In this document: positions 1 to 40,136 of the stretch, in pieces | Position numbering within the stretch: position 1 is the first letter of the stretch | Layout: each line of letters begins with the position of its first letter | Assembly (NCBI GenBank): GCA_020725925.1 | Contig: DYTN01000015.1 | Span: 1 to 40,136 of the forward strand | DNA: 40,136 nucleotides | Direction: 5' to 3' | DNA from: Methanobacteriota archaeon | GTDB taxonomy: Archaea; Thermoplasmatota; Thermoplasmata; UBA10834 | Made by a program: the position numbers and the translations under genes | Notes under the pieces: model-generated | What the model was told of the DNA's origin: nothing | The model's database searches: none | Seen by the model: only the letters and a program-made list of their open reading frames with translations

Positions 1-803
1 GGTCCCAGCATCCCGCGCATACTCTGGAAGAGGAACACGCCCATCGCCGCCTCATTGATGCGCCTGTCGAGGGCTCGTCTGATGCCAATGGCGGACCTCC
101 TGTCGACGGGAAACTCGAATCCGCAGTCGATGTCCATCAGGACGAGGAACTCCGGAGGAGCGAGCCCCACCTGTACAGGTTGCGTCTTCTGGGCGGGGCC
201 GATGACATCTAGAGGGATTCGCCCGGAGCTCCCCTCGTTCACCATCCAGACTATGCGCCTGACCATGTTCCAGAGGCAGCTCTCGGCCTTGAAGTCCAGG
301 GTGAAGAACGAACCGGATTCGCCCACGTCGATCGAGTCTATCCGCCTCATCGGGTTTCGTTTGTCCTTCCTTGCATAGCCCGAGAAATCGTGGATGCCGA
401 CGAAGCGATGGGAAAGCTCCGTAAGCAGCTTCACATCCTGTCCTACCTTGGGGAGACAGTACCTGTACCATCGCTGCTTCGCTGCTCTCGGATTGAATCC
501 ATCAGGCACTTCCACAGCGGAGTAGACCCACACGTCCTCTAGCTCGGAGCTCACCGCGGGACACAGCTCATCCAACTCGAAGGATGTCCTCAGGGACACG
601 ACATTGCCCAGGGCGCTCACGCCCCTGTCGGTCCGGCTGGAGCTCCTGTAGCCGCACTCCCTCGGGGACTTGATCACACCGATCTTCGCGAGCGCAGTCA
701 CCAAAGCCCCCTCTACGGTCCTCTTTTCGGGCTGCCTCTGGAACCCGAAGAACTTCGAGCCGTCATAGGCGAACTTGAGCGCAATCCTGCGTTCTTGGTC
801 CAC
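1..803 (-). CDS. truA: tRNA pseudouridine synthase A (partial, 3' end outside window)
   Basis: TruA isomerises uridines 38-40 in the tRNA anticodon arm to pseudouridine. Translating the minus strand from GTG at 803 gives an uninterrupted frame to the window edge. It contains the family's catalytic-aspartate motif RTDRGVSALGN about 50 residues in, and FxxFAYDGSKFFGFQRQP-like N-terminal features (FAYDGS, GFQRQP). The C-terminal end lies beyond base 1. GTG at 803 is chosen because a TATA box centred near 829 sits about 26 nt upstream, as expected for a leaderless transcript; I see no Shine-Dalgarno (SD) site. It diverges from trmJ, another tRNA-modification gene, and both seem to use the same TATA element. 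I am confident in the family call; the start codon is an inference from promoter spacing. Confidence 0.9.
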   Translation of the reverse strand, partial: MDQERRIALKFAYDGSKFFGFQRQPEKRTVEGALVTALAKIGVIKSPRECGYRSSSRTDRGVSALGNVVSLRTSFELDELCPAVSSELEDVWVYSAVEVPDGFNPRAAKQRWYRYCLPKVGQDVKLLTELSHRFVGIHDFSGYARKDKRNPMRRIDSIDVGESGSFFTLDFKAESCLWNMVRRIVWMVNEGSSGRIPLDVIGPAQKTQPVQVGLAPPEFLVLMDIDCGFEFPVDRRSAIGIRRALDRRINEAAMGVFLFQSMRGMLG

Positions 804-823
804 GCTGGCGTTATCCTCTACAG

Positions 824-834
824 AATTATATACC
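824..834. promoter_or_regulatory. Shared bidirectional TATA box for truA and trmJ
   Basis: The sequence TTATATA at 826-832 reads as TATATAA on the other strand. Its centre at 829 is 26 nt from GTG 803 (truA, minus) and 28 nt from GTG 857 (trmJ, plus). The gap holds no second AT-rich element, so one TBP site probably serves both leaderless genes. Confidence 0.65.
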
Positions 835-856
835 TAAGGCATCCGTGCTCTCCCCC

Positions 857-1588
857 GTGCCTCAGTTCAGGGTAGTGCTGGTAGAGCCGTTGAACGACGG
901 GAACATAGGCGCTGTCGCGCGCTCGATGAGGAACTTCGGGCTCGACGAGCTTGTGCTGGTGCGCCCGTGCGCGGTAGGAGAAGAGGCCGTCAAGCGAGCC
1001 ATGCACGGGATTGACATACTGAAGAACGCGAAGACGGTCTTCACGGACGACGAAGCCTTGGCCGATGCCGACTTCGTCGCCGCCACCTCGGGTGTGTCCA
1101 CGACCAACGAGAAGCACTTCACCAGGATCGCTCTCGATCCAGGCGAGTTCGCAGAGAAGATTAAGGGATCGAGGAAGAAGTTCTCTCTCCTGTTCGGCCG
1201 CGAGGACTTCGGGCTGGACAAAGAGATTCTCAAGCGCTGTGACTACCTTATCACAATACCCGCGAATCCGGCATACTCCATCTTGAACGTGAGCCACGCC
1301 GCAGCCATCGTCTTCTACGAGCTCTTCGCGTCAGGCGTGGTCATGTGGGAGCCGAGGGAGGCTGGTGAGGTCGAGAAGGAGAAACTCTACGAGTACTTCT
1401 CGATGCTCCTGGACGCAATCGACTACCCAGAGCACAAGAAGAGCAAGACCAAGGCGATGTTCAGGCGAATGATCGGCCGAGCAGTGCCATCGACTTGGGA
1501 GTTCCACACGCTCATGGGCGTGCTCGACGGTGCGATAGGCAAGGCCACGGCTGGTGCTTTGCCGAAGAAGGCCAGGAAGAAAAGTTGA
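857..1588 (+). CDS. trmJ: tRNA 2'-O-methyltransferase, TrmJ/SpoU family
   Basis: This SPOUT-class enzyme transfers a methyl group from S-adenosylmethionine to ribose 2'-OH; archaeal and bacterial TrmJ act on tRNA position 32. Three SpoU motifs are visible: NIGAVARSMRNFG near the N-terminus (motif 1), LLFGREDFGLDKE in the middle (motif 2) and IPANPAYSILNVSHAAA (motif 3, the trefoil-knot cofactor loop). The length of about 243 residues fits TrmJ, and a helical C-terminal tail follows the catalytic domain. An earlier in-frame GTG at 845 exists, but the only TATA box (826-832) would start transcription near 855, so GTG 857 (MPQFRVVLVEP) is preferred. A hairpin just after the stop codon probably ends the transcript. 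The substrate is inferred from the family. Confidence 0.9.
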   Translation: MPQFRVVLVEPLNDGNIGAVARSMRNFGLDELVLVRPCAVGEEAVKRAMHGIDILKNAKTVFTDDEALADADFVAATSGVSTTNEKHFTRIALDPGEFAEKIKGSRKKFSLLFGREDFGLDKEILKRCDYLITIPANPAYSILNVSHAAAIVFYELFASGVVMWEPREAGEVEKEKLYEYFSMLLDAIDYPEHKKSKTKAMFRRMIGRAVPSTWEFHTLMGVLDGAIGKATAGALPKKARKKS

Positions 1589-1629
1589 GCGCCCCCCAGG
1601 TTACGGCGAGGGGCGCGGTTTGGTTGTTG
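1589..1629 (+). terminator. Hairpin plus T-rich tract after trmJ
   Basis: A perfect 7-bp inverted repeat, GCGCCCC (1589-1595) and GGGGCGC (1610-1616), is followed by a T-rich stretch at 1617-1629. It begins right after the trmJ stop codon and separates trmJ from the convergent ftsZ2. Archaeal termination depends mainly on T tracts, so the hairpin's role is uncertain. Confidence 0.5.
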
Positions 1630-1645
1630 TGGGGGAGGATATTGG

Positions 1646-2679
1646 TCAGATTATCTCGTCGATGTAGCCTGCCGAGCAGGCAAGGTCGTCCATGCCGAAG
1701 GACCTGGCCGGGGAGTCCATCGATGTGATGCCCGTCACGATCCCGATGAGCTTGATATTGCTTCCGAAGTCGTCCTCTATCCTCGCGCCGAGCTTCACGT
1801 TCGCGCGCTCGCTCAGCTCGCTCGTGATGCCGTTGAAGACCTGGTATGCGCGTCTAAGGGAGAGGGAGGGGCCGCCCGTGATGTGTATCAGGGCGCCAGA
1901 AGCTCCCTCAAGGTCGACATCGAGCAACGGGTTGTTGAGCGCACCACCTTCTCTGGATCATCGCTCTCGCCGTAGAGTACGGTCGAGGCCCCGCCATGAA
2001 GCATCATGGTTCGGAAGTCCGCGAAGTCCAGGTTTATCATGCTGGTCTCACAGATCGTTTCAGTCACGCCCTTGATCACCTCAGCAATAAGCTGGTCCAT
2101 CACCATGAAAGCCTGCTCTATCGGCAGCTTGGGCACTATCTCGAGCAATCTGTTGTTGTCGAGAATAATCGTGCTGTGAGCCCGTTCTTTCAGTTTGGCG
2201 ATGCCAAGGAGCGCCGTCCTCAACCTTCCCTTCTCGATGTCGAATGGCAGCGTGACCAGGGCGACGACGATGGCCCCGTGCTTCCGAGCGGACTCGGCCA
2301 CGACCGGGGCTGCCCCCGTTCCTGTGCCGCCCCCCATGCCAGCAGTGATGAACACGATATCGTACTCGCGCACGAGCGACTCGATCCTGTCGACTTCCGC
2401 GCGGGCGACCTTCTCGCCCAGAAGCGCGTCCCCGCCCGTGCCGTAGCCATGACATGTGCGCTCGCCTATCAGCAGGACCTTCTGGGCGTCGATCCGGGAC
2501 AGGTGGAACTTGTCCGTGTTGATTGCGATTGCGTCAACGCCTTCCAGACCGGTCCTCATGAGCCTGTGGACGCTGTTCGAGCCTCCGCCCCCGCAGCCTA
2601 TCACGCATATCTTGGGCGTGAGGCGCGCCTCGAAGTCGCACCCGCCCTCGAGGGCCTCCTTGAGGAGCTTGTCAAGCAT
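1646..2679 (-). pseudogene. ftsZ2: Cell division GTPase FtsZ2, interrupted by a one-base frameshift
   Basis: FtsZ is the tubulin-like GTPase of the division ring. The N-terminal frame has the nucleotide-binding G-box GCGGGGSNS, the tubulin signature [10 protein letters not shown] and the T7 loop NLDFADF (NxDxxD) needed for hydrolysis. GLEGVDAIAINTDKFHL resembles the FtsZ2 branch. Start ATG 2679 follows a strong SD site (GAGGAGGTC). Near 1939-1949 the frame is lost: after GESDDPEKVV it runs to a stop at 1888, while the -1 frame resumes the family sequence (ALNNPLLDVDLEGASGAL) and runs to 1646. The total length, 1034 nt, is one base short of a whole number of codons, so a single deletion explains it. 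It could be a true lesion or a sequence error; there is no canonical slippery heptamer. It is the second gene after the CdrS-like regulator. Confidence 0.85.
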
Positions 2680-2763
2680 GCCTGCTCGACCTCCTCGAGA
2701 GCCCAAGCTCGTGCGTGTGTGCGTGTGCGACCATCGTCCCATCCCTGAGTTGTTGCTAGAGCG

Positions 2764-3078
2764 TCACCTTTCCAGTTCTTCCATCGCTTTTGACACTCGC
2801 TTGCGTATGTACTCGCGCACTGCGTTCCTGATGGCGTCGTCGACGGAGACTGAATCTCCTTCCTGGACGAGCTGTTTCAGGTTGACGACGTTCCCCTTTG
2901 GCAGCTCGACCGTGATCTTCTCAATGTACTCGGGCGTGAACTCGCCCTCGACGAACTTGTCTATGGCGGCCCTGATCGCATCGGAGATGGTCGAGAACTT
3001 GCCCTGGTCCACGAGCGCCTGGAGTGCTTGTATCCTCTCGCCAGGCAACCTGATTGTCACTCGCTCAGACTCCACCAT
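2764..3078 (-). CDS. Tandem ribbon-helix-helix DNA-binding protein, CdrS-like
   Basis: This 104-residue protein has two ribbon-helix-helix (CopG/MetJ-type) units. The first is at about 7-45 (beta strand VTIRLP, then two helices) and the second at about 54-95 (KITVELP, then two helices ending RNAVREYIRKRV). Such units normally pair between subunits to place a two-stranded sheet in the DNA major groove; here one chain carries both. It lies 85 bp upstream of ftsZ2 on the same strand. In haloarchaea a small RHH protein, CdrS, is co-transcribed with ftsZ2 and regulates division genes, so the context supports a division regulator. CdrS there is shorter with one RHH unit, so orthology is inference. 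A TATA box at 3146-3156 sits about 70 nt upstream of the ATG. Confidence 0.8.
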   Translation of the reverse strand: MVESERVTIRLPGERIQALQALVDQGKFSTISDAIRAAIDKFVEGEFTPEYIEKITVELPKGNVVNLKQLVQEGDSVSVDDAIRNAVREYIRKRVSKAMEELER

Positions 3079-3145
3079 CTGGCCGCCCTCTGCCGTCCGA
3101 CGATATCAGCAGTTTCGTCAGACGATTGTCAGTATGAACTCCTGA

Positions 3146-3156
3146 GTATTTATAAC
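3146..3156 (-). promoter_or_regulatory. TATA box of the cdrS-like/ftsZ2 operon
   Basis: On the minus strand GTTATAAATAC is a near-ideal archaeal TATA box. Transcription should begin about 26 nt downstream (near 3125), leaving a leader of roughly 45 nt before ATG 3078. Confidence 0.6.
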
Positions 3157-3279
3157 TTTCCGGATTCGAATTCTCGAAGCTGGACAGGCTCAAGTCAGCA
3201 GAACTGGAGAAGCTCGAAGTTGTGCCTGCCGTTCACAGAGTGCTTGTCGATCAGCGGTTGGATGAAGTCAACTCAGGCC

Positions 3280-4119
3280 TCACACATCCCTCCTCAGGAA
3301 CCACAAGCAGGCGAGCGCCAGCGGGATCAAAGTCCATAGGACTTGCGCCAAGGCCAGCGTGCCGAGGTTGATCCATGGCGGCAATTCGACCTCGAATCCC
3401 AAGAACTCTGTAGTGCCGAATGCCAACATCGCTGCCGCGGAGTTGCCGTCTTGCGGACTGAGGAATACCTCGAACCAGAACCAGTCCGGAATGGAGGACA
3501 TGTCCCCCGACAAGAACTCGTCGAGGTCGCCACCGGTCGCCATGAACAGGCCCATCACAATCACCCCGATGATCATCCCCCAAAAGAAGATCACTCCCCC
3601 TGCTGCCAGGGAAGTCACCCGCCTCTTCAGCAGCGATGAGAAGCATATCGACAGGCTGAGGTAGAGCAGGCCAAGGAGCATGGTCAGCAGCATGAAGGCA
3701 GCATATCCGCCCCACTCAGCATGTCCGGTCGTTGCCGCGATGATCAGGCCGGAGCTCCCGAAGCCAACGAGGACCGAGAAGCAGATAACGGATCCCAGCC
3801 CAAGGAACTTGCCCAGCAGGACCTCGACGCGCCTCACGGGACATGTGAGCACTACTGAGAGTGCCCCGCTCTCCGCCTCTCCAGATATGGTCGCGTAGCC
3901 GAGCATTATCGCTATGATGGGGACCAGCATGCTGGACAGGCTCAAGAGCACTCCAACGGTCAAGTCCATCTCGCCGACCTTGCCCTTTCCCGCCATGAAG
4001 GAGGAGGCGATCGTCAGTATCAGGAAGATCGCGATGAGCGAGGCGATCCACTTGTTCCTCGCGTTGTCGGAGAACTCCTTCTTCGCGATCGTATAGACCG
4101 ACCTGGGATTCAGCGGCAT
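3280..4119 (-). CDS. ABC-2 type transporter permease
   Basis: This is a 279-residue integral membrane protein of the ABC-2/NosY-like permease type. The N-terminus has the motif YTIAKKEFSDNARNKW, typical of these subunits (a cytosolic amphipathic helix), followed by about six hydrophobic segments and a C-terminal LRRDV cytosolic end. Its ATG directly follows the TGA stop of the ATPase gene with no spacing, so the two are translated from one transcript and surely form one transporter. The substrate cannot be told from sequence; NosFY-type pairs, multidrug and antibiotic exporters and lipoprotein exporters share this architecture. Confidence 0.85.
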   Translation of the reverse strand: MPLNPRSVYTIAKKEFSDNARNKWIASLIAIFLILTIASSFMAGKGKVGEMDLTVGVLLSLSSMLVPIIAIMLGYATISGEAESGALSVVLTCPVRRVEVLLGKFLGLGSVICFSVLVGFGSSGLIIAATTGHAEWGGYAAFMLLTMLLGLLYLSLSICFSSLLKRRVTSLAAGGVIFFWGMIIGVIVMGLFMATGGDLDEFLSGDMSSIPDWFWFEVFLSPQDGNSAAAMLAFGTTEFLGFEVELPPWINLGTLALAQVLWTLIPLALACLWFLRRDV

Positions 4120-5049
4120 TCACGACTCCTCCTTGTCCGAGAGCAGCTTCACGAACGCCTCCTCTAGGGAGGGCTCGACGGTCCGGAAGTCCTGGATGGC
4201 CAGCCCCTTCTCCTGCATCGAAGTCAGCACCTTCAGCCGCAGCGCGGCGTCACAGGTGATGAGCATGGTGTCGTCCTTCACCGTGACGTCCTCGACACCT
4301 TCGACTTCCCTGATCCAAGCTGGCATCTTGTTGTTGACGTCCGGGCTGCGGACCCAGAGGCGGGGTCTGAGGTGGAGGCGCATGCCGATGTTCTCGATCG
4401 TGTCTTCGACCACGAGCCTACCCTTGTCTATTATCGCGACCCTGTGGCAGAGCGCTTGGACCTCGGAGAGGATGTGCGAGGAGAACACGATCGTGGCGCC
4501 CTGTTCGTTCAGCGTCCTGAGCTTGTCTCTCACGATCTTGACCCACCTGGCATCGAGCCCTCCCATGGGTTCGTCCAGCACGTATATGGAGGGGTTTCCG
4601 ATCATCGCCTGCGCCACGCCGAGCAACTGAGTCATCCCCTTCGAGAACGTGCCCACTTTCCTGTTGGCGGCGTCCTCGAGGCCCACATCCTTCAGGAGGG
4701 ATGGGATGACGGACTTGTCCGCACCACGCAACTCGCAGAAGAAGCTCAGCGTCTGGACTGGGGTGAGGTTGTCGTAGAACGATATGCGCTCAGGCAAGAA
4801 CCCTATGTCCTTGCGCAGTTCCACCCCGCCTCCATCTACCAGCTTTCCGTTTATGAACGCCTGCCCGGAGGTCGGGTAGAAGAGGCCCATGATCATCTTG
4901 ATAGTCGTGCTCTTGCCCGCGCCGTTCGGACCCAGGAAGCCATATATCTCGCCCTTGCGCACCTTCATGCTGAGGGCGTCCACTGCCAGGACATCCTTGA
5001 ACCTCTTCGTGAGATTCCTGGTCTCTATGACGGTGGCCGAATCCTGCAT
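4120..5049 (-). CDS. ABC transporter ATP-binding protein
   Basis: This 309-residue ATPase energises the adjacent ABC-2 permease. Visible motifs are Walker A (GPNGAGKST), a degenerate signature FSKGMTQLLGVAQA in place of LSGGQ, Walker B with D-loop (YVLDEPMGGLD) and the switch histidine in FSSHIL. The C-terminal third (about 220-309) is the accessory domain usual for CcmA/NatA-type exporter ATPases. ATG 5049 is chosen because GGGGAGA lies just upstream; a GTG seven codons earlier (5070) is possible. It is first in a two-gene operon whose second ORF starts right after its stop codon. Exporter function is known for the family; the cargo is unknown. Confidence 0.9.
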   Translation of the reverse strand: MQDSATVIETRNLTKRFKDVLAVDALSMKVRKGEIYGFLGPNGAGKSTTIKMIMGLFYPTSGQAFINGKLVDGGGVELRKDIGFLPERISFYDNLTPVQTLSFFCELRGADKSVIPSLLKDVGLEDAANRKVGTFSKGMTQLLGVAQAMIGNPSIYVLDEPMGGLDARWVKIVRDKLRTLNEQGATIVFSSHILSEVQALCHRVAIIDKGRLVVEDTIENIGMRLHLRPRLWVRSPDVNNKMPAWIREVEGVEDVTVKDDTMLITCDAALRLKVLTSMQEKGLAIQDFRTVEPSLEEAFVKLLSDKEES

Positions 5050-5184
5050 GTCTGTCTCCCCGTCCCGCACACCTGAGCTCAGAAAGCCGCATAGCGATAC
5101 CCCCTTTTACATATGCCCGTGCCTCTGAGTCGTCAGAGTGCCTAGTAGAAGAGGCAAAAGGAAAGGAGTTTGAAGTGGCTGAGT

Positions 5185-6378
5185 TCACGCGGAGTGGTAC
5201 GCCTCGAGGAACTCCAGCCATCCGTCATGCGCGAACTGCATCGTCGTGTATATCTCGCCGCGCCACCACACATTGTTCTTCATGGACCCCGCGGAGCCCG
5301 GGAAGAACACGGACATACCCTCCGGGTCCCAGACATCGGCAGGTGAGGCCAAGCCTATGTATAGTATAGCCTCCGCGATCGCGCCCAGCAACTCGGCCGC
5401 CTCGGCCTTCAGCATCGAACCCGACGGAGCACCGGCCCACACGACCTCGAATATGGTCGGGAAGTCCACCATGGCCTCCCAGCCATACTGCGACCAGCCC
5501 ATGGTCGCCTGGCCCTTGCCCGAAGCGACCAACCCTCTGTACGTCGCCATGTCAGCGGACAGGATCGACGTGACGTCCCAGAGCTCGTCCACCATCGCCG
5601 GCACCGCCGGCAGCTTGATGGCCGCGAGCTCTGTCAGCCAGCCCTTCTGGTAGTAGTCGGCAAAAGCCTCGACCATGAAAGCCGACAGCGCCTCGGGGCT
5701 CATTCTCGGCTTGCCCACGAGCTCCTTGGCAATGACATCGTACGGGAAGCCCTGGAGCGGCACATAGTTCTCGTTGGCCACGAACCACTCGGCCTCGATT
5801 CCGCCGATGGCGTACTCGTATGCGACCTCCACGGTGCCGATTCCGCATCCGTCGGCCGCGATGATGTCCACGTGCTTGCCCGCGAGGGCGCTGACGATCT
5901 CCTGGTGCGTCAGGTAGTCCCTTTCATCTGCGGTTCCAGTCGTGTCGTCGAAGCATATCCCTCTGAAGTCGTCTCCATGGTCCCACAGGTCGATCAGCAG
6001 GTGGTCGGCCTTGAGCTTCGAGTTGAGGTACGATGCGAACTCAGCGAGCACATCCGGGTCGCCCATGTTCGGCTCCTTGTTGTTGTACGCGAAGTCCTTG
6101 AGCTCGGTCTTCTTGCCCTTCTCGAGGAGATACATGTTGGCCGGGCCCGTCGACGGGTCCCAGAAGGCCACGAACTTCACCTTGTCGCTCGAACCAATGG
6201 ACATCAGCTGCTCCGTGTTCATCTCTGCCCACGCGTCAAGGTCGTTGTCCGCGCAGAGATAGATCGCGAAGGTCCAATCGACCGACGCACCTCCCGCAGC
6301 CCCGGGCAGGCTCAGAAGGCCCAGTCCTAGAATCGCACTAGCACATACAGCGAACGCTCTCGATGATGGTCTTCGCAT
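5185..6378 (-). CDS. Secreted clostripain-family (C11) cysteine peptidase
   Basis: This is a 397-residue exported protein. ATG 6378 follows the SD site GGGAGGAA and opens a signal peptide: basic MRRPSSR, a hydrophobic core to about residue 24 and a small-residue cleavage region (GAAGGAS). The mature part begins WTFAIYLCADNDLDAW, the usual start of C11 domains (xxYxxADNDL). The catalytic His-Cys dyad is visible as His134 in LWDHGDD and Cys178 in AADGCGIGTVEVAYEY, which correspond to WNHGGG and DxCLM in clostripain. Clostripains cleave after arginine, but the specificity here is not deducible. It could act outside the cell in peptide scavenging. It lies upstream of the ABC exporter genes on the same strand (gap about 135 bp), so co-expression is possible. 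Confidence 0.85.
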   Translation of the reverse strand: MRRPSSRAFAVCASAILGLGLLSLPGAAGGASVDWTFAIYLCADNDLDAWAEMNTEQLMSIGSSDKVKFVAFWDPSTGPANMYLLEKGKKTELKDFAYNNKEPNMGDPDVLAEFASYLNSKLKADHLLIDLWDHGDDFRGICFDDTTGTADERDYLTHQEIVSALAGKHVDIIAADGCGIGTVEVAYEYAIGGIEAEWFVANENYVPLQGFPYDVIAKELVGKPRMSPEALSAFMVEAFADYYQKGWLTELAAIKLPAVPAMVDELWDVTSILSADMATYRGLVASGKGQATMGWSQYGWEAMVDFPTIFEVVWAGAPSGSMLKAEAAELLGAIAEAILYIGLASPADVWDPEGMSVFFPGSAGSMKNNVWWRGEIYTTMQFAHDGWLEFLEAYHSA

Positions 6379-6410
6379 GATTCCTCCCTGGCCGGGTGTA
6401 ACACCGTCGG

Positions 6411-6423
6411 GGCTAATTAACGG
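6411..6423 (-). promoter_or_regulatory. TATA box of the clostripain gene
   Basis: The minus-strand sequence CCGTTAATTAGCC is centred near 6417, about 39 nt upstream of ATG 6378. That would give a leader of roughly a dozen bases holding the SD site. From 6424 to 6636 I see no gene or clear element. Confidence 0.5.
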
Positions 6424-6636
6424 TGCTACTGGCGCATGTTTGACCCGAGCGATTCGGTGCCCGGACGGCGCGACCTCTTGTGAGATGTGTTCGTCAATCG
6501 CCGGAAGAACGTCCAGACAACGCCGATTCCTTGGTCTGACGACATGTTTGAGCGCGACGAGCATCAGCAGTTCGGCAAAAGGTGAATCCAGGGGGAGCCA
6601 GTAATGCGCTGAAAGGACAGAAAACGCCGACAAACC

Positions 6637-6659
6637 TTTTTAAATACCCATTTAAATAC
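6637..6659 (+). promoter_or_regulatory. Tandem TATA boxes upstream of tbp
   Basis: Two similar elements lie back to back: TTTTTAAATAC at 6637-6647 and TTTAAATAC at 6651-6659. The first would give a short leader containing GGTGAGG (an SD site 4 nt before ATG 6681). The second, centred 26 nt before the ATG, would give a leaderless mRNA. TBP binding its own doubled promoter could allow autoregulation, which is inference. Confidence 0.6.
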
Positions 6660-6680
6660 GGAAGGCGCCGGTGAGGTTTT

Positions 6681-7229
6681 ATGGCAGTCATTAAGATAGA
6701 GAATGTTGTCGCCTCAACATCTCTGGGTGGGGAGTTGGACCTGCAGGCGATCGCGCTGGCGCTGGATGGCGCGGAGTACGAGCCAGAGCAGTTCCCTGGG
6801 CTGATATACAGGCTCAAGGAGCCGAAGACCGCAACGCTTCTTTTCCGCAGCGGCAAGGTCGTGTGCACGGGCGCGAAGAGCTTGGAACAGGTCAAGACGG
6901 CGATAAGCAAGGTCGCAAAGCAGATCGAGGCAGCTGGGATCACGATCAAGGTCGAGCCGAAGATCGAGGTGCAGAACATCGTCGCATCGAGCGACCTCGG
7001 GGCTCAGATCAACCTCAACGCCATCGCGATAAGCCTCGGCCTGGAGAAGGTCGAGTACGAGCCGGAGCAGTTCCCTGGGCTCGTGTACAGGATAGACTCG
7101 CCCAAGGTCGTCGTGCTCCTGCTCGGCAGCGGCAAGCTGGTCTGCACGGGCGCGAGGAAGCCCGAGGACGTCGAGGCCGCGGTCGACAAGATCACCGAGG
7201 AGCTGAAGGCCGCCGGCCTCCTGAAGTGA
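6681..7229 (+). CDS. tbp: TATA-binding protein TBP
   Basis: TBP nucleates archaeal transcription by bending the TATA box and recruiting TFB and RNA polymerase. The 182-residue protein shows the family's internal duplication: repeat 1 at about 3-90 with EYEPEQFPGLIYRL and repeat 2 at about 95-180 with EYEPEQFPGLVYRI, each followed by the strand LLxGSGKxVCTGA. The length is typical of archaeal TBP, without the acidic tail seen in some species. It is transcribed alone or with the downstream TatD-like gene, which begins 13 bp after its stop. The doubled TATA element upstream is unusual. Certain identification. Confidence 0.98.
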   Translation: MAVIKIENVVASTSLGGELDLQAIALALDGAEYEPEQFPGLIYRLKEPKTATLLFRSGKVVCTGAKSLEQVKTAISKVAKQIEAAGITIKVEPKIEVQNIVASSDLGAQINLNAIAISLGLEKVEYEPEQFPGLVYRIDSPKVVVLLLGSGKLVCTGARKPEDVEAAVDKITEELKAAGLLK

Positions 7230-7241
7230 AGCGCAGGCATC

Positions 7242-8084
7242 ATGCCGGTCCCGATCCTGGACAACCACGTCCATCTGGAGCCCTTCAAGGGTAGGAACGT
7301 AGACGCGGTCCGGGAGTTCGAGCGGGCGGGCGGGACGCACATCATCATATCGCATCTTCCCTACGATGAGGTGCGTGTCAGGGAAGCCGAGGATTTCCGG
7401 AAGAGCTTCGACCTCACGATATCACTGAAGGACAGAGTGAACGCCGAGACGAAGGTCAAGGCGTTCGCTACCGTCGGGCCCTATCCCGCCGAGCTGTTGG
7501 ACCTCGAGAAGGTCCACGGGCTCGAGAAGGCCAAGGCCATCATGATGCAAGGGATGGACATCGCAGCCGAGTACGTTGTGAGTGGAAAGGCCCTGGCGAT
7601 AGGGGAGGTCGGCAGACCACACTTCCCCGTCTCGAGAGAGGCATGGGCCGCATCGAACGAAGCACTCGCCTACGCCATGGCCAAGGCGAAGGAGGTCGGT
7701 TCCGCGATCGTCCTCCACACCGAGAGCGCGACCCCGGAATCGATGCTGGGGCTCGCGCGCATGGCGGACAGGGCTGGCCTACCGAGGCAGAAGGTGGTGA
7801 AGCACTACTGCCCTCCGTTCATTCTCGAAGAGGAGAACCATGGGCTGATGCCATCCGTCCTTGCTGGGAAGGACGCGACGAGGGACGCCTTGGCGAAGGG
7901 CTCGCGCTTCTTGATGGAGACTGATTTCCTGGACGATCCAAAGCGACCAGGGGCCGTGCTGGCAGTTGCCACAGTGCCGAAGAGGACCAAGGCTTTCATC
8001 CAGCAAGGGCTCATGTCCGAGGAGGACGCCTTCAGGATACACTCAGAGAACCCGGCCACGACCTACGGCGATCGGTTTGCCTAG
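7242..8084 (+). CDS. TatD-related metal-dependent hydrolase
   Basis: This 280-residue protein belongs to the amidohydrolase/TatD superfamily of TIM-barrel metal enzymes. Metal-ligand motifs appear in order: DNHVHL near the N-terminus (HxH), a central glutamate in AIGEVGRPH, VLHTES, KHYCPP and the C-terminal aspartate in METDFLDD. The sequence resembles the archaeal TatD-related group, whose substrates are not established; TatD relatives elsewhere are 3'-5' DNases. It follows tbp by 13 bp on the same strand and could be co-transcribed with it. A strong 9-bp hairpin follows its TAG stop. Confidence 0.85.
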   Translation: MPVPILDNHVHLEPFKGRNVDAVREFERAGGTHIIISHLPYDEVRVREAEDFRKSFDLTISLKDRVNAETKVKAFATVGPYPAELLDLEKVHGLEKAKAIMMQGMDIAAEYVVSGKALAIGEVGRPHFPVSREAWAASNEALAYAMAKAKEVGSAIVLHTESATPESMLGLARMADRAGLPRQKVVKHYCPPFILEEENHGLMPSVLAGKDATRDALAKGSRFLMETDFLDDPKRPGAVLAVATVPKRTKAFIQQGLMSEEDAFRIHSENPATTYGDRFA

Positions 8085-8091
8085 CTTTGGG

Positions 8092-8114
8092 CGACAGGCG
8101 AGGCACGCCTGTCG
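8092..8114. repeat. 9-bp perfect hairpin between convergent genes
   Basis: CGACAGGCG at 8092-8100 and CGCCTGTCG at 8106-8114 form a perfect 9-bp stem with a 5-nt loop. It starts 8 bp after the TatD-like stop codon and lies beyond the acylphosphatase stop on the other strand. No T tract follows on the plus strand, so it may protect or process the 3' end rather than terminate. Confidence 0.6.
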
Positions 8115-8165
8115 GAGATTGCCGCTGCACATCGCGCACGCAAGACTGAAGAAATGGCGTCAGAA

Positions 8166-8441
8166 TCAGTAGCGCACAAGGAACTCTTTGAACTCTCCCT
8201 TGAACTCCGAGTACTCGACCTCCTTTGAGTCCACCTTGGCGTGTGGTTGTTTCGTCGCGCACCACTCGATCGCTGCCTTGACATTCTTCTCCTCGCCCTC
8301 AAAGATGACCTCCACCCTTCCGTCGTAGGTGTTCCTGACCCAGCCAGTGAGGCCCATCGCGTCTGCACATCTCTTTGTGTTCGCCCTGAAGAACACACCT
8401 TGGACGAGCCCGTCGAAGAGGACATGTGCCCTGATTCTCAC
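8166..8441 (-). CDS. acyP: Acylphosphatase
   Basis: This small enzyme (91 residues) hydrolyses acyl phosphates to a carboxylate and phosphate. The signature regions are intact: VQGVFFRANT, where the arginine binds phosphate, and GWVRNTYDGRVEVIFEG, where the asparagine positions the catalytic water. Length and motifs match single-domain acylphosphatases, which have a ferredoxin-like alpha/beta sandwich fold. It is convergent with the TatD-like gene and divergent from ftsZ1a, about 190 bp away. The physiological substrate is unknown in archaea, as for most of this family. Confidence 0.95.
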   Translation of the reverse strand: MRIRAHVLFDGLVQGVFFRANTKRCADAMGLTGWVRNTYDGRVEVIFEGEEKNVKAAIEWCATKQPHAKVDSKEVEYSEFKGEFKEFLVRY

Positions 8442-8539
8442 GCGCGTCTAATCGCGCCCGCGAGAGAAAAAGCTGCTCGTCCCCAGGACGAAATCCCGAC
8501 GCAGCTGCACTACCAAACTATTTTATACTCACATAGCGA

Positions 8540-8548
8540 TTTTATAAC
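8540..8548 (+). promoter_or_regulatory. TATA box upstream of the ftsZ1a leader
   Basis: TTTTATAAC at 8540-8548 is centred about 27 nt upstream of ATG 8571, which starts a 16-codon leader ORF. A second AT-rich element (TTTTATACTC, 8521-8530) lies just upstream. The transcript is therefore predicted to start at or next to the leader ORF's ATG, far from the ftsZ1a ATG at 8628. Confidence 0.6.
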
Positions 8549-8570
8549 GCGCGTCGCACGCGCGCGAGGG

Positions 8571-8621
8571 ATGCACTTCCAGCAGCAGGAAGACCCATCC
8601 TCCAACGCCTCCCGAAGGTGA
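8571..8621 (+). CDS. 16-codon leader ORF (uORF) in front of ftsZ1a
   Basis: The frame ATG 8571 to TGA 8619-8621 encodes MHFQQQEDPSSNASRR. The TATA box centred 27 nt upstream predicts that its ATG is at the very 5' end of the mRNA, the usual arrangement for leaderless translation in archaea. Its stop codon is embedded in AAGGTGA, which is also the SD site for ftsZ1a, 6 nt before ATG 8628. Ribosomes ending the leader would therefore sit on the ftsZ1a initiation site. This layout suggests translational coupling or attenuation, but the peptide resembles nothing I know and may be fortuitous. Confidence 0.45.
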   Translation: MHFQQQEDPSSNASRR

Positions 8622-8627
8622 CCCAAA

Positions 8628-9752
8628 ATGATGAGAAGCCTCATCGAAGATGCACTAGCCCGCGAAGAAACAGCAGGGGCCGCGATGGCCCAACAGGCAG
8701 CCCTGGGAGCAGATGCCAGGGTGGATGCCGAGCTCGAGCAGATACTCCGAACGCTCAAGACGAACATCAAGATCATTGGTGTCGGAGGCGGCGGGTCGAA
8801 CACCATCGCTCGCATATACGACGAGGGAATAGTCGGCGCGGAGCTATTCGCAGCCAACACGGACGCGCAGCACCTGCTCACGCTTCACGCGCCACACAAG
8901 ATACTGCTCGGAAGGCGCGTCACGAGGGGCCTGGGCGCGGGCGCGCTCCCGCAGATAGGCGAGGAGGCGGCCAGGGAGGCTGAGGAGGAGCTGAAGAAGA
9001 TACTCATCGACACGCACATCTGCTTCGTGACCTGCGGCCTCGGCGGAGGCACCGGCACGGGCGGAGCGGCGGTCGTCGCGCGCCAGGCGAAGGAGATGGG
9101 CGCGCTCACGATCGCGGTCGCTACACTGCCCTTCAGGGGCGAGGGCAAGATGAGGATGGAGAACGCCGAGTGGGGACTCGAGAGGCTCAGGGACGCCGCA
9201 GACACAGTAGTCGTGATCCCAAACGACAAGCTGCTCGAGATAGTCCCGAGGCTCTCACTGAACGCGGCATTCAAGGTCGCAGACGAGGTCCTCATGAGAT
9301 CGATCAAGGGCCTTACCGAGGTCATAACGAGACCCGGGCTTGTGAACCTCGACTTCAACGACGTCAAGACCATAATGAAGGGCGCTGGCGTTGCGATGAT
9401 TGGTCTCGGCGAATCCGATGCTCCCGGTGACGACAGGATCCAGGAGGCAATAGACCAGGCGGTCAACTCCCCGCTGCTCGAGGTCGACATCAGTGAGGCT
9501 AATGGAGTGCTCATCGATGTCATCGGCGGCACCGACATGACCATCTCGGAGGCCGAGAAGGCCGCAGAGGAGATCCAGAGCAGGGTGCGCGCGAATGCCA
9601 GGATAATCTGGGGCGCGGCGATCGACCCGGCGATGGACAAGACCGTTAGGATCATGCTGGTCGCGACTGGCGTGAAGTCGAAGCAGATCCTCGGCAAGCC
9701 GGCCGGAGAGAAGAGATTCAGGGGCGTTGGCGAGGTCGACCTGGTCCGCTGA
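8628..9752 (+). CDS. ftsZ1: Cell division GTPase FtsZ1, first tandem paralogue
   Basis: This is a tubulin-like division GTPase of 374 residues. A charged N-terminal extension (about 1-45) precedes the G domain: GVGGGGSNT, the tubulin signature [12 protein letters not shown] (Gly-Ala-Ala replaces the common Ala-Ala-Pro after the GTG core), [10 protein letters not shown] and the T7 loop [11 protein letters not shown] with both acidic residues. The C-terminal domain runs to about 350 and a short tail ends GEVDLVR. Catalytic residues look intact. It is closely similar to the next gene along its whole length, so they arose by duplication. The second ATG (8631) aligns better with the paralogue's start (MRSLIED versus MKSLVES). 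It may be translated by coupling from the leader ORF. Confidence 0.95.
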
Positions 9753-9774
9753 ACCGTGCTGGATGGCTCCGAAA

Positions 9775-9784
9775 CTTTTAAGAG
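9775..9784 (+). promoter_or_regulatory. TATA-like element of ftsZ1b
   Basis: CTTTTAAGAG at 9775-9784 lies in the 120-bp gap between the ftsZ1 paralogues. It predicts a start near 9805 and a leader of about 68 nt before ATG 9873, so the second paralogue can probably be expressed separately. Confidence 0.5.
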
Positions 9785-9810
9785 ACCCAATCAGCTACGG
9801 TGCTGACAGC

Positions 9811-9829
9811 CGGTGAGCTGGTCTCACCG
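9811..9829 (+). promoter_or_regulatory. Hairpin in the ftsZ1b leader
   Basis: CGGTGAG (9811-9817) and CTCACCG (9823-9829) form a perfect 7-bp stem with a 5-nt loop, a few bases after the predicted transcription start. It encloses an SD-like GGTGAG that fronts no good start codon. It may shape the 5' end of the mRNA or be an operator. Confidence 0.4.
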
Positions 9830-9872
9830 AGCTGTGCTTTGTCACATTGACTGGACATCTGGGAGGCTCCAC

Positions 9873-10979
9873 ATGAAGTCCCTCGTCGAAAGCGTCATGG
9901 CGACCGCAGAGCAGGAAGCGCAAATGAAATCCCCTGAGACCTTCAGGGGGCTCACGGCCGAGGACGAAGAGCTAGCGAATATCCTGCAGGGCCTGAAGAC
10001 GAGCATCAAGATCATCGGGTGCGGCGGAGGCGGCTCGAACACCGTCAACAGGCTCGCGGAGGCGGGGATCGTCGGTGCGGAGCTGTACGCCGCGAACACG
10101 GATGCGCAGCACCTTCTTATGACCAGGGCTCCACACAAGATCCTGCTCGGCAGGCGCGTGACGAGGGGGCTGGGCGCAGGGGCGCTCCCGCAGGTGGGCG
10201 AGGAGGCTGCGAGGGAGGCAGAGGAGGAGCTCAGGCACGCGCTCAAGGAAGCGGATATCGTGTTCATCACGTGCGGCCTGGGCGGAGGTACTGGCACAGG
10301 CGCCGCCCCGTTCGCCGCGCAGATCGCCAAGGATCTGGGCGCGCTGACGGTCGCGATATGCACTTACCCGTTCGCCGCGGAAGGCGCCGTGAGGGCGGAG
10401 AACGCTGAGTGGGGCCTAGACAGGCTCAGGAACGTCGCGGACACCGTCATAGTGATACCGAACGACAGGCTCCTGGAGGTCGTCCCGAAGCTCTCACTGA
10501 ACGCCGCGTTCAAGGTCGCAGACGAGGTCCTGATGCGCTCAATCAAGGGGATCACCGAGGTCGTGACCAAGCCCGGGCTTGTCAACCTCGACTTCAACGA
10601 CATCAAGACCATCATGAAGTCGGGAGGTGTCGCGATGATAGGCTTGGGCGAGTCGGACGAGGACGACGCTGCCATCGCGGCGGTCAACGAGGCGATCAAC
10701 TCCCCGCTGATCGAGATGGACATAAGCGGGGCGACGGCCGCCCTGGTCAACGTGACGGGCGGGCCGGACATGACCGTCTCAGAGGCGGAGCAGGTCGCTG
10801 AGGTCATCCAGGCGAAGATTAGCCCCGGCGCGAGGATTATCTGGGGCGCCGCGATAGATGAGACGCTCGAGAGGACCATCAGGGTGATGGTCGTCATCAC
10901 GGGGGTCAAGTCCAAGCACATCCTTGGTCCGAGCAAGGAGAGGAAGGGCAGGGACTTGGGCCTAGACTTTATTAAGTAG
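9873..10979 (+). CDS. ftsZ1: Cell division GTPase FtsZ1, second tandem paralogue
   Basis: This 368-residue FtsZ has GCGGGGSNT, the canonical tubulin signature [27 protein letters not shown] and the T7 loop [11 protein letters not shown], so the GTPase site looks complete. ATG 9873 is chosen because GGGAGG lies 6 nt upstream and the start aligns with the paralogue; a GTG at 9813 would add 20 unlikely residues. The tail ends GLDFIK, a short acidic-hydrophobic terminus like the GEVDLVR of its partner. It precedes secE, nusG and L11, the classic euryarchaeal ftsZ1 neighbourhood, so this copy is probably the ancestral locus. Together with the upstream copy and ftsZ2, the window holds three FtsZ genes. 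Confidence 0.97.
10967..10976 (+). promoter_or_regulatory. TATA-like element inside the ftsZ1b 3' end
   Basis: CTTTATTAAG overlaps the last codons of ftsZ1b and is centred about 32 nt upstream of the secE ATG (11004). It could drive the secE-nusG-L11 operon independently of ftsZ with a very short leader. Confidence 0.4.
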
Positions 10980-11003
10980 TTGCATTACTAGGAACGGAAC
11001 CGA

Positions 11004-11252
11004 ATGCCCGACATGGAAGAGATAGTGGATAAGTCCTGGGACCTCCAGCGAAGGATTGAGGAGAGAACCAAGCACGTGGGCAAGGGCAAGTACGGCCGTG
11101 TCATCAAGATGGCCCGGAAGCCCACGGGTGAGGAGTACGTCAAGGTGACGCAGATAGTCGCGATTGGGCTCCTGCTGATAGGTGGCCTGGGCTTCCTTAT
11201 CTATTGGCTGTTCGAGTATGGCGCGCCCATGCTCATGGACGCGTTCAAGTGA
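11004..11252 (+). CDS. secE: Preprotein translocase subunit SecE (Sec61 gamma)
   Basis: SecE clamps the two halves of the SecY channel in the cytoplasmic membrane. The 82-residue protein has an amphipathic N-terminal region ([22 protein letters not shown]-like features, notably [14 protein letters not shown]) followed by a single transmembrane helix ([20 protein letters not shown]) and a short outside end. Size and topology match archaeal SecE/Sec61 gamma. It sits between ftsZ1b and nusG, the usual archaeal order. A TATA-like element in the end of ftsZ1b may start the operon. Confidence 0.95.
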
Positions 11253-11293
11253 GCGCGGGGCGCGATGCATCTGAATGAAATGAGGGATGTCTG

Positions 11294-12211
11294 TTGGGAC
11301 TTTTCGACGTAGAGCCTAGGAAGAAGGAAGAGGCGAAGAAGGAGGCGCCGCCGCCACCTCCGACGGCGAAGGCGCTGCAGTTCACGACCCAGGGGGAGAC
11401 GAAGAGGCTGATGGCTTCAGGAGACTCGTCAGAGTTCGAGATGAGCCTCAAGATACCAGATGACGGCGCGCCCCACACGCTCGCGATCAAGGTCGACACG
11501 CTGTTCTCGGCAACCGAGGAGGGCTCGCCCGAATGGTTCGTCAAGCTCTACGACGCCATAGGCTCGGTGTGGGAGAACGCCCCAGGGGCCGACCAGGTGG
11601 CCGAGAAGACTTTCGATGTCACGCCAGGGCAGGAGAAGTCCTTCACGCTCAAGATCACCTCGCCCACGGGCGCGAGGTATGGCGACAAAATCACCGTGCT
11701 CGTGAACGCGAGCCTCAAGGACAACCCCAGCCTGAACGACGTCGCGACCCTGCAGGCCACCGCGAGGCAGTCCATCCTGGCCGTGAAGACCTCCATAGGC
11801 CACGAGAAGGCGGTCGCCGACTCGCTAGCCAGCAGGGCCAAGCCGAAGCCCTCGGGCGTCTTCGCAATCCTCTCGCCCGCGACCATCAGGGGCTACGTGT
11901 TCGTGGAGGCGATGAACACGGACGGGCTCAGGGACCTCGTCAAGGGCGTCCGGAGGACCAGAGGCATTGTGAAGGGCGAGACGAGCTTCGGGGAGATAGA
12001 GCACTTCCTGACCCCGAAGCCCATAGTGTCGGGCATAGTTGAGGGAGACATAGTCGAGCTCATCGCGGGCCCGTTCAAGGGAGAGAAGGCCAGGGTGCAG
12101 CAGATCGATGAGAGCAAAGAGGAGATCACGGTCGAGCTGTTCGAGGCCATGGTGCCCATACCAGTCACAATCAGAGGAGACCACGTCAGAGTGCTCGAGA
12201 AGGAGAGATGA
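11294..12211 (+). CDS. nusG: Transcription elongation factor Spt5/NusG with an extra N-terminal beta-domain
   Basis: Spt5 binds the RNA polymerase clamp and promotes processive elongation and coupling. The conserved part is C-terminal: the NGN domain at about 160-245 (starts [19 protein letters not shown], contains GYVFVEA) and the KOW domain at about 250-305 ([20 protein letters not shown]). Archaeal Spt5 is usually near 150 residues; this one has 305. The extra 155 residues are a Lys/Glu and proline-rich linker (1-27) and a strand-rich region (28-157) with [14 protein letters not shown] and [11 protein letters not shown], which resembles Ig-like or NEW3-type beta sandwiches. The start is TTG 11294 after GAGGGATG. 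The stop overlaps the possible L11 ATG 12208, so translation is probably coupled. Confidence 0.93.
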
Positions 12212-12216
12212 GGACA

Positions 12217-12690
12217 ATGCCAGAGAAACTCGAAGTCCTGGTGGACGGCGGCAAGGCCACGCCCGGGCCGCCCCTGGGTCCTGCCCTGGGCCCAATGGGG
12301 GTCAACGTCATCCAGGTCGTGAATGCGATAAACGAGAAGACGAAGGCGTTCATGGGGATGAAGGTCCCGGTCACGCTGATAGTGGACCCGAAGACGAAGG
12401 AGTTCGAGATCAAGGTCGGCACGCCCCCGACATCTGCCCTCATACTGAAGGAGCTCGGAGTCGAGAAGGGCAGTGGTAGCGCCAAGGCCACGAAGGTCGG
12501 CAACCTGACGGTCGAGCAGGTCCAGAAGGTCGCGGGCATGAAGAAGGACTCGATGCTCGCGAAGGACAAGAAGGCCAGGTTCAAGGAGGTCGTGGGCACC
12601 TGCGTCTCGATGGGCGTCACAGTAGACGGGAAGGACCCGAAGCAGGTCCTGCAGGAGATCGAGAAGGGCGGCTACGCGGGCCTGTTCTGA
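12217..12690 (+). CDS. rpl11: Large ribosomal subunit protein L11 (uL11)
   Basis: L11 binds 23S rRNA at the GTPase-associated centre with the L10/L12 stalk. The protein starts [20 protein letters not shown] and continues with the signature [16 protein letters not shown]. The C-terminal RNA-binding domain holds [19 protein letters not shown]. With ATG 12217 it is 157 residues and aligns with other archaeal L11 starts; ATG 12208, overlapping the nusG stop codon, would add MRT and is also possible. It ends the secE-nusG-L11 operon. L1, L10 and L12 often follow directly in archaea, but here they begin 2.7 kb further on. Confidence 0.97.
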
Positions 12691-12745
12691 GCGCCGTCCA
12701 GGCACACTGGCCGATCATTATCATGCGGGCGTTCCCTGCCTGTAA

Positions 12746-12756
12746 ACATATAATAG
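12746..12756 (+). promoter_or_regulatory. TATA box of a small membrane protein gene
   Basis: ACATATAATAG at 12746-12756 predicts a start near 12778, just before GGAGGG (12782-12787), the SD site of the TTG start at 12794. Confidence 0.6.
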
Positions 12757-12793
12757 TGTTGTATCCCGATTACTGTCCAGCGGAGGGACGCAG

Positions 12794-13093
12794 TTGGGAG
12801 AGAAGCCTGGACTGAAGACTTGGGAGCGCATGTTCATAGTCCTGATGCTTGTTGCGGGAGCGCTCGCGTTTGTTGGCGGGATAATCGGGCTGGTCAACGG
12901 CCTTGACGATTCCATGGAGACCGAGGATGCGATCGGGACGGGCAACCTGTTCCTCATCGGCGCCGCGCTGATGATTCTTGCCTACGCGAGGAGGAAGCCG
13001 GAGGCCAAGTCGGCGAAGTTGCTCACGTATCTCGCAGTCGTGCTCATCTGGGCGGTCGTGGGCATGATGCTGGCGGTCGTCCTATTGGCCTGA
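12794..13093 (+). CDS. Small integral membrane protein, unknown function
   Basis: I do not recognise this 99-residue protein. It has three hydrophobic helices: about 14-35 (IVLMLVAGALAFVGGIIGLV), 50-64 (NLFLIGAALMILAYA) and 76-98 (LLTYLAVVLIWAVVGMMLAV). A short acidic loop (DDSMETED) lies between the first two and a basic RRKPEAKSAK segment between the last two. The start is TTG 12794, supported by GGAGGG 6 nt upstream and a clear TATA box. It stands alone between the L11 operon and a convergent zinc-ribbon gene. Confidence 0.7.
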   Translation: MGEKPGLKTWERMFIVLMLVAGALAFVGGIIGLVNGLDDSMETEDAIGTGNLFLIGAALMILAYARRKPEAKSAKLLTYLAVVLIWAVVGMMLAVVLLA

Positions 13094-13103
13094 GCCGCCC
13101 GGA

Positions 13104-13673
13104 TCATGCGGTCGGCGACTCGTACTCAGTGACCCAGTAGTTGACGTGGAGCCTGCCCACGTCGACTTGGGGATAGGCAACTGCCCATGAGAAAGACACA
13201 CTCCCCCTCGCAGGGACTTCTCCAGCGTCCTTTTCGAAGTCGCCTCTCTCGTAACCCGTGAACACCTCGATGTGGACTATCGCGTGGCCATCGACAACGC
13301 CGTCGTTGCGGATCTCGCCCACGACGAGGATCAGGGTCTGGTTGCCGAACCAGTTGTCGTGTACTGAGTATTCGAGGTCCGCCGAGAGCTCAGCACCAGC
13401 ACCGTAGAAAGCGAACACAAGGCCGAATGCGACCAGAAGGATCGCGACGGACAGAGAAAGGGTGACGCTCAGCCGTTTCTCCGGCTTGCCCCTCGGTGTA
13501 GGGATTTCAACGCGCTCCGCTGACGACTCGACTTCGCCCGCCTTGCCATGCAGAATGCCCGCAATCGTCGGCCTTGTCTTGAGCGGCGTCCCGCAAACAC
13601 CACAGGTCTGGATGCCCTCCAGATTGTCTATCCCACACTTGGGGCAAGTGGTCACAGTCTCACCATCGGGCAA
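13104..13673 (-). CDS. Zinc-ribbon membrane-anchored protein with extracytoplasmic beta-domain
   Basis: The 189-residue protein has an N-terminal zinc ribbon (CPKC at about 10-13 and CGVCG about 15 residues later), a polar linker and one transmembrane helix at about 69-91 (LSVAILLVAFGLVFAFYGAG). A C-terminal domain of about 95 residues (LILVVGEIRNDGVVDGHAIVHIEVF; GSVSFSWAVAYPQ) resembles the FxLYD or Ig-like domains that often follow a zinc ribbon and a membrane helix in archaea and Gram-positive bacteria. The start is TTG 13673; GTG 13655 (MTTCPKCG) is an alternative with GGTGAG close upstream. Function unknown. It is convergent with the small membrane protein gene. Confidence 0.75.
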   Translation of the reverse strand: MPDGETVTTCPKCGIDNLEGIQTCGVCGTPLKTRPTIAGILHGKAGEVESSAERVEIPTPRGKPEKRLSVTLSLSVAILLVAFGLVFAFYGAGAELSADLEYSVHDNWFGNQTLILVVGEIRNDGVVDGHAIVHIEVFTGYERGDFEKDAGEVPARGSVSFSWAVAYPQVDVGRLHVNYWVTEYESPTA

Positions 13674-13722
13674 TCAGACGCGCGGGCATATCATCCTATC
13701 CCGGGAGGGCCTGATGAAGCAC

Positions 13723-15135
13723 TCACGCACCCGACGGAACGACTACCCTAACCATCTTCAGCTTCGCAGCCTCGCAGGCAATCGTGATCGGGTCCACGGT
13801 CGGAGCCGCAGGCGGGCAGTATGCCGTCTCCAGCTGGGCCAGGTCGCTCACCGTCATTCCAGCCTGAATGGCGACTGCGAACGCGTTGATGCGCATGTGG
13901 ACCCTCTCCTCGCCGACTATCTGGGCACCCAGTATCTTGCCGGTCTTCGGATGAGCCAGGACCTTCACGTAGATCTCCTTCCTGCCTGGATAGTAGTCGG
14001 GAAGCGTGAACGCCCGGACCTTGCCCACGAGCGGCCTAATCCCGGCGGCTTCGAGCTGCTGTCTGGTTGGTCCCACCGCAGCCACCTGGCAGCCGAACGG
14101 TTCTGTCGCCCTTGTGATGAGGAACCCCTTGGGCAGATGTTCGTCTCCGCCAGCGGCGTTGACTCCCGCGACCATGGCCATCTTCACTGCTATGGTCCCC
14201 AGCCCGCTCACATACGGCCTGTTCGTGACCAGGTCAGGGTACTCCGTGCAGTCGCCGACTGCGTACACGTCCTTGACGCAGGTCTCGCTCCTGTTGTTGA
14301 CCACTATCTGCTTCGTGACCCCGACCTCGCATCCGACCTGCTTGGCCAGCTCCGTCTCGCCCCTCTGGCCAGTCGCGACGACGATGAGGTCTGCATAGAA
14401 CTCCCTCTCCTCCTTCGTGTTCCTGTGGATTGCGACGACGCCGTTCGCCTTTTCGTCGCCGAGAACGTCGGTGACCTGGAACTCCGTGAACAGCTTCACG
14501 CCGTGCTTGGCGATCGCCTCGGCCATCATCTGGGCCATGTCATCGTCGACCATCGCGAGTATGCAGTTGGGCAGGAACTCGACTATCGTGACCTTGCAGC
14601 CCCTGATCATGAGGGCCTCTGCCACCTCAAGGCCGACCAGGCCAGCGCCGATGACGACGGCCCTCTTGCCCTTGTACCCCAGCGCCTGGATGCCTCTGGC
14701 GTCCTCGATCGTCCTGAGGACGAACACCCCGGTCTTCAGCTCGCCCGGCTTGCCTCCCTCCTTGAACACACCCTTGATCGGTGGGACGGAGGCCTTCGCG
14801 CCCGTGGCTAGCACGAGCGAGTCGTAGGGCAGCTCGAGCTGCTTGTCGGGTGTGCGCACATGCACGATCTTCTTGGACTTGTCCACTGAAGTGACCTCTG
14901 ACCCGAGCATCAGGCCGATCCTGTTCTTGCGCATGCGCTCCTCAGGCGCCTCTATGAGGTTCGTGAGTTCGGGGATTATGCCTGAGATGCCGTACGGAAG
15001 GCCGCACCTGGAGTACTGGGGATATGTCTCCCTCTCGATGACGGTTATCTCTGCCGTCCTGTCGGTCTTCCTCGCGAACTGCGCGGCCGTTCCGCCCCCG
15101 CAGCCGCCCCCAACGATCACTATCCTCCGGACCAT
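13723..15135 (-). CDS. FAD-dependent pyridine nucleotide-disulfide oxidoreductase (CoA-disulfide reductase/NADH oxidase type)
   Basis: This 470-residue flavoprotein reduces a disulfide, polysulfide or oxygen with NAD(P)H. Domains in order are the FAD-binding GGGCGGG near the N-terminus, the redox-active cysteine in YSRCGLPYGISG (the single-Cys site of CoA-disulfide reductase, Nox and Npx), the NAD-binding VVIGAGLVGLEVAEAL, the second FAD motif VYAVGDCTE and the C-terminal dimerisation domain with AQLETAYCPPAAPTVDP. ATG 15135 follows AGGGGGAGG; an upstream in-frame TTG would add nine residues. Whether it acts on CoA disulfide, sulfur or oxygen cannot be settled by sequence. A TATA-like element near 15175-15185 on the minus strand precedes it, divergent from L1. 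Confidence 0.9.
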   Translation of the reverse strand: MVRRIVIVGGGCGGGTAAQFARKTDRTAEITVIERETYPQYSRCGLPYGISGIIPELTNLIEAPEERMRKNRIGLMLGSEVTSVDKSKKIVHVRTPDKQLELPYDSLVLATGAKASVPPIKGVFKEGGKPGELKTGVFVLRTIEDARGIQALGYKGKRAVVIGAGLVGLEVAEALMIRGCKVTIVEFLPNCILAMVDDDMAQMMAEAIAKHGVKLFTEFQVTDVLGDEKANGVVAIHRNTKEEREFYADLIVVATGQRGETELAKQVGCEVGVTKQIVVNNRSETCVKDVYAVGDCTEYPDLVTNRPYVSGLGTIAVKMAMVAGVNAAGGDEHLPKGFLITRATEPFGCQVAAVGPTRQQLEAAGIRPLVGKVRAFTLPDYYPGRKEIYVKVLAHPKTGKILGAQIVGEERVHMRINAFAVAIQAGMTVSDLAQLETAYCPPAAPTVDPITIACEAAKLKMVRVVVPSGA

Positions 15136-15264
15136 GGGCAACGCCTCCCCCTGTGGTCGCAAATGACATCGTTAGCGTTAAACAGTTTCGTCGGGAGCAG
15201 GGATATGGCTCACGGAGCGCATACAGGGGCACAGCCAGATGTCGTCGGAGCGACCTACAAAGCC

Positions 15265-15271
15265 TTATTAA
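15265..15271 (+). promoter_or_regulatory. TATA box of the L1-L10-L12 operon
   Basis: TTATTAA at 15265-15271 predicts transcription from about 15294 and a leader of about 56 nt before the TTG start of L1. Archaeal L1 is known to repress its own operon by binding its mRNA, so this leader and the start of the gene are candidate targets; I cannot confirm the fold by eye. Confidence 0.5.
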
Positions 15272-15349
15272 CCCCTTCTGCATTGGCTCCACTCCCTAGG
15301 CATGTAGGAGAGCCCCAGGCTCGTATGCACTACATCGGAGGGATTCAGC

Positions 15350-15988
15350 TTGGTAGACCAACACCTCATCGACGTCATGAAGAAGCTGCAGGCGGAGTCG
15401 AAGCAGAGGAAGTTCTTGGAGTCTGTTGAACTCGCGGTCAACCTGAAGGACATCGACCTAAGCAACCCGAAGAACAGGATACAGGAGGAGATCGTCCTCC
15501 CGAACGGCCGCGGCAAGCAGATCAAGGTCGGAGTGTTCGGCAGCTCGGAGATGGCAGTCAAGGCGAAGGGCGTCGCTGACGTCATCATCCAGCCCGACGA
15601 GATAGAGACCCTCGCGTCGAACAAGGCGAAGGCCAGGAAGTTCGCCGGACAGAGCGACTTCTTCCTGGCAGAGGCGCCCCTGATGCCCACGATCGGCAAG
15701 CGGCTCGGCGTTGTACTCGCCCCGAGGGGCAAGATGCCGAAGCCCATCCCGCCAGGCTCGGACCCGAAGGCGGCCGTGGAGAAGCTCAGGAGCAGCGTGA
15801 CCGTGAGGACGAGGGACAGGAAGACCTTCCACCTGCCAATCGGCACCAAGGACATGCCCCCGGAGAAGCTCGCGGAGAACCTGGACGCCGTGCTGAAGAG
15901 GCTCATGACCAAGCTGGAGAGAGGCAAGCTGAATATCCAGTCGGCCTATGTCAAGACGACCATGGGGCCGTCGTACAAGGTGATGTGA
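15350..15988 (+). CDS. rpl1: Large ribosomal subunit protein L1 (uL1)
   Basis: L1 forms the mobile stalk near the ribosomal E site and in archaea also acts as translational repressor of its operon. The 212-residue protein carries the two-domain L1 pattern: the N-terminal SVELAVNLKDIDLSNPKNRI, the middle GVVLAPRGKMPKPIPPG (the classic L1 signature) and the C-terminal NLDAVLKRLMTKLERGKLNIQSAYVKTTMGP. TTG 15350 is the start, preceded by GGAGGGATT. L10 begins one base after its stop codon, so the operon is tightly packed. Confidence 0.97.
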   Translation: MVDQHLIDVMKKLQAESKQRKFLESVELAVNLKDIDLSNPKNRIQEEIVLPNGRGKQIKVGVFGSSEMAVKAKGVADVIIQPDEIETLASNKAKARKFAGQSDFFLAEAPLMPTIGKRLGVVLAPRGKMPKPIPPGSDPKAAVEKLRSSVTVRTRDRKTFHLPIGTKDMPPEKLAENLDAVLKRLMTKLERGKLNIQSAYVKTTMGPSYKVM

Positions 15989-15989
15989 G

Positions 15990-16991
15990 ATGGCCCACGT
16001 GTCAGCCTGGAAGAAGGAGGTCGTGGCGGATCTCGCGAAGAGGATCGCCAAGAGCAAGGTCGTGGGCGTCATCGATGTCCACGGTGTCCCGGCGCCGGCC
16101 TTCCAGACCATGAGGACGAACCTCAGGGGCAAGGCCGAGATTGTCATGCTCAAGAACACGCTCCTCAAGATCGCGCTCCAGGAGTCCGCAAAGAACCGGA
16201 AGGGCCTGGAGAAGCTCGCGGAGAGCGTGGACGGCCAGTGCGCCGTCGTCACATCGGACCTGAACCCGTTCAGGTTGTTCAGGCAGCTCGACGCCACCAA
16301 GACGAAGATGCCCGCGCGGGGAGGGGAGATCAGCCCCGATGACATAGAGGTCAAGGCGGGGGACACACCCTTCAAGCCAGGGCCGATAGTGGGCGAGCTG
16401 CAGAAGGCTGGCCTGCCCGCGGCGATAGAGCAGGGCAAGGTCGTCATCAAGAAAGACAAGGTCCTGGTCAAGAGGGGCGACAAGATACCGCGCGAGGTGG
16501 CGCTCGTGCTCTCTAAGCTCGAGATCTACCCGCTCACGGTCGGCCTCAACCTGAACGCCGCGTACGAGGACGGGATGGTCTACAAGAAGGATGTCCTGTG
16601 CGTGGACGAGACGCTCGTGCTCAGCCAGGTCAGGTCAGCGGCCGCAGGGGCCCTGAACCTAGCGGTCTTCATCTCGTACCCGACGAAGGTCTCCATCAGG
16701 CCGATGCTCGCCAACGCGCACATGAAGGCGCTCAACCTGGCAGTCAATGCGAGCGTCGCCAACGAGGAGACCATCAAGCTCATGCTCGCGAAGGCGAACA
16801 TGCAGATGCTGTCCCTCGCGTCCAGGATTCCCGCCGGACTGGACGATGAACTCAAGAGCACGCTGAGCAGCACCCCTAGACCGCCCGAGGACAAGGGCGG
16901 CGAGGGCAAGCCTGAGGAGAAGAAAGAGGAGAAGAAGGAGAAGGTCTCCGAGGCGGAGGCGGCGGCCGGCCTCGGCGCACTATTCGGATAA
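15990..16991 (+). CDS. rpl10: Large ribosomal subunit protein L10 / acidic P0 (uL10)
   Basis: L10 (P0) anchors L12 dimers to the ribosome at the GTPase centre. The 333-residue length is that of archaeal P0, longer than bacterial L10. An rRNA-binding N-terminal domain (WKKEVVADLAKRIAKSKVVG; KNTLLKIAL) is followed by the archaeal insertion domain (ARGGEISPDDIEVKAGDTPF). Next come helical spine segments with repeated MLANAHMKALNLAVNA- and MLAKANMQMLSLA-like units that dock L12 dimers, and a charged tail ending EAAAGLGALFG. The tail is nearly identical to the end of L12, as usual for P-proteins that recruit elongation factors. Confidence 0.97.
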   Translation: MAHVSAWKKEVVADLAKRIAKSKVVGVIDVHGVPAPAFQTMRTNLRGKAEIVMLKNTLLKIALQESAKNRKGLEKLAESVDGQCAVVTSDLNPFRLFRQLDATKTKMPARGGEISPDDIEVKAGDTPFKPGPIVGELQKAGLPAAIEQGKVVIKKDKVLVKRGDKIPREVALVLSKLEIYPLTVGLNLNAAYEDGMVYKKDVLCVDETLVLSQVRSAAAGALNLAVFISYPTKVSIRPMLANAHMKALNLAVNASVANEETIKLMLAKANMQMLSLASRIPAGLDDELKSTLSSTPRPPEDKGGEGKPEEKKEEKKEKVSEAEAAAGLGALFG

Positions 16992-17012
16992 TCGATCCCA
17001 GGAGGTAGAAAG

Positions 17013-17321
17013 ATGGAGTATGTGTACAGCGCGATGGTCCTGCACGCGGCGAAGCAGCCGGTGACGGAAGACGGAATAGCGAACGTCCTGAAGGCAGCCG
17101 GCGTGAAGCCGGACGCGGCGCGCGTGAAGGCGCTCATAGCCGCGCTAGAGGGCGTCAACATCGACGAGGCTATCGCCACAGCAGTGGCGGCGCCGGTCGC
17201 GGCAGCGCCAGCAGCGGGACCCGCCGAGAAGAAGGAAGAGAAGAAGGAGGAGAAGAAGAAAGAGGAAAAGGGCGTGAGCGAGGAGGAGGCGGCAGCTGGC
17301 CTCAGCGCGCTCTTCGGGTAG
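17013..17321 (+). CDS. rpl12: Large ribosomal subunit protein L12 / P1
   Basis: L12 (P1) dimers form the flexible stalk that recruits translational GTPases. The 102-residue protein has the N-terminal dimerisation/L10-binding domain ([20 protein letters not shown]), an Ala/Pro-rich hinge (about 56-72), a Lys/Glu-rich segment and the factor-binding tail [10 protein letters not shown], matching the tail of L10. GGAGG lies upstream of ATG 17013. The TAG stop codon lies within the stem of a terminator hairpin. It is last in the L1-L10-L12 operon. Confidence 0.97.
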
Positions 17322-17340
17322 ACCCTACCCTCTTCTTTTC
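17316..17340 (+). terminator. Hairpin and T-rich terminator after L12
   Basis: GGGTAG (17316-17321) pairs with CTACCC (17325-17330) in a 6-bp stem that includes the L12 stop codon. It is followed by the pyrimidine tract TCTTCTTTTC (17331-17340), with a further CTCTTTC soon after. This is the best terminator in the window. Confidence 0.65.
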
Positions 17341-17421
17341 AAACCTCTTTCAGTCACTAGCTTTGGCAAGGGAAGCTTGAGAATCCAGCGTGACCATTCA
17401 GGGCAACCGTTGCATTCAGAA

Positions 17422-17769
17422 TCAGGTCTGGTCCAGCATCCTGCCGACTTCCTTCTCGAACATCGATGCCAGCTCCTGCCCGATCCCCTTCCTCAGCTTC
17501 GGAGGGACGAGCTCGATGCCGAGCTTTGCGCCGACCTTGCCGATCTTGAGGACCGCGTATGCTTCGTGGACCTTGGCTTCCACGAGCTCCTCGATGGCCT
17601 TCCTCAGCTCCTCCCTGAGCTCGGGGTTCGAATCGAGCTTCTGCCTGATGTGCCTCTTGACCTCGTCCTTGACCATGTCCTGCATGGCCTCCACCAAAAG
17701 CGTCTCAGAGCTGAGCATCGTCTTTGTACCCTTGATCAATGAGCTGATGATGTCTTCCTCCGGTGCCAT
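17422..17769 (-). CDS. Conserved-looking helical protein, unknown function
   Basis: I do not recognise this 115-residue protein. It is predicted almost entirely helical and highly charged, with MVKDEVKRHIRQKL, LREELRKAIEELVEAKVHEAY and a C-terminal MFEKEVGRMLDQT. There is no membrane segment, signal or metal-binding cluster. ATG 17769 is chosen for GGGAGAG 4 nt upstream and a TATA-like CGATTTAAGC (17800-17809) that gives a short leader. It diverges from orc1/cdc6 across a region with a perfect inverted repeat, so the two could share regulation. Confidence 0.65.
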   Translation of the reverse strand: MAPEEDIISSLIKGTKTMLSSETLLVEAMQDMVKDEVKRHIRQKLDSNPELREELRKAIEELVEAKVHEAYAVLKIGKVGAKLGIELVPPKLRKGIGQELASMFEKEVGRMLDQT

Positions 17770-17828
17770 CGTCTCTCCCGTCAGTCGACCGCGTTGATAG
17801 CTTAAATCGTTTGTCCTTGTGTCGGACT

Positions 17829-17847
17829 TTCGCGAACGCCTCGCGAA
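17829..17847. promoter_or_regulatory. Inverted repeat between divergent promoters (orc1/cdc6 and helical protein)
   Basis: TTCGCGA (17829-17835) and TCGCGAA (17841-17847) are perfect inverted arms around ACGCC. The repeat lies between the minus-strand TATA-like element (17800-17809) and the plus-strand one (CTTAAGATAG, 17850-17859), abutting the latter. That is a fitting place for an operator of the cdc6 promoter. It does not match the origin recognition box as I know it. Confidence 0.5.
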
Positions 17848-17902
17848 TCTCTTAAGATAGGGCAACGCACATAGCGAGACGGATTTCCAGAAGCTGACTC
17901 AG

Positions 17903-19081
17903 ATGTGGGAGACCATTGGCAAGAGCGTATTCAAGGACCAGCGCACGCTGTCGTTCGACTACGTGCCCCAGAAGTTGGTCCACAGGGAATCCCAGATGAA
18001 GAGGCTCATCATGCTCTACCGGCCAGTGGTCGAGTCCAACTTTGCCCAGAACGCGGTCCTCACGGGCAGCGTGGGCACGGGGAAGACCGCAACGGCCAAG
18101 CGCTTCTGCATGGACCTCAAGGATTTCGCTGAGAAGCAGCAGAAGGCGGTCGACTGGGTGCTGGTCAACTGCAGGCAGAGGAACAGCGAGTCGAGCGTCG
18201 TGCTCCACGTGGTCAACCACTTCCAGCCGAACTTCCCCGACAGGGGCTTCTCCATCACCGAGATGCTGAGGATACTCCGGAAGGACCTCGAGAAGCGCAA
18301 GGTGCACCTGCTCATAGTGCTGGACGAGGCCGACGTGCTGCTCAGGAAAGCGGGCTCGGACATCATCTACAAGCTCACGCGGTTCGGGGAGGAGAAGGTC
18401 GAGAGCAAGGAGCTCGTCTCGCTGATGCTCATCTCCCAGAAGAACGTGTACGACATGCTCGATACCGCCTCCGCGAGCACCTTCAAGCGCACCAACATAA
18501 TCGAATTCGGCAAGTACTCCACGGACGAGCTCAGAGACATCGTGAAGCTCAGGGCCGAGCTAGCGCTCCACGACGGGTGCATCGACCTGGACTCGGTCGA
18601 CCTGATCGCGGAGGTCTCTTCCGAATGGGGCGATGCGAGGTTCGCAATCGAGATACTCGAGAAGGCGGGCATGCTGGCGGACGAGGAGATCGCCGGGAGG
18701 ATATCAGTCGAACACGTGCGGGCGGCCAAGGCGGAGGCGTACAGCTCCGTAACGGAGTCAAAGCTGGCTGGCCTCGACAAGCACCAGAAACTCGCGCTCC
18801 TGGGCATAGCCAGGACCTCCAAGGGAAAGGCATACGTGACGACGGGCGAGGCCGAGGGGGCTTACAAGGTGGCATGCGAGGAATACGACGAGAAACCCAG
18901 GGCGCACACGGCATACTGGGGGCTGCTCAAGGACCTCGACACGCTCGGAGTTATCAGTGCTAAGAAGAGCGGCCCGGGGATATCTGGCAAGACCACAGTG
19001 ATAACCCTCCTCGACATACCCGCAAGGGTGCTCGATGAACGAATCCGTGCAATGCTCCAGGGGAAACAAAGGGCCAGATAG
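17903..19081 (+). CDS. cdc6: Orc1/Cdc6 replication initiator
   Basis: Orc1/Cdc6 proteins bind archaeal origins and load MCM. This 392-residue AAA+ protein has Walker A GSVGTGKT (55-62), Walker B VLDEAD (139-144) and a sensor-1-like region LMLISQKN. A C-terminal winged-helix domain begins near residue 290 (LDKHQKLALLGIARTSKGKAYVTTGE). The length is typical. ATG 17903 has no clear SD site; a TATA-like element at 17850-17859 gives a leader of about 20 nt. Initiator genes often lie beside an origin, but I see no convincing ORB repeats or AT-rich unwinding element in the short upstream gap. Confidence 0.95.
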   Translation: MWETIGKSVFKDQRTLSFDYVPQKLVHRESQMKRLIMLYRPVVESNFAQNAVLTGSVGTGKTATAKRFCMDLKDFAEKQQKAVDWVLVNCRQRNSESSVVLHVVNHFQPNFPDRGFSITEMLRILRKDLEKRKVHLLIVLDEADVLLRKAGSDIIYKLTRFGEEKVESKELVSLMLISQKNVYDMLDTASASTFKRTNIIEFGKYSTDELRDIVKLRAELALHDGCIDLDSVDLIAEVSSEWGDARFAIEILEKAGMLADEEIAGRISVEHVRAAKAEAYSSVTESKLAGLDKHQKLALLGIARTSKGKAYVTTGEAEGAYKVACEEYDEKPRAHTAYWGLLKDLDTLGVISAKKSGPGISGKTTVITLLDIPARVLDERIRAMLQGKQRAR

Positions 19082-19102
19082 TCAGTCTACGTTCAGTGAG
19101 AA

Positions 19103-19113
19103 CAACTATATAG
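19103..19113 (+). promoter_or_regulatory. TATA box of the DUF835 gene
   Basis: AACTATATAG lies about 45 nt upstream of the proposed ATT start and about 30 nt before the SD site GGGAGGG (19139-19145). The transcript would begin near 19134. Confidence 0.55.
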
Positions 19114-19152
19114 AGCTGGGTCAGTCTACGCCACTCAAGGGAGGGTTGGCCG

Positions 19153-19701
19153 ATTCCAGAGGAGGACAAGGCGGCCGAGGATCTCATTCGTACTGAGGAG
19201 GGCATTTGCTATGTCGTCAGAGAGCGCAAGCCCTTCCTGGCCTACAAGCTCTTCACATCCACCTTGACCGAGGGCGTGCCTGGCCTGTGCGTCACAAGGC
19301 AGTTCCCCGAGAAGGTCCGGGAGTCCTTCGAGCTCAAGGACACGAGGATCCTGTGGCTGAGCCACACGCCTGGTCAGGACCACCACAACCCGACCAGCAT
19401 CGGGACCCTCGCGACGGTCATCTCGTCGTTCATAGAGAGGTACAAGAGATGCGTCGTGCTGATAGACGGGCTGGAGTACCTCGTGATCAACAACGGGTTC
19501 CAGCAGGTCCTCAGGTTCGTTGAGCACATCAACGAGCAGGTGATGCAGAGCCGCTCCACCGTGCTGGTGCCCATCAGCCCCAACGCGTTCAGCGAGAAGG
19601 AGCTGGCGCTGCTGGAACGGAACGTCGAAGTCATAGAGCAGCCGTCCATGAGCCTCACGCTCGAGAAGGACTTCACGGCGCTGATCGACCAGTACCGCTG
19701 A
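19153..19701 (+). CDS. DUF835 domain protein with apparent ATT start codon
   Basis: The DUF835 domain covers most of the protein: FELKDTRILWLSHTPGQD, then VVLIDGLEYLVINNGF (a Walker-B-like strand without any Walker A) and VPISPNAFSEKELALLERN. The function of DUF835 is not established; it is common in archaeal signalling proteins. In this frame the region between the TAG at 19111 and TTG 19264 has no ATG, GTG or TTG, yet the family-like sequence starts well before 19264. ATT 19153 (IPEEDKAAEDLIR) has GGGAGGG 7 nt upstream and a TATA box at the right distance, so an ATT start giving 182 residues is proposed. A sequence error for ATG is the alternative. It follows cdc6 by 71 bp. Confidence 0.75.
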   Translation: MPEEDKAAEDLIRTEEGICYVVRERKPFLAYKLFTSTLTEGVPGLCVTRQFPEKVRESFELKDTRILWLSHTPGQDHHNPTSIGTLATVISSFIERYKRCVVLIDGLEYLVINNGFQQVLRFVEHINEQVMQSRSTVLVPISPNAFSEKELALLERNVEVIEQPSMSLTLEKDFTALIDQYR

Positions 19702-19737
19702 CCCTCCTGGTCACACCCACCGATTACGTCACCAAGG

Positions 19738-19746
19738 CTTTTTGAG
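19738..19746 (+). promoter_or_regulatory. TATA-like element of gcvT
   Basis: CTTTTTGAG is centred about 26 nt upstream of ATG 19768, which argues for a leaderless mRNA and against the GTG at 19750. Confidence 0.4.
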
Positions 19747-19767
19747 TGAGTGCCTCATCACCCCTGC

Positions 19768-20919
19768 ATGCACAAGACCCCGATCCATGACGAGCATCTC
19801 TCGCTCGGCGCGAAGATGGTCTGGTTCGCCGGCTGGGACATGCCGATCCAGTACACTGGCATCATCGAGGAGCACATGGGGGTCAGGCAGCATTCGGGGG
19901 CATTTGACGTCTCGCACATGGGCGACTTCCTCATCAGGGGGATGCACGCTGGCGTTCTCATGGACACTCTATGCACGAACGAGGTCCAGTGCCAGCCACC
20001 TGGGAGGTGTGTGTACTCGCACATCCTCGACGACCAGGGCAGGATACTCGATGATACGATAGTCACGGTCCTGGGCGAGGACGAGTTCCTCATGGTCCCG
20101 AACGCCGCGACGACTCCGAAGATGCGCAAGTGGGTCGAGGGGCATGTCCACGGGCAGGAGTTCCACGACATGTCCACAGACCTGGCCTGCATAGCCGTCC
20201 AGGGCCCGACTGCCAAGGATGTGCTCGCGCAGCTCACGTCGGCGGACCTGAGCACCCTCAAGTTCTTCTGGGCCAGGTTCGCGAGATTGGACAGGATCCC
20301 TGCCGAGGGCTCGAGCCCAAGGACGCCCTTGTTGAAGGGACGGGCACTCGCCAACGGCCCAGGGAAGGGCGTCGTCGCGCTCGTTTCGAGGACCGGGTAC
20401 ACAGGCGAGGACGGCTTTGAGATCGTGTGCGAGAACGCGGACGCGGTGGACGTCTGGAGGGCGATCTTGGAAACGGGCAGGGCGCACGGGCTCAAGCCAG
20501 CGGGGCTCGGCGCGAGGGACACGCTCAGGTTGGAGAAGGGGCTGCTGCTCTCGGGCACGGACTTCGACGGCTCGCAGACTTCGGTCCAGACAGGCCCCAG
20601 CTGGGTTGTCGACTGGAAGCACGATTTCATTGGCAAGCAGGCCCTCGTGCAGCAGAAAGCGTCCGGAACCTACGACAAGCTCGTGTGCATGTTGGCCAAG
20701 GACAAGGGCATACCGAGGCACGGGTACGAGATACTCCGCGAGGGCCAGAGCGTCGGGACCGTGACCAGCGGGACGCTCTCGCCAGTGCTGAGGAAGGGGA
20801 TAGCCATGGGCTACGTGCCAGTCGGGCTCGCGCAGCCAGGGACAGAGGTACAGATCAAGGTCAGGGAGACGATGCTCCCGGCAGAGATAGTGAAGCCGCC
20901 ATTCGTGAAGAGGGATTGA
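19768..20919 (+). CDS. gcvT: Aminomethyltransferase (glycine cleavage T-protein)
   Basis: The T-protein transfers the methylene group from aminomethyl-lipoyl H-protein to tetrahydrofolate (or the archaeal pterin), releasing ammonia. Recognisable segments are MVWFAGWDMPIQYTGIIEEH, the folate-binding FDVSHMGDF, DDTIVTVLGEDEFLMVPNAA, RTGYTGEDGFEI, GARDTLRLEKGLLLSGTDFD and KDKGIPRHGYEI. A roughly 20-residue insertion (AEGSSPRTPLLKGRALANGP) precedes RTGYTGED. With ATG 19768 it has 383 residues. No H- or P-protein genes are in the window, so the partners lie elsewhere. The M42 peptidase gene starts one base after its stop codon. Confidence 0.92.
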   Translation: MHKTPIHDEHLSLGAKMVWFAGWDMPIQYTGIIEEHMGVRQHSGAFDVSHMGDFLIRGMHAGVLMDTLCTNEVQCQPPGRCVYSHILDDQGRILDDTIVTVLGEDEFLMVPNAATTPKMRKWVEGHVHGQEFHDMSTDLACIAVQGPTAKDVLAQLTSADLSTLKFFWARFARLDRIPAEGSSPRTPLLKGRALANGPGKGVVALVSRTGYTGEDGFEIVCENADAVDVWRAILETGRAHGLKPAGLGARDTLRLEKGLLLSGTDFDGSQTSVQTGPSWVVDWKHDFIGKQALVQQKASGTYDKLVCMLAKDKGIPRHGYEILREGQSVGTVTSGTLSPVLRKGIAMGYVPVGLAQPGTEVQIKVRETMLPAEIVKPPFVKRD

Positions 20920-20920
20920 A

Positions 20921-21958
20921 ATGAAGGAGTTGCTGGAACAGCTGATCAGGGTGCCCGGGGTATCCGGGTACGAGGACGACATCAGGGAGTTCATCAGGGC
21001 GAAGGCCGGGGCGATGGGGGTCAAGACGGAAGAGGACAACATAGGCAACCTCATCGCCACCGTGGGGGACAAGGGCCCGCTGGTGATGTTCATGGCGCAC
21101 ATGGACGAGCTAGGGCTCATAGTCACAAGGATAGAGGATGACGGGTCGCTCAGGGTTCGCAAGGTCGGGGGCATTGACGACCGGACGCTCGTGGGAAGGG
21201 TCGTGGAGATCAAGACGGAGAAGGGCGAGGTCACGGGCGTGCTCGGGCTGAAGCCACCCCACCTGATGACCGAATCGGACGACAAGAAGAAGGTCGTCTC
21301 GTGGGAGGAGGTCAGGGTGGATGTCGGCACGAGGAGCAGGAAGGAGACTGAGAAGCTCGGGGTCCGCGTGCTCGACCCGATGGTGTTCAAGAAGGACATC
21401 ACATACCTCGGCAAGGACATCGTGTGCGCGCGCGCTGTGGACAACAGGATGGGCTGCGCAATCCTGCTCGACGCCCTAGGTGAGCTGAAGGACAGGAGGC
21501 TGCCAATCACGATCAAGTTCGTCTGGAGCGTGCAGGAGGAGACAGGCCTCAAGGGCGCCAAGGTGGCAGGGTTCACGTACCATCCGGACTTCATGTTCGC
21601 GGTCGACACGATGACCTCCACGGACGGGCCGAAGCAAGGGGAGACCTACGAGAAGGTCCTGCTGGGCGGCGGCCCAGCGATGCGCATGTTCGACAACTAC
21701 GCCATCGCCTCGCCGAAGATGAGGAAACTCGTGGAGCAGGTCGCCAAGGCGAACCGGATCCCACTGCAGTACGGCTCAGGAGGGGGCACGACGGACGGGT
21801 CCGCGGTCCAGGACTTCGGGGCGCTCATGATGGCCCTCGGGATTCCGATGCGATACACCCATTCCCCTACCGAGTGCGCGAGCATCAGGGACATGGAGAA
21901 CATGTCCAGGCTGATCGTGAAGCTCGCGGAGCGCATAGCGAAGGGCGAGAAGAAGTGA
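20921..21958 (+). CDS. M42 family metallo-aminopeptidase
   Basis: M42 enzymes (TET aminopeptidases, deblocking aminopeptidases) are cytosolic dizinc exopeptidases that trim peptides, usually as dodecamers. Metal and catalytic residues are present: His60 and Asp62 in AHMDELG, Asp174 in AVDNRMGC, the catalytic pair Glu206-Glu207 in VQEETGLKGA, Asp229 in FAVDT and His314 in RYTHSPTE. At 345 residues the length is typical. It is packed between gcvT and the M20 gene on one strand, suggesting a peptide/amino-acid operon. Confidence 0.95.
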   Translation: MKELLEQLIRVPGVSGYEDDIREFIRAKAGAMGVKTEEDNIGNLIATVGDKGPLVMFMAHMDELGLIVTRIEDDGSLRVRKVGGIDDRTLVGRVVEIKTEKGEVTGVLGLKPPHLMTESDDKKKVVSWEEVRVDVGTRSRKETEKLGVRVLDPMVFKKDITYLGKDIVCARAVDNRMGCAILLDALGELKDRRLPITIKFVWSVQEETGLKGAKVAGFTYHPDFMFAVDTMTSTDGPKQGETYEKVLLGGGPAMRMFDNYAIASPKMRKLVEQVAKANRIPLQYGSGGGTTDGSAVQDFGALMMALGIPMRYTHSPTECASIRDMENMSRLIVKLAERIAKGEKK

Positions 21959-22028
21959 GCGGATGAAAGGCAAGGCGGATGAGATTCTCACCGACCTCGT
22001 GCTGCTCTAGAGCTCCTCCGAGGACGAC

Positions 22029-23033
22029 ATGGCCCCGATCGTCGACTATGTGTCCTCCAGGCTTAAGCGGCTGGGGCTGAGGCCGAGGTACTACGGGAAG
22101 GAGAAGACGCCTGCCATCGTCGCTCGCCACGGGAACGGAGGGGTTGTGCTGTCGGGGCATCTGGACACGGTGCCACGCGGCACGGGCTGGAAGTACGACG
22201 ACGGCATTTTCGCCAGAGGCCACCTGTACGGCAGAGGCGCGTGCGACATGAAGGGCGGCTGCACCGCCATGCTGCTCGCGGCCGAGCACATGATTGCCGC
22301 GGGGGTGCCGTTCGCGTTGTGCTTCACGACCGACGAGGAGGTCACGATGGCCGGGGCGGACGCCGCGACCAGGGATTCGGCACTCAGAAACGCACCCGCG
22401 ATACTGGTCACAGAGCCCACGGACATGGTCATTATACACAAGGAGAAGGGGCAACTCCAGTTTTCGATCAGCACCAGCGGGAAGGCCTGTCACTCCAGCA
22501 TGCCCCAGCTCGGGGACAACGCGATAGACAAGATGACGAGCATCCTGGGCAAACTGGAGGATCTGAGGAGGCTCCCCAAGAACCCGACCGACGAGATGAC
22601 GCTGTCCCTGACGACAATCAAGGGAGGTACGAGGATTAACGTGATTCCGGACGGCTGCGAGGCCGAGGTGGATGTGCGGTACCCGCCCACGATGACCCAG
22701 AGCTCCGTGCTTGCAGAAGTCAGGAGGCGCATAGGGAGGAAGGGCTACAACCTGAAGATCATCTACAACCTCGATCCAGTGGAGACCAATCCCGACTCGA
22801 GAGCCATCTGGACGCTGAAGGATGTCATCGGATCCCGTGCGACTGTCTCGTCCGTGCCCTATGCCACCGAGATGGTCATGTTCAGGAAGGCGAACGAGGC
22901 CGTCGCGATATGCGGCCCGGGCGATCCTAGGGGCTGCCACATCGTTGACGAGAGCATCGACGTCAAAGAGGTCGTCAAGGCCGTGGACATTTACACGGAA
23001 TACTGCTCCCGGTTGGCGGGACAAACACGGTGA
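22029..23033 (+). CDS. M20 family peptidase/deacylase (ArgE/DapE type), possibly truncated by an in-frame TAG
   Basis: M20 enzymes are dizinc amidohydrolases such as acetylornithine deacetylase and succinyl-diaminopimelate desuccinylase. In the 334-residue frame from ATG 22029, metal-site motifs are LSGHLDTVP (His44, Asp46), GRGACDMKGG (Asp73), TTDEEV (Glu103-Glu104), HSSMPQLGDNAIDK in the dimerisation domain and PGDPRGCHIVDE near the C-terminus. The natural start seems to be ATG 21963, 4 bp after the M42 stop codon: it reads MKGKADEILTDLVLL, then TAG at 22008-22010, then SSSEDDMAPIV in the same frame. Relatives usually have an amino acid there (LxRIQSxSGxE), so CAG to TAG is likely. ATG 22029 has GAGGAC upstream and may rescue expression. 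Confidence 0.85.
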   Translation: MAPIVDYVSSRLKRLGLRPRYYGKEKTPAIVARHGNGGVVLSGHLDTVPRGTGWKYDDGIFARGHLYGRGACDMKGGCTAMLLAAEHMIAAGVPFALCFTTDEEVTMAGADAATRDSALRNAPAILVTEPTDMVIIHKEKGQLQFSISTSGKACHSSMPQLGDNAIDKMTSILGKLEDLRRLPKNPTDEMTLSLTTIKGGTRINVIPDGCEAEVDVRYPPTMTQSSVLAEVRRRIGRKGYNLKIIYNLDPVETNPDSRAIWTLKDVIGSRATVSSVPYATEMVMFRKANEAVAICGPGDPRGCHIVDESIDVKEVVKAVDIYTEYCSRLAGQTR

Positions 23034-23045
23034 CGCACAGAGCGG

Positions 23046-24338
23046 TTATGGATAGACCCTGGCGACTGTCCTCGGGTACGGCGTCGCGTCCCTGATGTGG
23101 TCCAGCTTGCATATCCAGGTGACTATCCGCTCTATCCCGAGCCCGAAGCCCGAGTGCGGGACCGATCCGTACCTTCTGAGGTCGAGGTACCACTTGTAGT
23201 TGTCCAGGCTCTCGCCCTTGTCCTCGAGCCACGCGATCATCCTCGCGTTGTCCGTCTCCCTCTCGCTCCCGCCTATGATCTCCCCGAACCCCTCGGGCGC
23301 CAGCAGGTCGCTGTTCTTGTAGGTCCTGGGGTCCTCTGGGTTCTCCTTCATGTAGAACGGCTTGAGCTCCTTGGGGTAGTTGACGACGAAGACGGGCATG
23401 TCCCTGTCCTTCGTCAGCTCCCGCTCCTCGATCGCGCCCAGGTCGCTGCCCCACGAGACATCGAGCCCCCTCTTCTGAAGGTAGTCCATCGCCTCCTCGT
23501 ACTTCATCCGGTCGAACGGAGGCCTGATCCTCTTCAGCGTGGCGGGGTCCCTCTTGAGCAGCTTCAGCTCGTCCGGGCATTTCTCGACGGCCTTGTCAAG
23601 CATCGCGGCGACGAGCTCCTCCTGGACCCGCATGTTCTCCTCGTTGTCCATCCATGCGGCCTCCATCTCGAGGTGCCAGTACTCCGCGAGATGTCTCGGA
23701 GTCCGGGACTTCTCCGCCCTGAAGGACGGCGTCAGGGAGTAGACCTTGTCCAATGAGAATATGAGCGACTCCAGGTAGAACTGCGCGCTCTGCGATAGAT
23801 AGGCGATCCTGTCGAAGTACTTGATTTGGAACAGCGTGGTGCTGTCCTCCGGCGCTACCGCAGTGATGATCGGAGGCGTGACCTCGATATAGTCGTTCTC
23901 CTCGAACCATTTGCGGGCACCCATCAGGATGGCGGCCTTGACCTTCGATACCGCAGTCTGCTCTCTGGACCTTATCCACAGGTGTCTGAGATCCAGCAGC
24001 AGCTCGGTGCTCTGGTACTCAGTAATCGGGAAGGGCTCGGAGAGGCCTGCCACCTGGAACCTCTTCGCACGGACCTCGAACCCGCCGGGGGCGCGCTTGT
24101 CCTCCGCGAGCTCGCCATCAATCTCCACAGAGGACTCGATGCCGGCCTTGACCGCAGAGTCGAAGTCCTCGTCGGGCACGCTCCCCTTCTTGACGGTCAC
24201 CTGCATTATGCCAGTGGAGTCCCGGACGACTGCGAACACTATGCCCCCGCTGCTCCTCGTCCTGTACAGCCAACCCCTCAGCTGGACCTGCTTGCCGACG
24301 AGGTCCTTGGAGAGATGGCGATTATAAGCCCTTCGCAT
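23046..24338 (-). CDS. asnS: Asparaginyl-tRNA synthetase
   Basis: This class IIb synthetase charges tRNA-Asn with asparagine. An N-terminal OB-fold anticodon domain (VQLRGWLYRTRSSGGIVF) leads to the catalytic core with motif 2 (TPSFRAEKSRTPRHLAEYWHLE) and motif 3 (SGFGLGIERIV). The C-terminal ending RDATPYPRTVARVYP and YGSVPHSGFGLG favour AsnRS over AspRS, whose equivalent is closer to FPRDPxR. With ATG 24338 it is 430 residues, a standard length; longer upstream frames run into the divergent rimI gene and lack family similarity. A direct AsnRS implies the cell need not make Asn-tRNA only by transamidation. Confidence 0.93.
   Translation of the reverse strand: MRRAYNRHLSKDLVGKQVQLRGWLYRTRSSGGIVFAVVRDSTGIMQVTVKKGSVPDEDFDSAVKAGIESSVEIDGELAEDKRAPGGFEVRAKRFQVAGLSEPFPITEYQSTELLLDLRHLWIRSREQTAVSKVKAAILMGARKWFEENDYIEVTPPIITAVAPEDSTTLFQIKYFDRIAYLSQSAQFYLESLIFSLDKVYSLTPSFRAEKSRTPRHLAEYWHLEMEAAWMDNEENMRVQEELVAAMLDKAVEKCPDELKLLKRDPATLKRIRPPFDRMKYEEAMDYLQKRGLDVSWGSDLGAIEERELTKDRDMPVFVVNYPKELKPFYMKENPEDPRTYKNSDLLAPEGFGEIIGGSERETDNARMIAWLEDKGESLDNYKWYLDLRRYGSVPHSGFGLGIERIVTWICKLDHIRDATPYPRTVARVYP
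24321..24329 (+). promoter_or_regulatory. rimI TATA box inside the asnS coding start
   Basis: ATTATAAGC on the plus strand lies within the first codons of the divergent asnS gene. It predicts a start near 24351, about 22 nt before the rimI GTG at 24373. The two genes are separated by only 34 bp. Confidence 0.5.
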
Positions 24339-24372
24339 GGGGGCGCAACCCACATAATGCTGGAAGGCGGTA

Positions 24373-24855
24373 GTGCTGGCCGTGTCGGTCAGGCCTGCGG
24401 ACGTCAACGACATGCCCCATCTGATGAGGATCGAGGACGATTGCTTCGGAGCCGAGCGGTTCTCCGCAGAGGTGGTCAGGGCGTTCCTCGAGAGAGAGGA
24501 CACCTTCGTGCTCGTGGCAGAGAGGGACGGGGACATCGTCGGCTCAGCGATGGCGATGACAGACCTTCTTGGGCGGGAGGGCAGGATCGCCTCGATCGCC
24601 GTCCTGTCCAGCCACAGGAGGCGTGGCGTCGGCTCCGAGTTGCTTGTAGAAATCGAAGGGACCTTCCAGAGGAACAAGCTCGCCAGGTATACTCTGGAGG
24701 TCGAGACCACCAATGACTCCGCGATCGCACTCTACCGTTCCCGAGGCTACAACATCATGGGCATCGTCAGGGACTTCTACGGCCCTGGCCGCCCCGCGTA
24801 CTTCATGGAGAAGAAGGCTGCGAGGGGGCGAAGGCTCAGGATTGGGCAGGCTTGA
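24373..24855 (+). CDS. rimI: Ribosomal protein/N-terminal acetyltransferase, RimI type (GNAT)
   Basis: This 160-residue GNAT enzyme transfers acetyl from acetyl-CoA, in archaea typically to protein N-termini. The N-terminal part VRPADVNDMPHLMRIEDDCF and the acetyl-CoA loop IAVLSSHRRRGVGSELL (R/QxxGxG/A) are clear. The C-terminal half has YTLEVETTNDSAIALYRSRGYNIMGIVRDFY, the RimI pattern of substrate-site acidic residue and conserved tyrosines. GTG 24373 follows GGAAGG; GTG 24382 (MSVRPAD) is also possible. The tail is basic (RGRRLRIGQA) and overlaps the end of the convergent ileS by about 20 bp. Confidence 0.92.
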   Translation: MLAVSVRPADVNDMPHLMRIEDDCFGAERFSAEVVRAFLEREDTFVLVAERDGDIVGSAMAMTDLLGREGRIASIAVLSSHRRRGVGSELLVEIEGTFQRNKLARYTLEVETTNDSAIALYRSRGYNIMGIVRDFYGPGRPAYFMEKKAARGRRLRIGQA

Positions 24856-27800
24856 CCAGCAGCTCGAGCTCGAGTTTGTTGATCACCCATTTCTGGCCGC
24901 CGGCGAGCTTTTCGTTCCTTGTCAGGCTCCGGGCATGCGTCTCGTGCATGATATGCGCCTTGTGAGATGACATCGCGGTCTCGATGTCCCTGTGGCCCGA
25001 GTACTCGATGTCCACTGGGTTCTCGAACTCCAGGCCCTGCGCCTTTCGCATGTGCTGAACCCGCCTGATGATTTCCCGTGACAGGCCTTCCAGTCTGAGG
25101 TTCTGCGTGACGTCGAGCGAGACATACACGTGGATGTCGCCGATGCTCGCATGGGAGTATCCTGGCTTCTCCTTCTCTGAGACGATGACATCCTCCTCTG
25201 ACAGGTCGAACCCGCCCAAGCGTATCTTGCCCTTGGTCCTGAGGTGCCTCACGACCTCGTTCTCGTCGACCTTGGTCAGCAGCTTGGAGACCTCTGCAGC
25301 GCTCTCCTTCAGCTTCGGTCCAAGGGTCTTCAGGTTCGGCGAGACCGCATACTGGACCATCTTCTCTCGGCTCTCGAGGCATTCGACCTTCTTGACGTTC
25401 AGCTCCTCGGCGATCATCTTCTCGAACCGGCGCAGCGTCCATGCCTTGTCAGAATCGGTCGCGATCACGACCTCAGGGAGCGGCTGCCTCAGCTTGGCAT
25501 TCACCTTCTGCCTCGCGAGCCTCCCTGCTTCGACCGCCGTCTCCACGAGCGCTATCTGCCCCTCTAGCGTCGATTTGATGAGGTCATCGTTGACGGCAGG
25601 GTAGTCCTCCAGGTGCACGCTCTCTTTCGGACCATGGAGCGCCCTGTAGAGCCAGTCTGCGAAGAAGGGCGTCACCGGAGCCAGCAGCTTGCTCAGTGCG
25701 AGGAGCGATTCGTACAGCGTGCAATGGGCCGAGAACCTGTCCTGCGGGTCGTTTTCCTCCCAGAACCTCCGCCTGGACCTGCGCACATACCAGTTGCTGA
25801 GGTCGTCGACGAAGGAGACTATCGCCCTGACGGCCTCGTGCACCTCGAGGGAGTCGAAGCCTTCCCTCGCATTCCTGGCCGTCGAGTGCAGCCTGGAGAC
25901 GATCCACCTGTCCAGATCGTGCGTCCTCGAGTACTCGTGCAGGCCCTTGAACCCGTAGGCGTTTGCGTTCGACGCGAAGAACAGATACACATTGAGGAGT
26001 GTGTTCAGCGTTCCGAGTGCGGACTCTCGGACCTTGTCGTTCGAGAACATGATTGGCTGCCAGACAGGATTCGCGAGGAAGAACAGCCGGGTGGCGTCCG
26101 CGCCGACGCTCGAGAAGACTTCGTCAGCATAGATGACATTCTCGGTCCCCCTCTTGATCTTCCTGCCCTTGTCGTCGAGCACCAACCCCAGGACGAGGAC
26201 GGAGGTGAACGCGGGGGTGTCGAACAGCAGTGTTCCGAGCGCGAGCTGCGTGTAGAACCAGCCTCTGGTCTGGTCCACCCCCTCCGAGATGAAGTCGACC
26301 GATCTGTGCGAGTCGAATTCCGCTGCATGGTCCGACGGGTAGTGGTACTGCGCGAACGGCGCGCACGCAGAGTCGTACCAACAATCTATGACGAAAGGCT
26401 CCCTGCGCATGCTCGCGCCGCACTCAGGGCACCCGACCTCCACTGCATCCACGGCGGACCTGTGGAGATCCAGATCGCCCGGAACGGGGCTCTTGGCCAG
26501 CCGCCTCAGCTCCTCGACGCTCCCGACGCAGACCTCGTGCCCCTCTGAGCAGCGCCAGACGGGCAGCGGAGTGCCCCAGTACCTGCTCCTGCTGATGGAC
26601 CAGTCCTTCGCATCGGCCAGGAAGTTGCCGAACCTGCCGTGCTTGAAGGTCTCGGGGACCCACTTGATCTGCTCGTTCAGCTCGATCATCCGCTGCTTGG
26701 CCTCCGACGTCCTCACGAACCAGGAGTCCAGGGCCTTGTGGATGAGCGCTGTCTCGCACCTCCAGCAGAACGGGTACGAATGCCTCAGGAGGCCCCATCT
26801 GTACAGCAGAGCCTTCGATTCTAGAAGGCGGATGACGTCGGAATCCGCATCCCTGACGAGCTTCCCGGCGAGCTCACGGACTGCATCTGTGAATCGGCCG
26901 GAGGCGTCCACCGGGTCGAACATCTCGAGGCCTTCGGCCTCGCCTAAGTCGTAGTCGGTCGAGCCGTACGGAGGTGACACGCTCATCACGCCAGTGCCCT
27001 CCTCGTGAGTCACCTCGGAGGAATGGACGATCCGGAACCCCTTGCCTGAGAAATCGTGGTACTTGAACGGCGGCTCATAGGCCATGCCGAGCAGCTCCGA
27101 GCCCTTCAACTTCCGGACGACCTTGTCCTCAGGAGCAAGGAGATCCTGTCTCGATTCGGACACAATGAGCTTCTCGCCCCCGTGCTCGAACATGACATAG
27201 TCGAGATCCTTGTCGACTGCCAGAAGGGCGTTCCCGACGAGGGCCCACGGGGTCACGGTCCACGCGAGCAAGCTGGCGTCCATGGCCGCAAGCCTGAACT
27301 TCACCACGACTGACCTGTCCTCCAACTCCCTGAATCCGAGCGCCACCTCGTGCGTGCTCAGGGTAGTGCCGCACCTCGGGCAATAGGGCACGACCTTGTG
27401 TCCCTTGGTGAGCATGCCCTTCGAGTGCAGCTGCTTCAGGGACCACCAGACGCTTTCGATGTACTCGTTAGACATCGTCACGTAGGCGCTGTCGTAATCG
27501 ATCCAGTATCCGACCCTCCGGCTCATCCGCTCCCACTCGGCCTTGTACCTCATCACGCTCTCTCGGCAGAGCTGGTTGAACCGATCCACGCCCATCGACT
27601 CGATGTCCTTCTTGGCCTCGATACCCAGGGAGCGCTCAACCTCGAGCTCGACCGGCAGGCCGTGGCAGTCCCAGCCGCCCAGATACGGCACAACCTTCCT
27701 GCCGTTCATCACGTGGTACCTGAGAAAGGCGTCCTTCACGACGCGCGGGCGCGAGTGCCCTATGTGGGGCCTGCTATTCGCCGTCGGGGGGCCCTCGCAG

Positions 27801-27934
27801 AACACGAGCGGAAGGCCGTCTCGCATCCTCTCCCTGACCTTCCGGAGGATGCCCTGGTCCTCCCACAGCCGGAGCATCTCCTCCTCCAGCTGCGGGAAGG
27901 TCTTCCCCTCGGGTTCCAGGTAGTGCTTCTTCAT
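24836..27934 (-). CDS. ileS: Isoleucyl-tRNA synthetase with an atypical KMSKS loop
   Basis: This 1032-residue class I synthetase charges tRNA-Ile. Present are the HIGH motif (PPTANSRPHIGHSRPRVV), GWDCHGLPVELEVE, the editing domain (WTVTPWALVGNALLAVD; GTGVMSVSPPYGSTDYDLGEAEGL), a CPECG knuckle and DCWYDSACAPFAQYHYP. An anticodon-binding domain and a long C-terminal region with SHASIGDIHVYVSLDV follow. Where KMSKS is expected the sequence reads DDKGRKIKRGTENVI, so only the first lysine and a basic cluster remain. ATG 27934 has GGAGGGAT upstream and a TATA-like element at 27994-28005. The overall match to the archaeal/eukaryotic-type IleRS is strong; ValRS and LeuRS fit the editing and HIGH regions less well. 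Confidence 0.93.
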   Translation of the reverse strand: MKKHYLEPEGKTFPQLEEEMLRLWEDQGILRKVRERMRDGLPLVFCEGPPTANSRPHIGHSRPRVVKDAFLRYHVMNGRKVVPYLGGWDCHGLPVELEVERSLGIEAKKDIESMGVDRFNQLCRESVMRYKAEWERMSRRVGYWIDYDSAYVTMSNEYIESVWWSLKQLHSKGMLTKGHKVVPYCPRCGTTLSTHEVALGFRELEDRSVVVKFRLAAMDASLLAWTVTPWALVGNALLAVDKDLDYVMFEHGGEKLIVSESRQDLLAPEDKVVRKLKGSELLGMAYEPPFKYHDFSGKGFRIVHSSEVTHEEGTGVMSVSPPYGSTDYDLGEAEGLEMFDPVDASGRFTDAVRELAGKLVRDADSDVIRLLESKALLYRWGLLRHSYPFCWRCETALIHKALDSWFVRTSEAKQRMIELNEQIKWVPETFKHGRFGNFLADAKDWSISRSRYWGTPLPVWRCSEGHEVCVGSVEELRRLAKSPVPGDLDLHRSAVDAVEVGCPECGASMRREPFVIDCWYDSACAPFAQYHYPSDHAAEFDSHRSVDFISEGVDQTRGWFYTQLALGTLLFDTPAFTSVLVLGLVLDDKGRKIKRGTENVIYADEVFSSVGADATRLFFLANPVWQPIMFSNDKVRESALGTLNTLLNVYLFFASNANAYGFKGLHEYSRTHDLDRWIVSRLHSTARNAREGFDSLEVHEAVRAIVSFVDDLSNWYVRRSRRRFWEENDPQDRFSAHCTLYESLLALSKLLAPVTPFFADWLYRALHGPKESVHLEDYPAVNDDLIKSTLEGQIALVETAVEAGRLARQKVNAKLRQPLPEVVIATDSDKAWTLRRFEKMIAEELNVKKVECLESREKMVQYAVSPNLKTLGPKLKESAAEVSKLLTKVDENEVVRHLRTKGKIRLGGFDLSEEDVIVSEKEKPGYSHASIGDIHVYVSLDVTQNLRLEGLSREIIRRVQHMRKAQGLEFENPVDIEYSGHRDIETAMSSHKAHIMHETHARSLTRNEKLAGGQKWVINKLELELLVKPAQS

Positions 27935-27993
27935 GACGGCAAATCCCTCCAGAAGGATCCTATCACGAGCTCGGCAATGGTAGCAGAGAATCA

Positions 27994-28005
27994 GCTAATT
28001 ATGAT
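27994..28005 (-). promoter_or_regulatory. TATA-like element of ileS
   Basis: The minus-strand ATCATAATTAGC is centred near 28000. It predicts a start near 27974 and a leader of about 40 nt containing GGAGGGAT before ATG 27934. Confidence 0.45.
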
Positions 28006-28056
28006 TATCACGCGCTGGGCTGCCGGGCTCATCTGAAGGTCGCTACCGTCGGCAGT

Positions 28057-28067
28057 GTATATAATTC
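28057..28067 (+). promoter_or_regulatory. Strong orphan TATA box
   Basis: GTATATAATTC is among the best TATA matches in the window, yet no recognised gene follows. The predicted start is near 28088. Downstream lie a possible 28-codon ORF at 28101 and, from 28193, a second TATA box for the next gene. Confidence 0.5.
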
Positions 28068-28100
28068 TTGGCCGGTCAGGGCCGTTTCGATGCGATCCGC

Positions 28101-28187
28101 ATGATGACTCACACCGCTTCTCCCGTACCTGAGAAACGCTTCAATCCAAGCCATCTGGCCATGCTGCAGCCGCCGAAGTGGAATTAA
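28101..28187 (+). CDS. Possible 28-residue small ORF behind the orphan promoter
   Basis: ATG 28101 opens a frame of 28 codons ending TAA 28185-28187; the C-terminal part reads FNPSHLAMLQPPKWN. The predicted start from the TATA box at 28057-28067 leaves a leader of about 13 nt without an SD site. I do not recognise the peptide. The same stretch could instead be a non-coding RNA: a C-box-like ATGATGA (28101-28107) and a CTGA (28129-28132) occur, but at the wrong spacing for a normal C/D guide RNA. Confidence 0.3.
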   Translation: MMTHTASPVPEKRFNPSHLAMLQPPKWN

Positions 28188-28192
28188 GAAAG

Positions 28193-28205
28193 TTCTATAT
28201 AATAG
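28193..28205 (+). promoter_or_regulatory. TATA box of the 56-residue protein gene
   Basis: TCTATATAATAG predicts a start near 28225 and a leader of about 50 nt before ATG 28276, with AAGGTGA as the SD site. Confidence 0.55.
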
Positions 28206-28275
28206 AGCACGTATAGCGCGGCTCGTGCATCCCATGGCCTGGGGTGGTGCCTGAGGCCTAGAAAGGTGAACACAG

Positions 28276-28446
28276 ATGGAAGAGCCCTTGTGCAACGTGG
28301 AGTTTCTGAAGAGCAACTCGACCTATGTGGCAAGAGTGCAGAGCGACCTCGGCGGACTTAGGGAATACCGGAGCGGCAGCCTCGAGGAGATCCTCGAGCA
28401 GGTCATCATAGATCTGCAGGAGGAGTTCGAGGGGGCGAGGCTCTAG
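28276..28446 (+). CDS. Small acidic protein of 56 residues, unknown function
   Basis: The frame from ATG 28276 to TAG 28444-28446 is supported by AAGGTGA 7 nt upstream and a good TATA box. The protein looks folded: two likely strands (NVEFLKSNSTYVARVQS) and a helix rich in Glu and Leu (SLEEILEQVIIDLQEEFEG). No metal motif, signal or membrane segment is visible. I do not recognise the family. It precedes the RAM-domain gene by 126 bp on the same strand; that gap shows nothing beyond a possible weak promoter. Confidence 0.6.
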   Translation: MEEPLCNVEFLKSNSTYVARVQSDLGGLREYRSGSLEEILEQVIIDLQEEFEGARL

Positions 28447-28572
28447 GCAGTCGAGGCAAGCGGGAAGACCATCTGCAGCAGGTGCTCGCAAGGACGCCCT
28501 TGTTCATCCGCAGGCTTTTCACACCACTAGAAGGCACTCGACGCGGAAGGACGCCAGTAAGGGGGCGTTGAC

Positions 28573-28914
28573 ATGGAAGAGAAGGACAAGAAGGAGTACG
28601 AGGAGGTCATTTCGTCGTACTACGGCGAGGACCAGGTCGCGGCGCTTGTGACTTTCAAAATCGACACCAAGGGCTCTGACCAGGTGGCGCAGAGGATCGC
28701 GGGCTTCCCCCATATCGAGGACGTCTTCCTGGTGACTGGCGACACCGACATCATCGCGAAGGCGAGGTTCCCGAACTACGCTGCCCTGAAGAAATTCATC
28801 GTCGACGATGTCGCGGAGATCGAGGGCGTGAAGGAGACCAAGACATTCATGGTCGTCACGACCTTCAAGGAGCGCGGCAAGATACGCGAGGAGTCCGACG
28901 AGGAGAAGAAGTAG
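28573..28914 (+). CDS. Stand-alone Lrp/AsnC ligand-binding (RAM) domain protein
   Basis: The 113-residue protein is an AsnC_trans_reg/RAM domain without a helix-turn-helix. Characteristic features are VAALVTFKIDTKGSDQVAQRI, the central IEDVFLVTGDTDIIAKARFPNY (the G-D-x-D turn where effectors bind at the dimer interface) and ETKTFMVVTTFKE. Free RAM domains are common in archaea and can hetero-oligomerise with full Lrp regulators or bind amino acids alone. A charged helical N-terminus (EEKDKKEYEEV) and Lys/Glu tail flank it. ATG 28573 has a G-rich SD site. It is followed 47 bp later by the UPF0147 gene. Confidence 0.88.
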   Translation: MEEKDKKEYEEVISSYYGEDQVAALVTFKIDTKGSDQVAQRIAGFPHIEDVFLVTGDTDIIAKARFPNYAALKKFIVDDVAEIEGVKETKTFMVVTTFKERGKIREESDEEKK

Positions 28915-28961
28915 GAGGCGTGGAAGGATACTCCGAGAGGCGCTCAACAGAGGTGATCACG

Positions 28962-29219
28962 ATGGCAGACATGGAGACAAGGCTGAGGCAGATCATGGAG
29001 GTGCTGGACCAGCTGGCTGAGGACACCTCGGTCCCGAGGAACATAAGGCGAGGGGCGACGGACGCGAAGGACAGGCTTTTGAGGAAGAACGAGGCCCTGG
29101 ACGTCCGCAGCGCGAGCGCAATTATGATTCTGGACGAGCTTGCGAACGACCCGAACATACCGCTCCACGGAAGAACCCTGATATGGAACATCATAAGCCA
29201 GCTGGAGACCGTGAAGTGA
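28962..29219 (+). CDS. UPF0147 family protein
   Basis: This small archaeal protein of 85 residues matches UPF0147: METRLRQIMEVLDQLAEDTSVPRNIRRGATDAKDRLL, with the family's EDTxVPRNIRR core, then a second similar helical half (AIMILDELANDPNIPLHGRTLIW). The two halves look like an internal repeat of a short helical unit (LDQLAEDTSVP versus LDELANDPNIP). Function is unknown. ATG 28962 has GAGGTGATC 4 nt upstream, an almost perfect anti-SD match, so this start is firm. It ends 34 bp before tRNA-Gly. Confidence 0.9.
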   Translation: MADMETRLRQIMEVLDQLAEDTSVPRNIRRGATDAKDRLLRKNEALDVRSASAIMILDELANDPNIPLHGRTLIWNIISQLETVK

Positions 29220-29253
29220 ATTCTCACGGGTGATATCCGTTGCGGTTCTCGGC

Positions 29254-29325
29254 GCGGCTGTAGTCGACCGGTTAGGACTGGAGCTTCCCAAGCTTCAAAC
29301 CCGGGTTCAAATCCCGGCGGCCGCA
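29254..29325 (+). tRNA. tRNA-Gly(CCC)
   Basis: A full cloverleaf can be drawn. The acceptor GCGGCTG (29254-29260) pairs with CGGCCGC (29318-29324) with one T-G pair and discriminator A. The D arm is GTC/GAC with GG in the loop; the anticodon arm GGAGC/GCTTC has loop TTCCCAA (anticodon CCC at 29287-29289). A 4-nt variable loop precedes the T arm CCGGG/CCCGG with loop TTCAAAT. CCA is not encoded and no intron is seen. It marks the left edge of the accessory stretch. Confidence 0.95.
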
Positions 29326-29505
29326 CGTTCATTTCCCTCGGAAAAGACCGTATGGAAGGAAAGGCGGTCGGATACGCTGAATGCCGTGCTATGTTCTATC
29401 AAGGATAGTAACATGGTAATACTTGGAAGTCGATTTGATAGTCGAAGGCCCGTGGGTGGAAATATCGACCTCTCGTGGTCGACCGGGTCTGGGGGAGATG
29501 AGTCG

Positions 29506-30414
29506 ATGGCGAGGAGAGTAGCGAAGTGGCTTTCGGGTTTCGTAGTCTTGGTCATGCTCGCAGTTGCAGTTCCGCAGACCGCGTCTGCACAGACACTGCC
29601 AACAGTGACCATCACAGAGGACACCGTGCTCACTGCCGATCTCAATGCGCGTATCGTGATAGGCGCCAATGGCATTACTCTTGACGGGGCTGGACATGCA
29701 ATAACTGGCGATGGCACCGGCATCGGTATTGATTTGACCGGGCGGAAGGGGGTTACCGTCATGAACTGCAGGGTGAGTTGGTTTGTGATTGGGGTTTGCC
29801 TGGATTCGTCGCACGACAACACTATTGCGAACAATACGGTCAGTCCTAATGCGGACGGCACTGGGGGCACCATCCCCCCGTTTTACTACTCAGGGATCTT
29901 GCTGAAGTGGTCCCACCGCAACACCCTAACTTACAATTCAATCAGTGACTGCCCCAAGGGAGTCATGTTGCACTATTCAGATCACAATACCCTGACAAAC
30001 AACACGGCGGACGGCAACGGGATAATGTGGCCAAGTACGTATGGCATAATCCTGTCGGGATCAGGCAACATCCTTACTGGCAACTTGGCCATCGGCAATT
30101 ACCGCGGCTTCGTGTTAGGTGGCAATCACAACAAGCTCCTTGACAACATGGCACGTGACAATCGTCATGGTTTCTATCTTGAGAATGCTTTGCACAACAC
30201 TTTGACGGGCAATACTGCCAACAACAGCCTTTTAGGCTTTGTGCTGGACTCGTGGCTTGTGTGTTACAACAAATTCCTCAGGAATGTAGCCTACGACAAC
30301 ATGTGGGACGTCTTCTTTAAGATGGATCTTGGGTATGTCAGAATTCACAATAAGTTCGTCGACAACATGTTCACCACCTGGGGCTATGATTGGAATTATC
30401 CTGGGAATTTTTGA
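29506..30414 (+). CDS. Secreted right-handed beta-helix (NosD-like) repeat protein
   Basis: The 302-residue protein starts with a signal peptide (MARRVAKWLSGFVVLVMLAV...ASA) after the SD run GGGGGAGATG. The rest is a string of parallel beta-helix rungs with the PbH1/NosD pattern N-T-(I/L)-xx-N: DNTIANNTVS, RNTLTYNSIS, HNTLTNNTAD, GNILTGNLAI, HNKLLDNMAR, HNTLTGNTAN. Such proteins bind or cleave carbohydrates or, in NosD itself, assist copper-site assembly; nothing here fixes the role. It ends with aromatic-rich WGYDWNYPGNF. Codon and base use look less GC-rich than the neighbouring housekeeping genes, as expected of an accessory gene. From 29326 to 29505 I see nothing but leader sequence. Confidence 0.85.
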   Translation: MARRVAKWLSGFVVLVMLAVAVPQTASAQTLPTVTITEDTVLTADLNARIVIGANGITLDGAGHAITGDGTGIGIDLTGRKGVTVMNCRVSWFVIGVCLDSSHDNTIANNTVSPNADGTGGTIPPFYYSGILLKWSHRNTLTYNSISDCPKGVMLHYSDHNTLTNNTADGNGIMWPSTYGIILSGSGNILTGNLAIGNYRGFVLGGNHNKLLDNMARDNRHGFYLENALHNTLTGNTANNSLLGFVLDSWLVCYNKFLRNVAYDNMWDVFFKMDLGYVRIHNKFVDNMFTTWGYDWNYPGNF

Positions 30415-30844
30415 TACCTAGAGCGGTGCGTTTCCAACAACACTGAGTTCTTTCCGTACCTTGACTGAGGCTGCCAGCAGGCTTGCTTGCCGTCTAGCGA
30501 AACAGGCATGTGGTTTGAAAAGCGTTAGAAAGAAGGAAAGGGGTTTGAGCAGGGTTTCCGTATCCTTCTAAAAACACGATTCTTGGCCGATCTTGCACCT
30601 TTTCAGGTCGAGCCAGTATTTTTCGTGGACCCTTATCCCACAGAGTCCATCTTTTCGCTGCTTGATTGAAATCAGAAAAAGGATGTCTGGCTCAGAGCAG
30701 GTGCGCGGCCCGGCAGCCGCACTTCTGTCCGCAGCTGGCCACACAGCGCTCCGCCTCAAGCGAGAGGACGAATCCGCCCGGGAGTCCCCTGGCCTCGAAG
30801 TGGCCAGTTCAAAGTATATGAGAAGAAGAGGTTTCAAATCCGGT
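30415..30844. other. Intergenic stretch without a convincing gene
   Basis: This 430-bp gap follows the beta-helix gene. Open frames exist on the minus strand but have poor composition, no SD site and no recognisable family. The only structure I see is the left copy of a repeat at 30664-30721. Confidence 0.5.
30664..30721 (+). repeat. Diverged direct repeat, left copy
   Basis: Bases 30664-30692 match 32823-32851 at 27 of 29 positions. The next 29 bases of each copy differ except near the end, where CCCGxCAGCCGCA is shared (30709-30721 and 32868-32880). That shared end resembles the 3' end of the tRNA-Gly gene at 29254. The 2.1 kb between the copies holds a secreted protein and a regulator. 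Confidence 0.6.
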
Positions 30845-31456
30845 TCAGGATGGCCATGATAAAAACCAGATGTCGTCCAGCACGAAGTACGACCGGTTGC
30901 CAACTAGCTGTGCGAGCCAGATTGACGTCGATGTGCCCCAGAAGAACTCCTTCACGTCACCGAGCATCCAAGCCTTCACGGTAACACTCAGCTCGTCTCC
31001 TTTGATGACAAAGGGCACCTCCCAGAAGACCTCATCGCCTCCAGTCAGTAATGGCCTGTGGTCAGCCACGGCGGCGCGGAACGCATTGCCGTCCCACATG
31101 ATACTGATGTGGAACTCAACAATGGTCGGCCATCCAGGCGGAAGAGGCCATGCCCCGTAGTAGACGTTCGGGTCATAGTCGATCCCCCAAGCCCAGAACA
31201 TAGCCTTGATGCCGTTCGACGAGATTGGATCCTCCGGAACTGGAGCGGCCATCTTCATGGAGAACACATATGCACCGCCCTTCTTCGCCAGCCCCTCTTC
31301 GACGATATCCTGATATCCTTGCGCCACCAGACCATTTCCGACACTGCCTGCATCACCGACTGGATCTTCCACGATCATCGCGCCAGCACTGGCCGGCTGG
31401 GCAATCATCAGCAATGCGATTGGGATGCAGAGCGTCACGATCGCTGTAGTTCTCAT
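30845..31456 (-). CDS. Secreted protein of unknown function
   Basis: This 203-residue exported protein has a clear signal peptide (MRTTAIVTLCIPIALLMIAQPASA). ATG 31456 follows a strong SD site, GGAGGTGAGG. The mature part starts with IVEDPVGDAGS and continues with DIVEEGLAKKGGAYVFSMKM, a layout like the acidic DPxGD start of secreted beta-sandwich domains (DOMON/CBM9-like). Aromatic-rich segments follow (FWAWGIDYDPNVYYGAWPLPPGWP; EFFWGTSTSIWLAQL). The similarity to such folds is suggestive only. A TATA box at 31553-31565 (minus) serves it. It lies between the two repeat copies. Confidence 0.7.
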   Translation of the reverse strand: MRTTAIVTLCIPIALLMIAQPASAGAMIVEDPVGDAGSVGNGLVAQGYQDIVEEGLAKKGGAYVFSMKMAAPVPEDPISSNGIKAMFWAWGIDYDPNVYYGAWPLPPGWPTIVEFHISIMWDGNAFRAAVADHRPLLTGGDEVFWEVPFVIKGDELSVTVKAWMLGDVKEFFWGTSTSIWLAQLVGNRSYFVLDDIWFLSWPS

Positions 31457-31552
31457 TCCCTCACCTCCCCCTCGAACCATCCACGAGGTGTTCGACCTGC
31501 CCTCGCCCAGACCTCGGTCCGAAGGCATCGTGCCATGAGAGAGCGTGTGACG

Positions 31553-31565
31553 GAACTATATACAC
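31553..31565 (-). promoter_or_regulatory. TATA box of the secreted protein gene
   Basis: Minus-strand GTGTATATAGTTC predicts a start near 31532 and a leader of about 75 nt before ATG 31456. Confidence 0.5.
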
Positions 31566-31691
31566 TCCTCAATCGAGCAGGTGTCAATCTGGTAGCATTC
31601 CCATGGCGGGTCTACCTCAATTGCCTTGATCTTTATTGAGAAAGCAGAAACTGACGAAGCAGAAATGGGGCGCTCAATCCGCTGGCGACGG

Positions 31692-32678
31692 TCATTGCGC
31701 CCTGAGCACGGAGCGCGAGCCGTGCGTTCTGGTCTCGTTGGCACTGGCGATCATGATATCAGGCAGCTTGTCTCGCCACGTCTCATATACGCGGTATGCG
31801 CAGGAGATATTTGGCATCAGAGCCACGACATCCGAATCGTCGCCAATCTCGCTGAGAACCCTGAGGATTTCGGCCAATCTGTTGCCATAGAAGATACACA
31901 GGAGAAACAGCGGGAGGTTGCTGAAGGTCCTGATGTACGTTATGTGGGAGGGGTACTTCGAAAGCAGTCTCCTGCCAACCTCCATCTTGTCAGCACCGTC
32001 CCTGAGACCTACATGCACCAAAGCCTCGACATCGCCGCCTTGGGTGGGGTCTCCGCGCACTTCGAGCGTCAGTGAACCATCGGATACCATGTTCTCTAGG
32101 TGTTGCTTGACCGTCTTGGTGGAGGCTCCGACCATATCAGCGATATCCGCTATGGGCCTGCGTGCGTTGTCTCGGAGCGAAGCAACAATCCTGAAGTCGA
32201 GGAGGGTGAGTTTCCTGCAGTCCGGCTTCAGCTTCGACACTCCATGGACAGGATAGCTGGGGCATAGCCCGTCATCGAGACAGTATATGCCCACGATGGG
32301 CGCCGGCATCTTCGCTGCCCGCCTCACGAATTCAGTATATCCGTCGAGCTCGGATATGTCTCTCAGCTCCCCGACGACAAAGAACTGATTCCCTGAGGAG
32401 GCGACCGCAGCCCGCGTGAATTCGCTTTCACCCAATCTGTCCAAGGCTTCCTTGGCCAATGCTGCGTCGGATCTTCCGAATATTGCTATAGGGACTGCAC
32501 CAAGGTAACTGCCAGAAATGCACCCCGACATGTTGAGGAGCGGCCACTTCTCAAATAGCACCTGAAACCGATGGTGAGCGGCTTGCGTGGAAATTCCAAG
32601 TCTTTTCGCAAGCTCCCGGAGATGTATCCTTGGATTCTTCTCAATCAGTCGAAGTAGCTTCCTGTCAGTATCATCCAT
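31692..32678 (-). CDS. Transcriptional regulator with two AsnC/Lrp-type HTH domains
   Basis: The 328-residue protein has two winged helix-turn-helix units. The first is at about 1-45 (DDTDRKLLRLIEKNPRIHLRELAKRLGISTQAAHHR), the second near 165-210 (LTLLDFRIVASLRDNARRPIADIADMVGASTKTVKQHLENM). Each is followed by an alpha/beta segment: FFVVGELRDISELDGYTEFVRR after the first and HVGLRDGADKMEVGRRLLSKYP after the second. This duplicated arrangement resembles archaeal Lrp-like regulators found as single long chains. Target and effector are unknown. A TATA-like CTTAAGAG lies about 45 nt upstream of ATG 32678. Its position between repeat copies and next to secreted proteins suggests local control of accessory genes. 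Confidence 0.85.
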   Translation of the reverse strand: MDDTDRKLLRLIEKNPRIHLRELAKRLGISTQAAHHRFQVLFEKWPLLNMSGCISGSYLGAVPIAIFGRSDAALAKEALDRLGESEFTRAAVASSGNQFFVVGELRDISELDGYTEFVRRAAKMPAPIVGIYCLDDGLCPSYPVHGVSKLKPDCRKLTLLDFRIVASLRDNARRPIADIADMVGASTKTVKQHLENMVSDGSLTLEVRGDPTQGGDVEALVHVGLRDGADKMEVGRRLLSKYPSHITYIRTFSNLPLFLLCIFYGNRLAEILRVLSEIGDDSDVVALMPNISCAYRVYETWRDKLPDIMIASANETRTHGSRSVLRAQ

Positions 32679-32781
32679 TTCCTTCAGAACACCTAGACAA
32701 AGCGGATTATTGAACCTTTCTCTTAAGGAGCTGGATGCGTGACTTCCATCGTGAGAACAGCGTCTGATTCGCCCTGAATCC

Positions 32782-32799
32782 CCTCCCTTGCGAGGGAGG
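32782..32799. repeat. Perfect 7-bp hairpin upstream of the right repeat
   Basis: CCTCCCT (32782-32788) and AGGGAGG (32793-32799) flank TGCG. It sits 24 bp before the right copy of the direct repeat, in a 329-bp gap (32679-33007) without genes. It may be a terminator or part of a mobile-element end. Confidence 0.45.
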
Positions 32800-32822
32800 T
32801 GACTCCGGCTTCAATACTCCCA

Positions 32823-32880
32823 GATTGAAATCAGGAAGAGGATGTCTGGCTACTGCCGGATTCGAATCCCGACAGCCGCA
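32823..32880 (+). repeat. Diverged direct repeat, right copy, ending in a tRNA 3'-end fragment
   Basis: The left half (32823-32851) repeats 30664-30692 with two mismatches. The right half contains a degenerate tRNA T arm and acceptor 3' strand: TTCGAATCCCGACAGCCGCA at 32861-32880 matches the end of tRNA-Gly(CCC) (29306-29325) at 17 of 20 bases. CAGCCGC would pair perfectly with the tRNA's 5' GCGGCTG. No 5' half of a tRNA is present, so it is a fragment, as left by integration into a tRNA gene. Confidence 0.55.
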
Positions 32881-33007
32881 TACCTATGCACAGTCATGCC
32901 GATGTCTCTGTCTTTCAATGTGAGGCGCGATCGCCGTTGATTCCTTCGACTGGAACGCCTTCTTGAGCCCCAGGTAAGGGCAATATCAGATCCTTGATTT
33001 CCGATTC

Positions 33008-33586
33008 TCACTTCTTGTTAAGGACCAACCTTGTGGCGTCAATCCAGGCTTGCCTGACCTCGGACTTCTTGACTCCCATGAGGAGGTCAACCATCAGTCC
33101 GCGATAGACGGCAAGCAGAACCCGCGCCATCCGAGGGGCATCGAAATCGCGGGACACGGCCCCCCTCCTCTTCATCTCCTGCAGGAACTGCGAAACGACC
33201 GCGAGTTCACTCTCGAATAGGTCCTTCTCTATCTTCCTCAGAGCCTGGTTCCTTGACGCTGCCGCAATGATCTCGAATTCGAGACCGTTCGGTGGCTGTT
33301 CCATAGAGAGATCGAAGAAGGCTCCGCACGCATCATCGGATTCCTTTCCGTCAAGGCATGACCTCAGTTTCTGCCTTATGGCACTGGGAGCATCAGCGCA
33401 CATGGCCTTGAACAACTCCTCCTTGTTCTTGTAGTACAGGTACAGAGTGCGCTTGCTCACCCCGAGCACCTCTGCGATGTCCTCCATCCTCGTTTCATAG
33501 TAGCCCTTCTTTGAGAAGACCTGCTCGGCGGCTTCGAGGATCCTTTCTCTCGCCTTGTCCGTGTATTCCGGGACGACTTTGGGCAT
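33008..33586 (-). CDS. TetR/AcrR family transcriptional regulator
   Basis: The 192-residue protein has the TetR HTH at about 12-58: ARERILEAAEQVFSKKGYYETRMEDIAEVLGVSKRTLYLYYKNKEELF, the standard pattern ending in YxYYxxKEEL. The C-terminal helical ligand-binding domain is diverse, as expected. The promoter is a TATA box at 33611-33620 on the minus strand, centred about 29 nt before ATG 33586, so the mRNA is near-leaderless. Two palindromes (33641-33654 and 33661-33674) sit between it and the divergent membrane-protein gene and are likely operators through which it represses that gene and perhaps itself. The ligand is unknown. Confidence 0.92.
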   Translation of the reverse strand: MPKVVPEYTDKARERILEAAEQVFSKKGYYETRMEDIAEVLGVSKRTLYLYYKNKEELFKAMCADAPSAIRQKLRSCLDGKESDDACGAFFDLSMEQPPNGLEFEIIAAASRNQALRKIEKDLFESELAVVSQFLQEMKRRGAVSRDFDAPRMARVLLAVYRGLMVDLLMGVKKSEVRQAWIDATRLVLNKK

Positions 33587-33640
33587 AGCATACCGACAAC
33601 TGAATGCACCATATATAAACTATCTGTTGGGTACTGAAAG

Positions 33641-33674
33641 TAACTCGAAAGTTTTAATAGTAACCTGAGAGTTA
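33641..33674. promoter_or_regulatory. Paired TetR operator, two palindromes 20 bp apart
   Basis: TAAC-N6-GTTT (33641-33654) and TAAC-N6-GTTA (33661-33674) repeat with an exact 20-bp period, about two DNA turns. Between them lies GTTTTAATAG (33651-33660), a TATA-like element for the gene at 33703. A bound TetR pair would cover that promoter. Confidence 0.6.
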
Positions 33675-33702
33675 TCTATATTGCATTCAGGAGGCAAGGA
33701 AT

Positions 33703-33930
33703 ATGGAAGACGAATCTGCAGACATGGGCGTGAGCGATGTCGCCGAAGAGGCCGACGCAGGGTCGATAAGCTACTTCTGGCTCGTAATCGGAGGTTTGCT
33801 TCTCTACGTGGGAATAGCATCGATCCTGCACACCGCAGGTATCTTGACAGAGCCCGGCGCAGAATACGCGGAAGGCGGACTATTGGTCCTGGTCGGGGCA
33901 ATCCTCGTCTGGTTTGCCGTAAAGGCCTGA
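33703..33930 (+). CDS. Small membrane protein, likely TetR target
   Basis: The 75-residue protein has an acidic N-terminus (MEDESADMGVSDVAEEADAG) and two membrane helices, about 25-45 (FWLVIGGLLLYVGIASIL) and 57-73 (GGLLVLVGAILVWFAV), joined by a short loop. SD AGGAGG lies upstream of ATG 33703. Family unknown. It diverges from the TetR gene across the paired palindromes, so it is the natural candidate for regulation, perhaps a membrane-stress or efflux accessory protein (inference). Confidence 0.65.
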   Translation: MEDESADMGVSDVAEEADAGSISYFWLVIGGLLLYVGIASILHTAGILTEPGAEYAEGGLLVLVGAILVWFAVKA

Positions 33931-34006
33931 ACACCCGGTGGAAATCAAGAATCGTACAACCAAAGGAGGGAGCAAGGCATCATGGGGTCACACGTTAGCT
34001 GGATTA

Positions 34007-34693
34007 TCAGAACCTGCCCTTCGCGCCTCCGCCCCCTGACCTGCCACCGCCGAACCTACCCCTCGTTATGAAGGATCCTATCCAAAGGAACACCCTTCCC
34101 TTGGTGACGGCACCAATGACGACGAGGACGATGATGGCGACGCCGAGCTGCCAGTAGTCAATCCTGAGGAACTTGATGTCGTAGCCGTCCTCGTTCACCC
34201 GCTCCGGATCGCTCGTGAGCTCGTATGCGAGCGCCTCGACGGTGTAGAACACGCCTGCGTAGTAGTCCCCTGCGCCGACGTAGGGCTCCAGGTTCTCCCT
34301 TCCGATCGCCCCGACCTTCCCGTCGTTCAAGATGCCCTCGAGGCCGTATCCGACCTCTATCCTCCAGAGACCCTCGTCTGTCGACACGAGGACAAGGACT
34401 CCGTTGTCCATGTCCTCCTTTCCGATCCCAGACGTTTCGAACAGCTCTACGGCGAAGATGTCTATGCCTTCGGGTTGAGTGGTGTTGACGATGACTATGG
34501 CGATCTCGTCGGAGGTCAGTCGATCGAGCTCATAGCATATGCTGTCAAGGGCATCCACCTCGTCGAGCGTGAGGACGCCCGCGAAATCGTTGGTGTACAA
34601 GAATATGTCAGGGACTGCTTGGACGCCGGAGAAGTACCCACCCGAGAGGGATAGGACAAGAGCTAGCGCGAACAGCGACTCCTTACACGTCAT
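34007..34693 (-). CDS. TPM-domain secreted/membrane protein (YgcG-like)
   Basis: The 228-residue protein has a signal peptide (MTCKESLFALALVLSLSGGYFSGVQA) and a TPM domain: TNDFAGVLTLDEVDALDSICYELDRLTSDEIAIVIVNTT, then ELFETSGIGKEDMDNGVLVLVSTDEGLWRIEVGYGLEG. A transmembrane helix (LGVAIIVLVVIGAV) follows, with a C-terminal glycine-rich tail (GRFGGGRSGGGGAKGRF). This order and the adjacent LemA gene are typical of YgcG/TPM proteins, whose role (membrane-protein quality or phosphatase activity) is not settled. ATG 34693 follows GAGGG. It overlaps nothing; the LemA stop lies 28 bp upstream of its ATG. Confidence 0.88.
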   Translation of the reverse strand: MTCKESLFALALVLSLSGGYFSGVQAVPDIFLYTNDFAGVLTLDEVDALDSICYELDRLTSDEIAIVIVNTTQPEGIDIFAVELFETSGIGKEDMDNGVLVLVSTDEGLWRIEVGYGLEGILNDGKVGAIGRENLEPYVGAGDYYAGVFYTVEALAYELTSDPERVNEDGYDIKFLRIDYWQLGVAIIVLVVIGAVTKGRVFLWIGSFITRGRFGGGRSGGGGAKGRF

Positions 34694-34721
34694 CGGCAGC
34701 CCTCGGAGACCCGGATCGCGC

Positions 34722-35279
34722 CTATGGCTCCCCAGGGATGGGGTCGTAGTACGACTTGCTCTCGAAGCCGAACATGCCAGCAAAGAGATTGCCTGGGAAC
34801 CGCTTGACCTTGCTGTTGTAGTCCCTTACATCCTCGTTGTAGCGCATCCTCTCGGTGGCTATCCTATTCTCAGTGCCCGCCAACTCGTCCATCAGATTAG
34901 CCACGAGGGGTATGGAACTCAGTGTGGGGTAGTTCTCTGCTGAGAAGTAGGCAAGTACGACCGTGTTAAGCTCCCCGTCCAGCGCCATCGAGGTGTTGAG
35001 CCTCTCCTCATCAGTGAGAGCGGACAGCCATTGTGTCCTGAGGTTGGTTATGTTCTCCAGCGTGCTCTTTTCGAATTGAGTGTACTTGCTGGTGATGTTC
35101 ACGAGGTTGGGGATCAGGTCTATCTTCCTCTGATACTGGTTCTCCACCTGGGCCCACTGGGCGTCGACATTCTGCTCAGCGTTCACAAGCCCGTTGTATG
35201 TTAAGATGACCAAGGCGAGGACCAGGACGGCCGCCACTACACTGATGATCAGTGCCAACAGACGCTTCGTCAGCCTCAT
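34722..35279 (-). CDS. lemA: LemA family protein
   Basis: This 185-residue protein has one N-terminal membrane anchor (LLALIISVVAAVLVLALVIL) and a helical-bundle domain with the LemA pattern: YNGLVNAEQNVDAQWAQVENQYQRKIDLIPNLVN near the N-terminus and ENRIATERMRYNEDVRDYNSKVKRFPGNLFAGMFGF near the end. LemA proteins are widespread with unclear function and are commonly paired with TPM proteins, as here in the order lemA-TPM on one strand. Between its start (35279) and the next gene's stop (35350) lie about 70 bp. Confidence 0.95.
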   Translation of the reverse strand: MRLTKRLLALIISVVAAVLVLALVILTYNGLVNAEQNVDAQWAQVENQYQRKIDLIPNLVNITSKYTQFEKSTLENITNLRTQWLSALTDEERLNTSMALDGELNTVVLAYFSAENYPTLSSIPLVANLMDELAGTENRIATERMRYNEDVRDYNSKVKRFPGNLFAGMFGFESKSYYDPIPGEP

Positions 35280-35349
35280 GGGCGACGCTTAGAGCGATGG
35301 GGTAGAAATAACCTTCTCCCTACCTTGTTTGGCCCCATCACGCCGTGGG

Positions 35350-35766
35350 CTACTCAATGTGCAGTATGCTGACCTTCTTCTTGGGGTCCAGGGTGCGCTT
35401 TGAGAATCCTCCCTCCAGCCGAACGAGCCCAATCTCGTTGCTCATCCAAGCCCTGCCGCGGATCAGATGGCCCCCCAGCGCCCGGTGCTTCGTGGTGGAG
35501 ACCGTGGCATGGAGGTGGATGCGCGGCTCGCCCTCGGAGGACACCGTCCCCTGAAGCGACAGGAGCTCGTGCGGCTCCTTGAAGAACTTGCTCAGGTACC
35601 TCCCCTCATCGAAGTACCCGAGCTCGAACTGGTGAATCATTCCCAGGCCAGTCATCACGAGCATGGTGTAACGCTCGCGCTCGACAGCCTTCTCGATCGA
35701 GGCCACTATGTCCTCGTCGTGGTTGAGCCTCAAAAGCACCACGGGCCCCTTGCGGGATGTTTCCAC
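35350..35766 (-). CDS. PPC/DUF296 domain protein
   Basis: The 138-residue protein is a single PPC (plant and prokaryote conserved, DUF296) domain. It starts with PVVLLRLNHDEDIVASIEKAVERE, a dinucleotide-like alpha/beta pattern, and continues with the family's conserved GLGMIHQFELGYFD and HLHATVSTTKHRALGGHLIRG, whose histidines likely bind a metal. In plants the domain accompanies AT-hook proteins; stand-alone prokaryotic versions form trimers, with unknown role. The start is GTG 35766. It precedes lemA on the same strand. Confidence 0.88.
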   Translation of the reverse strand: METSRKGPVVLLRLNHDEDIVASIEKAVERERYTMLVMTGLGMIHQFELGYFDEGRYLSKFFKEPHELLSLQGTVSSEGEPRIHLHATVSTTKHRALGGHLIRGRAWMSNEIGLVRLEGGFSKRTLDPKKKVSILHIE

Positions 35767-35911
35767 CTGAACCCCCCGACGGAGTATCGCGCAGCATGGA
35801 AATTACACTTGCTGTTGCCGACGGCCTCCGGCTGTCCAAGTCGCGAGCGCGATGCCCGCGCCTACAACGCTGCTAGCTACGGTTGCGCAAACCCTTGTCG
35901 GATGACCGTCG

Positions 35912-37123
35912 TCAGGCTGCCTCGAAGACCTGCCTGATGCGGTCCATCGCCCAGTCGATCTCACCCTTGCTGATGACCAACGGCGGTGCGAACCTCACGG
36001 TCTTCTCGTGGGTGTCCTTGGCGAGAACCCCCTTCTCCATCAGCCTCTCGCAGAGGGGCCTCACAGTCTCCCCCCGGCCGAGGTGGAACTCGACGCCTAT
36101 CAACAGGCCCTTCGCGCGGATGGCCTTGATCTTCTTCGACTTGAATTCCTTAAGCCGCTTGACGAAGTAGGCCCCCATCTCCCGGGACCGCTCTGCCAGC
36201 TTCTCATCTACGAGCACATTGAGCGACTCGAGGGCGATGGCACAGGCCAGGGGATTCCCACCGAAGGTGCTGCCATGGCTTCCGGGCGTGAATACGCTCA
36301 TGACCTCCCTGCTCGCCAGCGCCGCGGAGACCGGGTACAGGCCGCCGCCGAGCGCCTTGCCAACGCAGAGGATGTCCGGCTTGATGCCCTCGTGCTCGAA
36401 GGCGAACATCTTGCCTGTCCTGGCGAAGCCCGTCTGGATCTCGTCCAATATCAAGAGTATGCCCTTCCTGTCGCATATCCTCCGGAGCTCCCGCAGGTAC
36501 CCTTCGCGCGGGACGTGTATCCCAGCCTCGCCCTGAATGGGCTCGACAAGGATGCCGATGGTGTTCTTGTTGATGGCCTTGTCGAAGGCTGGTATGTCAT
36601 CATATGGGATTGTGACGAAGCCTGGTGTGAACGGTCCATACCCCTTCTTCGAGTCTGGGTCGCTCGAGAAGCTGATGATCGTCGTCGTGCGGCCGTGGAA
36701 GTTGTTCTCGCAGACGATGATCTCGCCCTCATGCTCGGGTATGCCCTTCTTCGTGTGCGCGTATCTCCTAGCGAGCTTGATGGCCGTCTCGACGGCCTCC
36801 GCACCTGTGTTCATCGGGAGGGCCATCTCCATGCCGGAGACCTCGCACAGTCTCTTCAGGAAGGGTCCCATCCTGTCGTTCGAGAACGCCCTGGACGTCA
36901 GGGAGACGCGCCCCAGCTGATCGATCGCTGCCTTGACTATCCTCTCGTTCAGGTGGCCCTGGTTGATGGCCGAGTAGGAGCTGAGCATGTCGATGTACTT
37001 CTTCCCGTCGACGTCCCAGACCCAGACGCCTTTGGCCTTCGATATCACCACCGGCAACGGATGGTAATTGTGCGCCCCGTAGGTCTTCTCGAGCTCGATG
37101 TAGTCTTTTGCGTTCATTCGCAT
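35912..37123 (-). CDS. rocD: Ornithine aminotransferase (class III aminotransferase)
   Basis: The enzyme moves the delta-amino group of ornithine to 2-oxoglutarate, giving glutamate semialdehyde. This links arginine/ornithine breakdown to proline and glutamate. The 403-residue PLP protein has DGKKYIDMLSSYSAINQGH (the SAxNQGH pattern of ornithine aminotransferase), MNTGAEAVETAIKLARRY, FHGRTTT, LDEIQTGFARTG and the PLP lysine in CVGKALGGGLYP. ATG 37123 or 37117 may be the start (AGAGGCG upstream). Other class III enzymes are possible but the motif set favours ornithine. A perfect 7-bp inverted repeat lies in its leader. Confidence 0.88.
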   Translation of the reverse strand: MRMNAKDYIELEKTYGAHNYHPLPVVISKAKGVWVWDVDGKKYIDMLSSYSAINQGHLNERIVKAAIDQLGRVSLTSRAFSNDRMGPFLKRLCEVSGMEMALPMNTGAEAVETAIKLARRYAHTKKGIPEHEGEIIVCENNFHGRTTTIISFSSDPDSKKGYGPFTPGFVTIPYDDIPAFDKAINKNTIGILVEPIQGEAGIHVPREGYLRELRRICDRKGILLILDEIQTGFARTGKMFAFEHEGIKPDILCVGKALGGGLYPVSAALASREVMSVFTPGSHGSTFGGNPLACAIALESLNVLVDEKLAERSREMGAYFVKRLKEFKSKKIKAIRAKGLLIGVEFHLGRGETVRPLCERLMEKGVLAKDTHEKTVRFAPPLVISKGEIDWAMDRIRQVFEAA

Positions 37124-37134
37124 CGCCTCTATAT

Positions 37135-37154
37135 GCCCGCCTGTAACGGCGGGC
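37135..37154. promoter_or_regulatory. Inverted repeat in the rocD leader
   Basis: GCCCGCC (37135-37141) and GGCGGGC (37148-37154) flank TGTAAC, a perfect 7-bp dyad 12 bp upstream of ATG 37123. It could be an operator or an mRNA hairpin affecting the nearby SD site. A TATA-like TTTAAGCC lies near 37183-37190. Confidence 0.45.
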
Positions 37155-37218
37155 GCTTGCGGACTTCGCAACGCTCTAGATGGCTTAAAGCTGTCCTTGG
37201 AGCAGAGGCAAAGCGTAT

Positions 37219-37812
37219 TCAGTGGTGTTGTGTTCCAGACACGCGCCTCAAGAGGATGAGCGCGCTCATGACCGTGCCCCACGCAATGATGACGAGGACG
37301 GACACCGTCTCGACAAGCGGAGTGGCTCCGAAGAAGACGAGCACTATCCCGACGAGGAATGCGGTGTCGGTGACTGCCACTCCCATCCTGCCGAGCGCCT
37401 GGCTCCTGTGGAGCGAGATTGCCAAGGCCAACAAGGTCACGAGGAATGTCAGGAAGAGGGCGTACGAGAAGAGGCCGTGCAGGTCCCCGTAGTCCTCGGT
37501 GAAGACGCCTATGGCGATCATGAACATGCCGCACAGGACCAACAGAGCTTCACAGGCTCTGGACGAGAGAGCCTTGCCGAGTATCGGGCGCATGCCGAAT
37601 AGCGTGAAGGCGATCAGGAATGCCCCTGACAGAATCAGGGCAGAGTTGAAGGCCCACGCGGCTCGCCCAACGCCCAGGTCGCTCAGGTAGTCCTCGCCGA
37701 ACACGTACTCGGGGTCGGAGAAGGCGGCGATCGAGTAGAGGACAACGAATGAGAGCACAGCCAAGATGCCGAAGGATGCGCCGATAATGCGCGACGGGGC
37801 CTTCAAAGCCAC
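37219..37812 (-). CDS. DUF998 family integral membrane protein
   Basis: The 197-residue protein has about six hydrophobic helices and the DUF998 feature YLSDLGVG shortly after the first helix. Function is not established for the family. A polar loop with FTEDYGDLHGLFSYALF lies between helices three and four. The start is GTG 37812 with a 7-residue polar lead. It is divergent from the GNAT gene; the gap of about 100 bp has no clear TATA box for either. Confidence 0.8.
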   Translation of the reverse strand: MALKAPSRIIGASFGILAVLSFVVLYSIAAFSDPEYVFGEDYLSDLGVGRAAWAFNSALILSGAFLIAFTLFGMRPILGKALSSRACEALLVLCGMFMIAIGVFTEDYGDLHGLFSYALFLTFLVTLLALAISLHRSQALGRMGVAVTDTAFLVGIVLVFFGATPLVETVSVLVIIAWGTVMSALILLRRVSGTQHH

Positions 37813-37918
37813 AAGTCAATAGCTGCGTCTCTCCAAATAACAGTTCTCTCCTTCGGAAGCGTTGATGGAGAACCATCATCTAGGGCCAAACCGATTCATG
37901 CACAAGGGGGACAGACGA

Positions 37919-38455
37919 ATGACAGGCGCTAGGAAGGGGGCCGCATCCATCAGGAAGCTGACTGCAGACGATGCCGCCGACGCATCGGACTTCTTCAAGA
38001 GGACCATGGAGTGGGCATGGAAGAACTATCTCATGGGCACTTACCCCCGCGAGGCGGTCCTCTTCGACATCAAGCACAGGTCCCCGGAAAGGCTCGCGAA
38101 GGACCTGAGAGAACCAGATTTCTACGGCTTCGCGGCGGAACTACGGGGAGACATGTGCGGCTTGGTCCTCGGCAGAATCTTCGGCAAGAGCGGCTATGCG
38201 TTCATCCACTGGATATCGGTCGACCCAGCACACCAGCACGAGGGCATAGGCATAAGGCTGATGGAAGCTGTGGAAGAGCACCTCAGGAGGAAGGGGTGCC
38301 ATAAGATCGGCCTGAACACGTTGCCTGCCCTCGTGCCTGCGGTGAGGCTCTACATGAAGTTCGGCCTGCTCCCGGAGGCCTACCTGCGGCAGCAGTGGTG
38401 GGGCACCGACTTCCTGCTGATGAGCAAGTGGATAGGCAAGTACAAGAAGCAGTGA
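37919..38455 (+). CDS. GNAT family N-acetyltransferase
   Basis: The 178-residue enzyme (from ATG 37919) has the GNAT fold: AASIRKLTADDAADASDFFKRT at the start and the acetyl-CoA loop ISVDPAHQHEGIGIRLMEA (QxxGIG-like) in the centre. A late helix (VPAVRLYMKFGLLPEAYL) follows. The substrate is unknown. AAGGGGG lies upstream of ATG 37919; earlier in-frame starts (37862, 37898) would add a poorly conserved-looking segment. It is convergent with a small membrane protein gene; the stops are 12 bp apart. Confidence 0.88.
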   Translation: MTGARKGAASIRKLTADDAADASDFFKRTMEWAWKNYLMGTYPREAVLFDIKHRSPERLAKDLREPDFYGFAAELRGDMCGLVLGRIFGKSGYAFIHWISVDPAHQHEGIGIRLMEAVEEHLRRKGCHKIGLNTLPALVPAVRLYMKFGLLPEAYLRQQWWGTDFLLMSKWIGKYKKQ

Positions 38456-38466
38456 TTGAGGCGGTT

Positions 38467-38913
38467 CTACAGCCGGGAGTCCTTCGGCGACGCTCTAGCT
38501 GCGCCGTAGACTGGCTTGGGCAGCTCCGGCATCGGCTCGGCATCAACCATCGGGCGCCTCCTCGGCATCTGGTACACCTTGACAGGCACCTCCATGCCCG
38601 GCACGTGCAGGTTCCTGAAGCCCCAGGCCATAAGAGCGACGGCATATATGACATAGCCGGCGGTGATCACAACCGAAGATTGCCACATGTATGTCCAGCT
38701 GAAGACTATCAGGAGCACCGATCCTACGGCACCACACACGAGACCGGACACGAGCTCCACGATCTTGCCCTTGTCGTGAGTCACGACGCCGATGTTTGCG
38801 TAGTTGACGTGCCTCGCAATCTCCGTGATCTCCACCCTGACCACGTGGTACAGCAGGCCGACGACAGCGAGGCCGATCAATGTGGCGAGGATGTGTGGTA
38901 TCCCCTCCGTCAT
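38467..38913 (-). CDS. Membrane protein of unknown function next to an antiporter
   Basis: This 148-residue protein has three hydrophobic helices (about 7-25, 55-75 and 80-96), separated by a polar segment (TEIARHVNYANIGVVTHDKGKIVE), and a proline-rich cytosolic-looking tail (MPRRRPMVDAEPMPELPKPVY). I do not recognise it. It starts 12 bp after the antiporter gene's stop codon on the same strand, so it may be an accessory subunit (inference). Confidence 0.7.
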   Translation of the reverse strand: MTEGIPHILATLIGLAVVGLLYHVVRVEITEIARHVNYANIGVVTHDKGKIVELVSGLVCGAVGSVLLIVFSWTYMWQSSVVITAGYVIYAVALMAWGFRNLHVPGMEVPVKVYQMPRRRPMVDAEPMPELPKPVYGAARASPKDSRL

Positions 38914-38925
38914 CAGGATGCCGAC

Positions 38926-40136
38926 TCAGACGGCCGCGAATGACGCCAGGAGGGCCCCCGTCATCCTCGCACCCCTGAAGAGCCGCAGCTCAGAGGGGAG
39001 CACGACCTTCCCCAGAGTCCTCGACACGATCGCACCTGAGAACCTGACCGATCTCGGCATCAGCTTGGCCAGAAGATTTGCGAAGCCCGTCGAGTGCTTC
39101 ACGAGCGGGGGCGTGACAGCGCTCATGATGAAGCAGAACACACCCGCAAACGGGTTCAGCTGGGCGCCCATGGTGGCTCCTTGGACCCTGCTTCCCACGC
39201 TAGCATACAGTATGGACTCCACGCCTCTGCCGCTCATGCTGGTCCCTATGGTCGCGGCCGCCTTCGCAGAGAACCCCAGGAAGTAAGAAATGCCGGACAT
39301 CACGAAGGCCTCGTAGAGCAGCACGATCGGGACTGCGAGGACGACCATCCAGAGGACTTCGCCGAACATCGCAGGGTCGATCATCATGCCGAACGACGTG
39401 AAGAAGATGGCCACGAAGGCGTCCTTGAACGACTCGAGCTTCGTCTGGATCCTCGTGGTGACCTTGCTCTCGGCCAGGATCATGCCGATGAAGAACGCAC
39501 CGATTATGGGCGGGACGCTCATGACGGCCGCAACCCCAGCAGTGAGAAACACGACACCGAGGGCGAAGAGGATGAACAGCTCGTCGTTGTCTATGTTGTT
39601 GAAGAACTTCACGACCCTTGGCACGGCCCACATGGCCATCCACACGAAAAACCCGTAGAACGCGCCTATGCCGAGCAGGAGCTGGCCGTAGCTCACCGCG
39701 CTCGCCGACGGGTCCACTATCATGCCGCTCGCGACGGCCAGGATCACCATCGCGATGAACGTCTCGACAACGACCAGGCCGATGAGGAACTCCACCTCAG
39801 GGCTCGACATGCGCTTCAGGTCGAACAGGACCTTCATGGCGATACTCGTGCTGCTCATGGCTATGACGCCGGCCAGGAAGATCGAGTCTATGAGAGGCCA
39901 GCCGAGGAACGAAGCGAACACGAACCCGACGAACAGGCCAATGCTCGTATCTATGACCGCCAAGATGACCGCTGGCGTCCTCGTCCTCTTCAGCTTGGAG
40001 AACGAGAACTCCAGCCCAACGAAGAACATGAGCATGACGAGGCCTATCTGCGAGAGAGTGTCAATGAATGTCGTGTCCCTGATGAACCCGTTGTACTCGA
40101 ACCCGAGCAACTCGAAGCTCATCTTCGGTCCTATGA
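38926..40136 (-). CDS. CPA2 cation:proton antiporter, KefB/Na+-H+ exchanger type (partial)
   Basis: This integral membrane exchanger is cut by the window edge at its N-terminus. An ATG at 40122 exists, but the codons before it (I-G-P-K) continue the typical first-helix ending GxxIGP, so the gene starts outside. The remaining 400 residues have about ten helices and family features: DTLSQIGLVMLMFFVGLEFS, the MSSTSIAMKVLFD region, VPPIIGAFFIGMILAES and FKDAFVAIFFTSFGMMIDP. No Rossmann (TrkA-N) regulatory domain follows, so it is of the short NapA/KefB type. The ion (Na+ or K+) is not evident. Confidence 0.93.
   Translation of the reverse strand, partial: IGPKMSFELLGFEYNGFIRDTTFIDTLSQIGLVMLMFFVGLEFSFSKLKRTRTPAVILAVIDTSIGLFVGFVFASFLGWPLIDSIFLAGVIAMSSTSIAMKVLFDLKRMSSPEVEFLIGLVVVETFIAMVILAVASGMIVDPSASAVSYGQLLLGIGAFYGFFVWMAMWAVPRVVKFFNNIDNDELFILFALGVVFLTAGVAAVMSVPPIIGAFFIGMILAESKVTTRIQTKLESFKDAFVAIFFTSFGMMIDPAMFGEVLWMVVLAVPIVLLYEAFVMSGISYFLGFSAKAAATIGTSMSGRGVESILYASVGSRVQGATMGAQLNPFAGVFCFIMSAVTPPLVKHSTGFANLLAKLMPRSVRFSGAIVSRTLGKVVLPSELRLFRGARMTGALLASFAAV

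Follow-up and report, generated by a model that had tools for sequence, protein, structure and literature searches.

A DUF835 gene beside archaeal cdc6 very probably starts at ATT, with ATT or ATC in the same column in most of its genus

How does translation of a gene begin when its signals converge on a codon other than ATG, GTG or TTG? This question is raised by a DUF835 gene in a contig of a Methanobacteriota archaeon (DYTN01000015.1 of assembly GCA_020725925.1), analysed here as a window of 40,136 nucleotides, the whole stretch of DNA under study. The gene (19153–19701, forward strand, assigned by Pfam; 182 codons followed by TGA at 19699–19701) lies between its upstream neighbour cdc6/orc1 (17903–19081, forward; Pfam Cdc6_lid, Cdc6_C and AAA) and gcvT (19768–20919, forward; Pfam), which served as the downstream ATG control gene. 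The original prediction held that a TATA box, a Shine–Dalgarno (SD) sequence and the coding frame line up on ATT 19153, and the sequence bears this out. TATATA, the gene's own promoter element, occupies 19107–19112, and GGGAGGG, which aligns across orthologs, occupies 19139–19145 with its GGAGG core (19140–19144) 8 nt before the ATT (19153–19155). As the 3′ end of the 16S rRNA in the window genome reads GGATCACCTCCT, with an ordinary CCTCC anti-SD, this GGAGG is able to act as an SD. The claim that no in-frame ATG, GTG or TTG precedes residue 38 was likewise confirmed: between an in-frame TAG at 19111–19113 and codon 38 there is none in the window, the first being TTG 19264–19266. The GGAGG 8 nt upstream of the ATT, together with the TATA box 41–46 nt before it, argues against a leaderless gene.

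The signal from one genome was assessed in a sample of 547 gene models over 664 kb of the window genome (40 stretches plus the window). A GGAGG-type SD followed by a non-standard codon, away from any standard start, was found in 44 cases over 58 possible codons, a mean of 0.76. ATT accounts for one case, the DUF835 gene itself, and ATC and ATA for none; an SD followed by ATT is not above chance in this single genome. Simple scoring of the 547 models gave ATG as the standard start in 379, GTG in 128 and TTG in 36, with none in 4. A codon-usage score that takes no account of start codons placed the coding onset of the DUF835 gene at 19159, two codons past the ATT. In 20 of the 547 models, this gene included, coding sets in before the first standard start codon, by a margin of more than 4 nats; many of the 20 appear by eye to be wrong-strand or gap artefacts. 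With a single genome at chance level, it is the comparison between species that makes the case for ATT.

Orthologs of the DUF835 gene were collected from 17 of the 19 genomes of the family (E ≤ 1e-60) and from one of two further genomes of the order, 18 in total; none was found in the family genomes G005 (75% complete) and G014 (55% complete). The named relatives of the gene (16 loci) come from MAGs labelled Thermoplasmata, Thermoplasmatota or Euryarchaeota. The original prediction had suggested inspecting the codon in relatives, and within genus g1 the start column reads ATT in the window genome (G000), G007 and G004, ATC in G006, G002 and G001, and TTG in G003. ATT or ATC thus stands in 6/7 genus members that carry the gene, behind a similar SD and TATA box. 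In g2, the column is ATC in G010 and G008 and ATG in G012, the start of G008 having been placed by eye as two extra codons follow it; in g3 it is TTG in 7/7, and in g4 TTG in the single ortholog. The TTG of these eight g3 and g4 orthologs sits one codon nearer the protein body and its DDK motif than the column of the ten g1 and g2 orthologs. Altogether, ATG occurs in 1/18 orthologs and the weak codons ATT, ATC and TTG in 17/18. A column that alternates between ATT, ATC, TTG and ATG behaves as a start codon. This also bears on whether the ATT is a sequencing or assembly error for a true ATG, or part of a decaying or dead gene, as might be feared for a MAG contig. Five more MAGs of the genus carry ATT or ATC in the column, which makes an error unlikely, and the product is 82–87% identical within the genus with no internal stop; error and decay are therefore extremely improbable.

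The signals ahead of the column are conserved as well. By pattern search, a TATA-like box begins 44–49 nt before the start column in 17/17 family orthologs, and the same pattern did not find one in G019 of the sister family. Between the TATA box and the SD, family comparison revealed a further element, CAGTC (19122–19126, forward). A CAGTC-like element lies 27–30 nt before the DUF835 start in 17/17 family orthologs, with GTC in 15 and GTG in 2; it was not seen after other strong TATA boxes of the window genome (0/10 sampled). The association with cdc6 also extends across the set, as a cdc6 C-terminal match is present in 18/18 ortholog loci, window included (clipped by the contig edge in L008). 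In two other families (L024, L025 and L030), the DUF835 gene nearly abuts what reads by eye as the cdc6 C-terminus. Since this near-gapless order recurs there, the pairing may be old.

The substitution pattern marks where coding begins. Among the seven genus members, the mean pairwise difference at codon positions 1, 2 and 3 is 0.16, 0.11 and 0.54 over codons 2–6, and 0.16, 0.15 and 0.45 over codons 13–37, compared with 0.37, 0.63 and 0.40 over the 18 nt upstream. Coding-type substitutions are thus evident from codon 2 and absent upstream, which indicates that coding begins at the ATT column. Moreover, the leader of G004 is one base shorter than that of the other genus members, so that the upstream frame is lost there; this argues against the ATT being an internal isoleucine codon of a longer protein. 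By eye, [DE][DE][KR] is present at residues 4–6 in 17/18 orthologs, and no column among residues 1–16 is invariant in the 18. The motif, the distance from the SD and the pattern of substitutions together favour the given column, without forcing it in every relative.

Indeed, only the window genome strictly needs a non-standard start, and several relatives offer standard codons from which the protein could be made. In G004, an ATG lies in frame six codons upstream, at about the predicted transcript start, and a TTG follows the SD at a distance of 1 nt. The ATG of G007, eight codons upstream in frame, lies ahead of the transcript start suggested by its TATA box, and in G010 and G008 an in-frame GTG overlaps the SD. 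In G006, G002 and G001, standard codons fall at residues 11–15, ahead of the first invariant residue. In g3, an ATG stands in frame three codons before the TTG, 0–1 nt behind GGAGG, in 4/7 genomes (G016, G013, G017 and G015), and G003 and G019 have an in-frame GTG shortly ahead of their TTG. With these upstream codons present, the assignment of TTG as the start in g3, g4 and G003 rests on SD spacing. All of these codons speak for synthesis from a standard start elsewhere, be it at TTG 19264, at a leaderless site upstream or within the gene. Against this stand the window genome, which has no standard codon from TAG 19111 to codon 38, and the upstream frame, which is unconserved in the genus while codons 2–6 show the coding pattern.

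Relatives do not begin at the position of TTG 19264, the observation that the original prediction had named as counting against it. G17, Y20, E24, R25, K26, P27, L33 and F34 are identical in 18/18 orthologs, and all eight precede codon 38; in the structure model, the first strand (residues 18–23) and a helix (residues 28–37) also lie ahead of it. TTG 19264 was accordingly ruled out as the start. An out-of-frame TTG at 19146 combined with a frameshift was rejected too, since that codon is missing at this place in G007 and G002. With codon 38 falling behind the invariant residues and these structural elements, a standard start elsewhere is quite improbable. ATT as the start is well supported by the ortholog column, the SD and the onset of coding. 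On this comparison of sequences, translation very probably begins at ATT 19153, and the weak start is common to most of the genus, not the oddity of a single genome.

The product is a DUF835 protein (PF05763; 116.7 bits against a curated cut-off of 33.1, E 8.6e-34 by Pfam). Its predicted model has a mean pLDDT of 82.0, and the best Foldseek match is FlaH (4yds; E 9.8e-6, TM 0.61/0.51), followed by many KaiC chains. The model points to a KaiC/RecA-like fold that seems to lack a Walker A motif: by eye, the expected place of the P-loop reads ERKPFLAYKLF, which makes ATP binding unlikely. The label iKaiC given to DUF835 in PMC5847659 is consistent with the Foldseek placement. The protein shares with the archaeal DUF835/iKaiC entry of that paper the PF05763 match and the KaiC-like fold; it differs in being a stand-alone protein of 182 residues encoded beside cdc6, whereas the row in that paper gives REC-DUF835 and REC-PAS-PAS-DUF835. 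The DUF835 protein has 15 matches in the 2 Mb window genome, a large family. Our guess is that the product is a non-catalytic partner of Cdc6 held at a low level.

How, then, would the AUU be read? We propose, with a probability of roughly 0.8, that a short-leader mRNA presents an SD-placed AUU to initiator Met-tRNA, and that this is a weak start whose low output has probably been selected. Transcription from the gene's own promoter would yield an mRNA with a short leader, about 16–17 nt before the ATT judging from the TATA position. The leader GGAGG would pair with the anti-SD and set the AUU in the P site, where initiator Met-tRNA would read it with a third-position mismatch; the protein would begin Met-Pro-Glu-Glu-Asp-Lys. 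Initiation at AUU or AUC should be inefficient, with the strong SD compensating in part. Since aIF1 destabilises initiation complexes on non-AUG mRNA, according to PMC6237735, non-AUG starts should be weak.

The neighbouring and control genes bear on whether the low output is selected. The gcvT start column is ATG in 16/16 family loci where the gene was found (it was not found in the G009 locus), and in G019 of the sister family it is GCG after a GTG. Similarly, aIF1 (SUI1) was found in 15/19 family genomes and starts with ATG in 15/15. On the protein tree, in which 2/15 inner branches are well supported, the DUF835 start codons comprise four types with at least six changes, so that the weak codons seem to have been swapped for one another during evolution. 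With weak codons in 17/18 DUF835 columns while the adjoining gcvT stays at ATG, selection has probably favoured a low output of this KaiC-like protein linked to cdc6. It is also possible, though we favour it less, that the lineage simply reads near-cognate starts well and that ATT, ATC, CTG and other such codons drift without any selection for low output. Drift alone would not hold gcvT and aIF1 at ATG (31/31 loci) against 1/18 for DUF835; on the other hand, neutral tolerance draws support from further conserved non-standard starts in the family and from a change in the initiator tRNA specific to the order, both described below.

The original prediction had drawn a parallel with bacterial infC, in which an ATT start permits autoregulation by IF3. 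The AUU of infC lies behind an SD and its weak start limits expression, while its product, IF3, proofreads start codons and represses its own synthesis. The DUF835 gene resembles infC in having AUU behind an SD, with a weak start proposed; it differs in encoding a KaiC-like product, in belonging to an archaeon, and in that the codon varies among AUU, AUC and UUG from one species to another. The start-codon part of the parallel therefore holds and the initiation-factor part does not, as the product is DUF835 and aIF1 is a separate ATG gene. An infC-like circuit was rejected, the DUF835 gene encoding no initiation factor by Pfam and Foldseek. Feedback of this kind, in which the product or a factor under its control tunes start-codon stringency and hence its own synthesis, has in its favour that the codon class is that of infC and that the weak start survives several codon changes. 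It is highly unlikely, given the KaiC/RecA-like domain of the product and the uniform ATG start of aIF1, the archaeal stringency factor. Titles cited by PMC9845219 give AUU as the start of infC in Escherichia coli.

The DUF835 gene is not the only one in the family with a candidate non-standard start. From the list of 20 models, three further genes were compared between genomes (CDP-alcohol transferase, Ham1 and CooC-like) and three more, including FTR1 and PriL, were examined by Pfam only. The CDP-alcohol phosphatidyltransferase gene (PF01066; L092:478-1053 in G000:C11, and L122–L136) was found in 15/19 family genomes and starts with CTG in 13/15 and TTG in 2/15. Matches were obtained in 87/100 class genomes; among the best 22 new loci, the same column is TTG in the order member G019 and, outside the order, ATG in 17, TTG in 2, GTG in 1 and CTG in 1. 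By eye, the gene overlaps the preceding one, and coupling may help its start. The CooC-like ATPase (L109:10929-11684 in G000:C19, and L155–L167) was found in 13/19 family genomes, and its starts, read by eye, are CTG in three (G000, G007 and G005), ATG in seven and GTG in two. In G005, an ATG also lies in frame, six codons before the CTG, and in G009 an in-frame stop is followed by CCA TTA ACG, of which ACG is by eye the likeliest start. For Ham1/NTP pyrophosphatase (L116:13324-13875, minus strand, in G000:C73, and L137–L153), the column matching the ATG, TTG, CTG or GTG of relatives in the class comparison reads, by eye, ACG in 14/17 and GCG in 3/17. An ATA lies three codons after that column in 15/17, and the Ham1 start was given no weight in the argument. 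Two side observations concern an FTR1 iron permease gene (L109:2409-3245, minus strand) with a possible CTG start, and the primase large subunit gene PriL (L092:1048-2073, minus strand), whose first 26 codons after the stop hold no standard start. With these other conserved non-standard starts in the family, the original view of ATT initiation as a great rarity among archaea may overstate the case for this lineage. In Methanosarcina mazei, CTG has been reported as the start of 5% of unannotated small ORFs (PMC11456600).

The initiator tRNA of the order differs from that of other members of the class. In the window genome (L067; G000:C36:14636-14710), it has A1:U72, a CAT anticodon and the stem TCAGG/CCTGA, so that the pair 29:41 is A:U. 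A class-wide search gave a match in 89/100 genomes, four of which yielded an elongator tRNA only. A29:U41 in place of G29:C41 is present in 11/11 initiators read from the order (L067, L225–L233 and L235 among the loci cited), representing 9 of 10 sampled family members and 2 of the sister family. Outside the order, G29 is present in 74/74 readable class genomes, one partial copy counted, and C41 was seen in 19. With 11/11 in the order set against 74/74 outside it, G29:C41 probably changed to A29:U41 once, in the ancestor of the order. In L237 (G045:C74, ~1250–1550, minus strand), the intact initiator tRNA gene is preceded by three partial copies of its anticodon region, at a spacing of ~114 nt. 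The 16S positions that we take to be G1338 and A1339, by E. coli numbering assigned without an alignment, appear unchanged in the window genome (GGA in CTGGATTCCGTAG).

The altered pair lies in a region tied to the fidelity of initiation. The three GC pairs of the initiator are described as nearly universal and as crucial for fidelity (PMC7531240), and the 29:41 pair makes an A-minor contact with 16S rRNA in P. abyssi (PMC7005279). PMC11497404 reports that a 30:40 swap lowers discrimination against CUG in vitro and that, in E. coli, the 16S change G1338A allows spurious initiation at CUG. The present case shares with that work a change of a GC pair in the anticodon stem of the initiator; there the changes were engineered, at 30:40 or in 16S rRNA, whereas here a natural change from G29:C41 to A29:U41 is fixed in an archaeal order. 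Taken further, the order may have loosened its initiation code: a compensated A29:U41 would weaken checking, AUU, AUC, CUG and perhaps ACG would be conserved in several genes as starts that act as graded volume controls, and standard gene finders would truncate or miss such proteins across the order. We regard this extension as tentative and rather doubtful, for three reasons. The link between A29:U41 and non-standard starts is a coincidence on one branch; CTG or ACG start candidates also occur outside the order (L213, L187, L192 and L196), that of L213 in G093, a G29 genome; and three loci of the sister family, which shares A29:U41, start with TTG (DUF835 and CDP-alcohol transferase in G019, Ham1 in G020).

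We know of no archaeal gene with a conserved AUU or AUC start. A search of the literature by title and abstract opening, with most subscription journals outside its reach, found neither conserved archaeal AUU/AUC starts nor the A29:U41 change. Non-AUG initiation as a kind is known; the new aspects are that it is conserved here in archaea and that it may be connected with a changed initiator tRNA. In 36 prokaryote groups, start codons at a fixed site were reported to switch between species, with weak starts tending to have a strong SD, and switches from AUG to AUU numbered 1 of 61,358 and from GUG to AUU 1 of 5,080 (PMC5622118). The DUF835 column is like those groups in switching at a fixed site behind a strong SD; unlike them, it holds ATT or ATC in most members of one genus, which is far from the published switch rates. 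Gene calling limited to ATG, GTG and TTG would give such genes wrong N-termini. The order-specific A29:U41 connects the DUF835 start to the fidelity motif described in PMC7531240, and the conserved AUU/AUC column offers a natural test of how strict the archaeal ribosome is about its start codon.
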